From assembly GCF_001269345.1 (NCBI RefSeq), contig NZ_CXOP01000002.1, forward strand, positions 682,853 to 746,852: a stretch of DNA of 64,000 bases, given 5' to 3'. Of this stretch, positions 1 through 64,000 are shown one piece after another. The DNA comes from Limnohabitans sp. 2KL-27 (GTDB lineage: Bacteria; Pseudomonadota; Gammaproteobacteria; Burkholderiales; Burkholderiaceae_C). The notes beneath the pieces were generated by a model. The model saw nothing but the letters and a program-made list of their open reading frames with translations, was not told the origin of the DNA and ran no database searches. Position numbers and translations under genes: made by a program. The stretch's first letter is position 1, and the number at the start of each line of letters is the position of its first letter.

Positions 1-2
1 AA

Positions 3-275
3 GTCGGCACCGTCACCCCTGATGTGGCCACCGCCGTGAAAAACGCCAAGGCCGGTCAGGTCCAGTTCCGTGTGGACAAAGCCGGTATCGTGCATGGCAC
101 GATCGGTCGCCGTTCATTCGACACCGACAAGTTGCAGGGCAACTTGGCTGCTTTGATCGAAGCTTTGGTGAAAGCCAAGCCCGCTACCAGCAAAGGTGTT
201 TACCTGCGCAAAGTGGCTGTGTCTTCGACCATGGGTGTGGGCGTTCGCGTCGACACACAATCCATCTCGGCGTGA
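3..275 (+). CDS. rplA: 50S ribosomal protein L1, C-terminal part (5' end outside window)
   Basis: The frame is open from the first bases of the window, so this is the last 90 codons of a gene that starts upstream. The end of the protein ([20 protein letters not shown] followed by TQSISA) is the typical L1 C-terminus. L1 binds 23S rRNA at the L1 stalk and, in E. coli, represses translation of its own L11-L1 operon. It lies just upstream of rplJ, the usual order rplK-rplA-rplJ-rplL-rpoB-rpoC. Identification is secure; only the start is missing. Confidence 0.95.
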
Positions 276-285
276 TGGCAAAGAT

Positions 286-349
286 TTGAGGCGTTCATTT
301 GAGCGCCTCAATGTGGTGGGCCGTTGATCTTGCAAAAGATCGGCGGGCC
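286..349 (+). promoter_or_regulatory. rplJ leader hairpins (L10-leader-like region)
   Basis: The 255-bp rplA-rplJ gap contains stacked hairpins. TTGAGGCG at 286-293 pairs with CGCCTCAA at 304-311 and can extend inward. GATCTT 326-331 pairs with AAGATC 336-341 across a GCAA tetraloop, and outer GGCC at 319-322 can pair with GGCC at 346-349 across an asymmetric internal loop. A third hairpin, GCACAC 366-371 with GTGTGC 376-381, follows. None is followed by a T-run. Position and shape fit the autoregulatory leader that L10(L7/L12)4 binds to repress rplJ-rplL translation; the exact L10 site is inferred. Confidence 0.5.
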
Positions 350-530
350 ATCCAAGACCGTTGGTGCACACAGGCGTGTGCTTAATCAACAAACCGAAAA
401 GTTCGCTTGTAGGTTTGGGCCAACGCAGATGGCGATCCCGCTGCAGATGGATGAATATCCACAACAGTTGGTCGCTGCAAATAGGCGTGTTCAAGGGGCA
501 ACCCAGACAACACATATAAAGGAGTAGACC

Positions 531-1037
531 TTGAGTCTGAATCGCAGTGAGAAAGAAGCGGTCATTTCCGAAGTGACCGACCTCGCCGCTAAAGCTCAAA
601 CGCTGGTGATGGCGGAATACCGTGGCATCACGGTCGCTGACATGACAAACCTGCGCGTCAAAGCTCGCAGCCTGGGCGTTTCGCTGAGCGTGTTGAAAAA
701 CACCCTGGCCCGCCGTGCTGTGACAGGTACGCAGTTTGAAGTTGTCGCCGACCAGATGACCGGTCCGCTGATCTATGGCTTCTCTGAAGATGCAGTCGCC
801 GCCGCGAAAGTGGTGGCCGACTTCGCGAAAGCCAACGACAAGTTGGTCATTCGCGCAGGTGCATTTGCAGGCAAGGCCTTGGACGTCAACGGCGTGAAGC
901 AATTGGCAAGCATCCCTTCGAAAGAAGTTTTGTTGGCTCAGTTGTGTGGCTTGCTGATGTCGCCAATGTCCCGCACCGCTGTGGTGTTGGGCGCTCTGGC
1001 GGCCAAAAAAGGCGAAGGCGAAGCTGTTGCCGCTTAA
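531..1037 (+). CDS. rplJ: 50S ribosomal protein L10
   Basis: The 168-aa protein begins [20 protein letters not shown], the typical L10 N-terminus for betaproteobacteria. L10 forms the base of the ribosomal stalk, anchoring L7/L12 dimers through its C-terminal helix and binding 23S rRNA next to L11. The start is TTG at 531, supported by an AAAGGAG Shine-Dalgarno at 519-525 and by the conserved N-terminus. A TTG start is unusual for a heavily expressed gene and may be part of translational control with the upstream leader. It is co-transcribed with rplL, 40 bp downstream. Confidence 0.97.
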
Positions 1038-1077
1038 GGCCAGCATTCGTGTTTTAACCAATTGTTAGGAAATAAAA

Positions 1078-1455
1078 ATGGCATTCGATAAAGACGCATT
1101 TTTGACCGCGCTGGACAGCATGACGGTCATGGAACTCAACGACCTGGTGAAAGCCATCGAAGAGAAGTTTGGTGTGAGCGCTGCCGCCATGGCCGCTCCT
1201 GCTGCTGGTGGTGCTGCTGCTGGTGGTGCTGCCGCTGAAGAGAAGACTGACTTCAACGTCATGCTGCTCGAAGCTGGCGCCAACAAAGTGTCCGTGATCA
1301 AGGCCGTGCGCGAAATCACCGGTCTGGGCTTGAAAGAAGCCAAAGACCTGGTCGACGGCGCACCCAAGGCTGTGAAAGAAGGCCTGCCAAAAGCTGACGC
1401 TGAAGCTGCCAAGAAGAAGCTGGAAGAAGCCGGCGCCAAGGCCGAACTCAAGTAA
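1078..1455 (+). CDS. rplL: 50S ribosomal protein L7/L12
   Basis: The 125-aa acidic protein has an N-terminal dimerisation domain (residues about 1-35), an Ala/Gly-rich flexible hinge (about 36-52, [17 protein letters not shown]) and a globular C-terminal domain ending [13 protein letters not shown]. The [16 protein letters not shown] segment is the conserved factor-binding surface. L7/L12 recruits and stimulates the translational GTPases EF-Tu, EF-G, IF2 and RF3. The ATG at 1078 follows GTTAGGAAATAAAA. Length is normal for the family. A strong attenuator-type hairpin follows directly. Confidence 0.97.
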
Positions 1456-1469
1456 TTCGGTTTTGTTCC

Positions 1470-1503
1470 AAGGCTGGAGTGCCCGTCAGGGCCTCCAGCC
1501 TTT
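1470..1503 (+). terminator. rplL-rpoB attenuator hairpin
   Basis: AAGGCTGGAG (1470-1479) pairs with CTCCAGCCTT (1493-1502), and inside it GCCC (1481-1484) pairs with GGGC (1489-1492) around a GTCA loop, with one bulged T. That gives 14 bp of stem. Only three T residues follow, so termination should be partial. This is where E. coli has its attenuator that lowers rpoBC expression relative to the ribosomal proteins; that role is inferred here. Confidence 0.7.
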
Positions 1504-1563
1504 GGTGCTTGAAGAGCACACCGAAAAGCGGCTCCTGCAGAGCTGTTATTCAGTGTTTTAGCG

Positions 1564-1607
1564 AAACACCGGAAAGTGGATTTGAATAAGTCTACTTTCC
1601 AGTGTTT
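1564..1607 (+). other. Long hairpin upstream of rpoB, RNase III-type processing site candidate
   Basis: Bases 1564-1580 pair with 1591-1607 as a 17-position stem with one mismatch (C1570/A1601), one G-T wobble and a 10-nt loop. Key arms are AAACAC/GTGTTT outside and GGAAAGT/ACTTTCC inside. A long near-perfect duplex in the rplL-rpoB spacer is the kind of substrate RNase III cleaves at this position in E. coli. The rest of the 301-bp spacer (1456-1756) shows no gene. Confidence 0.5.
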
Positions 1608-1756
1608 TCTGACCCGACTGCAGAAGACCCTTGGTTCGGGTTGCGTGCAATGCGCAATCGTCCGCCAACGCTGGTAGAGGCCAGCCGCCAAGACCGTTGA
1701 ACGAGTGCAAAAGCTCGGTCAACACACAGTTCTGAAAGATCAAGCCCGGAGATCTC

Positions 1757-4700
1757 ATGGCCTATTCATACACCGAACGCAAGCGAATTCGCAAAAGTTT
1801 CGGAAGCCGCGAAAGCGTGCTCGAAGTTCCTTACCTGCTGCAAATGCAAAAAGACGCTTACACGTCCTTCTTGCAAGCTGGGGTAGTTTCATCCAAACGA
1901 ACACACGAAGGCTTGCAAGCCGCATTCAAGTCGGCTTTCCCGATCGTGTCCCACAATGGTTTTGTGGAGATGAAATTCGTCGAGTACAACCTGGCCAAAC
2001 CAGCGTTTGATGTGCGCGAATGTCAGACCCGAGGCTTGACGTTTTCGTCGGCCGTGCGTGCTCGCGTGCAACTCATCATTTACGACCGCGACTCCTCCAC
2101 CTCGCAGAACAAAGTCGTCAAGGAAGTCAAAGAGCAAGAGGTCTACATGGGCGAAGTGCCCCTGATGACCGACAAAGGCTCCTTCATCATCAACGGCACC
2201 GAGCGCGTGATCGTGTCCCAGTTGCACCGCTCGCCTGGCGTGTTCTTTGAGCACGACAAGGGCAAGACCCACAGTTCGGGAAAATTGCTGTTTTCCGCCC
2301 GCATCATCCCTTACCGCGGTTCATGGCTTGACTTCGAGTTTGACCCGAAAGACATTTTGTATTTCCGCGTCGACCGTCGTCGCAAGATGCCCGTCTCGAT
2401 TTTGCTCAAGGCCATTGGCCTGAACCCAGAGTCGATCCTGGCGAACTTCTTCGTCAACGACAACTTCCGCCTGATGGACAGCGGTGCCCAAATGGAATTT
2501 GTGGCGGAACGTCTGCGCGGCGAAGTGGCCCGTTTTGACATCACCGACAAGTCCGGCAAAGTGGTGGTCGCCAAAGACAAGCGCATCACCGTGCGTCACA
2601 CCCGCGAGCTCGAGCAATCGGGCACCACGCACATCAGCGTGCCTGAAGACTATTTGCTCGGTCGCGTGGTCGCGCGCAGCATTGTCGAAGCCGATACCGG
2701 CGAAATCATCGCCAAGGCCAACGAAGAGTTGACCGAGGCCTTGCTGAAAAAGCTGCGCACATCGGGCATCCAAGACCTGCCTTGCATTTACACGAACGAA
2801 TTGGACCAGGGCGCGTACATTTCGCAAACTCTGCGCATCGACGAGACCGTGGACGAGTTTGCTGCACGCGTGGCCATCTACCGCATGATGCGTCCTGGCG
2901 AGCCGCCCACAGAAGATGCTGTGCAAGCCCTGTTCCAGCGCTTGTTCTACAACCCCGACACCTACGACTTGTCGCGCGTCGGTCGCATGAAGTTCAACGC
3001 CCGCGTGGGTCGCCCTGACTCCACAGGCCCCATGGTCTTGACCAACGAAGACATCTTGGCTGTGGTCAAGATTTTGGTGGACTTGCGCAACGGCAATGGC
3101 GAAGTCGATGACATCGACCACTTGGGCAACCGCCGCGTGCGTTGCGTGGGTGAATTGGCCGAAAACCAATACCGCACCGGTCTGGCCCGCATCGAGAAAG
3201 CCGTGAAAGAGCGTTTGGGTCAAGCCGAACAAGAGCCGCTGATGCCCCATGATTTGATCAACTCCAAGCCGATCTCGGCCGCGTTGAAAGAGTTCTTCGG
3301 TGCCTCGCAGTTGTCCCAGTTCATGGACCAGACCAATCCCTTGGCCGAGATCACCCACAAGCGCCGTGTTTCGGCCCTTGGCCCGGGCGGTTTGACCCGC
3401 GAGCGTGCAGGCTTTGAAGTGCGTGACGTGCACGTGACCCACTATGGTCGTGTTTGCCCGATTGAAACGCCAGAAGGCCCGAACATCGGTTTGATCAACT
3501 CGCTGGCTTTGTACGCCCGCTTGAACGAGTACGGTTTCATCGAAACCCCTTACCGTCGTGTGGTCGATGGCAAGGTCACAATGGACATCGACTACCTGTC
3601 GGCCATCGAAGAAGGCAAGTACGTCATCGCCCAGGCCAATGCGGCCTTGGACAAAGACGGCAAGCTGACCGGTGACCTCGTGTCTGCCCGTGAAAAAGGC
3701 GAATCGATTTTGTGTGGCGCCGAGCGCATCCAGTACATGGATGTGTCGCCAGCGCAGATCGTTTCGGTGGCGGCCTCTTTGGTGCCGTTCCTCGAGCACG
3801 ATGACGCCAACCGCGCTTTGATGGGTGCCAACATGTCGCGCCAGGCCGTGCCTGTGTTGCGCCCTGAAAAGCCCATGGTCGGCACCGGCATCGAGCGCGT
3901 TGCAGCGGTCGACTCCGGCACCGTGGTCACCGCCACCCGTGGCGGTATCGTGGACTACGTGGACGCGACCCGCATCGTGATCCGCGTGAACGATGCGGAA
4001 GCTTTGGCCGGTGAAGTGGGTGTGGACATCTACAACCTGATCAAGTACCAGCGTTCCAACCAGAACACCAACATCCACCAGCGTCCCATCGTCAAGCGTG
4101 GCGATAAACTGGCCAAAGGTGATGTGATTGCGGATGGCGCATCGACCGACCTGGGCGAAATCGCCATTGGTCAGAACATGCTGATCGCCTTCATGCCTTG
4201 GAACGGCTACAACTTCGAAGACTCGATCTTGATTTCTGAGCGTGTGGTGTCGGAAGACCGCTACACCTCGATCCACATCGAAGAGCTCGTGGTCATGGCC
4301 CGTGACACCAAGTTGGGCGCCGAAGAAATTTCGCGCGACATCCCCAACCTGTCCGAGCAGCAGCTGGGTCGTCTGGACGACTCCGGCATCATCTACGTGG
4401 GTGCGGAAGTACAGCCCGGCGATGTGTTGGTCGGCAAGGTCACACCCAAGGGCGAGACCACACTCACGCCTGAAGAAAAACTGCTGCGCGCCATCTTCGG
4501 CGAAAAGGCCAGCGATGTGAAAGACACCTCGCTGCGTGTGGACCAGGGCTCGCAAGGCACTGTGATCGATGTGCAGGTCTTTACCCGTGAAGGCATCGTG
4601 CGCGACAAGCGTGCCCAGCAGATCATCGATGACGAACTCAAGCGTTTCCGCTTGGATCTGAACGACCAGCTGCGCATCGTGGAAGCCGACGCGTTTGACC

Positions 4701-5881
4701 GTATCGAAAAGCTGTTGGTGGGCCGTGTGGCCAACGGCGGCCCACAAAAGCTGGCCAAAGGCACCAAGATCGACAAGGCCTACATGGCGTCTGTCGAGAA
4801 ATTCCACTGGTTCGACATTCGCCCAGCCGAAGACGATGTGGCCATGCAACTCGAGTCGATCAAGAACTCGCTGGAGCAAACCCGTCACAGCTTCGACTTG
4901 TCGTTTGAAGAAAAGCGCAAAAAGCTCACCCAAGGCGACGAGTTGCCCGCAGGCGTGCTCAAAATGGTCAAGGTGTATTTGGCCGTCAAGCGCCGCTTGC
5001 AGCCCGGTGACAAGATGGCCGGTCGTCACGGCAACAAGGGTGTGGTGTCCAAGATCGTTCCGGTCGAAGACATGCCTTATATGGCCGACGGCACCCCTGC
5101 CGACATCGTGTTGAACCCCCTGGGTGTTCCTTCACGTATGAACGTGGGTCAGGTGCTCGAAGTTCACCTGGGCTGGGCCGGTAAAGGCATTGGCCAGCGC
5201 ATTGGCAACATGCTCCAGGCCGAAACCCAGCGCTTGGAAAAGATTGCCGAATTGCGCAAGTTGTTCGAGCAGTTGTACAACAGCATGGGCCGCAAAGAAG
5301 ACCTGTCGCAACTGAGCGACGACGAAATCTTGTCTATGGCTGGCAACCTCAAAGAAGGTTTCCCATTTGCAACGCCCGTGTTCGACGGTGCCGCCGAAGA
5401 AGAAATCCGGGCCATGTTGCACCTGGCATACCCCGATGACTTGGCCAAGGCCAAGGGCCTCACTGCCACGCGCACCCAAGCCAATTTGTTTGACGGCCGA
5501 ACAGGCGATGCCTTTGACCGCCCGACCACGATTGGCTACATGCACTTCTTGAAACTGCACCACTTGGTGGACGACAAGATGCACGCCCGTTCGACCGGTC
5601 CTTACAGCTTGGTCACGCAGCAGCCGCTGGGTGGTAAGGCGCAGTTCGGTGGTCAGCGTTTCGGCGAGATGGAGGTTTGGGCGCTGGAAGCGTATGGCGC
5701 CTCTTACGTTCTGCAAGAGATGCTCACCGTCAAGTCGGACGACGTGCAAGGCCGTACCAAGGTGTACGAGAGCATTGTCAAAGGGGAACACTCCATCGAA
5801 GCGGGCATGCCCGAGTCGTTCAACGTGCTGGTCAAGGAAATCCGTTCGCTGGGCCTTGACATCGAGCTCGAGCGTTCTTAA
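1757..5881 (+). CDS. rpoB: DNA-directed RNA polymerase subunit beta
   Basis: The 1374-aa protein is a full-length beta subunit (E. coli 1342 aa), starting [18 protein letters not shown]. It forms one pincer of the RNA polymerase claw and much of the active-site wall. The rifampicin region is visible as [20 protein letters not shown] followed by [13 protein letters not shown], with the usual Gln, Asp, His and Ser residues, so no resistance change is seen. The C-terminal clamp region [20 protein letters not shown] is intact. The ATG at 1757 follows CCGGAGATCTC. It lies 301 bp after rplL and 23 bp before rpoC. Confidence 0.99.
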
Positions 5882-5904
5882 TTCACAGGCAAAGGATTTA
5901 AACC

Positions 5905-8900
5905 ATGAAATCACTACTCGACCTGTTCAAGCAGTTCACGCCCGATGACCATTTCGATGCGATCCGCATCGGTCTGGCATCGCCTGAGAAGATCCGTTCG
6001 TGGTCTTTCGGCGAAGTGAAAAAGCCGGAAACCATCAACTACCGGACCTTCAAGCCCGAGCGCGATGGTCTGTTTTGTGCCAAGATTTTTGGTCCCATCA
6101 AAGACTACGAATGCCTGTGCGGCAAGTACAAACGCCTCAAGCACCGCGGCGTGATCTGCGAGAAGTGCGGCGTTGAAGTCACACAGACCAAGGTTCGTCG
6201 CGAGCGCATGGGTCACATCGATCTGGCCGCACCGTGCGCCCACATCTGGTTCTTGAAGTCATTGCCGTCGCGTTTGGGCCTGGTGCTCGACATGACACTG
6301 CGTGACATCGAGCGGGTGCTGTACTTTGAAGCGTATGTCGTGACCGATCCCGGCATGACCCCGCTCAAAAAATTCGGCATCATGTCCGAAGACGACTACG
6401 ATGCCAAAGTCAAGGAATACGGCGATGAATTCGTCGCCAAGATGGGTGCCGAGGGCATCAAGGAACTGCTGCAAGGCATCGACATTGAGAGCGAAATCGA
6501 GCGTTTGCGTGGTGACTTGACCGGCTCCGAACTCAAGGTCAAGAAGAACTCCAAGCGCCTGAAAGTGCTCGAGGCCTTCAAGAAATCGGGCATCAAGCCC
6601 GAGTGGATGGTGCTCGAAGTGCTGCCTGTGTTGCCACCGGACCTGCGTCCCTTGGTGCCGCTGGACGGTGGCCGTTTCGCCACCTCCGACTTGAACGACC
6701 TCTACCGCCGCGTCATCAACCGCAACAGCCGTCTGCGCCGTTTGCTGGAGCTGAAGGCGCCTGAGATCATTGCGCGCAACGAAAAGCGCATGTTGCAAGA
6801 AGCCGTGGACAGCTTGCTGGACAACGGCCGTCGCGGCAAAGCCATGACGGGTGCCAACAAGCGTGCCCTGAAGTCTTTGGCCGACATGATCAAAGGCAAG
6901 AGCGGTCGTTTCCGTCAGAACTTGCTGGGCAAGCGCGTCGACTACTCGGGTCGTTCCGTCATCACCGTGGGCCCTACGCTCAAGCTGCACCAGTGCGGTT
7001 TGCCCAAGTTGATGGCCATTGAGTTGTTCAAGCCCTTCATCTTTGCGCGTCTCGAAGCCATGGGCATCGCGACCACCATCAAGGCCGCCAAGAAAGAAGT
7101 CGAAGCCGGCACCCCGGTGGTGTGGGACATTCTCGAAGAGGTCATCAAAGAGCACCCCGTGATGCTCAACCGTGCGCCTACTTTGCACCGTTTGGGTATC
7201 CAGGCGTTCGAGCCTTTGTTGATCGAAGGCAAAGCCATCCAACTGCACCCCCTCGTTTGCGCGGCCTTCAACGCCGACTTCGACGGTGACCAGATGGCCG
7301 TTCACGTGCCCTTGTCTGTGGAAGCCCAGATGGAAGCCCGCACCTTGATGCTGGCCTCGAACAACATCTTGTTCCCTGCCTCTGGTGAGCCGTCGATCGT
7401 GCCGTCGCAAGACGTGGTGCTGGGTTTGTACTACGCCACCCGCGACCGCATCAACGCCAAGGGCGAAGGCCTGATCTTCTCCGACATCGGAGAAGTTCAG
7501 CGCGCCCTGGATGCCAATGCTGTGGAGTTGACCGCCAAGATCAACGTGCGCATGACCGAGTGGACCAAGGACAAAGTCACAGGTGAATTCTCTTCATCGG
7601 TGTCGATGGTCGAAACCACTGTGGGTCGTGCCTTGCTGTCTGAGATCCTGCCCAAGGGCCTGCCCTTCAGCAACCTCAACAAGGCCCTGAAGAAGAAGGA
7701 AATCTCCAAGCTGATCAACACGGCTTTCCGCAAGTGCGGCTTGAAAGAGACCGTGGTGTTTGCCGACAAGCTGTTGCAAAACGGTTTCCGTCTGGCCACG
7801 CGCGCAGGCATTTCGATCGGCATCGACGACATGCTGGTGCCGCCTGAGAAGCCCGCCATCATTGAAGCGGCTGAAAAAGAAGTCAAAGACATCGAGCAGC
7901 AATACGTCTCCGGTCTCGTGACCGCTGGCGAGCGCTACAACAAGGTGGTGGACATCTGGGGCAAAGCCGGTGATGTCGTCTCCAAGGTGATGATGGACCA
8001 ACTCCGCAAAGAGAAGACCATCGACCGCCATGGCAAGGAAGTCGACCAAGAATCGTTCAACTCGATTTACATGATGGCCGACTCTGGCGCGCGTGGCTCT
8101 GCAGCCCAGATTCGCCAGTTGGCCGGTATGCGTGGTTTGATGGCCAAGCCTGACGGCTCGATCATTGAGACCCCCATCACGGCGAACTTCCGTGAAGGTC
8201 TGAACGTGTTGCAGTACTTCATCTCGACACACGGTGCGCGTAAAGGTCTGGCCGATACGGCTTTGAAGACCGCCAACTCGGGTTACCTGACCCGCCGTTT
8301 GGTGGATGTGACCCAAGACTTGGTCGTGACCGAGCTCGATTGCGGCACCGCCGACGGCTCGCTCATGCGTGCCATCGTCGAAGGTGGTGAGGTGATCGAA
8401 TCGCTGCGTGACCGTATCCTGGGCCGCACCGTGGCCGAAGACGTGTTGCACCCTGAAAGCCGCGCTGTGCTGGCCGAAGCGGGTGTCATGCTGGACGAAG
8501 ACCTGATCGACGAACTCGAAGCCGCAGGTGTCGACGAAGTCAAGGTGCGCACCGCGCTGACCTGCGAAACACGCTTTGGTTTGTGTGCCAAGTGCTATGG
8601 CCGCGATTTGGGCCGTGGTGGTTTGGTCAACAACGGCGAAGCGGTCGGCGTGATTGCTGCCCAGTCGATTGGCGAGCCCGGCACACAGCTGACCATGCGG
8701 ACGTTCCACATCGGTGGTGCGGCGTCACGCGCCGCTGTGGCCTCCAGCGTGGAAGCCAAGTCCAACGGCAGCATTGGTTTCAACGCCACCATGCGTTACG
8801 TGACCAACAGCAAAGGCGAGTTGGTGGTGATTTCCCGTTCCGGAGAGATCGTGATCGCCGAACATGGCCGTGAGCGTGAGCGCCACAAAGTGCCCTACGG

Positions 8901-10119
8901 TGCCATCTTGTCGGTCAAGGCCGACCAGAGCATCAAGGCCGGTGCTATTTTGGCCAACTGGGACCCGCTGACCCGCCCGATCATCACCGAGTACGCCGGC
9001 ACTGTGAAGTTCGAAAACGTCGAAGAAGGCTTGACCGTGGCCAAGCAGCTTGACGAAGTAACCGGCTTGTCGACCCTGGTGGTCATTGACCCCAAGCGCC
9101 GTGGCGCTGCCAAGGTCATTCGCCCGCAGGTCAAGCTGATCGATGCGGCTGGCAAAGAAGTCAAGATCCCTGGCACCGACCACTCGGTGACCATCGGTTT
9201 CCAGATCGGCTCGCTGATTCAGGTGCGCGATGGCATGGATGTGGGCCCTGGCGAAGTGTTGGCCCGTATCCCCGTGGAAGGTCAAAAGACCCGAGACATC
9301 ACCGGCGGTTTGCCCCGTGTGGCCGAACTGTTCGAAGCCCGCACGCCCAAAGACAAAGGCATGCTGGCCGAGATCACCGGTACGGTGTCGTTCGGTAAAG
9401 AGACCAAAGGCAAGGTCCGCTTGCAAATCACCGATCCTGAAGGCAAGGTCTGGGATGAACTGATCCCCAAAGAGAAGAACATCCTGGTGCACGAAGGCCA
9501 AGTGGTCAACAAGGGCGAGAGCATTGTGGACGGCCCGGCCGACCCTCAAGACATCTTGCGCTTGCTGGGCATCGAAGAGCTGGCCCGCTACATCGTCGAC
9601 GAAGTGCAGGACGTTTACCGTTTGCAGGGCGTGAAGATCAACGACAAGCACATCGAAGTGATTGTTCGTCAGATGTTGCGCCGCGTGGTGGTGGAGAACA
9701 TTGGTGACTCCAACTACATCTCCGGCGAGCAGGTGGAGCGTTCCGAAATGCTCAACACCAACGACGCTTTGCAGAGCGATGGCAAGATTCCTGCGACCTT
9801 CAGCAACCTGTTGCTGGGTATCACGAAAGCCTCCTTGTCGACCGATTCGTTCATCTCGGCCGCTTCCTTCCAGGAAACGACCCGCGTGTTGACCGAAGCG
9901 GCCATCATGGGCAAGCGCGACGAGTTGCGCGGCCTGAAGGAAAACGTGATTGTGGGTCGCTTGATTCCTGCCGGCACCGGCTTGGCTTACCACCAGGCCC
10001 GCAAGGTCAAGGACGCCATGGACGATGCAGAGCGTCGCGCCATTGCGGACGCCGAAGCGGCTGACCTGGCAGGCTCTGCGACCGAAGACGCTGTCACCGA
10101 TGCAGGCGAAGCGGCCTGA
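5905..10119 (+). CDS. rpoC: DNA-directed RNA polymerase subunit beta'
   Basis: The 1404-aa protein is full length. The N-terminal zinc-binding segment [20 protein letters not shown] is present, and the catalytic Mg-binding loop [12 protein letters not shown] supplies the three aspartates of the polymerase active site. The bridge-helix/trigger-loop half and the second zinc site ([13 protein letters not shown]) are intact. The C-terminus is an acidic Ala-rich tail. AAAGGA upstream of ATG 5905 supports the start. It is translated right after rpoB and ends the operon at a strong terminator. Confidence 0.99.
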
Positions 10120-10155
10120 GTGAAGCGTTCACCCTTGACCCGGTGAACAATCGTG

Positions 10156-10195
10156 AACAGCCCCTGCACCGTTGGACGGTCAGGGGCTGTTTTTA
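10156..10195 (+). terminator. rpoC intrinsic terminator
   Basis: AACAGCCCCTG (10156-10166) pairs with CAGGGGCTGTT (10181-10191), and inner ACCG (10168-10171) pairs with CGGT (10177-10180). A T-run follows. This is a classical Rho-independent terminator 37 bp after the rpoC stop codon. Confidence 0.92.
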
Positions 10196-10222
10196 TGGCA
10201 GAGAGTCGAGAAAGGTGAAAGC

Positions 10223-10765
10223 ATGGGGGCTTTGATTTTGGGGCTGCTGCTGGCCATCGCGGTTTTTTGGGCCGTTGGCGCACACAACCGGCTGGTGCGT
10301 TTGCGTGCCGAAGTGGTACGGCAATGGAGCAGTGTCGATGCGGTTTGGCTGCGATTGGTGGTGCGCATGCAAGGCGGTATTGCTGCACGTCAGTCCTTGG
10401 CTGTGGCGCAGGGAGCAGATGACCTCCAACCGCTCCAATCGGCTTGCGATGAATTGCTCGAAGCCTTGTCCCAGGCACGTTTGCAATCACTCGATGCAGA
10501 AACTCACAAGCAGGTGCAGGTGCAACACCAGAAGGTGGTGGCCGAGATTCGCCGCATGTTGCAAACCGAAAACGATGCGGTCAAGCCAGATCTGGAAATT
10601 GCATTGAACCGCATGCGGCAAACACTGCCCGCTGCGCTCATCCCCTACCATGTGGCTGTGGCCGCTTACAACGAGGCATTGGCCATGCGCCCTGCGTCAT
10701 GGCTGGCCAGCCGTTTGAAACTCCAGCCTGCGATGCGAATGGATTTGTCCATGGGCGCCGCCTGA
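10223..10765 (+). CDS. LemA-family-like membrane-anchored protein
   Basis: The 180-aa protein has one N-terminal membrane segment (residues about 2-18, GALILGLLLAIAVFWAVGA), then the LemA-like pattern NRLVRLRAEVVRQWSSVDAV and a mostly helical body. AYNEAL near the C-terminus resembles the YN motif of LemA proteins. The function of the family is poorly defined. ATG 10223 is chosen because AAAGG lies 8-12 bp upstream; a TTG 51 bp earlier sits inside the rpoC terminator. It is followed closely by rsmB. The LemA assignment is by motif only, and the similarity is moderate. Confidence 0.6.
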   Translation: MGALILGLLLAIAVFWAVGAHNRLVRLRAEVVRQWSSVDAVWLRLVVRMQGGIAARQSLAVAQGADDLQPLQSACDELLEALSQARLQSLDAETHKQVQVQHQKVVAEIRRMLQTENDAVKPDLEIALNRMRQTLPAALIPYHVAVAAYNEALAMRPASWLASRLKLQPAMRMDLSMGAA

Positions 10766-10784
10766 GCGCTGTTTGAAATCAACG

Positions 10785-12140
10785 ATGACACCCAACGTTC
10801 CGTCCCAGGTTACGCGCGCTCCCGCGCAGTCAGCGCCTTTGTGGCGTCTGTTGCAGGCCACAGCCGCTGCAGTGCAGGCGACCCGCCAGGGACGCTCCCT
10901 CACGGCACAGATTGAAAGTGTCTCGCAAGAGCTGCGACCTGGGGTGCAAGCCTTGAGCTTTCAGGTCCTCAGGCAGCTCGGTCGTGCCACGGCACTGCGT
11001 GAACAGTTGGCCGGCAAAGCACCTCCCCCAGCGGTGGATGCTTTGCTCTGCACGGCGCTGGCTTTGTGCTGGCGCGATGAAGAAGCGCCTTATCCTGTTC
11101 ACACCTTGGTGAATCAAGCGGTCGAAGCCGCGCGAAAGCAGAGAAATACCCAAGCCCAGAGCGGCTTCATCAACGCCTGTTTGCGACGCTTTATGCGTGA
11201 ACGCGAAGCCTTGGTCCTGAAAACCGACAGCGACCTGCAAGCGCAATGGAACCATTCGCGCTGGTGGGTGGAACGATTGCAAGCAGATCACCCCTTGCAC
11301 TGGCAGCAGATCTTGACGCAGGCACAACAAGCCGCGCCCATGACGCTGCGGGTGAATGCCCGACACCACACCGTGGCGGGCTATCAGCAGCAACTTCAGG
11401 CGATAGGGCTGCAGGCCAAGGCGGTGGGCTCACAGGGCTTGCAATTGAACAAGGCGGTGCCCGTGAACCAGTTGCCGGGCTTTGCGGCCGGGCATGTCTC
11501 GGTGCAGGACGCAGCCGCTCAGGTGGCTGCGCCATTGTTGCTGCAGGGTTTGGATGCTGAAATGCCATGGCGCATCTTGGACGCCTGTGCGGCGCCGGGC
11601 GGCAAAACGGGCCATTTGCTGGAAATTTACCCTCAAGCTCAAGTCTTGGCGCTGGACGTGGATGAGGCCCGTTGCGAACGGATACATCAAAATTTGCAGC
11701 GTTTGGGGCTGACCGCGCAAGTCTTGGCGGCCGATGCCGGACAGCCTGCGTCTTGGTGGGATGGCATCCTGTTTGACGCGGTTTTGCTAGATGCGCCATG
11801 TACGGCTTCGGGCATTGTGCGCAGGCATCCGGATGTGCGTTGGCTTCGCCGTCCCACCGACAGCGCGCAATTGGCGCGCACACAGGCAGCGCTGCTCAAG
11901 GCACTTTGGCCCTTGGTCAAGCCCGGGGGGCGCTTGCTGTATTGCACGTGCTCGATTTTCAAATCAGAGGGCGACGAAACGGTGCAGGCGTTCCTTCAAC
12001 ACAACACAGACGCCTTAATGCAGCCCTCTCCAGGGCATTTGATACCCGGGCAGCCCCCGTTTGGCCTGCCATTCGAGGACAATCCACTGGGTGAACATGA
12101 CGGGTTTTATTACGCATTGCTGGAAAAGCGTCTGGGTTGA
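10785..12140 (+). CDS. rsmB: 16S rRNA (cytosine-967-C5)-methyltransferase RsmB
   Basis: The 451-aa protein has an N-terminal NusB-like helical domain (about 15-150) and a C-terminal SAM-dependent methyltransferase domain. DACAAPGGKTGHLLEI is the SAM-binding motif. LLDAPCTASGIVRRHPDVRW carries the PC motif cysteine, and LYCTCSIFKSEGDETV carries the catalytic TC cysteine. It would make m5C967 in 16S rRNA. ATG 10785 was preferred over an in-frame TTG 12 bp upstream; neither has a clear ribosome-binding site. The 3' end overlaps the next gene by 44 bp, suggesting translational coupling. Confidence 0.93.
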   Translation: MTPNVPSQVTRAPAQSAPLWRLLQATAAAVQATRQGRSLTAQIESVSQELRPGVQALSFQVLRQLGRATALREQLAGKAPPPAVDALLCTALALCWRDEEAPYPVHTLVNQAVEAARKQRNTQAQSGFINACLRRFMREREALVLKTDSDLQAQWNHSRWWVERLQADHPLHWQQILTQAQQAAPMTLRVNARHHTVAGYQQQLQAIGLQAKAVGSQGLQLNKAVPVNQLPGFAAGHVSVQDAAAQVAAPLLLQGLDAEMPWRILDACAAPGGKTGHLLEIYPQAQVLALDVDEARCERIHQNLQRLGLTAQVLAADAGQPASWWDGILFDAVLLDAPCTASGIVRRHPDVRWLRRPTDSAQLARTQAALLKALWPLVKPGGRLLYCTCSIFKSEGDETVQAFLQHNTDALMQPSPGHLIPGQPPFGLPFEDNPLGEHDGFYYALLEKRLG

Positions 12141-12735
12141 GCTCTGGCGCCGGGGTGGCTGGGTCCTGGGGGCCTGGCTGTTTGTCGTGTCCTCAGTCTG
12201 GGCTCAAACGGCCACGGCTGAGCTGACGGAGTTGCGTGCCGAGCGACGAGATGCGGGGCTTTACTTGACCGCCCAGCTCAAACTCGAACTGGGGCCGGTG
12301 GTTGAGGATGCTCTGGTCAAAGGCCTGGCCGTGCACTTTGTCGCCGAGGCCGAGGTCTTGCGAGACCGCTGGTATTGGTATGACCGCAAAGTGGGGGCTG
12401 CCACCCGTTATTACCGGCTTGCTTTTCAGCCACTGACACGCCGCTGGCGGCTGAATGTCTCCAATGAGCCGATTTCCGGCGCAGGCTTGGCAGGCAGCAT
12501 TTCACAAAATTTTGAAACCCTGTCCGAAGCATTGGATGTGATTCGTCGCCAATCCGGCTGGAAAGTGGCGGACATCACCGACCTGGATGTGGATGCACGC
12601 CAATACATGACTTACCGCTTCAAGCTGGACATTTCCCAGTTGCCACGCCCCTTCCAGATTGCTGCAGGCAATCAGAGTGAATGGAGTTTGTCTGTGGCGC
12701 GGCAGATGCGCCTGACAGCAGACATGGTGCGCTGA
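12097..12735 (+). CDS. DUF4390 domain protein, exported
   Basis: The 212-aa protein has an N-terminal hydrophobic segment ending SSVWAQT, a likely signal peptide or anchor (residues about 12-34). The rest is a beta-rich domain with RYYRLAFQPLTRRWRLNVSN and TYRFKLDISQLPRPFQIAAG, which matches what I know of DUF4390. The family has no assigned function but sits regularly between rsmB and an NtrY-type kinase in Burkholderiales, as here. It overlaps rsmB and ends 1 bp before the kinase ATG, so the three are probably one operon. The exact start is uncertain (GTG 12091 is possible). Confidence 0.75.
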   Translation: MTGFITHCWKSVWVELWRRGGWVLGAWLFVVSSVWAQTATAELTELRAERRDAGLYLTAQLKLELGPVVEDALVKGLAVHFVAEAEVLRDRWYWYDRKVGAATRYYRLAFQPLTRRWRLNVSNEPISGAGLAGSISQNFETLSEALDVIRRQSGWKVADITDLDVDARQYMTYRFKLDISQLPRPFQIAAGNQSEWSLSVARQMRLTADMVR

Positions 12736-12736
12736 G

Positions 12737-15034
12737 ATGGGGATCTCGATCAACCGGTCGGAAAAACAAGCTCTGCGGGCATCGCGTGCCAGTCGATGGC
12801 TGCTGGGCTTGGGCGCAGTGGCGATGGTGGTGATCGGTTTGGGCTTGTTGGTGTTGATGACCCAGGCCACCGGTAACCGTGAAAGTTACAACCAGAGTTA
12901 CGAATGGTTGACGCTGGTCAATGCCGTGGTGGCCGGTGGCTTGTTGATCACCATAGTTTGGGGTGCGGTCAAACTTCTTTTGCGACTCCGTCGTGGCCAA
13001 TTCGGCTCTCGTTTGCTGGTCAAGCTCGCTGGAATTTTTGCACTGGTGGGTGTGATTCCCGGCGTGCTGATCTACGTGGTGTCCTATCAGTTTGTCTCGC
13101 GTTCGATAGAAAGTTGGTTTGATGTGAAAGTGGAGGCGGCCTTGGTCGCTGGCCTGAATCTGGGCCGAGCAACACTCGACACATTGAGCACCGACTTGTC
13201 CAAGCAAGCGCGTGCTGCTGCAGCGCAATTGAGTGACGTCGCCGATGTGAGCGCCGGAATCGCCCTCGAGAAAATGCGGGAACAAATGGGCGTCAGTGAT
13301 GCAGTTCTCTGGACGGCCAGCGGGCGCATGGTGGCCAGCGCAGGGCAATCCCGATTCCAGATGCGGCCTGAACGCCCCCCCCTGCAGCAACTCAAGGATG
13401 CACGCCAAAAGGGCAGCGTCGAATGGGTTGAAGGTTTTGATGAGGCCATCCCCGGAGGTGACAAAGGCCGCATCAAGGTGTTGGTCTTGTTGCCCCAATC
13501 GGGCTTGGCATTTGACGAAGACAAGCGCCTACTGCAGGTGACGCAAGACCTGCCCCCGACGTTGGTGAACAACGCGCTGGAAGTGCAGTCGGCTTACCGT
13601 GAGTACCAAGAGCGCGCCCTGGCACGTGAAGGCTTGCGACGCATGTACATCGGCACGCTGACCCTGAGCTTGTTTTTGGCCGTGCTCGGGGCCATCTTGT
13701 TGGCCGTCGTTTTGGGTAACCAGTTGGCGCGACCGCTGCTCTTGCTGGCGCATGGCATGCGTCAGGTGGCCTCTGGCGATCTGACGCCCAAGATGGCTTT
13801 GCAAGGCAAGGATGAACTCGGAGGCTTGACCCGATCTTTCGCCGACATGACGCAACAGCTGCTGGATGCCCGAACGCATGAGCAACGGAGCCTGCTGCAG
13901 CTGGAGACGGCGCGGGGCAATTTGCAAACCATCCTCGACAACTTGACGGCCGGTGTCATGGTGCTGGATGCGCAAGGGGTGATCCAATCGGCCAATCCGG
14001 GTGCGACGCGCATTTTGCGGGTGCCCGTTGCAGCTCACCAAGGCTTGCCTTTGCCCAAGCTGCCTGGGCTGGAAAGTTTTGCGCAGGGCGTGGCTGAGCA
14101 GTTCGCCATGCTGCGCTTGGACAAAGAAGCACATGAGCTGGACCATTGGCAAAAATCCTTTGAGATCCACGCCACAGGCCAGGGCCTGAGCGAGACCGCA
14201 GTGACCTTGCTGGCCCGCGGCGCAGTCTTGCCCGACGGCATGCGTCTTTTGGTGTTTGACGACATATCCGAGATCGTGTCTGCAGAGCGCGCGCAAGCGT
14301 GGGGGGAGGTGGCCAGGCGCTTGGCCCATGAAATCAAGAATCCGCTCACCCCGATACAACTGTCTGCCGAGAGGCTCCAGCGCAAACTGATGGGCAAGCT
14401 CGATGCTTTAGACGATGCGGTGCTCCACAAATCGGTCAAAACCATCGTGGACCAGGTGGACGCCATGAAGCGGCTGGTCAATGAGTTTCGCGACTACGCT
14501 CGCTTGCCCTCGGCGGATCTGAAGCCTGTACAGCTCAACGCGCTGATTTCTGATTTGATGGTGCTGTATGCCAATGAGCCCAGCGACCAAGTTCCCCGTG
14601 CGCCCGTGATCACGGCGCTGGACCCGTCATGCCCACCGATCTTGGGTGACGAGCAGCAACTCAGACAAGTGATTCACAACCTGCTTCAAAACGCACAAGA
14701 CGCATGCGAGGTCAAAGGCGTGGTCCAGCAGGGCGCTCGTGTGGGTTTGCGCACCGAGTGGCATGCCTCGCGCAGTCGGGTCCGTTTGACCGTGACCGAT
14801 ACAGGCCCTGGTTTCGAGCCCAATATTCTCAAGCGTGCGTTTGAGCCCTATGTCACCACCAAGGCCAAAGGCACAGGTTTGGGCTTGGCGGTCGTGAAGA
14901 AAATTGCCGATGAGCACGCCGCCAAAATAGAGCTTAGCAATGTCATGCAGGATGGCGACATCAAAGGCGCGCAAGTCTCGCTATCATTCGCATTGGATTC
15001 CAAAGTGGGCAATACGCATCAGCCCTCTCATTGA
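12737..15034 (+). CDS. ntrY: NtrY-type sensor histidine kinase
   Basis: The 765-aa membrane kinase has N-terminal transmembrane segments (about 22-44, 60-82, 96-116), a sensor region and another membrane segment near 300-325 (LTLSLFLAVLGAILLAVVLG). A HAMP domain, a PAS domain (LQTILDNLTAGVMVLDAQGV, about 395-500) and the kinase core follow. The phosphorylated histidine is in RRLAHEIKNPLTPIQL. The ATPase motifs are HNLLQNAQDACE (N box), DTGPGFE (G1) and GTGLGLAVVKKI (G2). It overlaps the response-regulator region by a few bases and is surely its partner. The stimulus is unknown; the NtrY name rests on architecture and neighbours, not proof of nitrogen sensing. Confidence 0.88.
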   Translation: MGISINRSEKQALRASRASRWLLGLGAVAMVVIGLGLLVLMTQATGNRESYNQSYEWLTLVNAVVAGGLLITIVWGAVKLLLRLRRGQFGSRLLVKLAGIFALVGVIPGVLIYVVSYQFVSRSIESWFDVKVEAALVAGLNLGRATLDTLSTDLSKQARAAAAQLSDVADVSAGIALEKMREQMGVSDAVLWTASGRMVASAGQSRFQMRPERPPLQQLKDARQKGSVEWVEGFDEAIPGGDKGRIKVLVLLPQSGLAFDEDKRLLQVTQDLPPTLVNNALEVQSAYREYQERALAREGLRRMYIGTLTLSLFLAVLGAILLAVVLGNQLARPLLLLAHGMRQVASGDLTPKMALQGKDELGGLTRSFADMTQQLLDARTHEQRSLLQLETARGNLQTILDNLTAGVMVLDAQGVIQSANPGATRILRVPVAAHQGLPLPKLPGLESFAQGVAEQFAMLRLDKEAHELDHWQKSFEIHATGQGLSETAVTLLARGAVLPDGMRLLVFDDISEIVSAERAQAWGEVARRLAHEIKNPLTPIQLSAERLQRKLMGKLDALDDAVLHKSVKTIVDQVDAMKRLVNEFRDYARLPSADLKPVQLNALISDLMVLYANEPSDQVPRAPVITALDPSCPPILGDEQQLRQVIHNLLQNAQDACEVKGVVQQGARVGLRTEWHASRSRVRLTVTDTGPGFEPNILKRAFEPYVTTKAKGTGLGLAVVKKIADEHAAKIELSNVMQDGDIKGAQVSLSFALDSKVGNTHQPSH

Positions 15035-15054
15035 ACAGAGACAAGACAGACACT

Positions 15055-15714
15055 ATGGCAAATATTTTGGTGGTTGACGACGAGCTGGGCATCCGTGACC
15101 TGCTCTCAGAAATCTTGTTTGATGAGGGTCACCAAGTTGAACTTGCTGAAAATGCAGCCATGGCCCGTCAAGCGCGTTTGCAAATGCGTCCTGATCTGGT
15201 GCTGCTGGACATCTGGATGCCCGATACGGATGGCGTCAGCCTCTTGAAGGAGTGGGCCACAGCGGGCTTGTTGAACATGCCCGTCATCATGATGAGCGGA
15301 CATGCCACCATCGATACGGCAGTCGATGCCGTCAAAATTGGCGCACATGCTTTTTTGGAGAAGCCCATCACCTTGCAAAAACTGCTGACCGCAGTGGAGC
15401 AAGGGCTGACCCGTGACCAAGTCAAACAGGCGGTCGCTTCTGCGGCGGCCTCGCTGTCTGCCGGGTTGGGTTCTGCGGTCACACATGACGACGTCACCAG
15501 CGCTGTGCTGGCGGTGCAGCAAACCTTTGACCTTGACCGCCCATTGCGCGAGGCGCGCGATGCATTTGAGAAAGCTTACTTCGAGTTCCACCTTGCCCAT
15601 GAAGCAGGCTCGATGACCAAAGTGGCCGAAAAGACCGGTCTTGAGCGTACACACCTGTACAGGAAGCTCAAACAGCTGGGCGTTGACCTGTCCCGAAGCA
15701 AGCGGCCCATCTGA
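15055..15714 (+). CDS. Response regulator with receiver and Fis-type HTH, no AAA+ domain
   Basis: The 219-aa protein has a receiver domain with acidic pocket VVDDE, phospho-acceptor Asp52 in LVLLDIWMPD, switch residues MMSGHAT and the conserved Lys in LEKPI. A linker (about 125-165) is followed by a Fis-type helix-turn-helix (FEFHLAHEAGSMTKVAEKTG, then LERTHLYRKLKQLG). NtrX/NtrC proteins have a sigma54-activating AAA+ domain between these parts; here it is absent. ATG 15055 starts the conserved receiver; a TTG 24 bp upstream overlaps the kinase stop. It should be phosphorylated by the upstream kinase but cannot directly drive sigma54 open-complex formation. Confidence 0.9.
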   Translation: MANILVVDDELGIRDLLSEILFDEGHQVELAENAAMARQARLQMRPDLVLLDIWMPDTDGVSLLKEWATAGLLNMPVIMMSGHATIDTAVDAVKIGAHAFLEKPITLQKLLTAVEQGLTRDQVKQAVASAAASLSAGLGSAVTHDDVTSAVLAVQQTFDLDRPLREARDAFEKAYFEFHLAHEAGSMTKVAEKTGLERTHLYRKLKQLGVDLSRSKRPI

Positions 15715-15768
15715 TGGGTCGTATCCGAGTCTAAAAACCCTTGTTAGCTCTGCTAAAACTTACGCTTT

Positions 15769-15806
15769 GGGCTGGTAGCTCAGTTGGTAGAGCAGCGGAT
15801 TGAAAA
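15769..15806 (+). pseudogene. Truncated tRNA-Phe: 5' half only, ends in the anticodon loop
   Basis: GGGCTGG (acceptor 5' strand, 15769-15775), TA, D-arm GCTC..GAGC and the anticodon 5' stem GCGGA with loop TTGAAAA are present, then the sequence stops resembling tRNA. Bases 15774-15806 are identical (33/33) to 18671-18703 of the intact tRNA-Phe. There is no 3' half here, so this copy cannot be functional. It is best read as the host-side stump left by a site-specific integration in the anticodon loop. Confidence 0.85.
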
Positions 15807-16202
15807 AGTTCGCCCGGCGCTAGAACTTCAGCATTAATGGCGCCTGCAAGTTGGGTGCAAAACGGTGCGGCACACTCTGTGCTGACAGTGCAAAATCCCC
15901 CCATCTAAAGTTATTCAAAGAAGTTCAAAACTGCTCTGCAGGCAGCTGCTTGGCTGTTCCTTGGCGTAGGGCTTCAGCTAGCGCAGCCCCCAGCTTTCCC
16001 CAACGCCCTGCAAAGCTTTTCAAGCCCTACGGCACGCTTCTAGCCCAGCGGGTAGCATTGAGTGCTGTGCGGAGGAAACAGCGCTCGCATGGCTTATTTT
16101 TCCTCTTCAGATAACCTGTCATCAAAAGAGTCTCCAAAAAAGTTACGCTCAAGAAATAGTTGCGTGAAAAATCTCGATTCAAATAAAAAGGAAAAGGCGG
16201 CG
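15807..16202. other. Left end of the island, no gene recognised
   Basis: About 400 bp between the tRNA stump and the first hydrolase. An 87-codon open frame (15851-16114, plus) gives a composition-driven peptide with no recognisable motif and no ribosome-binding site. The last 60 bp are A-rich and end in the AAGGAAAAGG Shine-Dalgarno of the hydrolase gene. I see no integrase homology in this part. Confidence 0.5.
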
Positions 16203-17210
16203 ATGAACATGACCATCTGCAAAAAAAAACTGTTTGAACTTTGCCGATCGTTGTTGCTTTTTACCGCATTCGCTCCTTTGATGGCGTTAGCGCAGACTCC
16301 CGAAAAAATCATCATCAAGAGCCATACACCTCAAGACTATGCAGACATTCTGAGTGGGCGCTACAAACAGGCACCAGTTGAGATTTCAGGGTTTTTGGCA
16401 TTGCCGGTTGGTCAGGGCAAGTTTCCCGCAGTTGTCATTGTTCCGGGCAGTGGCGGTTATCAGCAATGGATGCAAGACGGTGTTGCTAAAAGATTAAACG
16501 AAGCAGGTATTGCCACACTCATCATTGATAGTTTCAGTGCTAGGGGCATCGGCGAAACAGCGACAAATCAAGCAACAGTCCCGATGGCGGCTTCAGTGAT
16601 AGACGGATTTGCAGCATTGCAAGCGCTGTCTAAACGACCTGAAATCGATGCCAGTAAAGTTGGAGTCACCGGTTTTTCACGAGGCGGTGTTGTCGCGATG
16701 TTCACTCAGGATCGAAGACTGGTCCAAGCAATGGAACAGCCAGAACTAGAGTTTGCGGCGCATTTGCCCTTTTATCCTGGTTGTGCAACAACATTTGACA
16801 AGCCTATCCCCACATCAGCGCCATCTTTGTTTTTCATGGGAGAAAAGGATGACTACACTCCGGCCGCTCAGTGCATTACCTACGTTGAGCGCCTTAAGTC
16901 GGGAGGGGCCAAAGTGGATTTAAAAATCTACCCCGGGGCTTATCACGGTTGGATATCGGATGCAAAACAGGTTGTCTATTTGCCGCGTGTTCAAGTCTTT
17001 TCCAAATGTGACATGAGAATCGACGATGCGGGCGTCATTCGTGAGTTGGGCTCAGGTGCCAATACGCTACAGGGCTGGAGTGCATTCGTTGCCAAAGTAT
17101 GGAAGGCTTGTGGAAAATCTGGTGCCAACTATGGTGCAAATGAGAATGCAAAACAAACATCACTTTTCGACATGGTGAGTTTTTTCAGTTTGACACTTTT
17201 GCGACGCTGA
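16203..17210 (+). CDS. Secreted dienelactone-hydrolase-family alpha/beta hydrolase
   Basis: The 335-aa protein has a signal peptide (KKKLFELCRSLLLFTAFAPL, cleavage likely after ALAQ) and a dienelactone-hydrolase-type fold. The nucleophile elbow is GVTGFSRGG (serine), the acid is probably in GEKDDYTPAA and the histidine in AYHGW. The substrate is unknown; it would act in the periplasm or outside the cell. ATG 16203 is preferred because AAGGAAAAGG ends 4 bp upstream and the signal peptide begins there; an open frame runs further upstream. It converges on a second hydrolase of the same family 69 bp away. Base composition is AT-richer than in neighbouring core genes, suggesting transfer with the island. 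Confidence 0.8.
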   Translation: MNMTICKKKLFELCRSLLLFTAFAPLMALAQTPEKIIIKSHTPQDYADILSGRYKQAPVEISGFLALPVGQGKFPAVVIVPGSGGYQQWMQDGVAKRLNEAGIATLIIDSFSARGIGETATNQATVPMAASVIDGFAALQALSKRPEIDASKVGVTGFSRGGVVAMFTQDRRLVQAMEQPELEFAAHLPFYPGCATTFDKPIPTSAPSLFFMGEKDDYTPAAQCITYVERLKSGGAKVDLKIYPGAYHGWISDAKQVVYLPRVQVFSKCDMRIDDAGVIRELGSGANTLQGWSAFVAKVWKACGKSGANYGANENAKQTSLFDMVSFFSLTLLRR

Positions 17211-17279
17211 AATTTGTATTTGAAAGCTAATAAAAGTTCTCCACATATAAATACAAAACTACCCGGTTGAAATGAGGAG

Positions 17280-18143
17280 TTATTTTTCTAGAATTTCTAG
17301 AATTTTTAGCTTAACTGAGTTGGTAACTTCTTTGTTGTATTCAATTGTGACGTTGCAGCGAGTCATTTTGCAACCTAATGGTTCAATTCGAGTTTGAGCG
17401 TCTCTAATTTCCGATCTATCCCATCCGTGAGTCGCCTTCGGATAACTGATTTCACTAGTTACCTTCCTTTGTTCTGCGTCTAAAATTGAAGCTATAAAAC
17501 CTTTGCAAGGCTCCTGCATACGATTATCATAGTCATCCAAGCCACCCGTAAATATAGTAATTGGAATTTTGGCCCACGTTTCATGGAACCCATCTACAAA
17601 GCCAAATCCTCGCATTCTTTCAATAAGGGCCGGTCTTCTCTTAATCAAATCCTCGTGAAAGAAGCAGGTGGGATAAAGAGGAATGATGTTTTTAATTGGT
17701 GGAGCTTCCTTTCCATACTGTTCCTGTGCCCAGCGTGTGCCAGCATAAATTGAGAGCGATGCCCCCCAAGATAATCCAATAACGGAAATTTTTGTTGCGT
17801 CAACATCCTCTCTTTTACCCAAATATTTTAATGTTGAGAATAATTGAGATAAGTGGACAAGGGGGTTGTCTGGGGTTGTGTCAAACATGCGAGGTTCGAC
17901 GCTAATGATGTTGTTTTTTTCGAAAAGTTCAGCATATTGATTGGTTGTACCCACCTTCCAACCACCTCTGTGGTGAAGTAATATAACCGCACCTTTTTTG
18001 CCTGGGCTCTTTGGCGTGGTAATAATCGACTCGAATTGACGTTCAATATTCTTTGTATCAAGATACTTTAAATTTATCAAATCTTGAGCGTAAGCGGTCG
18101 ATGTTAGTAAATGGGCTAGAAAAAACACAAACATGAATTTCAT
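17280..18143 (-). CDS. Second secreted dienelactone-hydrolase-family protein
   Basis: The 287-aa protein starts with a clear signal peptide (MKFMFVFFLAHLLTSTAYAQ). The catalytic triad is visible as GLSWGAS (serine elbow), TGGLDDYDN (acid) and ATHGWD (histidine). It has the same overall layout as the convergent neighbour, including Cys residues in PLYPTCFF and an acidic loop before the histidine, but clear identity is limited, so the two are diverged paralogues or separately acquired relatives. It is noticeably AT-rich. The substrate is not predictable. Confidence 0.78.
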   Translation of the reverse strand: MKFMFVFFLAHLLTSTAYAQDLINLKYLDTKNIERQFESIITTPKSPGKKGAVILLHHRGGWKVGTTNQYAELFEKNNIISVEPRMFDTTPDNPLVHLSQLFSTLKYLGKREDVDATKISVIGLSWGASLSIYAGTRWAQEQYGKEAPPIKNIIPLYPTCFFHEDLIKRRPALIERMRGFGFVDGFHETWAKIPITIFTGGLDDYDNRMQEPCKGFIASILDAEQRKVTSEISYPKATHGWDRSEIRDAQTRIEPLGCKMTRCNVTIEYNKEVTNSVKLKILEILEK

Positions 18144-18313
18144 AAAATTTCTTTCTATTTTCCAAGCTGTTTTACGTCTTATTAAAAAATAGCGAACACA
18201 TCTACTTGCTTTTTAACTTACCGCCAACACCCTGTGGTTAGTTATATTGGCAGCATTTGAAATGTTAAGTGTTGGTCTACAGTTCAGCAAGCTTCTTACC
18301 TGCTCGGTTACTC
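18144..18313. other. AT-rich spacer in the island, no gene
   Basis: This is the upstream region of the minus-strand hydrolase. It is AT-rich, with stretches such as TTATTAAAAAATAG, and probably carries that gene's promoter. No convincing open frame or repeat is seen. Confidence 0.4.
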
Positions 18314-18427
18314 TTAGGCGAGTCGCTCAGCAGCCATCGGTGCGGTGAGCTTGCTGTAATGCCGCACAAACATGAGCACACTCGTTCCTATCTGACGAGC
18401 TAAGGTATGAATATCTGTACCAGCCAG
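18314..18427 (-). pseudogene. Tyrosine recombinase (phage-type integrase), C-terminal remnant
   Basis: Read on the minus strand, the last 37 codons before a stop give LAGTDIHTLARQIGTSVLMF then VRHYSKLTAPMAAERLA. This is the characteristic end of a phage-type tyrosine integrase: the G-D-I-x-x-L-A-x-x-x-G-T-S helix, the HYSKL segment with the active-site tyrosine, and a short C-terminal helix. The frame stays open for 69 more codons upstream (to 18634), but those residues do not resemble an integrase, so the rest has been deleted or replaced. Position next to the intact tRNA-Phe is what is expected for the enzyme that used this attachment site. Confidence 0.72.
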
Positions 18428-18665
18428 CTGCTCTATAGTTTCGCATTTTTGATGTGGCCGTTCACTATCGCAGCTGCACCCACCCCGTACAACCTCAAGC
18501 CGTGCGCACATCCGCACCCTCGCACAGTGCTCAAAAGTTTGCAATGCCTGTACAAAGACTCTGACAGAGCAAAAACCCAGCCCAGTTAGGGTAACCCGGT
18601 GACGCGCTTTTTGGGACGCAGCAGGAATACTCACGGAAAAGTACTGTTACAATCATTGGCTTACC

Positions 18666-18741
<76 letters not shown>

Positions 18742-18745
18742 GTTC

Positions 18746-18778
18746 ACACCGCAAGTACGCAAGTGCTTGCGGTGTTTT
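18746..18778 (+). terminator. tRNA-Phe terminator
   Basis: ACACCGCAAG (18746-18755) pairs with CTTGCGGTGT (18766-18775) around a 10-nt loop, followed by TTT. It begins 5 nt after the CCA end. Confidence 0.85.
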
Positions 18779-18915
18779 ACTTTGTGGCGAGTGGGCGAGC
18801 ACAGGGGAGTAAATGCCCAATGGGTTTCGCCGTCCCAAGGGATCCACAACCGCAACCGCAGGTCTTCTGAGCGCAGGGCCTCAAATTATCTTTGCGTGTG
18901 GTTTGAAGTTTGGAC

Positions 18916-19839
18916 TCATGCGTCATGCAGCATGCCGTCATGCACTTCCAAGGCTCCGCTGCGCTCCAGCTCGGCCAGCATCATGTCCAGCCAAGTCTGC
19001 ACGTCGAGGTCGAGGCCAAATCGGCGGTGCAGATCGATCATGTAGGGCACCTGAAGGGCCCATTCACAGAACTCGGCTTTGGAAATGCGCCCCCATTCGA
19101 GCAGTTTGAACTTGAGCAGGACTTTGGTGCCATAACGGGCATGGCGTTCGGGATTTTGCGCAAAGCTTTCAAGCTTGCTGCGGGCCAGTGCCAAGGCAGG
19201 CGCGACTTCGGTGAAGACGGCGCCATGCCCTGGGATGACGATGGCTGGCTGGAGTCGCTCGATCAGGTCCAGGGTTTGGCCGACTTCGTCAAAAGCATCC
19301 ACGCCTTCCAACTCGGGAAATACCACGCCAAAACCGTTTTGCCAAAGGGCGTCGGCCGACATCAGCAAACGGTGTTCCGGCGCGAACAAAATGACCGAGT
19401 GGGGGTCGTGTCCGGGGGCAGCGTGGACTTCCCATGCCATGTTCGCCCAGCGGTGGCTGCTGCCAGGCACGAGCAGGCCGTTGAACTTGAAGGGCGGGCA
19501 GTTCTGTCCCGTGGGCTTGTAACTGAGCGCGTCTTCGCGCCAGGCTTGAACATCAGGTGCCAAGCCGGGCGGTATCCAGGTGTGCAAGGCTGGATAGCGT
19601 GCCTGCAGGGCCTGGTTACCACCGCAGTGGTCGCTGTGCAGGTGTGTGTTGGCCAGTTGGTCCAGCGCACGGCCCTGAAGGGCGTTTTCAAGCAAGGTCA
19701 GCGTTTGGGCATGGTGGGTGACGTAGCCGCTGTCGACCAGTGTGGCGTTGGCTGCATCGCACAGCAGGACGTTGTTGGCCGACAGCCAGCCGCGCTCAAA
19801 TACGGTCACGCCCGCAGGCAAGTTGATGGAAGGGGTCAT
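18916..19839 (-). CDS. MBL-fold metallo-hydrolase
   Basis: The 307-aa protein has the metallo-beta-lactamase fold. The zinc motif is THLHSDHCGG; further metal ligands are H in AAPGHDPHS, D in LMSADALW and H in VIPGHG. A helical C-terminal extension follows, typical of the group that includes glyoxalase-II-like and lactonase-like enzymes; substrate unknown. ATG at 19839 (MTPSINLPAGVTVF) is preferred over a start 81 bp upstream that would overlap the fadD end. It lies 19 bp after fadD on the same strand, so it is probably co-transcribed with it and may act on an acyl-derived ester. Confidence 0.85.
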   Translation of the reverse strand: MTPSINLPAGVTVFERGWLSANNVLLCDAANATLVDSGYVTHHAQTLTLLENALQGRALDQLANTHLHSDHCGGNQALQARYPALHTWIPPGLAPDVQAWREDALSYKPTGQNCPPFKFNGLLVPGSSHRWANMAWEVHAAPGHDPHSVILFAPEHRLLMSADALWQNGFGVVFPELEGVDAFDEVGQTLDLIERLQPAIVIPGHGAVFTEVAPALALARSKLESFAQNPERHARYGTKVLLKFKLLEWGRISKAEFCEWALQVPYMIDLHRRFGLDLDVQTWLDMMLAELERSGALEVHDGMLHDA

Positions 19840-19858
19840 GCGATCTGGCGTGGACAGT

Positions 19859-21544
19859 TCATTTGTGGCTGCGCAATTCTCGCCGCAGGATCTTGCCAAC
19901 GTTGGATTTGGGCAGCTCATCGCGGAATTCGATGTACTTGGGGCGCTTGTACCCGGTGAGGTTCTCTTGGCAAAAGCGCGACACGGACTCTTCGGTCAAC
20001 ATGGGGTCGTTGCGCACCACAAACACCTTGATGGTTTCACCTTGCAGGGTGTCTGCAATGCCAATCACAGCGCACTCGACCACGCCGGGACAGGTCGAAA
20101 TGACATTTTCCAGCTCGCTCGGGAACACGTTGAAACCGCTCACGATGATCATGTCTTTCTTGCGGTCGACGATCCGTGTAAAGCCTTCGTCGTCCATGAT
20201 GCCAACGTCGCCCGTGCGCATGAAGCCATCTGCGGTGAAGGTCTTGGCATTTTCTTCGGGCTGGTTGAAATAGCCCGTCATCACATTGGGTCCGCGGATG
20301 CAAATTTCGCCAGAACTGCCCACGGGCAGGTTGTTGCCCGCATCGTCTTTGATGGCAATGTCGATGCCCGGCAAGGGCAGGCCGATGTTGCCGCTGAAAT
20401 GCGTTTGCGTGACCGGGTTGTTGGTGCCGATGGCGCAGGTCTCGCTCATGCCCCAGCCTTCGATCATGGCACTGCCTGTGGCCGCTTGCCAATGCTTGGC
20501 GGTGCCTTCAGAAGCCGCCATGCCCCCGGCTTGGGTGAGCTTGAGCGATGAAAAGTCGATCGTCTTGAACATCGGGTGCTGCATCAGCGCATTGAACAGG
20601 GTGTTCACGCCCGGCAACATGTGGAAAGGACGTTGCTTGAGCACTTCGATGAATTTGCCAAAGTCACGCGGGTTGGGGACCAGCGTCAAGTGCGAACCTT
20701 GGCGGATGGCCAGCAGGCACAAGGTCAGCGCGAAGATGTGGTACAGCGGCAAAGCGGCGATGCTGTTGACTTTGCGCAGGTCGCCAATGCCGGCCAAGGC
20801 CGGCTTGAACCAGCCCTCAGCTTGCAGGATGGCTGCGACGATATTGCGGTGGGTCAGCACAGCACCTTTGGACAAACCTGTCGTCCCGCCGGTGTACTGC
20901 AAAAACGCCGTGTCATCCAGGGTTTGGGGTGTGGGCTTCAAGTTCAGCTGGCGGCCTTGCGCGATGGCTTTTTTGAACGGTGTGACGCTTCGCCCATCTG
21001 TCAGAGGCAGCTCGAACTCGGGCACCATCTTGGCCAAGTGGCGAACGGCAAAAGTCATCCAGCGACCATACCAAGGGCCCAGCAAGTCGCCAATGGAGGC
21101 CAACACCACATGCTGAACGTTCGTGTGCTCGATCACATCCTGCAAGGTGGCGGCAAAGTTCTCCAAAATGACAATGCTGGTGGCGCCGGAATCTTTGAGT
21201 TGGTGCTGCAGCTCGCGAGCGGTGTACAAGGGGTTCACGTTCACACACGCATAGCCTGCACGTAGAACGGCAGCCATGGTGACGGCAAACTGGGGCAAAT
21301 TCGGCAGCATGATGGCCACACGGCTGCCAGCGGGCAGGCCCTTGGCTTGCAGCCAGGCCCCGAGGGCTTTGGAGAGTTCGTCCAGTTCCTTGTAGCTCAT
21401 CCAGCGGTCCATGCAGACCGAAAAGGGGCTGTTGCCGTGCTCCCGAAATGCCCGCTCCAGCAAGTCTGTCAAGCTGCTGTACTGTTGTGGATCGATGTCG
21501 TGCGGGACGCCGGGGGGGTAGTTCTTCAGCCAAATACGTTCCAT
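19859..21544 (-). CDS. fadD: Long-chain-fatty-acid-CoA ligase
   Basis: The 561-aa protein is an ANL-superfamily enzyme that activates fatty acids to acyl-CoA through an acyl-AMP intermediate. The AMP/ATP loop is YTGGTTGLSKGAVLTHRN, followed by GWGMSET and GYFNQPEENAKTF. The hinge region is DRKKDMIIVSGFNVFPSE and the catalytic lysine is in SNVGKILRREL near the C-terminus. Length and layout match FadD. ATG 21544 (MERIWLKNYPPGVPHDI) has AAGGAGA about 9 bp upstream; upstream codons of the open frame are not conserved-looking. The MBL hydrolase follows in the same operon. Confidence 0.92.
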   Translation of the reverse strand: MERIWLKNYPPGVPHDIDPQQYSSLTDLLERAFREHGNSPFSVCMDRWMSYKELDELSKALGAWLQAKGLPAGSRVAIMLPNLPQFAVTMAAVLRAGYACVNVNPLYTARELQHQLKDSGATSIVILENFAATLQDVIEHTNVQHVVLASIGDLLGPWYGRWMTFAVRHLAKMVPEFELPLTDGRSVTPFKKAIAQGRQLNLKPTPQTLDDTAFLQYTGGTTGLSKGAVLTHRNIVAAILQAEGWFKPALAGIGDLRKVNSIAALPLYHIFALTLCLLAIRQGSHLTLVPNPRDFGKFIEVLKQRPFHMLPGVNTLFNALMQHPMFKTIDFSSLKLTQAGGMAASEGTAKHWQAATGSAMIEGWGMSETCAIGTNNPVTQTHFSGNIGLPLPGIDIAIKDDAGNNLPVGSSGEICIRGPNVMTGYFNQPEENAKTFTADGFMRTGDVGIMDDEGFTRIVDRKKDMIIVSGFNVFPSELENVISTCPGVVECAVIGIADTLQGETIKVFVVRNDPMLTEESVSRFCQENLTGYKRPKYIEFRDELPKSNVGKILRRELRSHK

Positions 21545-21715
21545 CGCTGGGTCTCCTTGATGCCTCGATTGTGGCCAACTGTCTGAGCCAGTGTGAGCGG
21601 GCAACTCCCCGGTGGCGTCTGTGCGGGTCTCTCACGCGACAAAAGGCAGGCCAAATCACTGCGGCTGACAACGTCGGGGTATTGGGTGCAGAATAAGGGC
21701 AAACCCTTAATTCAA

Positions 21716-22456
21716 ATGAACTCACAACCCCACTCCTCTTTGGGATTCTGGCGCCAACTTTGGCGGCGCTGGGTGTCGGCTGTGACCTTGGGGGCACCAG
21801 CCCATGCGGTTGACCAGCCTGCATTTGGCGGGTGGATCCCGATTCGCTCTCTTTCTGCGCGCCACAAGCCGCGCATCCTGAAGCATTTGGTGGCTTTGAA
21901 GCCAGAGGACCGCTATTTGCGTTTCGGGTACCCGGCCACAGACGAGCAGATCGCGCGTTATGTGAGCGGTTTGAACTTTGAGCGGGATGAGATTTTTGGG
22001 GTGTTCAACCGTCGGCTCGATTTGGTCGCCATGGCCCATTTGGCCTTTTCGATCGATCCCCAATGGGCCACTTGCGCCGAGTTCGGCGTGTCGGTCGCGT
22101 CCCATCAGCGGGGCAAAGGTTTGGGCGTGCGCCTTTTTAACCATGCCGTGATGCACGCCCGAAACGAGGGGGTGAGCATGATCTTCATTCACGCTTTGAG
22201 TGAGAACGTGGCCATGCTCAAGATCGCCCGCCATGCCGGTGCCACGGTGCAGCGAGATGGCAGCGAAAGCGAAGCGTATCTGTCATTGCCCTTGGCTACG
22301 CTGGACAGCCAAATCAGCGGACTGATGCAAGAGCAGATGGCTGAGCTGGACTACCAACTCAAAATGCAGGCGCATCAATTTCGCGCGTGGCTGGCCACAG
22401 TGCAAGAGATCCGTCAGGGCGTGCGCGATGCTCGTCACACTTCACACAAGCCTTGA
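21716..22456 (+). CDS. GNAT-family N-acetyltransferase
   Basis: The 246-aa protein has a GNAT domain at about residues 45-190. The acetyl-CoA pyrophosphate loop is seen as VSVASHQRGKGLGVRLFNHA. Motif B is NVAMLKIARHAGATV. A helical C-terminal tail with Gln/Met-rich sequence follows. The acceptor substrate is unknown. ATG 21716 gives a normal GNAT length; the open frame extends further upstream without a credible start. It is the first gene of the plus-strand stretch divergent from fadD. Confidence 0.8.
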   Translation: MNSQPHSSLGFWRQLWRRWVSAVTLGAPAHAVDQPAFGGWIPIRSLSARHKPRILKHLVALKPEDRYLRFGYPATDEQIARYVSGLNFERDEIFGVFNRRLDLVAMAHLAFSIDPQWATCAEFGVSVASHQRGKGLGVRLFNHAVMHARNEGVSMIFIHALSENVAMLKIARHAGATVQRDGSESEAYLSLPLATLDSQISGLMQEQMAELDYQLKMQAHQFRAWLATVQEIRQGVRDARHTSHKP

Positions 22457-22528
22457 TTTGGCGGTTTGTCATCTGAATCCGCTATCCTAGAGGCTTGCCC
22501 ACAACCGCATGTCCTGCACTTCCCGACT

Positions 22529-23422
22529 GTGTCCGACCCTTACCCTGCGCGTTCTGTTGAACGTGAAGACAAGCGCAGTTTTCTGCAAAAGCTCGCCGAA
22601 TTCATCCATCCCGGCCCCGACTCGACCGACGAGTTGATCGAAACCTTGGCCGAGGCCGAGGACAACCACATCATCAATGCCGAGAGCCGCCTCATGCTTG
22701 AAGGCGTCATCCGCATGGCCGACATGACCGCTGGCGATGTGATGGTGGCCGCACCGCGGATGGATTTGCTCAACATCGAAGACCCGTTTGACCGCTTGTT
22801 GTACCAAGTGATCGAGACCGCACACTCGCGCTTTCCGGTTTATGAAGGGGAGACCGAAAACATCATTGGTATCTTGTTGGCCAAGGACCTGCTCAAGTTG
22901 CAACGGGCGCCCGAGTTGAACATCCGTGCCCTGTTGCGCCCCGCAGTTTTTGTGCCCGAAAGCAAGGGACTGAACGATTTGTTGCGCCAATTCCGTGACA
23001 ACCGCAACCACCTGGCCATCGTCATCGATGAGTTTGGGCGCACCGCAGGTTTGATCACCATTGAAGACGTGCTCGAGCAGATCGTGGGCGAGATCGAGGA
23101 CGAATTCGACATCGCCGACGACGAGGGGGATATTTTTGGCTTGCCCGACCGCAGCTTCCGCGTCAGTGGTGACACGTCATTGGAGCGTGTTGGTGAAGCC
23201 TTTGGTGTGGACCTTCAAGAGGCGCGTGAGGATGCCGAAGGCCCAGACTTTGACACCATTGGGGGGCTGATTGCCCACGAAATGGGTCACGTGCCTCGGC
23301 GAGGCGAAAAATACATTTTGGCGGGCCTGCAATTTGTGGTCTTGCACACCCGCGCTGGCGCTGTGCGCTGGTTCAAGGTGTCGCCAGTTGCTACTGTGGC
23401 CGACCCAGAGTCCAAGGCATGA
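22529..23422 (+). CDS. corC: CorC/HlyC-type CBS-domain protein (magnesium/cobalt efflux family)
   Basis: The 297-aa cytosolic protein has an N-terminal segment (HPGPDSTDELIETLAEAEDN), two CBS domains (about 60-190, with VMVAAPRMD and VIDEFGRTAGLITIEDVLEQ) and a C-terminal CorC/HlyC domain (about 205-285, GDTSLERVGEAFGVDL). Members are linked to Mg/Co homeostasis and in many proteobacteria sit beside lnt, as here. GTG 22529 (MSDPYPARSVERED) is chosen because it matches the usual N-terminus; a TTG at 22466 would add 21 non-conserved residues. Its stop overlaps the lnt ATG (ATGA). Confidence 0.88.
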   Translation: MSDPYPARSVEREDKRSFLQKLAEFIHPGPDSTDELIETLAEAEDNHIINAESRLMLEGVIRMADMTAGDVMVAAPRMDLLNIEDPFDRLLYQVIETAHSRFPVYEGETENIIGILLAKDLLKLQRAPELNIRALLRPAVFVPESKGLNDLLRQFRDNRNHLAIVIDEFGRTAGLITIEDVLEQIVGEIEDEFDIADDEGDIFGLPDRSFRVSGDTSLERVGEAFGVDLQEAREDAEGPDFDTIGGLIAHEMGHVPRRGEKYILAGLQFVVLHTRAGAVRWFKVSPVATVADPESKA

Positions 23423-24972
23423 GTCTCACCCCTGAGCGAGCACGCGGCCTGCCCGTCGTGTGGCCCGCTTTGGCCGGTGCAGCGCAGGCAGCGTCTATCG
23501 CCATGCCCGGCAGTGGCCAGGCACAAGGCTGGCTGCAGGTTCTGAGCTTGACCGTGCTGGCCGCAGGCTTGGCCCGTCACACCACTTCTCCACGTTCCAC
23601 TCACCGACAAGCCGCTTGGTCGGGTGGGGTGTTTGCCACAACCTGGCTGGCTGGCAGCTTTTGGTGGCTGTATGTGTCCATGCACGATGTCGGGGGCCTG
23701 CCGGCACCTTTGGCTGCGTTTGCGGTGCTGGCTTTGGCGGCCGCACTGGCCTTGTATTACGCGGCCGCTTGTGCCGCCTGGGTGGGCCTGGCGAGAGGTT
23801 CACTGGTGCACAGTCCGAGCATTTCCAGTGCCTTGTTTGCAGCCCTTTGGACCTTGGCCGAACTCATGCGCGGGCGTTGGCTGACCGGATTTCCCTGGGG
23901 TGCGGGCGGTTATGCACATGTCGACGGCATGCTCTCGGTTTGGGCGCCTTGGGTGGGGGTGTATGGCATGGGGGCTTTGGCCGCCTGGTTGGCCATGCGC
24001 TTGGCGCTGTCGGGTTGGCGGCTGCGCGCCCTCAAACCCTTGGTGGGATTGGGTGTGGTGTCGTGGGGGCTGCAGCTTTGGGGGCCGAGTTTCACCACCT
24101 CCGCTGGGGTGGGACAAGTGGCCTTGCTTCAGGCCAATATTTCACAAAATGCCAAATTTGATGCGGCCAGCGGCATCCGGGAAGCGCTGCAATGGTACGA
24201 CGCGCAGCTGCGCGCCAACCTGCAGCCCTTGGTGGTGGCCCCCGAAACCGCGATCCCCTTGTTGCCGCAACATTTGCCCGAGGGGTATGAGGCAGGCTTG
24301 CGGCAGCATTTCGCGCAGTCGGGTCGTTCGATGGCGTTGGTGGGCCTGCCTTTGGGCAGTTTGGCCGAGGGGTACACCAACTCGGTGGTGGCCTTGCAGC
24401 CTGCCGGTTTGCTGGGTTATCGCTATGACAAGTCGCATCTGGTGCCCTTCGGTGAGTTCGTGCCCCCTGGTTTTGTCTGGTTTGTCCGCATGATGAACAT
24501 CCCTTTGGGCGATTTCCGATCAGGCGGCTGGGACCAGCCTTCAGTGGCTTGGCAGGGGCAGCGTTTGGCCCCCAATGTTTGTTACGAAGACCTGTTTGGT
24601 GAGGAGTTGGCCATTCGCTTCAAGGACCCTGCCACCGCGCCGACGGCCTTGGTGAATGTGAGCAATATCGCCTGGTTTGGTGACACGCTGGCGGTAGACC
24701 AGCACCTGAACATCTCCCGGCTGCGGGCCATGGAGCTGGGTCGCCCCATGCTGCGAGCCACCAACACCGGCGCCACGGCCATCATTGACCACCAAGGGCG
24801 CGTCACGCACCAGCTGCCACGCTTTACCCAGGGCAGCCTGACGGGCACTTTTGAAGGGCGCCATGGCCTCACACCCTTTGCCCGTTGGGCCGGGTCCTGG
24901 GGTTTGGCCCCTCTGTGGGCGCTGTGCTGTGCGGTGGTGGTTGGGGCGTTTTGGCGGCGGCAAAGGCCGTAA
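23419..24972 (+). CDS. lnt: Apolipoprotein N-acyltransferase
   Basis: The 517-aa inner-membrane enzyme transfers the third acyl chain onto the N-terminal cysteine of lipoproteins. The N-terminal 200 residues are hydrophobic, with several membrane segments. The nitrilase-type periplasmic domain has the catalytic Glu in [10 protein letters not shown], Lys in [14 protein letters not shown] and Cys in [13 protein letters not shown] final membrane segment ([19 protein letters not shown]) ends the protein. It overlaps corC by 4 bp and is clearly coupled to it. glyQ starts 71 bp downstream. Confidence 0.95.
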
Positions 24973-25043
24973 AATCAAGGGTTCGCGCAAAACCTGCGCC
25001 CATCCCTAACCCCGGCCAGCTCGCTGCTGGCTTTGCTCCGGCC

Positions 25044-25949
25044 ATGTTGACCTTCCAGCAAATCATTCTCAAATTGCAGCAGTACTGGGACGCCCAGGGC
25101 TGTGCACTGCTCCAGCCCTACGACATGGAAGTGGGCGCCGGCACCAGCCACACCGCCACTTTTTTGCGCGCCATCGGCCCTGAGCCCTGGAAAGCCGCTT
25201 ACGTTCAGCCCAGCCGCCGCCCCAAGGACGGCCGCTATGGCGAAAACCCCAACCGCCTGCAGCACTACTACCAATTTCAGGTGGTTTTGAAGCCAGCGCC
25301 CAGCAACATCTTGGAGCTCTATTTGGGCAGCCTCGAGGCGCTGGGTTTTGACCTGAAGAAAAACGACATCCGCTTTGTGGAAGACGACTGGGAAAACCCC
25401 ACACTCGGCGCTTGGGGTTTGGGCTGGGAAGTCTGGCTCAACGGCATGGAAGTCACGCAGTTCACGTACTTCCAGCAAGTCGGGGGCATCGACTGCAAGC
25501 CGATCACGGGTGAAATCACCTATGGTCTGGAACGACTGGCGATGTACTTGCAAGGCGTGGACAACGTCTACAACCTGCAATGGACCGATGGCCTGACCTA
25601 CGGTGATGTGTACAAGCAAAACGAGGTCGAGCAATCGACCTACAACTTCGAGCACAGCGATGCCGAGTTTTTGTTCACCGCCTTTGGCGCCCACGAAAAG
25701 CAGGCCCAGCACCTGATGGGCGCGCAACTGGCCTTGCCCGCCTATGAGCAGGTGCTCAAGGCCGCGCACACCTTCAACTTGCTGGATGCGCGTGGCGCCA
25801 TCAGCGTGACCGAGCGTGCCGCCTACATCGGCCGCATCCGCAATCTGGCCCGCAGCGTGGCCCAGAGCTATTACGAGAGCCGCGAACGTCTGGATTTCCC
25901 GATGGCCCCGCGTGAATGGGTCGCCCAAATGCCCAAGAAAGCCGCGTGA
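25044..25949 (+). CDS. glyQ: Glycine-tRNA ligase alpha subunit
   Basis: The 301-aa protein is the catalytic alpha subunit of the alpha2beta2 glycyl-tRNA synthetase. It opens [20 protein letters not shown], and the class II core is recognisable in [20 protein letters not shown] (motif 2) and [14 protein letters not shown] (motif 3). Length and sequence are typical. ATG 25044 is fixed by the conserved N-terminus. It is followed by glyS after 11 bp, the standard bacterial pair. Confidence 0.97.
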
Positions 25950-25960
25950 GGGAGAACAAC

Positions 25961-28093
25961 ATGACGACACAAAATTTGCTGGTAGAACTGTTTGTGGAAG
26001 AGCTGCCGCCCAAGGCGCTCAACAAACTCGGCGCTGCTTTCTCGGGCGTGCTGGCCGAACAACTCAAGGCTCAGGGCTTGGCAGCCGCCGATGCGGTGGT
26101 CACCGCTTTTGCCTCTCCCCGCCGCTTGGCAGCGCATGTGACGGGCGTGGCCGCACAAGCCGCCGACAAGGCCGTTCAGCAAAAGTTGATGCCGGTGGCC
26201 GTGGGTCTGGACGCTACGGGCAACGCCACCCCTGCCTTGCTGAAAAAACTGCAAGCCCTTGGGGCCGACGTGAGCGACCCGGCGGCCGCTGTGGCGGCGC
26301 TCAAGCGGGCACCCGACGGCAAGGCCGAAGCCTTGTTTTATGACAGCGTGGTCCAAGGTGCATCGCTGCAAGCCGGTTTGCAAAAAGCACTGGAAGAAGC
26401 GCTGGCCAAGCTGCCGATCCCGAAGGTCATGCAGTACCAGCTGGAGACCGATTGCGAATTGCCGGGTTGGAGCAGCGTGAACTTTGTACGCCCCGCGCAC
26501 AGTCTGATCGCCCTGCACGGCAGTGCCGTGGTGCCCGTGAAGGCGCTGGGCCTGACGGCCAGCAACAGCACGCAAGGCCACCGCTTTGAAGGCAAAGTCT
26601 CCCCCGTGGTGCTGCAGCACGCCGACCAGTACGACGACGTGCTCAAGCGCGATGGCGCGGTCATTGCCAGCTTTGCCGAGCGCCGCGCCGAGATCGTGCG
26701 CCAGCTGCAAGCGGCCGCCGCCCAAGTGGGCCACGGTGCCCGCCCGATCGAAGACGAGGCGCTGCTCGACGAAGTGACCGCACTGGTCGAGCGTCCGAAC
26801 GTGCTGACCTGCCAGTTTGAGACCGAGTTCTTGGGCGTGCCGCAGGAATGCCTGATCCTCACGATGAAGGCCAATCAGAAGTACTTCCCTTTGGTCGATG
26901 CGTCCGGCAAGCTGACGAACCGGTTTTTGGTGGTGAGCAACATCACACCCGACGATGCTTCGTTGGTGATTGGCGGCAACGAGCGCGTGGTGCGCCCGCG
27001 CCTGGCCGATGCCAAATTCTTCTTTGATCAGGACCGTAAGAAGACGCTCGAATCGCGCGTCGATGGCCTGTCCAAAGTGGTGTACCACAACAAGCTGGGC
27101 ACGCAAGGCGAGCGCATGGCGCGTGTTTGCGCCATCGCCAAAGCCATCGGCCAGCAACTGGGCGGTGATCTGCTGGCCAAACAAGCCGAGCAGGCGGCAC
27201 GCCTGGCCAAGACCGATTTGCTGACCGACATGGTGGGCGAGTTCCCCGAGTTGCAAGGCATCATGGGGGGCTACTACGCCCGTCACGATGGTTTGAGCAG
27301 CGATGTGGCCGAAGCGATTGAAGACCACTACAAACCGCGCTTTGCGGGCGACGAGTTGCCACGCAGCATGGTGGGCGTGGTGGTGGCGTTGGCCGACAAG
27401 CTCGAAACGCTGGTGGGCATGTTCGGCATCGGCAATGTGCCCACAGGCGACAAAGATCCGTTTGCGCTGCGCCGCCACGCTTTGGGCGTGATCCGCATGC
27501 TGATCGACAAAGACGTGGCCATGGGCTTGCCCGAACTGTTGGCGCTGTCGATGCCGGTTTTCGGCAACAAGATTTCGGGCAGCGCGGATGCGCTGATTGA
27601 CTTCATTTATGACCGCCTGTCTGGCAGCTTGCGCGAGCAAGGCTTCAGCGCGCAAGAGGTCGATGCCGTCATGGCCCTGCGTCCGGCCCGATTGGGTCAG
27701 GTGGGACAGTTCCTGTCGGCCGTGCGTGCTTTTGCCGCCCTGCCCGAAAGCCCAGCGCTTGCAGCCGCCAACAAGCGCATTGGCAACATCCTGAAAAAAG
27801 CCGGCGAGGTGGACGCCCACGTCAACCCCGCCTTGCTGCAGGAAGAGGCCGAGAAGAACTTGTACGCCGTCATGCAAAAGTTTGTCCCAGAGTCAGAAGC
27901 GCAGTTCCAGGCCGGGGATTACACCGCCAGCTTGCAAACCTTGGCCGCCTTGCGTGCCCCGGTGGACGCTTTTTTTGACGACGTGATGGTCAATGCCGAA
28001 GAAATGGACTTGCGCCTGAACCGTCAGGGCCTGCTCAAGTCGCTGCATGTGGCCATGAACCGCGTGGCCGACTTGTCGCGTCTGGCGGCTTGA
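25961..28093 (+). CDS. glyS: Glycine-tRNA ligase beta subunit
   Basis: The 710-aa protein is the beta subunit that binds tRNA and supports glycylation. It begins MTTQNLLVELFVEELPPKAL. The HD-like central region (YYARHDGLSSDVAEAIEDHY) and the C-terminal anticodon-binding domain (VDAFFDDVMVNAEEMDLRLN) are intact. GAGGGAG lies just before ATG 25961. Length is normal (E. coli 689). Confidence 0.97.
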   Translation: MTTQNLLVELFVEELPPKALNKLGAAFSGVLAEQLKAQGLAAADAVVTAFASPRRLAAHVTGVAAQAADKAVQQKLMPVAVGLDATGNATPALLKKLQALGADVSDPAAAVAALKRAPDGKAEALFYDSVVQGASLQAGLQKALEEALAKLPIPKVMQYQLETDCELPGWSSVNFVRPAHSLIALHGSAVVPVKALGLTASNSTQGHRFEGKVSPVVLQHADQYDDVLKRDGAVIASFAERRAEIVRQLQAAAAQVGHGARPIEDEALLDEVTALVERPNVLTCQFETEFLGVPQECLILTMKANQKYFPLVDASGKLTNRFLVVSNITPDDASLVIGGNERVVRPRLADAKFFFDQDRKKTLESRVDGLSKVVYHNKLGTQGERMARVCAIAKAIGQQLGGDLLAKQAEQAARLAKTDLLTDMVGEFPELQGIMGGYYARHDGLSSDVAEAIEDHYKPRFAGDELPRSMVGVVVALADKLETLVGMFGIGNVPTGDKDPFALRRHALGVIRMLIDKDVAMGLPELLALSMPVFGNKISGSADALIDFIYDRLSGSLREQGFSAQEVDAVMALRPARLGQVGQFLSAVRAFAALPESPALAAANKRIGNILKKAGEVDAHVNPALLQEEAEKNLYAVMQKFVPESEAQFQAGDYTASLQTLAALRAPVDAFFDDVMVNAEEMDLRLNRQGLLKSLHVAMNRVADLSRLAA

Positions 28094-28129
28094 TCGGCCG
28101 AACCGAATCTGGCCCCCAGCCGCGCACGC

Positions 28130-28726
28130 ATGAACACCCATCTGAAACTCGTCATCCTCGACCGTGATGGCACCATCAACCGCACGGGTGACGAGTTCGT
28201 CAAATCGCCGGATGAGTGGCAGCCCTTGCCCGGCGCGCTGGAGGCGATCAGCCGCCTGAACCACGCGGGCTTTCATGTGGTGCTGGCGACCAACGAGTCG
28301 GGTTTGGGGCGGGGCCTGTTTGACATGGCCGCCTTCAACGCCGTGCACAGCCACTTGGTTAAAAAATTGGCGGCCGTGGGCGGGCGCATCGATGCCTTCT
28401 TCTATTGCCCGCATGCGGCCGATGAAGGTTGCGGTTGCCGCAAACCCTGGCCGGGCCTTTTTTTGCAAATTGCCGAGCGGTATGGCGTGGACCTCGTTGG
28501 CGTGCCCTGCATTGGCAACAGCCTGAGTGACATGCAGGTGGCCGAGGTGGTGGGGTGCGTGCCCCACATGGTGCTGAGTGGTCGACATCCCGAATGGTTA
28601 GGGCAGGCCTTGCCGCCGGGTTTTCCGGCCGCTACGCAGGTGCATGCCGATTTGGCCGCCTGTGTCGACCATTTGTTGGGCTCTGAATCGGGCTCGCGCT
28701 TACCTTTGACGACGACACCCCCATGA
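28130..28726 (+). CDS. gmhB: D-glycero-beta-D-manno-heptose-1,7-bisphosphate 7-phosphatase
   Basis: The 198-aa HAD-superfamily phosphatase would work in ADP-heptose synthesis for lipopolysaccharide core. The nucleophile motif is ILDRDGTINRTGDEF, and the zinc-type cysteine loop CPHAADEGCGCRKPWPGL is typical of GmhB. HAD motif IV reads GNSLSDMQ where the family usually has GDS..D, and motif II reads ATNESGLGRG where NQSG is usual. These changes may alter metal binding. It overlaps the acyltransferase start by 4 bp, in an envelope-related gene run. Confidence 0.85.
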   Translation: MNTHLKLVILDRDGTINRTGDEFVKSPDEWQPLPGALEAISRLNHAGFHVVLATNESGLGRGLFDMAAFNAVHSHLVKKLAAVGGRIDAFFYCPHAADEGCGCRKPWPGLFLQIAERYGVDLVGVPCIGNSLSDMQVAEVVGCVPHMVLSGRHPEWLGQALPPGFPAATQVHADLAACVDHLLGSESGSRLPLTTTPP

Positions 28727-29484
28727 ACTTCATCCGCTCTCTGGTCCATGTGTTGTGGATGGCCATCACCGTCATCCCTTGGGCCCTGTTTGTGGTGCTG
28801 ATTTCTTATGTCGTCAGCAGCACGCGCCTGTACTGGATTTGTGTGGGCTGGCTGCGTCTGGCGGTGAACAGTGGTACCTGGATTTTGGGCATCGAAAACC
28901 GCATCCAGGGCATGGAGAACCTGCCCTTGGGCACCAAGGACCCGGCCGTTTTGTTGGTCAAGCACCAGTCGACCTGGGAGACCTTTGTGATGCCCGCGAT
29001 CATGCCGCACCCGCTGGCCTATGTGTTCAAAAAAGAGTTGCTGCATGTGCCGTTTTTCGGTTGGGCCATGGCGCGCATGGACATGATCCACATCGACCGC
29101 AAGCAGCGCTCCCGTGCCTTTGCCAAGGTGGTGCAGCAAGGCCGCCGACTCATGCAAGAAGGGGTCTGGGTCATCATGTTTCCTGAAGGCACGCGCATCC
29201 CGCGTGGCCAAAAGGGCGAGTACAAAAGCGGTGGCGCGCGTCTGGCGATTGCAGCCGGTGTACCGGTCATCCCGATTGCCGTGACCTCGGCGCGTTGCTG
29301 GCCCACCCGGGCTTTCGTCAAAAAGCCTGGTGTGGTCGATATCTCGATTGGCCACGCCATTCCGAGCGAAGGCCGCAGTGCCGACGAATTGATGCAAGAG
29401 GTCGAGGCCTGGATCGAGGCGGAAATGCACCGCTTGGACCCCGAGGCTTATCCCAAGACCTCCTGCGCTGCCTCCGGGCATTGA
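28723..29484 (+). CDS. PlsC-like 1-acyl-sn-glycerol-3-phosphate acyltransferase
   Basis: The 253-aa membrane protein has one or two N-terminal hydrophobic segments (about 5-35). Its acyltransferase motifs are KHQSTWETF (an H-x4-E variant of H-x4-D), FPEGTRIPRG and a conserved VPVIPIAVTSARCW. It probably transfers an acyl chain onto lysophosphatidic acid to give phosphatidic acid. Whether it is the main PlsC of the cell or a paralogue cannot be decided here. It begins inside the end of gmhB (ATGA). Confidence 0.82.
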   Translation: MNFIRSLVHVLWMAITVIPWALFVVLISYVVSSTRLYWICVGWLRLAVNSGTWILGIENRIQGMENLPLGTKDPAVLLVKHQSTWETFVMPAIMPHPLAYVFKKELLHVPFFGWAMARMDMIHIDRKQRSRAFAKVVQQGRRLMQEGVWVIMFPEGTRIPRGQKGEYKSGGARLAIAAGVPVIPIAVTSARCWPTRAFVKKPGVVDISIGHAIPSEGRSADELMQEVEAWIEAEMHRLDPEAYPKTSCAASGH

Positions 29485-29501
29485 ACCAGGCCGGGCGAAG
29501 C

Positions 29502-30443
29502 ATGCGCGCGCCTTTGCAGTTTGTGCTGGACTTTTTCACCGGTGGTGATCCGGTGCAACCCACGCGCACACCCAAAATCACAGCTGGGCCGACGAACGCA
29601 GCGGATGCGCGCTCTTCAGCGTCCCCCCCGCACGCCACGCTGACTCCGAGCACCGGCGATAACGACGCGTCTTTGCCCCAGCCAGAACCCAGCCCTTGGG
29701 GCTTCACCCACCCCACCGCCAACCGCCATGTCCAGCTGCAGGGCGTCACCGTGTCTTACCGTTTTGAACGCTCGCGGCGCAAAAGTATCGGTTTTTTGGT
29801 GGGGGCTGATGGTCTGGTGGTGCGCGCGCCCAACTGGGTGCCGCTGCGCGAGGTGGATGCGGCTGTGCAGGAAAAAGGCGGCTGGATTGTGGCCAAGCTG
29901 CAGCAGTTCAAGGAGCGACAGACCGAGCAGTTTCAAAAAGCCATCGAGTGGCGGCACGGGGCCGAAGTGCCGTTTTTGGGGCGCACGGTCCAGCTGTGCG
30001 TGCTCGAGCGCGGTGTGGGGCGTGTGCATGGACAAGACCTGTCACCCGAACAGGTGCTGCCTGTGACGGTGCCCCCCGGTGCCTCGGTGACGCAGGTGCG
30101 CGACGCGGCCCAAGTTTGGCTCAAAAAACAGGCTCGGGCGCTGTTTGAAGCGCGCTTGCACCAGTTTGCGCCACTCTTGGGCGTGCGCTGGCAAAAGCTC
30201 AGCCTCTCGAGCGCCAGCACGCGTTGGGGCAGTGCGCGCACCGATGGGCACATCCGCCTGAACTGGCGATTGGTCCATTTGCCCATCAGCCAGATCGACT
30301 ACGTGGTGGTGCACGAGCTGGCCCACTTGCGCGAAATGAACCACAGCCCCCGCTTCTGGGAAACCGTGGGCGAGGTCATGCCCGACTACGCCGAGCGCCG
30401 CAAAGCCTTGCGCCAGGCACCGGTGGGCCTGCAAGAAGATTGA
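29502..30443 (+). CDS. YgjP-type metal-dependent hydrolase (M48-like)
   Basis: The 313-aa protein has a low-complexity N-terminal part (about 20-75, rich in Thr, Pro, Ala) followed by a YgjP/DUF45 domain. The zinc motif is VVHELAHLREMNHSPRFW: HELAH plus a downstream histidine. TRWGSARTDGHIRLNWRL is the other hallmark. Substrate is unknown. ATG 29502 lies 17 bp after the acyltransferase stop. Confidence 0.82.
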   Translation: MRAPLQFVLDFFTGGDPVQPTRTPKITAGPTNAADARSSASPPHATLTPSTGDNDASLPQPEPSPWGFTHPTANRHVQLQGVTVSYRFERSRRKSIGFLVGADGLVVRAPNWVPLREVDAAVQEKGGWIVAKLQQFKERQTEQFQKAIEWRHGAEVPFLGRTVQLCVLERGVGRVHGQDLSPEQVLPVTVPPGASVTQVRDAAQVWLKKQARALFEARLHQFAPLLGVRWQKLSLSSASTRWGSARTDGHIRLNWRLVHLPISQIDYVVVHELAHLREMNHSPRFWETVGEVMPDYAERRKALRQAPVGLQED

Positions 30444-30468
30444 GGCAGGCCTTGCGCAAGACGCGGGT

Positions 30469-31590
30469 CTAAGGGGTGGTGCTGAATCGCACCACCCCAT
30501 CGGCGCCGCGTTCGCGGCGCATCTGCCCGGACAAGCACAACAGGTTCAGGTGCGCCACGGCCTCGCCCATGGCAAAGGTGGTCTGGTGAACATCGAGGGG
30601 ACGTTTGAACAGCACGGGCAAGAGCTCGTGGGCGCAGCACGCTTGTGCACGACAGGCCTGCAGCAGCTCGGTCAGGCGCTCGGCGTGGTGCGACTTCAGT
30701 TGTGCAATGCGCGTGGCCGCACCCCGAAACGGTCGCCCGTGCGAGGGCAGTACCAAAGTGGTATCGGGCAGCTGCGCCATGTGGTCCAGTGAGTCGAGGA
30801 ACCACTGCAGCGGATTGCCATCGGGCTCCATGGCGTAAACACTGACGTTGGTGGAAATGGCGGGCAGCAGCATGTCGCCGCTGATCAGCACCTGCTTCTG
30901 GGCATCCAGCAAAGCCATGTGTTCGGGCGAGTGGCCATAACCGCTGATGCACTGCCAGAGGCGGTCGCCGATGCGCACCTGCATGCCCGCCATCAAGCGC
31001 ACATAAGCGCCGGGGATCTGGGGCACCATGCTGGGGTAATAACCCACCCGTGCCTGCACCTGGGCCAGCTCTTCGGGCTGTTGCCAGCCATGCGCATTGA
31101 AAAAAGCCACCGTGGGGGCGCCCCCAAAATTGGACAGCCCGCTGCAAGCGAGCAGGGCGGACTGGTACTCGCTGGTGCTCATCCACAGCGGCGCTTGCCA
31201 GCGCTCGCACAACCAGTGCGCCAGGCCCATGTGGTCCGGGTGCATGTGGGTGACCAGCACGCGCAAGATGGGCAAGCCCTGCAGCACCTGCTGCTCCACC
31301 TGTTGCCAAGCTTGTCGGGTTGCGGGGTTGTCGATCCCGCAATCCACCGCGGTCCAGCCTTCACGCAGCACGCTCGGCTGTGCCGGGTCGGGCAGGCGGT
31401 CGCGCAGCAGCCACAGGTTGATGTGGTTGAGTGCAAAGGGCAGACCCATGCGCAGCCAGAAAATACCGGGGGCCACCTCGATGGCCCCGCCTGTGGGGGG
31501 CAGCTGCTCGTCCAAGGGGTACTGCATGGGCGTGCCGTCGACGCGGGCGTCTGGTGTTTGCATCACGCGTTCTGTGGGCGAGGTGGACAT
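30469..31590 (-). CDS. MBL-fold metallo-hydrolase next to liuR
   Basis: The 373-aa protein carries VTHMHPDHMGLAHWL (zinc motif HxHxDH), a histidine in SGYGHSPEHM, an aspartate in LISGDMLLP and VLPSHGRPF. The C-terminal helical extension (QAVAHLNLL-type, from about 290) is shared by a group of MBL proteins found with acyl-CoA catabolism genes. It is divergent from liuR, with a perfect 16-bp palindrome between them, so LiuR may control it. The exact substrate is unknown; a thioester or lactone is possible. Downstream, a 10-bp hairpin (GGGGTGGTGC/GCACCACCCC, 30473-30498) overlaps the 3' end. Confidence 0.85.
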   Translation of the reverse strand: MSTSPTERVMQTPDARVDGTPMQYPLDEQLPPTGGAIEVAPGIFWLRMGLPFALNHINLWLLRDRLPDPAQPSVLREGWTAVDCGIDNPATRQAWQQVEQQVLQGLPILRVLVTHMHPDHMGLAHWLCERWQAPLWMSTSEYQSALLACSGLSNFGGAPTVAFFNAHGWQQPEELAQVQARVGYYPSMVPQIPGAYVRLMAGMQVRIGDRLWQCISGYGHSPEHMALLDAQKQVLISGDMLLPAISTNVSVYAMEPDGNPLQWFLDSLDHMAQLPDTTLVLPSHGRPFRGAATRIAQLKSHHAERLTELLQACRAQACCAHELLPVLFKRPLDVHQTTFAMGEAVAHLNLLCLSGQMRRERGADGVVRFSTTP

Positions 31591-31628
31591 GCGTCAGGGG
31601 CTTTGAGTTAGCATTCGGACATTTGACG

Positions 31629-31644
31629 TTGACGTTAACGTCAA
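31629..31644. promoter_or_regulatory. LiuR-type operator 1 (perfect palindrome)
   Basis: TTGACGTTAACGTCAA is an exact 16-bp palindrome in the divergent promoter region between the MBL hydrolase and liuR. A further TTGACG lies directly before it (31623-31628) and could be a -35 element. MerR-family regulators bind such palindromes in promoter spacers. Confidence 0.7.
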
Positions 31645-31718
31645 AGATGAATTTTCATTGTAGGGGGCGGCTTTTTGCGGGCCTGTCCCCCTTGCGCAAG
31701 CTCAGGGGACCCCACGCC

Positions 31719-32123
31719 ATGGCGAACACCTTCACGATCAGCGATCTGGCCCAGGAATTTGACCTGACCACCCGTGCGATCCGCTTTTACGAAGACATGG
31801 GCCTGCTCGAGCCCGAGCGGTCCGGCCCGGGCGGGCGCAACCGCGTGTACTCCTCGCGTGACCGCACCCGCCTGAAGCTCACCTTGCGGGCCAAGCGCCT
31901 GGGCTTGTCCCTCAACGAGGCCAAAGACCTGATCGACATGTACGACAGCCCCCGTGACACGGTGCCACAGCTCAAAAAATTCCTCGTGGTGCTGGCCGAA
32001 CACCGTCAGCAATTGGAGTCGCAGCTGGCCGACCTGGAAGCCACGCTGGACGAGGTCAAAACCCACGAAAAGGAAACCCGCAGCCTGCTGACCAAAGCCA
32101 ACAAGGCCAGCGCTGCAGCCTGA
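31719..32123 (+). CDS. liuR: MerR-family regulator of leucine/isovalerate catabolism
   Basis: The 134-aa protein has an N-terminal MerR winged-helix domain (FTISDLAQEFDLTTRAIRFY, then EDMGLL), the YSSRDRTRLKLTLRAKRLGL segment, and a C-terminal coiled coil for dimerisation (about 85-130). There is no metal-binding cysteine cluster, so it belongs to the organic-ligand group. LiuR is known to repress the isovaleryl-CoA pathway in proteobacteria. It is flanked by two nearly identical palindromes and followed by thioesterase and liuA, which supports the assignment. ATG 31719 begins the conserved domain. Confidence 0.85.
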   Translation: MANTFTISDLAQEFDLTTRAIRFYEDMGLLEPERSGPGGRNRVYSSRDRTRLKLTLRAKRLGLSLNEAKDLIDMYDSPRDTVPQLKKFLVVLAEHRQQLESQLADLEATLDEVKTHEKETRSLLTKANKASAAA

Positions 32124-32158
32124 ACACGTGGAGAAATGGTCGCCGGTTTTGATTGACG

Positions 32159-32174
32159 TTGACGTAAACGTCAA
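32159..32174. promoter_or_regulatory. LiuR-type operator 2 upstream of thioesterase-liuA
   Basis: TTGACGTAAACGTCAA matches operator 1 at 15 of 16 bases and is palindromic except at the centre. It is preceded by TTGACG (32153-32158) and followed by TTAAAG (32175-32180), so it would fill a 16-bp spacer between a good -35 and a weak -10, the classical MerR-family geometry. Confidence 0.7.
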
Positions 32175-32211
32175 TTAAAGTCCGGAGTTGTTGTCAAGCA
32201 CTGGATGCGAT

Positions 32212-32691
32212 GTGAGCACTGCCCCCTCTTCAGACCCGTCAAGCCTTGCAGGAACTGCGGCCCAAGACCGTGCTGCCCATGATCGGGTGGCCCTCAGCCT
32301 GGCCCGTCAGGGCATGATGCAGCACTTGGGAGTTCGCCTTATGTCGGCCACTGTCGGACAGGTTGAACTGGCTTTGCCCTACTCCGACAAAGTGACCCAG
32401 CAACAAGGCGGCTTTCATGGCGGCGCCATGGGCGCACTGGCCGACATTGCGGGCGGGTATGCGGCCTTGACCGTGGCGCCCGAAGGCATGGAGGTCACCA
32501 CGGTGGAATACAAAATCAACTTTCTCGCCAGTTTTCAAGGTGGAGAAATTCGCGCCATCGGTCGTGTCACCAAAGCAGGAAAACGCATCATCGTGACCAC
32601 GGCCGAGGTGGCGCACATCGACGAGACGGGCAAACGCACGGACTGCGCCGTGATGCAACAAACCTTGGTGCCTGTTGCCAAAACATACTGA
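32212..32691 (+). CDS. PaaI-family (hotdog) thioesterase
   Basis: The 159-aa hotdog-fold protein has GGFHGGAMGALADIAGGYAA, the helix with the catalytic-type acidic residue of the PaaI group, and EVTTVEYKINFLASFQGGEI. It probably hydrolyses a short or branched acyl-CoA that builds up during leucine breakdown. GTG 32212 is tentative; TTG codons at 32188 and 32191 behind GGAG, or an internal GTG nearer the domain, are alternatives. It lies between operator 2 and liuA. Confidence 0.78.
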   Translation: MSTAPSSDPSSLAGTAAQDRAAHDRVALSLARQGMMQHLGVRLMSATVGQVELALPYSDKVTQQQGGFHGGAMGALADIAGGYAALTVAPEGMEVTTVEYKINFLASFQGGEIRAIGRVTKAGKRIIVTTAEVAHIDETGKRTDCAVMQQTLVPVAKTY

Positions 32692-32759
32692 TGCGTTCGG
32701 CGTGAAAACCAAGCGCCACCGCACCCCCTACCAACGCTTTACCTTTATCAGGAATCCCC

Positions 32760-33941
32760 ATGAACAACCTGCCCGGCCTCAACTTCCAACTCGGTGAAGA
32801 CATCGACGCCCTGCGCGACGCGGTGCGCGACTTTGCCCAAGCCGAAATCGCGCCCCGTGCGGCCGACATCGACCGCAGTGACCAATTCCCGATGGACCTG
32901 TGGCGCAAGATGGGTGATCTGGGTGTGTTGGGCATCACCGTGGGCGAGGAATACGGTGGGGCGAACATGGGCTACCTGGCCCACATGATCGCCATGGAAG
33001 AAATCTCTCGCGCTTCGGCCAGTGTGGGCTTGTCCTATGGTGCGCACTCCAACCTGTGCGTCAACCAGATCAAGCGCAATGGCACGCCCGAGCAGCGGGC
33101 CAAGTACCTGCCCCGGCTGATCAGTGGCGAGCACGTTGGCGCCTTGGCCATGTCTGAGCCCGGCGCGGGTTCGGACGTGTTGAGCATGAAGCTCAAGGCC
33201 GAGGACAAAGGCGGCTACTACCTGCTCAACGGCTCCAAAATGTGGATCACCAACGGTCCCGACGCCGACACCTTGGTGGTCTATGCCAAAAGCGAGCCCG
33301 AACTGGGCGCGCGCGGTGTGACGGCCTTTTTGATTGAAAAGGGCATGAAGGGTTTTTCGATCGCGCAAAAGCTCGACAAGCTGGGCATGCGCGGCAGCCA
33401 CACGGGCGAGTTGGTGTTCAACAACGTCGAAGTGCCCGAGGCCAATATTCTGGGCGGCTTGAACAACGGCGCCAAGGTGCTGATGAGTGGCTTGGACTAC
33501 GAACGCGCTGTGCTCACGGGCGGGCCTCTGGGCATCATGCAGGCGGTCATGGACAACGTCATTCCCTACATCCACGACCGCAAGCAGTTTGGCCAAAGCA
33601 TTGGCGAATTCCAGCTGATCCAGGGCAAAGTGGCCGACATGTACACCGTGCTGCAGGCGGGCCGGTCTTTTGCCTACACGGTGGCGAAAAACCTCGATTT
33701 GCTGGGCGCCGAGCATGTCCGCCAAGTGCGCAAGGACTGCGCCAGCGTCATTTTGTGGACGGCCGAAAAAGCCACCTGGATGGCGGGCGAGGGGGTGCAG
33801 ATTTTTGGTGGCAATGGCTACATCAACGAATACCCGCTGGGCCGTTTGTGGCGCGATGCCAAGCTGTACGAAATTGGTGCCGGCACCAGCGAGATTCGAC
33901 GCATGCTGATCGGCCGCGAACTGTTTGCCGAAACGTGCTGA
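32760..33941 (+). CDS. liuA: Isovaleryl-CoA dehydrogenase
   Basis: The 393-aa FAD enzyme oxidises isovaleryl-CoA to 3-methylcrotonyl-CoA, the first committed step after transamination and decarboxylation of leucine. The isovaleryl-CoA dehydrogenase hallmark is the catalytic glutamate in the middle of the protein (Glu248 in [15 protein letters not shown]). The C-terminal position that is Glu in other acyl-CoA dehydrogenases is Gly here ([11 protein letters not shown]). ATG 32760 follows AGGAATCCCC. It is downstream of LiuR operator 2. Confidence 0.95.
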
Positions 33942-33989
33942 GAACCGTCACGACCGCCTATTTTTGCCAATGCCGGTGACAATCACACC

Positions 33990-34646
33990 ATGACCACTTC
34001 ACTGCAACACCTTCTGGACAACAACCGCCAATGGTCAGCGCGCATGGTGCGCGATGACCCGGCGTTTTTCACCCGTCTGGCCAACCAGCAATCACCCAAA
34101 TACCTGTGGATCGGATGTTCTGACAGCCGCGTGCCCGCCAACCAGATCACGGGGCTGGATCCGGGCGAGGTGTTCGTCCACCGCAACGTGGCCAACGTGG
34201 TGGTGCACTCGGACCTGAACGCCTTGTCGGTCATCCAGTATGCGGTCGACGCCCTCAAGGTCGAGCACATCATGGTGGTGGGTCATTACGGTTGTGGCGG
34301 GGTCCTGGCCACGCTGCGGGGCATGCGCGTGGGGCTGGCCGACAACTGGCTGCGCCACGTGCACGACGTCAAGGTGCGCCACCGCCGCCGCCTTGACCAC
34401 CTGCCAGTGCTGGCACAGGAAGACGCCCTGTGCGAGATGAATGTGATCGAGCAGGTGGGCAATGTGGCCCTGACCAATGTGGTGCAGGACGCCTGGGCAC
34501 GTGGCCAAAAGCTCAGCGTGCACGGTTGGTGCTATGGCATCAAAGACGGCCTGGCCAAGGATCTGGGTGTGAGCATGAGCGGCGCGCACGAGGTGGTGGA
34601 CGTGTTCCGCAGCGCCTTCAAGCGTTACCCGCGCGGGGGGCTGTGA
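33990..34646 (+). CDS. can: Beta-class carbonic anhydrase
   Basis: The 218-aa protein interconverts CO2 and bicarbonate. Zinc ligands are Cys43, His99 and Cys102 (CSDSRVPANQ, GHYGCGG), with Asp45 and Arg47 as the usual dyad. Placement beside liu genes makes sense because 3-methylcrotonyl-CoA carboxylase consumes bicarbonate; that link is inferred. The gap to liuA is 48 bp. Confidence 0.95.
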   Translation: MTTSLQHLLDNNRQWSARMVRDDPAFFTRLANQQSPKYLWIGCSDSRVPANQITGLDPGEVFVHRNVANVVVHSDLNALSVIQYAVDALKVEHIMVVGHYGCGGVLATLRGMRVGLADNWLRHVHDVKVRHRRRLDHLPVLAQEDALCEMNVIEQVGNVALTNVVQDAWARGQKLSVHGWCYGIKDGLAKDLGVSMSGAHEVVDVFRSAFKRYPRGGL

Positions 34647-34746
34647 AGTCCGGCACGCCCCAAAGCTGCACAGACCCTCTGGTTTATTTTTTTCGCTGAG
34701 TCCGAGGCTCACAGCAGAGTACCTTTTCAATTTTTTGGAGAAAACC

Positions 34747-35928
34747 ATGTCCGACCCCATCGTCATCGTCAGCGCTGCCCGCACCCCCATGGGCAGCTTC
34801 CAGGGTGATTTTTCCGCGCTGGCCGCCCACGACCTGGGCGGCGCCGCCATCCGCGCGGCCGTCGAGCGCGCCGGCATCCGCCCCGAGCTCGTGACCGAAG
34901 TGCTGTTTGGCAACTGCCTGATGGCGGGCCAAGGCCAGGCTCCGGCCCGTCAGGCGGGCTTCAAGGGCGGCTTGCCCAAGAGCGCAGGCGCGGTCACCCT
35001 GTCCAAAATGTGTGGCTCGGGCATGCGTGCGGCCATGTTCGCGCACGACATGTTGGTGGCGGGCACGCACGATGTGCTGGTAGCAGGCGGCATGGAAAGC
35101 ATGACCAACGCGCCTTACCTCATGCTCAAGGGCCGTGGTGGCTACCGCATGGGCCACGACCGCATCTTTGACCACATGATGCTCGACGGCCTGGAAGACG
35201 CTTATGAGCCCGGCCGCAGCATGGGCACCTTTGGCGAAGACTGCGCCGCTAAATACAGCTTCACCCGCGCCGAGCAAGACCACTTTGCCACCACCAGCGT
35301 GCAGCGCGCCAAGGCCGCCACCGAGTCGGGTGCCTTTGCCAGCGAGATCACGCCCGTGACGGTGAAAGACCGCAGCGGGGAACGCGTGGTGTCCATCGAC
35401 GAAGGCCCCGGCAAAGTCAAACTCGACAAGATCACCAGCCTCAAGCCCGCCTTCAAGAAAGACGGCACCATCACCGCCGCCAGCAGTTCGTCCATCAACG
35501 ATGGCGCAGCCGCCATGGTGCTGATGCGCGAAAGCACCGCTGCCAAACTGGGCTGCAAACCGCTGGCCCGCATCGTGAGCCATGCCACCCATGCGCAAGA
35601 GCCCGAGTGGTTTGCCACCGCGCCCGTGGGTGCCACCCAAAAAGCATTGGCCAAAGCGGGTTGGAAAGTCGAAGACGTCGATTTGTGGGAAGTCAACGAG
35701 GCCTTTGCCGTGGTGCCCATGGCGCTCATGAAAGAGCTGAATGTGCCGCACGACAAGGTCAATGTGAACGGCGGCGCGTGTGCGCTGGGTCACCCCATTG
35801 GCGCCTCTGGGGCCCGCATCATGGTCACGCTGATCCACGCGCTCAAGGCCCGTGGCCTCAAGAAGGGTCTTGCCACGCTGTGCATTGGCGGCGGCGAAGG
35901 CACGGCGGTGGCGCTGGAATTGGTGTGA
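34747..35928 (+). CDS. Acetyl-CoA C-acyltransferase (thiolase)
   Basis: The 393-aa biosynthetic-type thiolase has its acyl-acceptor cysteine at Cys89 (SKMCGSGMRAA), the histidine in NGGACALGHPIGASGARI and the second cysteine in TLCIGGGEGTA. It could cleave acetoacetyl-CoA or condense acetyl-CoA. ATG 34747 has GGAG 7 bp upstream. In this cluster it may process the acetoacetate branch of leucine breakdown after CoA activation. Confidence 0.93.
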   Translation: MSDPIVIVSAARTPMGSFQGDFSALAAHDLGGAAIRAAVERAGIRPELVTEVLFGNCLMAGQGQAPARQAGFKGGLPKSAGAVTLSKMCGSGMRAAMFAHDMLVAGTHDVLVAGGMESMTNAPYLMLKGRGGYRMGHDRIFDHMMLDGLEDAYEPGRSMGTFGEDCAAKYSFTRAEQDHFATTSVQRAKAATESGAFASEITPVTVKDRSGERVVSIDEGPGKVKLDKITSLKPAFKKDGTITAASSSSINDGAAAMVLMRESTAAKLGCKPLARIVSHATHAQEPEWFATAPVGATQKALAKAGWKVEDVDLWEVNEAFAVVPMALMKELNVPHDKVNVNGGACALGHPIGASGARIMVTLIHALKARGLKKGLATLCIGGGEGTAVALELV

Positions 35929-35994
35929 TCCAAGCTGTGACAGGTCGCGGCCCAAGTCGCTGACCTGCAAGCACCGAACGGAACCCCCATCGTC

Positions 35995-36672
35995 ATGACC
36001 ACTGTCCTCCTCATCGGCGCATCCCGCGGCATTGGCTGGGAGCTGGCCCGTCAATACATCGACAACGGTGTGCGCGTGATTGCCACCGCCCGCTCAGACG
36101 AAGGGCTGGACCGGCTCAAGGCGCTGGGCGCCCAAACCCTGCGCCTGGATGTGGCCAACCCGGCCAGCAACTCCGGCCTGTCATGGCAGCTGGATGGTGA
36201 AAAAATCGACCTGGCCATTTATGTGGCGGGCGCCATGGACCGTGCCAGCGCGAACACGCCGCCCACCCTCGACAGCTTCGACGCGGTGATGCACACCAAC
36301 GTGCTGGGCGCGATGCAGGTCATCCCCCAGATCGTGCCCATGGTGCAAGAGTCGCAAGGCGTCATCGCCTGCATCAGCTCCATCATGGGCAGCCTGCAAG
36401 AGACCAGCAGCGGCAACGCCGCGCTTTACCGCGTGAGCAAGGCCGCACTCAACATGGTGGTGCGCTGCACACAGGCCGAGCAGCCGGGCATCACTGTCCT
36501 GGCCATCCACCCCGGTTGGGTGCAAACCGACATGGGCGGTGCGGCGGCACCGCTGACGCCTGAGCAAAGTGCGCGCAGTTTGCGCCAGACACTGAACCAC
36601 GTCCTTGAACAACGCGACCCGAAACACCGAGGCGCATTTTTGAACCATGATGGCAGTACGCTGCCCTGGTGA
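35995..36672 (+). CDS. Short-chain dehydrogenase/reductase
   Basis: The 225-aa SDR has the nucleotide motif GASRGIGWE, the catalytic serine in CISSIMG and the YRVSK (Tyr..Lys) pair. GAMDRASANTPPTLDSFDAV and the short length suit the SDR subgroup with small substrates; the exact substrate is unknown. It lies between thiolase and acyl-CoA dehydrogenase on the same strand with short gaps, so it is probably in the same acyl-CoA operon. Confidence 0.9.
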   Translation: MTTVLLIGASRGIGWELARQYIDNGVRVIATARSDEGLDRLKALGAQTLRLDVANPASNSGLSWQLDGEKIDLAIYVAGAMDRASANTPPTLDSFDAVMHTNVLGAMQVIPQIVPMVQESQGVIACISSIMGSLQETSSGNAALYRVSKAALNMVVRCTQAEQPGITVLAIHPGWVQTDMGGAAAPLTPEQSARSLRQTLNHVLEQRDPKHRGAFLNHDGSTLPW

Positions 36673-36692
36673 ATCGACCCTGAAAGACCGAC

Positions 36693-37820
36693 ATGCTGCT
36701 GACCCCCGACCAGGAAATGATCCGTGAAGCCGTGCGTGACTTTGCCCAGCGCGAGCTGTGGCCCCATGCCGCCGAATGGGACAAGAAGCACCACTTCCCC
36801 AAAGACGCGCACAAGGGTTTGGCTGAGCTGGGTGCGTATGGCATTTGTGTGCCTGAGGCGTTGGGCGGCGCGGGTCTGGACTATGTGACGCTGGCGCTGG
36901 TGCTCGAAGAAATTGCAGCCGGTGATGGCGGCGTCAGCACCACCATCAGCGTGACCAACTGCCCCGTGAATGCCATCTTGATGATGTACGGCAACGCCGC
37001 GCAAAAAGCGCAGTGGCTCACGCCGCTGGCCCAAGGCCAGATGCTAGGCGCGTTTTGCCTGACCGAGCCGCATGTGGGCTCGGACGCCTCGGCCTTGCGC
37101 ACCACGGCTGTGAAAGACGGCGACGAATACGTGATCAATGGCGTCAAGCAGTTCATCACCAGCGGCCAGCACGGCGATGTGGCGGTGGTGATTGCCGTGA
37201 CCGACAAGGGCGCGGGCAAGAAGGGCATGAGCGCCTTCTTGGTGCCCACCAGCGCCCCGGGTTATGTGGTGGCGCGCCTGGAAGATAAGCTGGGCCAGCA
37301 CAGCAGTGACACCGCACAGATCAATTTCGACAACTGCCGCATCCCCGCCGAGAACCTGATCGGTCAAGAGGGCGAGGGTTACAAGATTGCCCTGTCGTCC
37401 TTGGAGGGCGGGCGCATCGGCATTGCCGCGCAAAGCCTGGGCATGGCCCGCAGCGCGCTGGACGTGGCCATTGATTACGCCAAGCAGCGTGAGAGCTTTG
37501 GCACCCCCATCTTCAACCACCAAGCGGTGGGCTTTCGCTTGGCCGATTGCGCCACGCAACTCGAAGCCGCGCGCCAGCTGATTTGGCACGCGGCCAGCCT
37601 GCGCGATGCCGGTCGGCCTTGCTTGAAAGAGGCGGCCATGGCCAAGCTGTTCGCCAGTGAAGTGGCTGAGAAAATCTGCTCTGCCGCCATCCAGACCCTG
37701 GGCGGCTACGGCTATGTGAGCGACTTTCCGGTCGAGCGAATTTACCGCGATGTGCGGGTGTGCCAGATTTACGAAGGCACCAGCGACGTGCAAAAAATCA
37801 TCATCCAGCGCGCACTCTGA
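36693..37820 (+). CDS. Acyl-CoA dehydrogenase (short/branched-chain type)
   Basis: The 375-aa FAD enzyme has the catalytic glutamate in the C-terminal IYEGTSDVQ, unlike liuA. FCLTEPHVGSDASALRTTAV and QTLGGYGYVSDFPVERIYRD are the family signatures. It is probably a short-chain or branched-chain acyl-CoA dehydrogenase; the precise acyl chain cannot be read from sequence. It follows the SDR by 20 bp. Confidence 0.92.
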   Translation: MLLTPDQEMIREAVRDFAQRELWPHAAEWDKKHHFPKDAHKGLAELGAYGICVPEALGGAGLDYVTLALVLEEIAAGDGGVSTTISVTNCPVNAILMMYGNAAQKAQWLTPLAQGQMLGAFCLTEPHVGSDASALRTTAVKDGDEYVINGVKQFITSGQHGDVAVVIAVTDKGAGKKGMSAFLVPTSAPGYVVARLEDKLGQHSSDTAQINFDNCRIPAENLIGQEGEGYKIALSSLEGGRIGIAAQSLGMARSALDVAIDYAKQRESFGTPIFNHQAVGFRLADCATQLEAARQLIWHAASLRDAGRPCLKEAAMAKLFASEVAEKICSAAIQTLGGYGYVSDFPVERIYRDVRVCQIYEGTSDVQKIIIQRAL

Positions 37821-37869
37821 GCGTCTGAATGGCCGGCTGGCGCTGGACATTCACGTATGATTTCGGCCT

Positions 37870-39261
37870 ATGAACATCATCATCCTGGGCGCAGGCCGTG
37901 TGGGCGAAAGCGTCGCTGAAAGCCTGGTTTCCGAGCAAAACGACATCACCGTCATCGACCAGGACCCGGCACGCCTGCGGCTGCTCGAAGAGCGTCTGGA
38001 TTTGCGCGGCGTGGTGGGCAACGGCATTCAGCCTTCGGTGCTGCGCGAGGCCGGGGCCCAGGACGCTGACATGTTGATTGCCTGTGCGGCGGCTGACGAG
38101 TCCAATTTGGTCGTCTGCAAGATCGCCCACGATGTGTTCAACGTGCCCACCACCATCGCCCGCCTGCGTTCGCCCGAGTTCAACGAAGGCGACGAGTTGC
38201 TCGGCAAGTCCGGCTTTGCGGTCGACCATGTGATCTGCCCCGAAGAGTCGGTGATGCGCTACATCCAGCAGCTCATCCAGTACCCTGAGGCCTTGCAGGT
38301 GCTCGAATTTGCCGAGGGCCGCGTCAGTCTGATTGTGGTGCGTGCAGCGGCTGACAGTTTGCTGGTGAACCACACCATCGCCGAATTTCGCGAGCGATTG
38401 CCGGACGCCGAGATGCGCGTGGTGGCCTTGTACCGGCAAGACACACAAATCGACGCCTTGCCCGAGACCCGTATCCTGCCTGGCGACGAGGTTTTTGTGC
38501 TGGCCGATACGCGCAAGATCCCCATCGTTTTGAGCGGTATCCACAAAACCGACCAACCTGTGCAGCGCCTGATGCTGGCCGGTGGCGGCAAAGTGGGCTT
38601 GCGCCTGGCGCGCATTCTGGTCGGCCAGTACCACGTGAAGTTGATCGAGCGCGACAAAAAACGTTGCGAATACCTGGCCAGCCAGTTGCCCTCGAGCATG
38701 CTGATCCTGAATGGCGATGGTGCGGACGAAGACCTGCTGCACGAAGAAAACGTGGGTGAGATGGATTTGTTCCTGGCGTTGACCAGCGATGACGAGGACA
38801 ACATCATGTCCGCCATGCTGGCCAAGCGCATGGGCGCACGCCGTGTCATGGCCCTGATCAACCGCCGCGCTTATGCCGACATGATGCAAGGCAGCACGAT
38901 TGACATCGCGATCTCGCCTGCGCAAACCGTGATCGGCGAGTTGCTGGCTCATTTGCGCCGGGGTGATGTGGCGGCGGTGCACAGCTTGCGTCGTGGCGCG
39001 GCGGAGGCACTGGAGGGCATCGCGCGCGGCGACCTCAAGACATCGAAATTGGTCGGGCGCCGTGTCGAAGAAATCAAGCTGCCCCAGGGCGTGAGCATGG
39101 GGGCGATTGTGCGAGGCGAGGGTAAAAAATCCGAAGTGCTCATGCCGCACCATGACACCCTGATCGAAGCCGACGACCACATCATCTTGTTCATCCCCAA
39201 CAAACGCGATGTCCGTGCTGTGGAAAAACTCTTCCAGGTCAGCGCGACCTTTTTTGGCTGA
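37870..39261 (+). CDS. trkA: Trk potassium uptake regulatory protein TrkA
   Basis: The 463-aa cytoplasmic protein has two RCK modules: NAD(H)-binding GAGRVGESVAESLVSEQNDI and a second MLAGGGKVGLRLARILVGQY, each followed by a TrkA-C domain. It gates the TrkH channel in response to nucleotides. The stop overlaps the trkH start by 1 bp (TGATG), so the two are translationally coupled. Confidence 0.95.
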   Translation: MNIIILGAGRVGESVAESLVSEQNDITVIDQDPARLRLLEERLDLRGVVGNGIQPSVLREAGAQDADMLIACAAADESNLVVCKIAHDVFNVPTTIARLRSPEFNEGDELLGKSGFAVDHVICPEESVMRYIQQLIQYPEALQVLEFAEGRVSLIVVRAAADSLLVNHTIAEFRERLPDAEMRVVALYRQDTQIDALPETRILPGDEVFVLADTRKIPIVLSGIHKTDQPVQRLMLAGGGKVGLRLARILVGQYHVKLIERDKKRCEYLASQLPSSMLILNGDGADEDLLHEENVGEMDLFLALTSDDEDNIMSAMLAKRMGARRVMALINRRAYADMMQGSTIDIAISPAQTVIGELLAHLRRGDVAAVHSLRRGAAEALEGIARGDLKTSKLVGRRVEEIKLPQGVSMGAIVRGEGKKSEVLMPHHDTLIEADDHIILFIPNKRDVRAVEKLFQVSATFFG

Positions 39262-40724
39262 TGTTCACGTTCTTCGCTCCCGTGTTGTCCTTGATGGCGC
39301 GCATTTTGCTCGCGTTCTCGGTCACATTTCTGGTGCCCGGCATCTGGGCCTGGTTTGAAGACCACCGTGATTTGCAGTGGATCTGGTTGGCAGGTTTTGG
39401 TTTGACAGCCTGCAGTGGCTTGGTGCTGGCGGCAATCACTCAGCAGCATCGGCGCGAATTGAAGACCAAGGACGGCTTCTTGTTGGTCAACATGGTGTGG
39501 TTGGTTTTGCCTGCTTACTCGGCCCTGCCCCTCCTGTTTTTGGTGCCCGAGATCACCTGGTTCAAGGCCTATTTTGAAGCCATGAGCGCCCTCACGGCCA
39601 CAGGAGCCACGGCCTTGTCGGGGCTCGACCATTTGCCGGTTTCGGTCAACATCTGGCGCTGCTTTTTGCAGTTGATCGGTGGTCTGGGCATCATGCTGCT
39701 GGTGGTGGCGGTGTTGCCCATGTTGGGCCTGGGTGGCATGCAGCTCTACAAGACCGAAACGCCCGGCCCCATGAAAGACACCAAATTCACCCCTCGCATT
39801 GCCGAGACGGCGCGGGGCTTATGGGGCGTGTACTTTTTATTTTCAGGCGCGTGCCTGCTGGCTTACCGATGGGCTGGCATGAGCTGGGCCGATGCCTTCA
39901 TGCACATGTGCACCACCATGGGCTTGGGTGGCTTTTCTTCTTATGACGCCAGTTTTGGGCACTTCAACTCGCCCACGATCGAGTGGGTCGCCATCGTGTT
40001 CATGACCTTGGCCGGCATCAGCTTCGTGCGCTATTTTGTGGTTCTGCGCAGCCGCTCCCTCTTGCCCATCAGCAACGATCGCGAGATCCGCACTTACTTG
40101 GGTGTCTTGTTGGCTTCCACCTTGTTGGTGATGGCCTTGCTGCTGGCCCATGGTGTTTATGAAGACGGCCTGGAGGCCTTGCGCATCAGTGCTTTCCATG
40201 TGGTGTCTTTGGCCACCACCACGGGGTATGCGGCCACCGATTACGCGCAGTGGCCAGTGTTTGCCCCCATCTTGTTGATGTTTTTGGGCTGTTTTGCTTC
40301 GTGCGCGGGCTCTACGGGGGGGGGCATCAAGATGGTGCGCATGGTCTTGCTGATCAAGCAAGCCCGGCGTGAGCTTGTACGCATCATCCACCCCCGTGTC
40401 ATCAACCCCGTCACACTGGGCGGTGCTGTGATTCCCATGTCGGTCATGACGGCGGTTTTGGGCTTCATGCTCATTTATGGTGGCGCCACCATGGGCCTGA
40501 GCATGCTGCTTTTGCTCAGCGGCATGGACATCGTGACCGCATTCTCGGCAGTCATCGCCACGGTCAACAACATCGGCCCTGGCTTGGGCGAAGTCGGTCC
40601 GTCCGGCAACTTCGGTGGCCTGAACCCTTTTCAGTTGAGCGTTTTGACTTTTGCCATGCTGCTGGGCCGATTGGAGTTGCTGTCGGTGCTGGTGCTGTTC
40701 AGCTCGCACTTTTGGCGCAAATGA
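39261..40724 (+). CDS. trkH: Trk potassium transporter TrkH
   Basis: The 487-aa integral membrane protein has four M1-P-M2-like repeats with selectivity-filter glycines, for example SALTATGATALSGL, TTMGLGGFSSYD, ATTTGYAATDY and FSAVIATVNNIGPGLGEVG. It imports K+ with TrkA. Length is normal (E. coli 483). ATG 39261 overlaps the trkA stop. Confidence 0.96.
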   Translation: MFTFFAPVLSLMARILLAFSVTFLVPGIWAWFEDHRDLQWIWLAGFGLTACSGLVLAAITQQHRRELKTKDGFLLVNMVWLVLPAYSALPLLFLVPEITWFKAYFEAMSALTATGATALSGLDHLPVSVNIWRCFLQLIGGLGIMLLVVAVLPMLGLGGMQLYKTETPGPMKDTKFTPRIAETARGLWGVYFLFSGACLLAYRWAGMSWADAFMHMCTTMGLGGFSSYDASFGHFNSPTIEWVAIVFMTLAGISFVRYFVVLRSRSLLPISNDREIRTYLGVLLASTLLVMALLLAHGVYEDGLEALRISAFHVVSLATTTGYAATDYAQWPVFAPILLMFLGCFASCAGSTGGGIKMVRMVLLIKQARRELVRIIHPRVINPVTLGGAVIPMSVMTAVLGFMLIYGGATMGLSMLLLLSGMDIVTAFSAVIATVNNIGPGLGEVGPSGNFGGLNPFQLSVLTFAMLLGRLELLSVLVLFSSHFWRK

Positions 40725-40760
40725 ATTCGGCCGTTTTGCCGTTGAAACAAGGAGACACAC

Positions 40761-41192
40761 ATGCCGATCACCAAAGGATTTCAAGCCCTCGTCGATGAGG
40801 CCATGGCCCAGGTCACCACGCACAGCGTGGCCGACGTGCAAGCGCGCCTGGCTGACCCTGCCGTGCAAATTGTGGACATTCGCGACCCGCGTGAGCTGGA
40901 GCGCGAAGGCACCGTGCCCGGCGCTTTGCTTGCGCCCCGGGGCATGCTCGAATTCTGGGTCGACCCAGCCTCGCCTTACTTCAAGCCCGTGTTCGCGGAC
41001 GAGCGCAAACAGTTCATCTTGTTTTGCGGCGCAGGCTGGCGCAGCGCCTTGGCCACCAAAACCCTGCAAGACATGGGCATGACGAATGTGGCCCACATCG
41101 ATGGCGGCTTTGCCGCTTGGAAAAAAGCGGCCGCCCCCATGGTCACGATGGCGCAGCACCAAGCCGAAAGCGCGGCGCGCAAAGGCGCTTGA
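40761..41192 (+). CDS. Rhodanese-like domain protein
   Basis: The 143-aa single-domain rhodanese has the catalytic cysteine loop [15 protein letters not shown] and the [16 protein letters not shown] entry motif. It may transfer sulfane sulfur; the partner is unknown. AAGGAG lies 8 bp before ATG 40761. The stop overlaps the YchJ-like start (TGATG). Confidence 0.9.
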
Positions 41193-41581
41193 TGGCCGCG
41201 CCTTGCCCCTGCGGCCGCACAAGCGCCAAAGGCCAACCGCTCGACTTGCATGACTGTTGCGGCCCGCTGCACGCAGGCCAGGCCGCACCCGATGCCGAAC
41301 GCCTCATGCGCTCGCGCTACAGCGCCTTTGTGTGCGGCGACGTGCCTTATCTGTTGGCCACTTGGCACCCCACCCAACGCCCTGCCGAGCTGACGCTCGA
41401 ACAAGGTGGCAAATGGTTGGGCTTGGAGATCAAGCAACACCGGGTCACCGGTGCGGACGCCGCCGAGGTGGAATTTGTGGCGCGATTTCGGGTGGGCGGC
41501 AAAGCGGTGCGCCAGCACGAACGCAGCCGCTTTGTGCGCGAAGGCGATCGTTGGTTTTATCTGGATGGCATTGAGCTGTGA
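41192..41581 (+). CDS. YchJ-family (SEC-C motif) protein
   Basis: The 129-aa protein has the N-terminal metal-type cluster [20 protein letters not shown] (SEC-C) and an NTF2-like domain with [20 protein letters not shown]. Function is not established. It is coupled to the rhodanese gene by a 1-bp overlap. Confidence 0.85.
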
Positions 41582-41618
41582 AGGCCGTGCTCCAAGACCA
41601 CCGCGTATGATGGTTGCC

Positions 41619-42266
41619 ATGAATTTTGAAGCCATTTTGTTTGACTGCGACGGCGTGCTGGTGGACAGCGAAGCCATCACCTGCGGCGTCTTGCGTGACA
41701 TGTTTGAAGAGCAGGGCTGGCGCATGTCGCTGGCCGAGTGCATGCAGCGCTTTGTGGGGCATACGGTCAAAAGCCAGCGCACCACCATCGAGGCGCACAC
41801 CGGCCAGCCGCTCACCGATGCCTGGCTGGAACAGTTTTTTGCCCGCCGCAACGAGCGCTTGACGCAAAGCATCACCGCCATCGAAGGTGTGCACGAAGCG
41901 GTGGCGCACCTGCACGATCACTGCGAAGGCCGCATCGCGGTGGCTTCGGGTGCTGACCGTTTCAAGGTCGAGATGATGCTCAAGCAAGTGGGCTTGATCG
42001 ACTTTTTTGCAGGCCGCATTTTCAGCGGCCATGAAATGCCGCGCAGCAAGCCGCACCCCGACGTGTACCTGGCCGCTGCGGCCCACCTGCAGGTCGACCC
42101 GGCGCGCTGCCTGGTGGTGGAAGACACCACCGTGGGCATCACGGCGGGTGTGGCCGCGGGCGCCACGGTGTGGGCCTATGCCGCGCCGCCGGCCGAGCAT
42201 GCGCCGCTCTTGCAGGCTGGCGCACAACAGGTGTTCACCAGCATGCACGCGCTGCGCTTGGCTTGA
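41619..42266 (+). CDS. HAD-family phosphatase (beta-phosphoglucomutase-like subclass)
   Basis: The 215-aa protein has HAD motif I FDCDGVLVDSEA, motif II VASGAD, motif III lysine in SKPHPDVYL and motif IV VVEDTTVGITAG, with a helical cap domain between motifs I and II. The natural substrate is a small phosphate ester of unknown identity. ATG 41619 is the last of three in-frame ATGs (41607, 41610, 41619) and starts the conserved sequence directly. Confidence 0.88.
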   Translation: MNFEAILFDCDGVLVDSEAITCGVLRDMFEEQGWRMSLAECMQRFVGHTVKSQRTTIEAHTGQPLTDAWLEQFFARRNERLTQSITAIEGVHEAVAHLHDHCEGRIAVASGADRFKVEMMLKQVGLIDFFAGRIFSGHEMPRSKPHPDVYLAAAAHLQVDPARCLVVEDTTVGITAGVAAGATVWAYAAPPAEHAPLLQAGAQQVFTSMHALRLA

Positions 42267-42287
42267 ATCCGGCATGGGCCGGCCCCT

Positions 42288-43331
42288 TCACGGGGCCTTG
42301 GCCAGCCTGAACTCTTCGGGCGTTTGTCCTGTCCACCCCTTGAACGCCCGCATGAAACTCTTCTCGTTCTGAAAGCCCACTTCGGCTGCGACCTGTTTGA
42401 TGGGGCGCTGTGTGCGCAGCAGCAAATCGGCGGCCATGTCACGGCGTACCGCGTCTTTGAGTTGCTGAAGACTCGCGCCTTCTTCCTTGAGTTGCCGGTG
42501 CAAGGTCCGGGCAGACAAATTCAGCCAGGCCGCCAGGTCGTCGGCGTTGCGGCAGTGCTCGGGCTGTTCGGCCAGGGTCTGGCGCACCTTTTCCACCAGC
42601 AAGCGGTCGCGCCGGTAGGGCCGCACCGTGAGCAGCAAGGCGCGTTGCAGCATGCGCTGCAGGGCCGCTTCGTCGCGGCGCAACGGCAGGCTCAGGTAGC
42701 CCGCGTCGAACTGCAGGCTGTGCGTGGGCGCGTTGAATTGGGTGGGCCCGTCAAACAGCACCCGGTAACTGTCGGCGTGGGGCGGCGGTGCAAAGTGCAA
42801 GGTGGTTTGCACCAAAGGGATGCGCGAATCGGTCAGCCAGCACGCCACGCCCAGCGCATTGCGCAGCACCGAGACCACCGCAAATTCTTGCAAAGCACCC
42901 AGCTCGCGTTGCTCGGTCAATTGCAGGCTGGCCATGCCCTGCGTCTGGTTGACTTGCAGGTGGATGTCGTCGGTCAGCAAGCCGTGGTGACGGCACCAAC
43001 GGGCCAGGGCCACGCCTAAGGTCGGCGCCGTCAATGAGGCGCGCACCAGCATGCCGTAGCTGCCCCAAGGCAAGCGCCGGCTGAACCAACCGAGGGCTTC
43101 ATCGTCGAGTGCGCGCATGGCGCTGGCCGACAGCCACTCCATTTGCAAGGCGGTGATGCGCGCACCGGTCTGGTTCAGCAGTTCTGGCGCGATTTGTGCC
43201 TCGGACAGCGCAGGCAAAGGGTCCAACCCGCGCTGGGTGTACGCCGAAACAATGGCTTTCGCATAAGCCATGGGGGTTTCTCTGCGACCAGGGGTTGCGG
43301 GGCTGTCGTGGGGGCTGGCGGTGCGGATCAT
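42288..43331 (-). CDS. AraC-family transcriptional regulator (OruR/ArgR-like layout)
   Basis: The 347-aa protein has an N-terminal ligand-binding domain of the Arabinose-binding/DUF4102-like AraC subgroup and a C-terminal double helix-turn-helix ([20 protein letters not shown] and [20 protein letters not shown]). It is divergent from liuB, 132 bp apart, so it may regulate the MCC genes or itself. The effector is unknown. M1 at 43331 or M21 at 43271 are both possible starts. A GGCCCC/GGGGCC hairpin (42281-42297) lies at its 3' end, facing the HAD gene. Confidence 0.88.
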
Positions 43332-43463
43332 GGTTTTGCAAATTGTGGCACGATTTGCAACCCATTTGACAGCCCAAATCGGCTTTCCAAGATTAAGCTG
43401 GCGGGCATTGCACGATCGATGCGCTGCGGGCTGGTTCCGGTGGCGCCCTCCCTAGGAAGCACC

Positions 43464-45071
43464 ATGACCGTTTTGCACTCCCAACTGAACCCGCGTTCCG
43501 CCGATTTCCAGTCCAACGCCGCCGCGATGCGTGGCTTGGTCGAAGATTTGCGCGCCCACCTGGAGCGCGTGGCTTTGGGTGGTGGCGAGGCCCCCCGCGC
43601 CAAGCACACCGCCCGGGGCAAGCTGCTGCCGCGTGACCGCGTGCAGATGCTGCTCGACCCCGGCACGCCTTTCCTCGAATTGGCACCGCTGGCGGCGCTC
43701 AACATGTACAACAACGATGCGCCCAGCTCAGGTGTGATCGTGGGCATCGGCCGCGTGAGTGGCGTGGAATGCATGATCGTGTGCAACGACGCCACGGTGA
43801 AGGGCGGCACCTATTACCCGATGACCGTGAAAAAGCACTTGCGGGCGCAAGAAATCGCGCAGCAAAACCGCTTGCCCTGCATTTATCTGGTCGACTCTGG
43901 CGGGGCCAACTTGCCCAACCAGGACGAAGTCTTTCCGGACCGCGACCACTTTGGCCGCATCTTCTTCAACCAGGCCAATATGAGCGCGCAGGGCATCGCA
44001 CAAATTGCGGTGGTCATGGGCTCTTGCACGGCAGGCGGCGCATACGTGCCCGCCATGAGCGACGAGACCATCATTGTCAAAAACCAGGGCACCATCTTTT
44101 TGGGCGGCCCGCCCTTGGTCAAAGCCGCCACGGGCGAGGTGGTGAGCGCCGAAGACTTAGGGGGAGGCGATGTGCACACGCGCCTGTCGGGCGTGGCCGA
44201 TCACTTGGCGCAAAACGATGTGCATGCGCTGGCGCTGGCGCGCCAGGCCGTGAAAAACCTGAATGCCCAAAAGGCCCCGAACATCGCCACCCACGCGCCC
44301 GTGCCGCCGAAGTTCGACGCACAGGAGCTGTATGGTGTGATCCCCACGGACACGCGCAAGCCGTTTGATGTGCGCGAGATCATCGCCCGCATCGTCGACG
44401 GTTCGGAGTTCGACGAATTCAAATCGCGCTTTGGCACCACCTTGATTTGCGGCTTTGCCCGCATCGAAGGCATGCCCGTGGGCATCATTGCCAACAACGG
44501 CATTTTGTTCAGCGAGTCGGCCTTGAAGGGCGCGCACTTCATCGAGTTGTGCTGCCAGCGCAAGACGCCGCTGGTGTTTTTGCAGAACATCACCGGCTTC
44601 ATGGTCGGACGCAAATACGAAAACGAAGGCATCGCCCGCAACGGCGCCAAGATGGTCACGGCCGTGGCCACCGCCGCTGTGCCCAAGTTCACCATCATCA
44701 TTGGCGGCAGCTTTGGCGCGGGCAACTACGGCATGTGCGGCCGCGCCTACAGCCCGCGCTTTTTGTGGATGTGGCCCAACGCCCGCATCTCGGTCATGGG
44801 TGGCGAGCAAGCGGCCAGCGTGTTGGCCACCGTCAAGCGTGACGGCATTGAAGGCAAGGGCGGCCAGTGGAGCATGGAAGAAGAAGAGGCCTTCAAGGCC
44901 CCGATCAAGCAGCAGTACGAGGACCAGGGCCACCCCTACTACGCCACTGCCCGTCTCTGGGACGACGGCATCATCGACCCGGCCGACACCCGGCGCGTGC
45001 TGGCGCTGGGCCTGAGCGCCTCGCTGAACGCCCCGATTCCCGAGACGAAATTTGGACTTTTCCGCATGTGA
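43464..45071 (+). CDS. liuB: 3-methylcrotonyl-CoA carboxylase, carboxyltransferase (beta) subunit
   Basis: The 535-aa protein transfers carboxyl from biotin to 3-methylcrotonyl-CoA to give 3-methylglutaconyl-CoA. Crotonase-type carboxyltransferase motifs include [34 protein letters not shown] and [20 protein letters not shown]. Length is typical for MCC beta. ATG 43464 has AGGAAG 5 bp upstream. The stop codon is the first arm of the vapBC operator palindrome. liuD, the matching alpha subunit, is about 2 kb downstream. Confidence 0.95.
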
Positions 45072-45100
45072 TGTGTATGATTTTGAAAATTCATACACAT
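45071..45100. promoter_or_regulatory. Perfect 10-bp inverted repeat before vapB (autoregulatory operator candidate)
   Basis: ATGTGTATGA (45071-45080) and TCATACACAT (45091-45100) are exact inverted repeats around a 10-nt spacer. They lie 15 bp before the antitoxin ATG. No T-run follows, so it is not a simple terminator. VapB antitoxins usually repress their own promoter through such palindromes. Confidence 0.7.
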
Positions 45101-45115
45101 TAAGAGGCTGAGAAC

Positions 45116-45442
45116 ATGCGAACCAACATTGAAATCGACGACGACTTGATGGCTGCCGCCATGGCGGCGGGTGGTTTCAAGACCAAAAAGGAAGCGGTTG
45201 AAGAGGGCTTACGCCTGGTGCGTCGTCGTCAGGTCTACAACGGTTTGTTGGCCTTGCGCGGCAAGTTGCAATGGGACGACTCAGACGCCGCTTGGGCGCA
45301 AGCCCGCACGCCAGAGGCATCCGCCATGGCCGTGCAAGAGCCACAGGGCGCGTACAACGTGAAGCCCAAGCCCGCAGCCACGACCGGGCGGTCGGCAAAA
45401 GCCAAAAAACCAGCCGCTGCAGCACGGAGCAAGGCCCCATGA
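45116..45442 (+). CDS. vapB: VapB-family antitoxin
   Basis: The 108-aa protein begins MRTNIEIDDDLMAAAMAAGG FKTKKEAVEEGLRLV (written with a break for length), the ribbon-helix-helix/VapB pattern of type II antitoxins. The C-terminal half is a basic Ala/Lys/Pro-rich tail (AATTGRSAKAKKPAAAARSK), longer than usual, likely unstructured until bound to the toxin. The stop overlaps the toxin start (ATGA). Confidence 0.85.
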   Translation: MRTNIEIDDDLMAAAMAAGGFKTKKEAVEEGLRLVRRRQVYNGLLALRGKLQWDDSDAAWAQARTPEASAMAVQEPQGAYNVKPKPAATTGRSAKAKKPAAAARSKAP

Positions 45443-45840
45443 TCTTGGTGGACTCCAGTGTCTGGATCGACTTCTTCCGTGAAGGGCGGAGCACCCCAAG
45501 CCAGACCTTGGCCCGTTGCCTGGGTGATTCCAGTGTGGAGGTCGGCATGGCCGATCTGGTGTTGTTCGAGGTCATGCGTGGTTTTCGCGAAGGGGCCTTG
45601 ATGCGCGAAGCCCAAATTCTCATGAGCGCATTGCCGCAGGTGGACATCGGCGGCACAGCCCCTGTGTTGAAGGCAGCAGAGCGTTACAGGCAATTGCGCA
45701 GCCGAGGCCGCACCGTGCGCAGCCCCATCGACGTGCTGCTGGCCAGCTACTGCATGACGCACGGCCATGCGCTGCTGCACCGCGACGCCGACTTTGAATC
45801 GCTCAAAACTTTGGGAGGGCTGGACACATGGCCACACTGA
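45439..45840 (+). CDS. vapC: VapC-family PIN-domain ribonuclease toxin
   Basis: The 133-aa PIN protein has the acidic site residues in LVDSSVWIDFFREG (Asp5), a Glu in the central helix (LFEVMRGFREG), and Asp in SPIDVLLASYCM and HRDADFESL. VapC toxins cleave tRNA or rRNA. It overlaps vapB by 4 bp and overlaps the DinB gene by 13 bp, so the TA pair is embedded in the liu operon. Catalytic residues are intact, so the toxin is probably functional. Confidence 0.88.
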   Translation: MILVDSSVWIDFFREGRSTPSQTLARCLGDSSVEVGMADLVLFEVMRGFREGALMREAQILMSALPQVDIGGTAPVLKAAERYRQLRSRGRTVRSPIDVLLASYCMTHGHALLHRDADFESLKTLGGLDTWPH

Positions 45841-46373
45841 ACACTCTGAAACCTTTGTCCACTTGGCATACCCACTTCAGCGGTCAAGCGCGCTACCACG
45901 TTTGGGCCACACACCGCCTGCTGGAAGCGGTCTCGGGCGTCTCCGATTCAGACTATCGGCGCGACGCAGGCCTGTTCTTCAAAAGCATCCACGGCACGCT
46001 GAACCACATGCTGGTGGCCGAGCACCTGCTGTGGTTTGCCCGTTTTGCCAAAGGCGCATCGCCGGTGCTGGCGCTGAACAGTGAAATTGAACCTGATCGA
46101 GAACGCTTGGCGCAGGCGCTCAAGGGTGGATCGGCCAACTGGACGCCCCTGATCGCCAGCTGGAGCGCCGAGCGCTTTGACGGGCATCTGGACTACCGGA
46201 CCAGCCAAGGCGACGCTCTGTCTTTGCCCTTTGCGCCCACTTTGTCGCATGTGTTCAACCACGCCACCCACCACCGTGGCCAGATCACGGCGGCACTGAC
46301 CGCCATGGGTCAGCCTTGCCCGGAGCTGGACATGGTTTATTTCCTTTTGGCAGAGCAGGTCTCCAAAGAATGA
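45828..46373 (+). CDS. DinB-family protein
   Basis: The 181-aa four-helix-bundle protein carries the DinB metal-type histidines in FKSIHGTLNHMLVAEHLLWF and HVFNHATHHRGQITAAL. DinB proteins are often thiol-dependent metalloenzymes; the function here is unknown. ATG 45828 has GGGAGGG 9-15 bp upstream. The gene overlaps vapC by 13 bp and liuC by 4 bp. Confidence 0.85.
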   Translation: MATLNTLKPLSTWHTHFSGQARYHVWATHRLLEAVSGVSDSDYRRDAGLFFKSIHGTLNHMLVAEHLLWFARFAKGASPVLALNSEIEPDRERLAQALKGGSANWTPLIASWSAERFDGHLDYRTSQGDALSLPFAPTLSHVFNHATHHRGQITAALTAMGQPCPELDMVYFLLAEQVSKE

Positions 46374-47152
46374 GCACAGCCCTGAACATTTCCACCCAAG
46401 GTGGCGTGCACACGATCACGCTGTCGCGCCCCGATGTGCGCAACGCCTTCAACGACGAAGTCATTGCCGAGCTGAAAAACGCATTTTTGGCGGTCGCCCA
46501 AGACGCTGCCGTGCGCTGCGTGGTGCTGGCCGCCGAGGGGCCCGCCTTTTGCGCAGGCGCAGACCTGAACTGGATGCGCCGCATGGCCGACTACACCCGC
46601 GCTGAAAACCTGGCCGATGCCGGCGAGTTGGCTGCCATGCTGCGTGCCATTTACGCATGCCCCCAGCCGACCATTGCCCGCGTGCAAGGCGATGTGTATG
46701 CCGGCGGCATGGGCCTGGTGGCGGCGTGCGATATGGCGGTGAGCGTGGACAGCGCCAACTACTGCTTGAGTGAGGTGAAACTGGGCCTGATACCCGCCAC
46801 CATCAGCCCCTATGTGATCCGCGCCATGGGTGCGCGTGCGGCGCACCGCTACTTTTTGACGGCCGAGCGCTTTGGCGCCGCCGAGGCCCACCGCATCGGC
46901 CTGGTGCACGAGGTGGTGCCGGCCGAGGCGCTGGACGCCCAAGTGGCCGAGCTGACGCAGGCGCTGGTGAATGCCAGCCCGCATGCCGTGCGCGCTTGCA
47001 AAAAGCTGGTGCAGGACGTGGCCGAGCGCGAGATCAACGACGCGCTGGTGGCGCAAACGGTGGCGGGCATCGCCGACATCCGCGCCAGCGCAGAGGGCAA
47101 GGAAGGTGTGCAGTCCTTCTTGCAAAAACGCAAACCCCATTGGATGGCTTGA
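46370..47152 (+). CDS. liuC: 3-methylglutaconyl-CoA hydratase (enoyl-CoA hydratase family)
   Basis: The 260-aa crotonase-family protein has the oxyanion-hole motif GPAFCAGADLNWMRRM and DVYAGGMGLVAACDMAVS. In this context it hydrates 3-methylglutaconyl-CoA to HMG-CoA. ATG 46370 overlaps the DinB stop. The next gene is liuD, 10 bp away, so context favours LiuC over a general enoyl-CoA hydratase. Confidence 0.88.
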   Translation: MSTALNISTQGGVHTITLSRPDVRNAFNDEVIAELKNAFLAVAQDAAVRCVVLAAEGPAFCAGADLNWMRRMADYTRAENLADAGELAAMLRAIYACPQPTIARVQGDVYAGGMGLVAACDMAVSVDSANYCLSEVKLGLIPATISPYVIRAMGARAAHRYFLTAERFGAAEAHRIGLVHEVVPAEALDAQVAELTQALVNASPHAVRACKKLVQDVAEREINDALVAQTVAGIADIRASAEGKEGVQSFLQKRKPHWMA

Positions 47153-47162
47153 GGAAGCAAAC

Positions 47163-49175
47163 ATGTTCAAAAAAATACTGATTGCCAACCGTGGCGAAAT
47201 CGCTTGCCGCGTTGCGGCCACTGCCCGCCGTTTGGGCATCCAGACCGTGGCCGTTTATTCAGACGCCGACGCCGGTGCCAAGCATGTGCAGGCTTGCGAC
47301 CAAGCGGTGCATGTCGGCGGCTCCGCGCCCCGGGACAGTTACCTGCAGTGGCAACGCATTCTGGAAGCCGCCAAGGCCACAGGCGCCGAGGCCGTGCACC
47401 CTGGCTACGGGTTTTTGAGCGAGAACGAAGACTTTGCCAAGGCCTGCGCCGCGGCCGGTTTGGTGTTCATCGGTCCGCCTGCGTCGGCCATTTTGGCCAT
47501 GGGCCTGAAAGCCGAATCCAAGCGTTTGATGGAATCGGCCGGTGTGCCGCTGGTGCCCGGCTACCACGGGGCTGACCAAGACCCGGCTTTGTTGCAACGC
47601 GAAGCCGACCGCATCGGTTACCCCGCCCTGATCAAAGCCAGCGCCGGCGGTGGCGGCAAGGGTATGCGGGTGGTGGAAAAGTCCGAAGACTTTGCCGCCG
47701 CACTGGCTTCTTGCCAGCGCGAAGCCATCAACAGTTTTGGCAGCGATGCGGTGCTGATTGAAAAATATGTGCAGCGCCCGCGTCACATCGAGATCCAGGT
47801 GTTTGGCGACACGCAGGGCAACTGTGTGTATCTGTTTGAGCGCGACTGCTCGGTGCAGCGCCGCCACCAAAAGGTGCTCGAAGAGGCCCCGGCCCCCGGC
47901 ATGACCGAAGCACTGCGTGCGCAAATGGGCGCCGCAGCCGTGGCGGCGGCCAAGGCGGTGAACTATGTGGGCGCGGGCACGGTGGAATTCATCGTCGAGC
48001 AGACCGCCTACGACCAGCCCGACACCATGAAGTTTTTCTTCATGGAAATGAACACCCGCTTGCAGGTGGAGCACCCCGTGACCGAAGCCATCACGGGCCT
48101 GGATTTGGTGGAATGGCAGCTGCGTGTGGCCAGTGGCGAGCCACTGCCTTTGCGCCAAGACGAGTTGCGCATTCAGGGCCACGCCATCGAGGCGCGCATT
48201 TGTGCCGAGAACCCTGACAACAACTTTTTGCCCGCCACCGGCACCTTGCAGGTGTACCGCAAGCCCCAAGCCACCAGCTTCGACAGAGGCACGGTGCGCA
48301 TCGACGACGGCGTGCGCGAGGGTGACACCATCAGCCCCTATTACGACTCGATGGTCGCCAAGCTCATCGTGTATGGCGACACCCGCGAGCAGGCGCTGGC
48401 TCGGCTGGACACCGCCTTGGCACAAACCCACATCGTGGGTTTGAACACCAATGTGCAGTTTTTGCGCCATGTGGTGCGCAGCGAGGCCTTTGCCACCGCC
48501 AAGCTCGACACGGCGCTGATCCAGCGCGAAGCCGCTGTGCTGTTCCAGCAAGAGGCGGTGGGCTTGCCTGCGGCGGTGGCCGCGGTCGTGGCCCACACCC
48601 TGCATGCCGAAAAAGCCCTGCAGGGCGCAGACCCCTTCAGCCGCCGCGATGGTTGGCAGTCGCACGGCGTGGCGCAGCGCCGCTTCGAGTTCATTTGGCA
48701 AGAACAACCCCGCTCGGCCCGTCTGAATTATTTGCACGACGGCGCTTTGAGCCTGTCGCTGGAGGGCGACGACGCCATCTCTGGCGTGTTGACATATGCC
48801 GCCCATGGCGAAGGCCTGTGGGTGCAATGGGGCAATGCCCCCCGCTGCTTTACCCAGCTCGACTGGCAAGGCGAAACCGCGCACATCTTCACGCCCCAGG
48901 GTGCGACCCGCATCACTGTGCTCGATCCGCTGGCCCACGCCGGCGAAGCCGCGCAAGAAGGCGGGCGCCTGACGGCTCCCATGCCGGGCAAGGTGGTGTC
49001 CTTTGCGGTCAAGGCGGGCGACAAGGTCAAAGCCGGTCAGCCCCTGGCCGTGATGGAAGCCATGAAGATGGAGCACACCATCAGCGCCCCCAAAGACGGG
49101 GTGGTGGCCGAGCTGCTGTATGCCCCGGGTGACCAGGTCGCCGACGGGGCCGAGCTGCTCAAGCTGGCGGTGTGA
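47163..49175 (+). CDS. liuD: 3-methylcrotonyl-CoA carboxylase, biotin-carrying (alpha) subunit
   Basis: The 670-aa protein has a biotin carboxylase domain (ANRGEIACRVAATARRLGIQ start, ATP loop KASAGGGGKGMRV, EMNTRLQVEHPVTE) and a C-terminal biotinyl domain with Lys635 in AVMEAMKMEH. It carboxylates biotin and works with LiuB. ATG 47163 lies in AGGAAGCAAAC. Length matches MCC alpha. Confidence 0.95.
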   Translation: MFKKILIANRGEIACRVAATARRLGIQTVAVYSDADAGAKHVQACDQAVHVGGSAPRDSYLQWQRILEAAKATGAEAVHPGYGFLSENEDFAKACAAAGLVFIGPPASAILAMGLKAESKRLMESAGVPLVPGYHGADQDPALLQREADRIGYPALIKASAGGGGKGMRVVEKSEDFAAALASCQREAINSFGSDAVLIEKYVQRPRHIEIQVFGDTQGNCVYLFERDCSVQRRHQKVLEEAPAPGMTEALRAQMGAAAVAAAKAVNYVGAGTVEFIVEQTAYDQPDTMKFFFMEMNTRLQVEHPVTEAITGLDLVEWQLRVASGEPLPLRQDELRIQGHAIEARICAENPDNNFLPATGTLQVYRKPQATSFDRGTVRIDDGVREGDTISPYYDSMVAKLIVYGDTREQALARLDTALAQTHIVGLNTNVQFLRHVVRSEAFATAKLDTALIQREAAVLFQQEAVGLPAAVAAVVAHTLHAEKALQGADPFSRRDGWQSHGVAQRRFEFIWQEQPRSARLNYLHDGALSLSLEGDDAISGVLTYAAHGEGLWVQWGNAPRCFTQLDWQGETAHIFTPQGATRITVLDPLAHAGEAAQEGGRLTAPMPGKVVSFAVKAGDKVKAGQPLAVMEAMKMEHTISAPKDGVVAELLYAPGDQVADGAELLKLAV

Positions 49176-49379
49176 AGCGTTTGCGGCTGTGGCTGCGCTG
49201 GCTATTGACCGGGGCTCGGACAGTTTTGGGCGGCTGCCCCTGCAGCCGAATACCGGCTCAGCCTGGGCGCGCATTCGCAACCAGGGGCTCGCTCCCACAA
49301 ATGAAAACCGACGGGCATGGACAGGAAGACCTTGCCCTTGGTGACAGCCCGGTCAGGCGCTTGCTGACAAAATAACCCC

Positions 49380-50300
49380 ATGAAGCTCACTGTTTGTTTC
49401 TCAGGCCTCTCGCCTGACCCTTGGGTGCAGGGCCTGCAACAAGCCCTTGCTCAGGCCAGCGTGTCTGCCTGGTCCCCTGGCGCGGCCCCAGCCGATCACG
49501 CCATCGTCTGGGCGCCGCCCCAGCAATTCATCGATGAGCAGCCGGGTCTGCAAACCCTGTTCAATATCGGCGCAGGTGTGGATGCTTTGCTCCAGCTGAA
49601 ACTGCCGTCCAGCTTGAAAGTCGTGCGCCTGGACGACGCGGGCATGTCGGTGCAAATGGCCGAATACGTGTGCCACGCGGTGATCCGGCATTTTCGCGAG
49701 TTCGATGGCTACGACGCCGACACCGGCACGGGCAAATGGTCTTACCGCAAGCCACGCAGCCGCGCCGACTTTGCGGTCGGCGTCATGGGCTTGGGGGTGT
49801 TGGGCGAGCGGGTGGCCAAGGCGTTGCAGGTGTTTGATTTTCCGGTCAACGGATTCAGCCGCAGCCCCAAAAACCTGCCCGGTATCCGCTGCTTCAGCGG
49901 GGCCCAGAGCCTGCCCGAATTTCTGCAGGCCACGCGCGTGCTGGTCAACCTGATGCCGCTCACCCCCGAGACCGAAAACATCCTGAACCATGCCAATTTG
50001 TCGCTGCTCCAACAAGGCGGCTACGTCATCAACGTGGCCCGTGGCAAGCACTTGGTCGAAGAAGACCTGATCACCCTGATCGACAGCGGCCACCTGTCAG
50101 GGGCCATGCTGGACGTGTTCCGCACCGAGCCCTTGCCTGCCGATCACCCCTTTTGGCATCACCCGAAAATCACGGTCACGCCGCACACCTCGGCCCGCAC
50201 CCTGCGCGAGGAAAGCATCGCGCAGATCGTGGGCAAAATCCAAGCTTTGCAGCGCGGCCAAGCGATCAATGGCGTGGTGGATTCGCAGCGCGGCTACTGA
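49380..50300 (+). CDS. ghrA: Glyoxylate/hydroxypyruvate reductase A
   Basis: The 306-aa D-2-hydroxyacid dehydrogenase has the NAD(P)-binding MGLGVLGERVAKALQVFDFP, Arg in NVARGKHL and the C-terminal His in VTPHTSART. Lack of the longer second domain and the sequence FNIGAGVDALLQL suit GhrA. It reduces glyoxylate or hydroxypyruvate. The gap from liuD (204 bp, 49176-49379) holds no convincing gene. Confidence 0.9.
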   Translation: MKLTVCFSGLSPDPWVQGLQQALAQASVSAWSPGAAPADHAIVWAPPQQFIDEQPGLQTLFNIGAGVDALLQLKLPSSLKVVRLDDAGMSVQMAEYVCHAVIRHFREFDGYDADTGTGKWSYRKPRSRADFAVGVMGLGVLGERVAKALQVFDFPVNGFSRSPKNLPGIRCFSGAQSLPEFLQATRVLVNLMPLTPETENILNHANLSLLQQGGYVINVARGKHLVEEDLITLIDSGHLSGAMLDVFRTEPLPADHPFWHHPKITVTPHTSARTLREESIAQIVGKIQALQRGQAINGVVDSQRGY

Positions 50301-50317
50301 ACAGAAAGAAAACCCTC

Positions 50318-51226
50318 ATGTCACTCCCTTCCAGAGTTCAAATCATCGACGTCGGCCCCCGCGACGGCTTGCAAAACGAAAAGCAGCCCGTGCCCGCAGC
50401 GGTCAAGATCGAGTTGGTGCACCGCCTGCAGGCTGCTGGCTTGACCGAAATCGAGGTCACCAGCTTTGTCAGCCCCAAGTGGGTGCCACAAATGGCCGAC
50501 AACGCCGAAGTGATGGCAGGCATTCAGCGCAAGCCGGGCGTGCTTTATTCGGTGCTCACGCCCAATATGGTGGGTTACCAGGCATCCATCGCGTCGCGCC
50601 CCGACGAAATCGTGGTGTTCGCGGCCGCCAGCCAAGCCTTCAGCCAGAAAAACATCAATTGCTCTATCGAAGAAAGCATCGAGCGTTTTGCGCCCGTGGT
50701 GCAGGCGGCACTGGCCGCAGGCATTGCCGTGCGCGGTGCCATGAGCTGCGCCGTGGGTTGCCCCTATGAGGGGGACGTATCCCCCAAGAGCGTGACCCAT
50801 CTGGCCGGTTTGATGAAGCAAATTGGCGTGCAGCGCGTGGACATGGCCGACACCATTGGCACAGGCACACCGCTCAAGGTGCAGCGCGCCCTCGAGGCCA
50901 CCCTTCTACATTTCGACATCGACCACATCTGTGGCCACTTCCACGACACCTATGGCCAGGCTTTGGCCAATACCTTGGCCGCCTTGCAAATGGGCGTGTG
51001 GAATTTCCAGTCGTCGGTGGCGGGCTTGGGTGGCTGTCCCTACGCCAAAGGCGCGACGGGCAATGTGGCGACCGAAGACGTGGTCTACATGCTGCACGGC
51101 ATGGGCATCACCACCGGCATTGACCTCGACAAACTGGTCGATGCCGGCGCATTCATCAGCGACTTCCTGGGCCGCAAGCCCAACTCCAATGTGGCCAAGG
51201 CCATCCTCAACAAACGGGCAGGCTGA
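50318..51226 (+). CDS. mvaB: Hydroxymethylglutaryl-CoA lyase
   Basis: The 302-aa DRE-TIM metallolyase cleaves HMG-CoA to acetoacetate and acetyl-CoA, the last step of leucine breakdown (LiuE role). Motifs are VGPRDGLQNE (catalytic Arg, metal site), SVAGLGGCPYAKGATGNVAT (active-site Cys) and HFHDTYGQAL (metal His pair). ATG 50318 sits behind GAAAGAAAACC. Confidence 0.95.
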   Translation: MSLPSRVQIIDVGPRDGLQNEKQPVPAAVKIELVHRLQAAGLTEIEVTSFVSPKWVPQMADNAEVMAGIQRKPGVLYSVLTPNMVGYQASIASRPDEIVVFAAASQAFSQKNINCSIEESIERFAPVVQAALAAGIAVRGAMSCAVGCPYEGDVSPKSVTHLAGLMKQIGVQRVDMADTIGTGTPLKVQRALEATLLHFDIDHICGHFHDTYGQALANTLAALQMGVWNFQSSVAGLGGCPYAKGATGNVATEDVVYMLHGMGITTGIDLDKLVDAGAFISDFLGRKPNSNVAKAILNKRAG

Positions 51227-51229
51227 GTG

Positions 51230-51736
51230 ATGTGTGGCGCCGAACTTCATGCGCTGCCTGAAGGCGTGCAACGTGTGGCCAGGGCTTTGCAAGCGGCCCA
51301 CCACCCCCACACGCCGCTCATGCTCGACGGTGCAGCCCGCACCGCACAAGAGGCCGCTGACGGCCTGGGTGTGCAGCTCGGGCAGATTGCCAAGAGCGTG
51401 ATCTTCAAGCGCAAAGACGACGGCGTGGCCGTGCTGGTGGTCACATCGGGCGACCGACGCGTGGACGAAAAGAAAGTCTCAGCCCTGGTGGGCAAGGTCG
51501 GGCGGGCCGACGCCGATTTTGTGAAGGCGCAGACGGGCTTCGCCATTGGCGGGGTCTCGCCTGTGGCGCACCTGAACCCGCCGGTCACCTTGCTGGACCA
51601 GGATCTGTGGCGGTTTGAGGTGGTCTGGGCCGCTGCCGGACACCCGCATGGTGTATTTCAGTTGCAGCCCGAAGACCTCAAGCGCCTGACGGGTGCGCCT
51701 GTGGTGGATGTTGCTCAAGCCATGTCAGAGGCCTGA
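51230..51736 (+). CDS. YbaK/EbsC-family aminoacyl-tRNA deacylase
   Basis: The 168-aa protein has the YbaK fold with AKSVIFKRKDDGVAVLVVTS and GFAIGGVSPVAHLNP. These proteins hydrolyse mischarged tRNA such as Cys-tRNA(Pro). A GTG three bases earlier (51227) is also possible. It directly follows mvaB. Confidence 0.85.
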   Translation: MCGAELHALPEGVQRVARALQAAHHPHTPLMLDGAARTAQEAADGLGVQLGQIAKSVIFKRKDDGVAVLVVTSGDRRVDEKKVSALVGKVGRADADFVKAQTGFAIGGVSPVAHLNPPVTLLDQDLWRFEVVWAAAGHPHGVFQLQPEDLKRLTGAPVVDVAQAMSEA

Positions 51737-51738
51737 GC

Positions 51739-51996
51739 ATGAGCGAACATTATTGGAAAAAGCTCAGTGAACGCGCCGCCCTGGTTTTGGCCCAGCCGGT
51801 GCCGCCTGCGCCCCACTCGGTGCCATCGCCTTGCGTGTCTTTGTGCCTCATGCACCCCAGTGGGGCTTGGTGCGAGGGTTGCTTGCGCACCCTGCCCGAA
51901 GTCGGGGGGTGGAGCCGTGCCACGGATGAAGAAAAACTTGCCGTGTGGGCGGAAATTCCGCAGCGCCTGCTCAAGCGGCAGGCTCAGGAGCGCTGA
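51739..51996 (+). CDS. DUF1289 domain protein
   Basis: The 85-aa protein carries the DUF1289 cysteine pattern SPCVSLCLMHPSGAWCEGCL and the following W-x-x-A-T-D-E-E-K segment. Four cysteines suggest metal binding, which is unproven. It starts 2 bp after the previous stop. Confidence 0.85.
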   Translation: MSEHYWKKLSERAALVLAQPVPPAPHSVPSPCVSLCLMHPSGAWCEGCLRTLPEVGGWSRATDEEKLAVWAEIPQRLLKRQAQER

Positions 51997-52026
51997 CCCC
52001 TCTTTGTCTCGACAGTGCCCCAGACC

Positions 52027-52665
52027 ATGAAAACTGTTCATTTCTACCTCGACTTCATCTCGCCCTATGCCTGGCTGGCTTTCGATGCCTTGCCCCGGGC
52101 TCTGCAGGGCATCAACCACCGCGTGGTGCACAAGCCGGTGTTGTTTGCCGCGATGCTCAAGCACCATGGGCAGCTGGGTCCGGCGGAAATTCCCACCAAG
52201 CGCGACTGGACGTATCGGCAGGTGCTGTGGCTGGCGCGCCAGCAGGGCACGCCTTTGCAGTTGCCGGTCATGCACCCCTTCAACCCGCTGGGCTTGTTGC
52301 GACTGGCCACGGCATGCGACGCCGATGGCACGCCCAGCCGTTATGTGTGTGACAAAATTTTCCGTCACGTCTGGTGTTCCGGGCAGGATGCGGCCGACCT
52401 CGAGCGCCTGGCGGCCCTCAGTGCTGAGCTGTCGCCCGTGCAAGACCCCGGCAGCGCCCAGGTCAAGCAGGCCTTGCAAGCGCACACCCAAGAAGCGATA
52501 GAACAAGGTGTGTTTGGCGTGCCCAGCTGGGTCGTCGATGGCCGCGTGTTCTGGGGGCAAGATGCACTGCCCATGCTGCGGGCCTACTTGATGGGCGATG
52601 CTTGGTTCAACGGCTCGGACTGGCATGCCCCGGCCCAGTGTGAGGTGGGTGTCAGGCGTTCATGA
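52027..52665 (+). CDS. 2-hydroxychromene-2-carboxylate isomerase family (DsbA-like thioredoxin fold)
   Basis: The 212-aa thioredoxin-fold protein has VHFYLDFISPYAWLAFDAL and the C-terminal VFGVPSWVVDGRVFWGQDAL typical of the HCCA isomerase group. The CxxC of DsbA is replaced by SPYA, the expected serine form. The real substrate may not be a chromene. A GTG 12 bp upstream is an alternative start. It is followed by a bidirectional terminator. Confidence 0.82.
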   Translation: MKTVHFYLDFISPYAWLAFDALPRALQGINHRVVHKPVLFAAMLKHHGQLGPAEIPTKRDWTYRQVLWLARQQGTPLQLPVMHPFNPLGLLRLATACDADGTPSRYVCDKIFRHVWCSGQDAADLERLAALSAELSPVQDPGSAQVKQALQAHTQEAIEQGVFGVPSWVVDGRVFWGQDALPMLRAYLMGDAWFNGSDWHAPAQCEVGVRRS

Positions 52666-52684
52666 GCTGAGCCATCTCCTCCAA

Positions 52685-52722
52685 AGAAAAAACCCGACCG
52701 CATGACGCGATCGGGTTTTTTT
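52685..52722. terminator. Bidirectional terminator between convergent genes
   Basis: AACCCGA (52691-52697) pairs with TCGGGTT (52711-52717), flanked by an A-run on the left and a T-run on the right. Inner CGC/GCG pairing adds stem. It can stop both the plus-strand isomerase and the minus-strand symporter. Confidence 0.88.
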
Positions 52723-52767
52723 GGAAGGAATCAGGTTGGCAAGACAGTGCTTGCCAACATGGCCCTT

Positions 52768-54882
52768 TTAGTGAGCAGCAGTGCCTTGTGAGGTGCTGCC
52801 GTCAAAGCTGGGGAAGCGCACGTTCTCGACCAATTCCTGAACTTCTTGGTCAGGCGCCTTGGTCAGCAGCGACACGATGATGATCACCGCAAAGCCCAGT
52901 GGCACACCGAAGATGCCGGCCGAGATGGGGGCGATGTCCCACCAAGTGTTGACCTTCAGGATTTCAGGCGTCAGCGAACCATTGTGGAACAAGCCGTACA
53001 TCCAGGGATGGGTCTTGACCATGTAATAGAACGAGATGCCCAAACCGGCCATCATGCCCAACGAAGCCCCCCATTTGTTGGCACGCTTCCAGAAGATGCC
53101 GAGGGTCAACGCAGGGAAGAAGGCAGCGGCTGCAAACGAGAAGGCCGCAGACACGAGGAACAAAATGTCCGCCATGCGCAGCGATGCGACATAAGCCGCC
53201 GCCAAAGCCACGAACACCAAAATGACTTTGGAGAGCGCGACGCGACGGCTGGCCGAGGCGTTGGGGTCGATCACTTTGTAGTACACGTCGTGCGACAAGG
53301 CGTTGGCAATGGTGAGCAACAAGCCGTCGGCCGTGGACAAGGCCGCAGCCAAACCACCCGCTGCCACCAAACCAGAAATCACGAACGGCAAGCCGCCGAT
53401 TTCAGGCGTGGCCAAGACCACGATGTCACCGCCCAAGCGGATCTCTGCCAACTGCAAGATGCCATCTTTGTTGATGTCCGCCACCGCCATCAGCGTGGGG
53501 TCCACCACGTTCCAGCGTGCAATCCATCCCGGCAATTGGTCCATGGGGGTGCCGACCAAGAGCGTGTAGATGTCGAACTTGACCAGCACCGCCAAGGCAG
53601 GCGCGGTGAAGTACAGCAAGGAGATAAAGAACAGCGACCAGGCCACCGACTCACGCGCTTCACGCACCGAAGGCACGGTGTAAAAGCGCATCAGGATGTG
53701 TGGCAAAGCAGCCGTACCGATCATCAAGCAAAACACCAAGGCGAGGAAGTTTTTCCGAGCAATATCCCGGGCCGCGTCATCTTTGCCGGGGAAAGGCTCA
53801 GCATGGCGCAGGGGCGGGGCTGCACGGGCAGCATTGCCGGTGCGGGCTGCGGTGTAAGCAGCCTTGGCAGCCGCTTCATCTTTAGGCAAGGCGGCAACAG
53901 CGGCTTCAGCTGCCTTGATGTCCGCTGCCGGTGCGTTGGCGGCCTTCAGCTCTTCCAGCTTTTTCGTGGCCGCTTCTTTGTCCGCGGCCATGGCGGCTGG
54001 CACATCCTTGAGCTTTTCAGCGGCTGCATCGGCACGTGCTTTGAAGATGCCACGAACTTCGAGTTCTTTGGGGTCTTTCAGCAGTTGCTCTTCTTTGGCC
54101 GTGACTCTTTCAAGCAGATAGCCGTAAGAAATCTGAGGCACAGGCATGTTGGTGTGTTTCACCGACAACCAAACCACAGGGATCATGTACGCCACGATCA
54201 AGATCAGGTATTGGGCCACCTGGGTCCAGGTCACCGCGCGCATACCGCCCAAGAACGAGCAGACCAAGATACCGGCCAAGCCCACATACACACCGACGTC
54301 AAAGGACAGACCGGTCAGGCGCGCTGTGATCAAGCCCACGCCGAAGATCTGGGCCACGACGTAGACGAAGGACACCAAGATGGCCGCAAACACGCCAATC
54401 AGGCGGGCCATGTTGCCGCCGTAGCGTGCGCCCAAGAAGTCGGGGATGGTGAACTGACCGAACTTACGCAGGTAAGGTGCCAGGAACAGCGCCACCAAAC
54501 AGTATCCGCCTGTCCAGCCCAAAATGAAGGCCAAACCGCCGTAGCCTGTCAGGTAGAGCGTACCGGCCATACCGATGAAGGAAGCTGCCGACATCCAGTC
54601 GGAGCCCGTGGCCATGCCGTTGTAAATGGCGGGCACTCGGCGGCCAGCCACATAGTATTCGGCCGCGTCGTTGGTGCGACTCATCACACCGATGCCGCCG
54701 TACAAAAGCACCGTGGCCGCCAAGAAGGCGTAGCCAATGTACTCTTTGGGCATGCCCATTTGCTCAAGGATGGCGAGCAGGATCACGAAGGCCGCAAAGC
54801 CTCCGCCGTAGAACATGAAAACTTTGTTCAGAGATTTCTGAAACTGGCCTTGGGTTTGGCCTTCCCCGCCAAAAACGCTCAT
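52768..54882 (-). CDS. Sodium:solute symporter large subunit (VC_2705 type) with an Ala/Lys-rich cytoplasmic insert
   Basis: The 704-aa SSS-family transporter has about a dozen membrane segments and the characteristic SDWMSAASFIGMAGTLYLTG core. Between roughly residues 270 and 390 is a long, charged, Ala/Lys/Glu-rich stretch (KEEQLLKDPKELEVRGIFKA, then many AAAKAA-like repeats) that is likely a coiled coil. Acetate or other short acids are plausible substrates by family. It overlaps the small subunit gene by 4 bp (ATGA), so the two are coupled. Confidence 0.9.
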   Translation of the reverse strand: MSVFGGEGQTQGQFQKSLNKVFMFYGGGFAAFVILLAILEQMGMPKEYIGYAFLAATVLLYGGIGVMSRTNDAAEYYVAGRRVPAIYNGMATGSDWMSAASFIGMAGTLYLTGYGGLAFILGWTGGYCLVALFLAPYLRKFGQFTIPDFLGARYGGNMARLIGVFAAILVSFVYVVAQIFGVGLITARLTGLSFDVGVYVGLAGILVCSFLGGMRAVTWTQVAQYLILIVAYMIPVVWLSVKHTNMPVPQISYGYLLERVTAKEEQLLKDPKELEVRGIFKARADAAAEKLKDVPAAMAADKEAATKKLEELKAANAPAADIKAAEAAVAALPKDEAAAKAAYTAARTGNAARAAPPLRHAEPFPGKDDAARDIARKNFLALVFCLMIGTAALPHILMRFYTVPSVREARESVAWSLFFISLLYFTAPALAVLVKFDIYTLLVGTPMDQLPGWIARWNVVDPTLMAVADINKDGILQLAEIRLGGDIVVLATPEIGGLPFVISGLVAAGGLAAALSTADGLLLTIANALSHDVYYKVIDPNASASRRVALSKVILVFVALAAAYVASLRMADILFLVSAAFSFAAAAFFPALTLGIFWKRANKWGASLGMMAGLGISFYYMVKTHPWMYGLFHNGSLTPEILKVNTWWDIAPISAGIFGVPLGFAVIIIVSLLTKAPDQEVQELVENVRFPSFDGSTSQGTAAH

Positions 54883-55142
54883 GATTCTTCTCCTTCTGCA
54901 ACGCCATATTCCTTGTCCAGGTTGTTCATGTAGCGCGCGTAGTACCAAATGATCAAGCAATACACGATCAATGCGCCTTGGGCCGCGACCCAAAACGAGA
55001 ACGGCCAGCCAAAAAAGCTGAACGTCAAATCACGCGCAAAGTACAAAAGTACGAACGTGACGAAGAACCACAAGGCCAGCAAAAGCCCCGTGATCCTTAA
55101 GTTTTTGCCCCAGTATTCCTGGTGCCTTGCAGTGAGCTGCAT
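54879..55142 (-). CDS. DUF4212 (sodium:solute symporter small subunit)
   Basis: The 87-aa protein has two membrane segments (LLLALWFFVTFVLLYFARDL; VAAQGALIVYCLIIWYYARY) and the DUF4212 pattern. ATG 55142 (MQLTARHQEYW) is favoured because AAGGAG lies 6 bp upstream; the ATG at 55148 would have almost no spacing. It is the first gene of the symporter operon. Confidence 0.9.
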   Translation of the reverse strand: MQLTARHQEYWGKNLRITGLLLALWFFVTFVLLYFARDLTFSFFGWPFSFWVAAQGALIVYCLIIWYYARYMNNLDKEYGVAEGEES

Positions 55143-55219
55143 CGTCATCTCCTTCTTGTTAAAAAAATCAAACTACCGACTGTCACATTTGAATTTTTCA
55201 GCCAACACCTGAGGTGTGT

Positions 55220-55837
55220 TCACACGGGGCGGTCTAGGCTGAGCCCTGTTTCCCGTTCGAGTTGGGCGGCCACCTTGGGTTCGAAACCTTTCAAGTGGCG
55301 CATCACCTCGAGCGTTTTTTCAGGCTCACGCATCTCCATGTGAACTCGGGCCATTTGGTACCAGGCGTAGGGGCTCATGGATTGCAATTCGGTGTTGCGT
55401 TTGAAGGCGAGCAATGATTCTTCAAACCGTTGCTGGCGCACCAACACCAAACCCAGGCCGTACCAAGCGCGGTCCATTTTTTCGTCGATCTGAATGGCGG
55501 CCCTGAATGCTTGCTCGGCTTCTGAGCTTCGCCCCAATTCTTCGCACACGAAGCCCACGTTGAAGTGGGCATTGGCGTTGGCCGGGGTGAGCGCCAGCGC
55601 GCGTTCGAAAAATCCCAAAGCCTGAACCATATGGCGGTCGTTCAACTCCTTGAACCCCACGCTGTTCAGGGCCAAAACATCCTCTGGGTTGATCTGGAGA
55701 ATTTCTTGAAAGACCGCATGGGCCTGGTTGCGCAAGCCCAAAACCAAAAGTGCCTTGGCCTGGAGTCGCAACCAAAAACACCGACCTCGGTTGGCGGTGT
55801 TCGAATTGGCGGAAGGCATGTGGGTTTTCACTGACAT
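55220..55837 (-). CDS. TPR-repeat protein
   Basis: The 205-aa protein has about five tetratricopeptide repeats (residues 25-185), e.g. AHFNVGFVCEELGRSSEAEQ and AWYGLGLVLVRQQRFEESLL. No catalytic motif is visible, so it is probably a scaffold. The N-terminus is uncertain: ATG 55837 or GTG 55861. It overlaps the neighbouring small membrane protein gene by 10 bp. Confidence 0.8.
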   Translation of the reverse strand: MSVKTHMPSANSNTANRGRCFWLRLQAKALLVLGLRNQAHAVFQEILQINPEDVLALNSVGFKELNDRHMVQALGFFERALALTPANANAHFNVGFVCEELGRSSEAEQAFRAAIQIDEKMDRAWYGLGLVLVRQQRFEESLLAFKRNTELQSMSPYAWYQMARVHMEMREPEKTLEVMRHLKGFEPKVAAQLERETGLSLDRPV

Positions 55838-56124
55838 GCCGCGATGCCCAATTCGAGACACAGCTCAATTTTCAATTGCACCACCACGACCCAAGCAATC
55901 AAAAGCCAACTGCTGGTGGCCAGCGGGATGTGTTGGTCCAGGATCAGTTTGGGGCTGATTTTGCGGGTGAACCAAAGCGCAGGTTTGGAGGCCACATCCA
56001 GCAATTGCCAAAAAACATTGTTGTCACGCTTGGACCCCGCCAGCAATCCCAGCAAGAAACGCCCAATGATGAACATGAGCGAAAGCTCAATCAAACTTTT
56101 GGCGATGACAATGGCAAGCAGCAT
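55828..56124 (-). CDS. Small membrane protein of unknown function
   Basis: The 98-aa protein has an N-terminal hydrophobic stretch (MLLAIVIAKSLIELSLMFII) and a second one (IPLATSSWLLIAWVVVVQLK). A basic central section (WFTRKISPK) lies between them. I do not recognise a family with confidence. It is upstream of and coupled to the TPR gene. Confidence 0.6.
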   Translation of the reverse strand: MLLAIVIAKSLIELSLMFIIGRFLLGLLAGSKRDNNVFWQLLDVASKPALWFTRKISPKLILDQHIPLATSSWLLIAWVVVVQLKIELCLELGIAACQ

Positions 56125-56509
56125 AGGACTTTGTTGATGAGGATCAAGACAATTTTTGAATTCTATGAATTGGCTGGATGTCTACCTAATCAGACTTAAA
56201 CCCCTTTAAAAAATGAGTAAATAAAATTTTTGGGCGAGCATCCACCGGCTTCATTCGGAAGCGCGGTTGTTTCTGACGGCTGCCTTACATTTTTTGGCTT
56301 TTTTGCCAACATCCGCAGGGTCTCAAATCAAGGGAAAACACCGATAAAACCGAGACCCATTTTCAGCGGATAAACAAGCGATCAACGCCGCCCAATGGCT
56401 GAAATGACGCACGTAGAGCCGAAGCTGAAGCTCATGAAAAGTGAGCGTTGCAACAAGAGCGTGTTCAGATGGCGTTGCTTGTGAATCAACGCGATGACAG
56501 CAAGCTGCC
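56125..56509. other. Intergenic region, no gene recognised
   Basis: About 385 bp between two minus-strand transcription units. 56130-56240 is AT-rich and may hold the promoter of the small membrane protein gene. A TTGGC-T6-GCCAA hairpin (56294-56309) is present but has no T-run in the sense of either neighbouring gene. The only open frame, 78 codons and overlapping the GMC gene end, shows no recognisable family. Confidence 0.5.
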
Positions 56510-58225
56510 TTAGGTGTTGCTGAAATCTTCACCAATCCATTGGGCCGCTTTCTCGGCAATCATGAGCGTCGGGCTGTTGGTGTTGCCGCTGGTGATGGTC
56601 GGCATCACGCCCGCATCCACCACGCGCAAGCCCGCGATGCCGCGGACCTGCAAGCGCCCATTGACCACCGCCATCGGGTCGTCGTCGCGCCCCATGCGGG
56701 TTGTGCCCACCGGGTGGAAGATGGTGCTGGCGATGTCGCCGGCCAGCTTGGCCAGTTCTTCGTCGGTTTGGTATTGCACACCGGGTTTGAACTCTTCGGG
56801 TGAAAAGGCGGCCATGGCAGGCTGGGCCATGATGCGTCGCGTTACGCGCAGACTGTCGGCAGCCACCTTGCGGTCTTCCGCGGTGGCCAGGTAGTTGGGG
56901 GCGATCGCCGGTGCGTCTTCAAAGCGTGGGCTGGTGATGTGGACGGTGCCCCGGCTGGTCGGGTTGAGGTTGCACACACTGGCCGTGATGGCCGGAAAGC
57001 TGTGCAGCGGCTCGCCAAACGCATCCAGACTCAGCGGCTGAACGTGGTATTCCAAGTTCGCGTGCGGCTGAGATGGATCGCTCTTGGTGAAAGCGCCCAA
57101 CTGACTCGGTGCCATGCTCATCGGGCCGGTGCGCTTGAAGGCGTATTCAAGGCCGATCATGGCCTTGCCCCACAGGCTGTTGGCCAGGGTGTTCAGGGTC
57201 TTGGCGTTTTTGACCTTGTAGACAGAACGGATCTGCAAGTGGTCTTGCAGGTTGGCGCCCACGCCTGCCAAATCGTGTTGCAATTCGACGCCTTTGTCCC
57301 GCAGCAAGGCCGCAGGGCCAATGCCCGACAGTTGCAAAATTTGCGCCGAACCAATGCTGCCCGCACTCAAAATCACTTCGCCGGTGGCTTTGACTTCGAC
57401 CATCTCCACGCCCGTCCACACTTGCGCCCCAGTGCAACGCTTTTCGCCATTGGTTTGGGTTTCGATGATCAGTTTAGAAACTTGCGCTTTGTTCCACAGC
57501 TCAAAGTTGGGCCGTGAATAGCAGGTGGGGCGCAAAAAAGCCTTGGCCGTGTTCCAGCGCCAACCGCTGCGTTGGTTCACATCAAAGTAAGCCACGCCTT
57601 CGTTGTTGCCTCGGTTGAAGTCGTCGGTGGCCGGAATGCCCGCTTGCTGGGCGGCTTGTGAAAACGCGTCCAGCACGTCCCAGCGCAGGCGCTGCTTTTC
57701 AATGCGCCATTCGCCACCCGTGTTGCGTCCACGCAAGGTGTGGAGGTAGCCGCCTTTGGGCAAATCGTTGGGGGCAAGCAGTTCAGACTTGGCTCCTTTG
57801 GCCCCGTGAAATTCGTTGGCCCCGTTGTAATGGTCTTCGTGCAGCTTGAAGTAGGGCAATGCTTGTTCCCAGCGCCATTCGTCGTTGCCGGTGATCTGCG
57901 CCCACTGGTCGTAGTCGCGTGATTGGCCGCGCATGTAAATCATGCCGTTGATGCTGGAGCAGCCACCCAAGACCTTGCCACGGGGATAACGCAGGCTGCG
58001 CCCGTTCAGGCCTTCAGTGGCTTCGGTTTGGTACAGCCAATCTGTTCGCGGGTTGCCAATGCAATACAAGTAGCCCACGGGGATGTGGATCCAGTGGTAA
58101 TCGTCTTTTTTGCCGGCCTCGATCAACAGCACGCGCTTGCTGGCATCGGCACTCAAGCGGTTGGCGAGCAGGCATCCTGCGGTGCCGCCGCCCACGATGA
58201 TGTAGTCAAAGGTGTTGTCGTTCAT
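56510..58225 (-). CDS. GMC-family FAD oxidoreductase (choline dehydrogenase-like)
   Basis: The 571-aa flavoprotein has the FAD motif YIIVGGGTAGCLLANRL, GMC signatures YPRGKVLGGCSSINGMIY and GEVILSAGSIGSAQILQLSG, and the catalytic histidine region IFHPVGTTRMG plus NTNSPTLMIAEKAA. It oxidises an alcohol of unknown identity; choline is only one option. ATG 58225 (MNDNTFDYIIVGGG) begins the domain. It is divergent from the MHS transporter, and shared control is plausible. Confidence 0.88.
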   Translation of the reverse strand: MNDNTFDYIIVGGGTAGCLLANRLSADASKRVLLIEAGKKDDYHWIHIPVGYLYCIGNPRTDWLYQTEATEGLNGRSLRYPRGKVLGGCSSINGMIYMRGQSRDYDQWAQITGNDEWRWEQALPYFKLHEDHYNGANEFHGAKGAKSELLAPNDLPKGGYLHTLRGRNTGGEWRIEKQRLRWDVLDAFSQAAQQAGIPATDDFNRGNNEGVAYFDVNQRSGWRWNTAKAFLRPTCYSRPNFELWNKAQVSKLIIETQTNGEKRCTGAQVWTGVEMVEVKATGEVILSAGSIGSAQILQLSGIGPAALLRDKGVELQHDLAGVGANLQDHLQIRSVYKVKNAKTLNTLANSLWGKAMIGLEYAFKRTGPMSMAPSQLGAFTKSDPSQPHANLEYHVQPLSLDAFGEPLHSFPAITASVCNLNPTSRGTVHITSPRFEDAPAIAPNYLATAEDRKVAADSLRVTRRIMAQPAMAAFSPEEFKPGVQYQTDEELAKLAGDIASTIFHPVGTTRMGRDDDPMAVVNGRLQVRGIAGLRVVDAGVMPTITSGNTNSPTLMIAEKAAQWIGEDFSNT

Positions 58226-58575
58226 GGGTCTGTTCGTGTGGTCTGCGGATGTCAATGCGAATTTCGCTGTGCGCACGACTGTAATGGATGGAAAAAAGGA
58301 GGGAGGCGGGTGTGAACAACTGGTTGGGCTGAGTGATTTTGAGACGTTGACCTGAAATCATGAACAGATTGGACAAAGAAGTTGAATCTGGCGTGACCAT
58401 GGGTACCGGGTAATTACCCTTGGTAAATGAGGTTTTCCTGCCATGTGAAATAAATACCAAGGGTTACCACTAGGTATGTAAGCCCATGTTGGTTGCCCGT
58501 CAGACAGGGGCAAGTGCAAGCCCTAAGAATCGCGCCAAGTTTCCCTGTCGGAGACTCTTTTTTGGAGACAGCTCT
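58226..58575. promoter_or_regulatory. Divergent GMC-MFS regulatory region with clustered palindromes
   Basis: GGTACC (58402-58407), GGGTAATTACCC (58408-58419, perfect), ACCCTTGGTA / TACCAAGGGT as a 10-bp inverted pair (58416-58425 and 58455-58464), and TACC-ACTA-GGTA (58465-58476) cluster within 75 bp. No gene is in this 350-bp gap. The repeated TACC/GGTA half-sites suggest binding by a dimeric regulator, perhaps of the NarL/LuxR type. Confidence 0.6.
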
Positions 58576-60336
58576 ATGGCTACAACTGAACCCCGTCCGA
58601 TGTCGGCGGAAGAGAAGAAGGTGATTTTTGCCTCTTCTCTGGGTACCGTTTTTGAATGGTATGACTTTTACCTGTACGGCTCGTTGGCCGCGATCATTGC
58701 CAAGCAGTTCTTCAGCGGCTTGGACGAAGGCTCTGCTTTCATCTTCGCTTTGCTGGCGTTTGCTGCTGGTTTCATCGTGCGTCCATTCGGCGCGATCTTT
58801 TTCGGCCGCTTGGGCGACATGATCGGCCGCAAGTACACCTTCCTGGTCACGATCTTGATCATGGGTGCATCGACCTTCATCGTGGGCATCTTGCCCAACT
58901 ACGCCAGCATTGGCGTGGCCGCTCCCGTCATCCTGATCTGCTTGCGCTTGCTGCAAGGTTTGGCCTTGGGTGGCGAGTACGGTGGTGCTGCCACTTACGT
59001 GGCCGAGCACGCCCCTCACGGCAAGCGCGGCGCCTACACCGCCTGGATCCAGACCACAGCCACTTTGGGCTTGTTCTTGTCCTTGATGGTGATCTTGGGC
59101 ACACGGACCATCATCGGTGAAGAAGCCTTCGCCGACTGGGGCTGGCGCGTTCCGTTCATCGTCTCGATCATCATGTTGATCATCTCGGTCTACATCCGTT
59201 TGAGCATGAACGAATCGCCTGCTTTCGTGAAAATGAAAGCCGAAGGCAAGACCTCCAAGGCGCCTCTGTCCGAGTCTTTCGGTCAGTGGAAAAACCTGAA
59301 GATCGTGATCTTGGCCCTGATCGGTTTGACTGCTGGTCAAGCTGTGGTTTGGTACTCTGGTCAGTTCTACGCTTTGTTCTTCTTGACACAAGCGTTGAAA
59401 GTGGACGGCGCCACCGCCAACATCATGGTCGCGATCTCCCTGATCATCGGCACCCCCTTCTTCATCGTGTTCGGCGCCTTGTCTGACAAGATTGGCCGCA
59501 AGCCGATCATCTTGGCTGGTTGCTTGTTGGCCGCTTTGACTTACTTCCCCGTGTTCAAGGCATTGACCAAGGCTGCTAACCCAGACTTGTACGCTGCCCA
59601 AGCCGCATCGCAAGTGGTGGTGATTGCTGATCCAGCCGAGTGCTCGTTCCAGTTCAACCCCACAGGCACCAAGAAGTTCACTTCTTCTTGCGACGTCGCC
59701 AAGCAACGTTTGGCTGGCGCATCGGTGAGCTACTCCAACGAAGTCGCACCTGCTGGCACCCCTGCCATCATCAAGGTGGGCGAGACCGTGGTGAACGTGA
59801 AGTACTCGGCTGAAGACGTCGCTGCTGCCAAGGCCAAGGCCGAGGAAAAGCTGGCGGCTCTGAACGCTGCAGACCCCAAAGATGCCAAGGCCATCGAAGC
59901 TGCCACCAAGTCTGTCAAAGACCTGAGCAACGAGAAGACCGCTGGTGCCACTTTGTTGGCTTCCAACCTGGGCGCTGCGCTGAAGGCTGCGAACTACCCA
60001 GTCAAAGCCGACATGGCCAAGTTCGACAAAGTCACCGTCATCATCATCCTCTCCTACTTGGTGCTGTTGGTGACCATGGTGTACGGCCCGATCGCCGCCA
60101 TGCTGGTGGAGATGTTCCCCACCCGCATCCGTTACACATCGATGTCCTTGCCCTACCACATTGGTAACGGCTGGTTCGGTGGTTTGCTGCCCACAACCGC
60201 CTTCGCGATCGTGGCCCAGACCGGCAACATGTACAACGGCTTGTGGTACCCCATCATCATCGCCGGTGCAACCGTTGTGATCGGTGGCTTGTTCATCAAA
60301 GAAACCAAAGACGTCGACATCTACGCTGACGACTGA
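58576..60336 (+). CDS. MHS-type MFS transporter with a large periplasmic loop
   Basis: The 586-aa 12-TM transporter has the MHS signature FYLYGSLAAIIAKQFF, GRLGDMIGRKYTF and ALGGEYGGAATYVAEHAP. Between TM9 and TM10 (about residues 335-480) is a 140-residue hydrophilic loop with two cysteines (PAECSFQFN, SSCDVAK) and an Ala/Lys-rich coiled-coil-like part (VAAAKAKAEEKLAALNAADP). Codon choice is strongly biased, suggesting high expression. ATG 58576 has TTGGAGA upstream. Substrate is unknown; carboxylates or osmolytes are typical. Confidence 0.88.
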   Translation: MATTEPRPMSAEEKKVIFASSLGTVFEWYDFYLYGSLAAIIAKQFFSGLDEGSAFIFALLAFAAGFIVRPFGAIFFGRLGDMIGRKYTFLVTILIMGASTFIVGILPNYASIGVAAPVILICLRLLQGLALGGEYGGAATYVAEHAPHGKRGAYTAWIQTTATLGLFLSLMVILGTRTIIGEEAFADWGWRVPFIVSIIMLIISVYIRLSMNESPAFVKMKAEGKTSKAPLSESFGQWKNLKIVILALIGLTAGQAVVWYSGQFYALFFLTQALKVDGATANIMVAISLIIGTPFFIVFGALSDKIGRKPIILAGCLLAALTYFPVFKALTKAANPDLYAAQAASQVVVIADPAECSFQFNPTGTKKFTSSCDVAKQRLAGASVSYSNEVAPAGTPAIIKVGETVVNVKYSAEDVAAAKAKAEEKLAALNAADPKDAKAIEAATKSVKDLSNEKTAGATLLASNLGAALKAANYPVKADMAKFDKVTVIIILSYLVLLVTMVYGPIAAMLVEMFPTRIRYTSMSLPYHIGNGWFGGLLPTTAFAIVAQTGNMYNGLWYPIIIAGATVVIGGLFIKETKDVDIYADD

Positions 60337-60380
60337 TCTTTCTTGTAAGCAACCCGGGGTGACTCGGGTGCTAAATTCCG

Positions 60381-60410
60381 GGCCTTCCCTCTGTGGAGGG
60401 CCTTTTTTTT
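60381..60410 (+). terminator. MFS transporter terminator
   Basis: GGCCTTCC (60381-60388) pairs with GGAGGGCC (60395-60402), with one G-T pair, followed by eight T residues. Confidence 0.88.
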
Positions 60411-60425
60411 GATTGGAGATGAATC

Positions 60426-60617
60426 ATGTGGAAAATTGTTGTGGGATTCGTGATCTTTGCTGCCTTGGCGCTGTATGTGATCAGCAAAGGCGGTGACAGC
60501 CTGGACATGAGCGGGGAAAAGCATGGCGCTGACGCTGTGCATGTGGAGCCTGCCAAGGCCGACGCCTCTGCAGCACCGGCCGCCGCACCGGCAGCTGACG
60601 CCAGCGCAGCCAAGTAA
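60426..60617 (+). CDS. Small single-TM protein with Ala-rich tail
   Basis: The 63-aa protein has one membrane segment (MWKIVVGFVIFAALALYVIS) and a low-complexity Ala/Lys/Asp tail (AKADASAAPAAAPAADASAA). GGAG lies 6-9 bp upstream of the ATG. I do not recognise a family. It could be a small regulatory or anchor peptide. A terminator follows. Confidence 0.65.
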   Translation: MWKIVVGFVIFAALALYVISKGGDSLDMSGEKHGADAVHVEPAKADASAAPAAAPAADASAAK

Positions 60618-60661
60618 ACCAGTGCCAACGCTCATCAGGGCCTGGCCCTGGTGATCCGTCC

Positions 60662-60690
60662 AAAGCCACGCCTGAGCGTGGCTTTTCTTT
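60662..60690. terminator. Terminator between small protein and uvrA
   Basis: AAAGCCACGC (60662-60671) pairs with GCGTGGCTTT (60676-60685) around CTGA, followed by a T-rich run. A second hairpin (ATC AGGGCC/GGCCCT) lies just upstream. Confidence 0.85.
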
Positions 60691-60755
60691 TGGGCGCCGG
60701 AAATGTCATGACCTGCGCCCTAGAATGTTTGGCCTTCACCCCATAAAGCCTGTCC

Positions 60756-63700
60756 ATGTCCCAAGGTCTCATCCGCATCCGTGGTGCCCGTCAGCACAAC
60801 CTCAAAAATATCGACTTGGACATCCGCACGGGCGAGTTGACGGTGGTCACCGGGCCCAGCGGCTCTGGCAAGTCGAGCCTGGTGTTTGACACGCTCTACG
60901 CCGAAGGCCAGCGCCGCTATGTGGAAACCTTCAGCGCCTATGCCCGCCAGTTTCTCGACCGCATGGACAAACCGGCGGTGGACAAAGTCGAAGGCGTGCC
61001 GCCAGCCATTGCGATTGACCAGACCAACCCGGTGCGCAGCTCGCGCTCCACCGTGGGCACCATGACCGAGCTGAATGACCACCTCAAGCTCTTGTTCGCT
61101 CGTCTTGGGCAGCTGTTCGACAAAGACACCGCACAGCCTGTGCGCCACGACAACCCCGACACCATTTACGCCGAACTGGCACAGCGTGCCGCGCAAGCGG
61201 GCGATCCGCGCCTGTACCTGACCTTCCCTGTGGAGTTGCCCGCCAACACCAGCGCCGAGCAAGTCGAGCAGTGGCTCTCTGCCAGCGGTTTCACCAAGGT
61301 GCAGGCCGAACGCGAAGTGGCCACCCCCACCGGCCCGCGCAAAGTGTTGGACGTGATCGCCGACCGTTTCCGTTTGGGCAAGGCCGAAAAAGCCCGCGTA
61401 GTCGAAGCCATCGAAGTGGCCCTCAAACGCGGCGGCCGTCTGAATGTGTATGTGGAGAAATTGGGGTCAGATCCCCATTTTTCTTCTGCCAGTGCGGGTG
61501 TGACTGCTTCATCTATGGATCGCTTCGTGCCTCGCGATGACGAGGGTCCTGTCATGGCGAGCGAAGCGCGGCCATCCACCTCTGAGCCGGCCAGCAGTTT
61601 CGACATCTGGCGCTTTTCCACCGGCCTGCATTGCCCCGACAGCGACCAGCGCTACACCGACCCGATCCCGTCGATGTTCTCGTTCAACTCGGCCGTGGGC
61701 GCGTGCGAGACCTGCCGGGGCTTTGGTCGGGTGATCGGTGTCGACTATGGCTTGGTCATTCCCAACCCCAAGCTCACGCTGCGGGCCGGGGCCATCAAGA
61801 CGCTGCAAACGCCCGCCTGGCAAGAAAACCAGGACGACCTGATGCGCCACGCCGAGGCCGCAGGCATTCCGCGTGACACCGCTTGGGACAAGCTGACGAA
61901 AGCCCAGCAAGATTGGGTGATCCACGGTTCGCCCGAATGGAAGGGCCGCTGGAACCACCAGTGGTATGGCGTGAAGCGCTTTTTTGAGTACCTGGAGAGC
62001 AAGGCCTACAAGATGCACATCCGGGTGCTCTTGTCCAAGTACCGCAGTTACACCGAGTGCCCGACGTGCCAAGGGGCGCGTTTGAAGAGCGAGAGCCTGC
62101 TCTGGCGCATTGGCAGCCACTCGGATGCCGATGGGGTTTTGCCGGTGGAAAAACGCTTCATGCCCGCGGGTGTGAAGTGGTCGCGTGCGCAACTCGAGGC
62201 GCTGCCGGGTTTGAGTTTGCACGACATGATGATCATGCCGCTGGACCGGTTGCGCTTGTTCTTTGACCGGGTGTCGGCGTCGGGTCATTTGGCGCAGACT
62301 GCTGTGGGTATGGCAGGGGAGGCTCCGGCCGGGGATGGGCTGGGCTCCTCATACGGCGGGGGTACGCCAAAATCGTCGCCCAGCCCATCCCCGGCCGAAG
62401 CCGTGGGTGCAGAGACGCAGAAACAGCCATCGACATCGATAGAGAAGGCACTGGACGCTCGATCGACCACAAGGTCTGCGTCAGAGCGGGGGGCGGGCGA
62501 CGATTTTGGCGTACCCCCGCCTCATGAGGAGCCCGCCCCCCGCTCTGATGCAGACCGAACCTCCGAAGAAACCACCGAAGCAATCCAGGCCAAAAACCAA
62601 GGCCCCAGCGCCGAACAAAAAGCGCTGCAACTGCTGCTGGAAGAAATCACCACCCGCCTGAAATACCTGTGCGACGTGGGCATCGGTTACCTCACCCTCG
62701 ACCGCCAAAGCCGCACCCTCAGCGGCGGCGAAGTGCAGCGCATCAACCTGACCACCGCCTTGGGCACCAGCTTGGTCAACACCTTGTTTGTGCTGGACGA
62801 GCCCAGCATCGGTCTGCACCCCCGCGACATGCACCGCATCACCTTGGCCATGCACCGCCTGCGCGATGCGGGCAACACCTTGGTGGTGGTGGAGCACGAC
62901 CCCGCCGTGATGATGGCGGCCGACCGCATGATCGACATGGGGCCTGGTCCCGGCGAGCGCGGTGGGCAAATTGTGTTTGACGGCACCACAGCCGACCTGC
63001 GCAACGCCGACACCCTCACCGGCGCCTATCTGGGTGGACGCAAGCAGGTGGGATTGGGCTTCAAGCGCATGGTGACCGACAGCACGCCGCGTTTGATTTT
63101 GGAAGGCGCTCGCGAACACAACCTGCAAAACATCAGCGTGGACTTTCCGCTGCAACGCTTGGTCACCATCACCGGCGTCAGCGGATCGGGCAAATCGAGC
63201 TTGATCCAGGACGTGCTGGCCCCGGCGCTGATGCGCCACTTTGGCAAAGCCACTGAAACCCCCGGCGCACACGACCGCCTGCTGGGGGCTGACCACCTGA
63301 GCGATGTGGTGTTTGTGGACCAATCGCCCATTGGCAAAACGGCGCGTTCCAACCCGGTGAGTTATGTGGGGGCATGGGACGCGATCCGCGAAATTTTTGC
63401 GACCGCGCCGCTGTCGCGCCAGCGCGGCTACACCGCCAGCAAGTTCAGTTTCAACGGTGGCGATGGCCGCTGCCCCACCTGCGGTGGCTCGGGCTTTGAG
63501 CACGTGGAAATGCAGTTTTTGAGCGATGTGTATTTGCGCTGCCCAGACTGCAATGGCCAGCGTTACCGTCCCGAAATTCTGGAGATCACCGTCGAGCGCC
63601 AAGCCTTGGGCCAGTCCCAGCCGCGCCACCTGAACGTGGCCGATGTGCTGGACTTGACGGTGAGTGAGGCCGCCGCCTTGTTCGCGCAAGACCGTGATGT

Positions 63701-64000
63701 GATCCGCGCCCTGCAACCCATTGTGGATGTGGGCCTCGAGTATGTGAAGCTGGGCCAGCCTGTGCCGACTTTGTCGGGCGGAGAAGCGCAGCGCTTGAAA
63801 CTCGCCGGCTTTTTGGCCGAGGCCGCCAAAAGCGCATCCAAGAGTCGCCAGAGTCTGGCGCGCAAAGGCACGCTGTTCTTGTTTGACGAGCCGACCACCG
63901 GCCTGCACTTTGACGACATCGCCAAGCTCATGAGGGCTTTGCGCAAGTTGCTCGAAGCGGGGCACTCGCTCATCGTCATCGAGCACAACCTGGACGTGAT
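60756..64000 (+). CDS. uvrA: UvrA-family excinuclease ABC subunit, partial (3' end outside window), with two in-frame inserts
   Basis: The frame is open from ATG 60756 to the window end: 1081 codons are visible and the end is missing. E. coli UvrA is 940 aa. Two ABC modules are intact: Walker A GPSGSGKSS (33-41) and GVSGSGKSS (about 806-814), signatures LSGGEVQR (about 655) and LSGGEAQR (about 1006), and Walker B LDEPSIGLHP and FDEPTTGLHF. The second zinc module, C-x2-C-x18-C-x2-C from CPTCGGSG, is complete. In the first module the first pair reads LHCPDSD, with one Cys of CxxC missing. Two low-complexity inserts lie at residues about 236-282 and 517-612, both made partly of palindromic repeats. 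It may be canonical UvrA or a UvrA paralogue. Confidence 0.9.
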   Translation, partial: MSQGLIRIRGARQHNLKNIDLDIRTGELTVVTGPSGSGKSSLVFDTLYAEGQRRYVETFSAYARQFLDRMDKPAVDKVEGVPPAIAIDQTNPVRSSRSTVGTMTELNDHLKLLFARLGQLFDKDTAQPVRHDNPDTIYAELAQRAAQAGDPRLYLTFPVELPANTSAEQVEQWLSASGFTKVQAEREVATPTGPRKVLDVIADRFRLGKAEKARVVEAIEVALKRGGRLNVYVEKLGSDPHFSSASAGVTASSMDRFVPRDDEGPVMASEARPSTSEPASSFDIWRFSTGLHCPDSDQRYTDPIPSMFSFNSAVGACETCRGFGRVIGVDYGLVIPNPKLTLRAGAIKTLQTPAWQENQDDLMRHAEAAGIPRDTAWDKLTKAQQDWVIHGSPEWKGRWNHQWYGVKRFFEYLESKAYKMHIRVLLSKYRSYTECPTCQGARLKSESLLWRIGSHSDADGVLPVEKRFMPAGVKWSRAQLEALPGLSLHDMMIMPLDRLRLFFDRVSASGHLAQTAVGMAGEAPAGDGLGSSYGGGTPKSSPSPSPAEAVGAETQKQPSTSIEKALDARSTTRSASERGAGDDFGVPPPHEEPAPRSDADRTSEETTEAIQAKNQGPSAEQKALQLLLEEITTRLKYLCDVGIGYLTLDRQSRTLSGGEVQRINLTTALGTSLVNTLFVLDEPSIGLHPRDMHRITLAMHRLRDAGNTLVVVEHDPAVMMAADRMIDMGPGPGERGGQIVFDGTTADLRNADTLTGAYLGGRKQVGLGFKRMVTDSTPRLILEGAREHNLQNISVDFPLQRLVTITGVSGSGKSSLIQDVLAPALMRHFGKATETPGAHDRLLGADHLSDVVFVDQSPIGKTARSNPVSYVGAWDAIREIFATAPLSRQRGYTASKFSFNGGDGRCPTCGGSGFEHVEMQFLSDVYLRCPDCNGQRYRPEILEITVERQALGQSQPRHLNVADVLDLTVSEAAALFAQDRDVIRALQPIVDVGLEYVKLGQPVPTLSGGEAQRLKLAGFLAEAAKSASKSRQSLARKGTLFLFDEPTTGLHFDDIAKLMRALRKLLEAGHSLIVIEHNLDV
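61462..61477. repeat. Short palindromic repeat inside uvrA
   Basis: TGGGG..CCCCA with GATCCCC/GGGGTC character (TGGGGTCAGATCCCCA) forms a 5-bp stem. It sits at the upstream edge of the first uvrA insert and encodes LGSDPH-type residues in frame. Confidence 0.5.
61516..61578. repeat. 63-bp imperfect palindromic element inserted in frame in uvrA
   Basis: The element starts TGGATCGCTTCG and ends CGAAGCGCGGCCATCCA. Its two halves are imperfect inverted repeats (GATGAC/GTCAT and CGCTTCG/CGAAGCG) around GAGGGTCC. It encodes about 21 residues, SMDRFVPRDDEGPVMASEAR, without breaking the frame. TTGCGAGCGAAGC-type palindromes are widespread intergenic repeats in many bacteria; the resemblance is by eye. 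Confidence 0.7.
62321..62402 (+). repeat. Hairpin unit A in uvrA (25-bp stem, 32-nt conserved loop)
   Basis: Left arm 62321-62345 and right arm 62378-62402 pair over 25 positions with one mismatch (C62325/A62398); the inner 20 bp are perfect (starting CGGCCGGGGATGGGCTGGGC). The 32-nt loop 62346-62377 contains GGGGGTACGCCAAAATCGTC. The frame is uninterrupted through it. Confidence 0.9.
62473..62556 (-). repeat. Hairpin unit B in uvrA, inverted relative to unit A
   Basis: Left arm 62473-62498 and right arm 62531-62556 pair over 26 positions with one G-T wobble. The arm sequence differs from unit A. The 32-nt loop 62499-62530 is the reverse complement of the unit A loop at 30 of 32 positions. 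In B the loop also holds a perfect CCTCATGAGG palindrome that is altered in A. Confidence 0.9.

Follow-up and report, generated by a model that had tools for sequence, protein, structure and literature searches.

A probable REP-like family of palindromic repeats with a kept apical core and changing but paired stems, with members inside uvrA of a Limnohabitans genome

Folded single strands of DNA serve as recognition sites in several bacterial systems. In integron attC sites and at the ends of IS200/IS605 elements, one folded strand is recognised and few letters are kept, and Rickettsia palindromic elements are palindromes inserted in frame in genes. The latter are cited in PMC3733652, whose sections on the GTAG and CGTC repetitive extragenic palindromes (REPs) describe oriented dimers, alternative paired stem letters and G-T pairs, as well as copies that lie within palindromes, inside uvrA and in other repair genes. 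According to these sections, GTAG stems measure 5-13 bp with loops of 2-20 nt and CGTC stems 8-9 bp with loops of 4-5 nt, and REPs are credited with roles as mRNA terminators or in mRNA decay or processing (PMC3733652). The transposase TnpA-REP binds single-stranded REP hairpins in a strand-specific manner, where features of the loop or of mismatches matter (PMC8266576).

The window analysed here is a stretch of 64,000 nucleotides from Limnohabitans sp. 2KL-27 (genome G000). Two hairpin units, A and B, lie in inverted orientation within its uvrA gene, and the features are as follows:

60756..64000, plus strand: host gene uvrA, running on past the window, with an open frame through A and B (TIGR00630)
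62321..62402, minus strand: hairpin unit A, comprising arms and core, with the fold of the minus strand
62321..62345, no strand: left arm of unit A, inverted-repeat arm
62346..62377, minus strand: apical core of unit A, with inner hairpin
62378..62402, no strand: right arm of unit A, inverted-repeat arm
62473..62556, plus strand: hairpin unit B, inverted relative to A
62473..62498, no strand: left arm of unit B, inverted-repeat arm
62499..62530, plus strand: apical core of unit B, with inner hairpin
62531..62556, no strand: right arm of unit B, inverted-repeat arm

The original prediction had placed two nearly perfectly self-complementary units at these coordinates, and both the positions and the arms were reproduced: the arms are 25 nt each in unit A and 26 nt each in unit B, 96% complementary in either case and 32 nt apart. 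The segments between the arms, said to be alike at 30 of 32 positions in opposite orientation, do show two differences once B is turned round. Their description as a 32-nt loop holds for the distance between the arms but not for an open state, as each carries an inner hairpin, GGCG/CGCC. Similarly, the GGGC/GCCC pairs beside the loop are common to A and B but are not fixed family-wide, where GGGT/ACCC, GGCC/GGCC and GCCC/GGGC also occur. Folded as DNA, the four single strands of A and B gave z-scores of -7.05 to -9.71 relative to 200 dinucleotide shuffles per strand, none of which folded equally well. At unit A, the strand that folds throughout the family (GACGATTTT ... ATGAGGA) corresponds to the minus strand, antisense to uvrA; it closes 25 of 25 outer pairs, one of them a wobble, and the plus strand has one mismatch. 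At unit B the plus strand is the folding strand, closing 26 of 26 outer pairs with one wobble, and the mismatch falls on the minus strand.

The host frame matches the UvrA model TIGR00630 with 854.7 bits (cut-off 729.8). Followed in the whole genome, from G000:C2:743608 onward (window 60756), it is open over 2126 aa, about twice the usual length, and its linkers gather palindromes, as A and B are joined by two more copies in the same frame beyond the window (G000:C2:747040-747119 and 748819-748898). Measured between two fixed points, UvrA linkers of the genus that are free of the element are mostly 169 nt long, with 154 nt in L205 and 214 nt in L174, and linkers with at least one element measure 247-562 nt. 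The reading frame is kept, because all tabulated linker lengths are equal modulo 3, and all 16 UvrA linkers inspected are open. The uvrA copies, which occur in both orientations, sit in the linker between modules and preserve the frame. In-frame uptake of repeats by a gene for DNA repair, which has been reported for other REPs (PMC3733652), is thus seen here once more. At site A of the loci L148 and L168, inspected by eye, the stem is largely different and still mostly paired, and the inner hairpin is formed by CTG/CAG instead of GGC/GCC. The same gene also contains a second REP-like pair, consisting of facing short palindromes at window positions 61516-61542 and 61550-61578, which by eye fit the account of CGTC REPs in PMC3733652 in the traits given there (CGTC or TGTC, a stem starting with AT and a CCA tail). 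In five Variovorax loci (L196, L202, L203, L208, L233), the same uvrA linker holds other in-frame repeats, with peptides like SPSPAGGGQGWG and SPHPNLPPEGEG.

A search of this genome and its relatives for the loop and its flanks, as suggested with the original prediction, revealed a dispersed family whose paired flanks differ between copies. Unpaired flanks were seen in 3 of 122 pattern hits (L013, L023, L120) and taken as chance; with neither a lack of further copies nor generally identical or unpaired flanks, the finding stands. In this genome, the 32-nt core occurs four times with at most 3 mismatches, a looser pattern nine times, and a structure model yields 16 matches. The looser pattern is present in 38 of 60 Limnohabitans genomes and in 4 of 40 others (42 of 100), and a reversed control pattern had one match across the same 100 genomes. 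A covariance model, which was built from 27 copies themselves found by core-demanding patterns and whose figures come without decoy control, matches 88 of 90 Limnohabitans genomes (E <= 0.001) with 0-33 copies per genome, G124 and G042 being the genomes without any hairpin match. Among 250 genomes drawn from the bacterial family, the model matched at least 34, of which at least 31 lie outside the genus, a number that has no exact denominator as the sample may include unmatched Limnohabitans; since no more than 18 candidates were scored in each genome, copy counts in this sample are likewise minimum figures. The core was seen by eye in 21 of 25 inspected loci from other genera, the remaining four being two that were viewed off the match owing to a short flank (L281, L288) and two without the core (L291, L294).

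The resulting collection comprises 292 distinct copies of 89 stem kinds, with copies of stem score <12 left out. Both this collection and the set of 122 hits were found by patterns requiring parts of the core, so that the constancy of the core partly reflects how the copies were sought. Outside the stems, no 9-mer is shared by more than 5 of 34 stem kinds (L001-L126, L237-L266), and a search of plasmid and phage collections with one 200-bp unit (L325:10457-10656) was negative. In 3 of the 10 loci scanned with Rfam, a tRNA gene neighbours a hairpin copy at a distance of 50 to 100 nt (L325:10739-10828, L326:1218-1304, L331:1262-1335).

Stem length is 22-31 bp in 264 of 292 copies, and core length is 23-36 nt in 89 representatives, one per stem kind. 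Of the 122 pattern hits, 118 were compared and fall into 17 stem kinds; four hits were left out of this comparison and six out of the mismatch count given below, because the core began otherwise than with TCCTCAT, the arms were short or the stem was below 18. Beyond the first four positions, the two arms of the best copy of each of the 17 kinds pair with each other at 16-20 of 20 positions, versus a mean of 8.0 of 20 (sd 2.1, maximum 14) for arms taken from different kinds. The 27 copies had been selected for good stems; pairing is present in 95.5% of their 648 cells, against 40-47% in slid controls. Both sides have changed at 23 of the 24 pairs of this set, with 223 double-changed cells and 2 changed on a single side; four of five measures of a shuffle test were reached by 0 of 500 shuffles, and 14 shuffles reached the fifth, which concerns further pair types. 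Within stem kinds represented by at least four copies, 95 pairing-preserving double changes stand against 92 single changes. The stems evolve by compensating pair changes around a kept core made up of GACGATTT, a small variable hairpin and ATGAGGA, and the covariation that had been proposed from A and B is thus real and strong across the whole family. The argument that the two units are not a simple inverted duplication also holds, and A and B as an inverted duplication of one unit was rejected, because different stem kinds have only the core in common.

The mismatches that do occur are unequally distributed between the strands. Read on the TCCTCAT strand, 116 copies contain 101 A-C, 13 G-T and 40 other mismatches, and the 7411 stem pairs of all 292 copies contain 213, 30 and 86, respectively. 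When each combination of stem kind, position and mismatch type is taken once, 165 A-C, 28 G-T and 67 others remain (binomial p ~8e-25), with the qualification that stem kinds may share ancestry. An A-C mismatch on the TCCTCAT strand corresponds to G-T on the opposite one, so single changes survive as wobble on the GACGATTT strand. In loci of other genera, the ratio is 52:3. It amounts to 17:0 for sense and 33:6 for antisense copies between co-directional genes, to 29:4 and 38:7 for sense and antisense copies inside frames, and to 23:3, 12:2 and 22:6 for convergent, divergent and unplaced copies, where the placements derive from a simple purpose-made gene caller. With regard to pair membership, left members show 34:7, right members 35:5 and single copies 103:17. 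The asymmetry is therefore the same in both gene orientations and in both pair members, which argues against folding of the host messenger as well as against a replication bias of one strand; a replication-strand mutation bias was rejected since both members of opposed pairs are affected. Among transitions, G>A exceeds C>T (36 vs 15) and T>C exceeds A>G (15 vs 3), and the latter excess led to the rejection of cytosine deamination alone as the source. Selection thus acts on the folding of a single strand, which is determined by the motif rather than by transcription.

In terms of stem kinds, 19 lie in sense and 18 in antisense between co-directional genes, 20 in sense and 25 in antisense inside frames, 22 between convergent genes and 9 between divergent genes. 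These placements bear on the possibility that the hairpins act in cis in mRNA as terminators, decay stoppers or processing sites, roles of the kind that PMC3733652 credits to REPs. Many copies are intergenic, and the 22 stem kinds between convergent genes would suit such roles, but the strand signature should then turn over with the direction of transcription, which it does not: the fold is not tied to the transcribed strand. Both orientations occur within uvrA, the 9 stem kinds between divergent genes fit poorly, and no T run directly follows the inspected stems (by eye). A cis-acting mRNA structure or terminator is highly improbable on these grounds and was rejected for the independence of the signature from transcription.

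The strand that folds keeps three blocks in its core, namely GACGATTT, the inner hairpin and ATGAGGA. The two outer blocks may stack under the inner hairpin as G-A, A-G, C-G, G-A, A-G, T-T and T-A. Among 179 core versions distinguished by stem kind, 142 with GACGATTT and ATGAGGA and 10 with GCCGATTT and ATGAGGC are as the stacking scheme asks; among the other 27, AACGATTT with ATGAGGA (10) and with ATGAGGC (8) fit it worse. In versions beginning with GCC, the outer G-A/A-G is replaced by G-C/C-G in 10 of 13. The inner hairpin, whose own stem varies between copies, has at least three successive Watson-Crick pairs in 59 of 76 versions (271 of 292 copies), as opposed to 38% of shuffled versions. 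A kink-turn was considered for the tandem G-A run and dropped, as a 3-nt bulge is absent.

Covariation combined with wobble tolerance on one strand is a classical mark of RNA, and the main rival of a DNA fold is accordingly a transcript of the motif strand, dispersed in many copies with a promoter of its own, that would act as a small structured RNA or as an RNA-protein binding site. The core that can be read as stacked non-canonical pairs, with the replacement of its outer G-A/A-G in the GCC versions, would suit such an RNA, as would the excess of antisense over sense copies between co-directional genes (59 vs 26, counted as copies). This excess is lost when stem kinds are counted, which show no tie to transcription (19 vs 18 and 20 vs 25), and opposed pairs would require both strands to be transcribed. 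Moreover, an Rfam search of the window stretch and 10 loci gave no gathering-score match over any copy, the sub-threshold models being nearly all microRNAs, and a known Rfam family was rejected. The original prediction had named structured RNA and single-stranded hairpin DNA as the two options, and this was the right pair. The signature alone fits folded DNA and an RNA of the motif strand alike, as an RNA of the GACGAUUU strand would leave the same marks; its independence from transcription is read as favouring single-stranded DNA, and the RNA reading is regarded as rather unlikely.

How the stems arise can be approached through orthologous sites. For the site downstream of dnaJ, megablast placed 26 of 30 loci and a second alignment all 30, with the full flank in 29. 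The pattern finds the hairpin in 11 of these, and L408 additionally has one whose core is mutated. Among the loci without the hairpin, only L417 (G111) aligns on both sides, as judged by eye, the other spacers not being alignable, and neither arm is present at this empty site. The original prediction had also suggested that the stem might be built by fold-back copying of the flank, anew at every insertion, which would account for different stems around one core. The L417 site without either arm contradicts this, as do stems shared by several copies of one genome (L325, L326) and stems common to orthologous copies across species; fold-back copying is scarcely credible and was discarded. At lysC, two genomes (G057 and G108; L436, L437) whose lysC genes share 96% and 95% identity with that of G020 are without the two-hairpin unit, the stems of which are absent from the 200 nt examined; this empty site is weak because only the lysC side aligns. 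With one both-sided (L417) and one one-sided (lysC) empty site, no excision or insertion event was observed.

The dnaJ orthologues further differ in the orientation of the core, which points one way in L405, L407, L414, L418, L423 and L426 and the opposite way in L411, L412 and L430. Since the arms are alike, the part between them turns over, and from the comparison of these loci (L405-L430) the arms seem to mediate the inversion. At the same site, L411, L429 and L430 hold two hairpins of the same orientation, the second with a decayed left arm. Template switching is known for quasi-palindromes, and the stems might be perfect only through such self-correction during replication, with no selection for folding. 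The long, nearly perfect arms and the inverted cores at dnaJ, which imply that arms recombine, are in line with this process, but it explains neither the kept core nor the wobble tolerance of the motif strand and is an improbable account of the family.

The copies are also arranged in an ordered manner. Of 66 neighbours within 330 nt, which are distinct copies rather than independent events, 55 are plus-minus, 0 minus-plus and 11 of the same orientation. A second Limnohabitans group has units of ~200 bp with two different stems, which recur nearly unchanged between ordinary genes; four such two-hairpin units lie within 12.5 kb in G020. The lysC unit of G020 and G126 (L325, L440) occupies the same site and shows several paired changes in its right stem; in each genome this stem resembles that of the genome's other units, which looks like within-genome homogenisation.

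Single copies are found inside inverted repeats with GGGGTCAGATCAACATTAAT in G031, G001, G020, G126 and other genomes. Across 34 such nested copies, identity is 97% in the outer repeats, partly by construction since these were sought allowing 3 substitutions in 20, 84% in the core blocks (ungapped) and 64% in the stems; own-arm pairing averages 95% (lowest 55%) versus 64% across copies. The GGGGTCAGATCAACATTAAT repeat was counted 67 times in G031, 53 times in G001 and not at all in G000 (at most 2 mismatches). In G031, G001 and G006, close pairs of the repeat (57 nt from start to start in several cases) are too near to hold a hairpin, and next to these empty pairs there are others, ~120 nt apart, that do hold one.

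Inverted repeats with GGGGTCAGATCAACATTAAT also flank a Y1_Tnp (tyrosine transposase) gene in G031, G006 and G001, and their presence around both the hairpin and the transposase gene makes the REP-associated tyrosine transposase a candidate partner. In the genome of the window (G000), in G028 and in G052, Y1_Tnp genes lie between inverted repeats with TTGGGGTCAGATC (L374, L380, L393). The G028 protein matches Y1_Tnp with 48.6 bits (cut-off 23) and the NCBIfam REP-associated tyrosine transposase with 78.2 bits, just under the cut-off of 80. A hairpin was found near Y1_Tnp matches in 0 of 30 loci of ~3 kb, which include G000, contain none from G020, G031, G001 or G126 and comprise two ordinary IS200-type genes; a transposase gene adjoining the hairpin was dropped as a candidate. 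A Y1_Tnp match is present in 85 of 90 genomes, often one each and two in G000, and also in the hairpin-free G124 and G042, so that co-occurrence does not single out Y1_Tnp, which is present whatever the number of hairpins.

Taken together, units A and B belong to a family of REP-like palindromes dispersed in Limnohabitans and in further genera of the same bacterial family, and it is somewhat more probable than not that their folded strand is recognised as a single-stranded DNA hairpin. The reading as folded single-stranded DNA draws on the strand specificity, the irrelevance of gene orientation, the kept apex, the pairs of fixed orientation, the genome-wide spread and the nesting in transposase-linked repeats. 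By analogy with described systems, recognition would rely on shape and the apical core, and spread on a recombinase or nuclease. The motif strand would fold into a hairpin as single-stranded DNA, a candidate single-strand DNA recombinase or nuclease would recognise it by its shape and apical core, and this enzyme would spread the repeat in the way that has been suggested for REPs and TnpA-REP. The REP-associated tyrosine transposase may be such an enzyme, as suggested by the GGGGTCAGATCAACATTAAT repeats in some Limnohabitans genomes. It is possible, and put forward tentatively, that the family represents a new class of mobile element inherited and recognised by shape, in which a single-strand DNA recombinase would read the stacked non-canonical apex (tandem G-A) together with the length and perfection of a stem free in its letters, each lineage having a stem of its own and the fold of one strand being preserved.

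Wobble tolerance on one strand, independent of transcription, provides a test from sequence only of which strand of a palindrome folds in nature, and if the reading as DNA is true, compensating stem changes would record which DNA strand folds in the living cell. Should the folded form be DNA, the principle of REPs and IS200/IS605 would be extended to elements whose stem letters are free and whose recognition core is apical, and hundreds of natural variants would be at hand for studying shape recognition.

Compared with known systems, the family is closest to the GTAG and CGTC REPs. As described for these in PMC3733652, its members are many dispersed palindromes (0-33 matches per genome), single or in pairs of fixed orientation (55:0) that are often heterodimers, with compensating stem changes and G-T pairs, in intergenic and intragenic positions including uvrA, and in part inside larger palindromes. 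Unlike the REPs of that description, the stems are mostly 22-31 bp long and the core is structured and 23-36 nt in length. Neither the foot tag, the 5-13 bp stem and the 2-20 nt loop of GTAG REPs nor the CGTC/TGTC end and the 8-9 bp stem of CGTC REPs were found. With one copy per stem kind, the 14 nt that precede the stem on the 5' side of the folding strand contain GTAG in 1 and GGAG in 2 of the 89 cases, where ~3.8 are expected for each; in the 5' flank, CGTC (4 of 89) and TGTC (0 of 89) are not enriched over ~3.8 expected, and GACG lies within the core rather than at the stem foot. A transposase gene flanked by the hairpin itself, as expected for REPs with their own transposase, was seen in 0 of the 30 Y1_Tnp loci.

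Terminal inverted repeats (TIRs) of TIRYT elements, as far as PMC3733652 and PMC6006769 portray them, resemble the hairpin-enclosing GGGGTCAGATCAACATTAAT copies, which likewise flank a transposase gene (G031, G001 and others) and fit the GGGGWSAS motif given for these TIRs in PMC3733652. The likeness is borne by the outer repeat, which flanks the transposase gene in inverted form in G031, G006 and G001, and not by the hairpin itself, which unlike the TIRYT TIR elements also occurs without GGGGTCAGATCAACATTAAT, for instance in G000. With the REPIN/BIME arrangement outlined in PMC6006769, the family shares ~200-bp units of inverted pairs repeated between unrelated genes, but within a unit the stems of the two hairpins are different and show no mutual pairing, unlike those of that outline. 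The likeness to attC sites and IS200/IS605 ends is one of analogy only, the comparison with TnpA being taken from PMC8266576, and the kept part is apical here rather than terminal as in those systems. Rickettsia palindromic elements, likened by description rather than by sequence, are in-frame palindromes as well and have other hosts. In the openly licensed literature, no paper was found that seems to describe this repeat. The family shares the way of life of REPs but not their tags, stem length or loop, and is therefore best described as REP-like and outside any named family.
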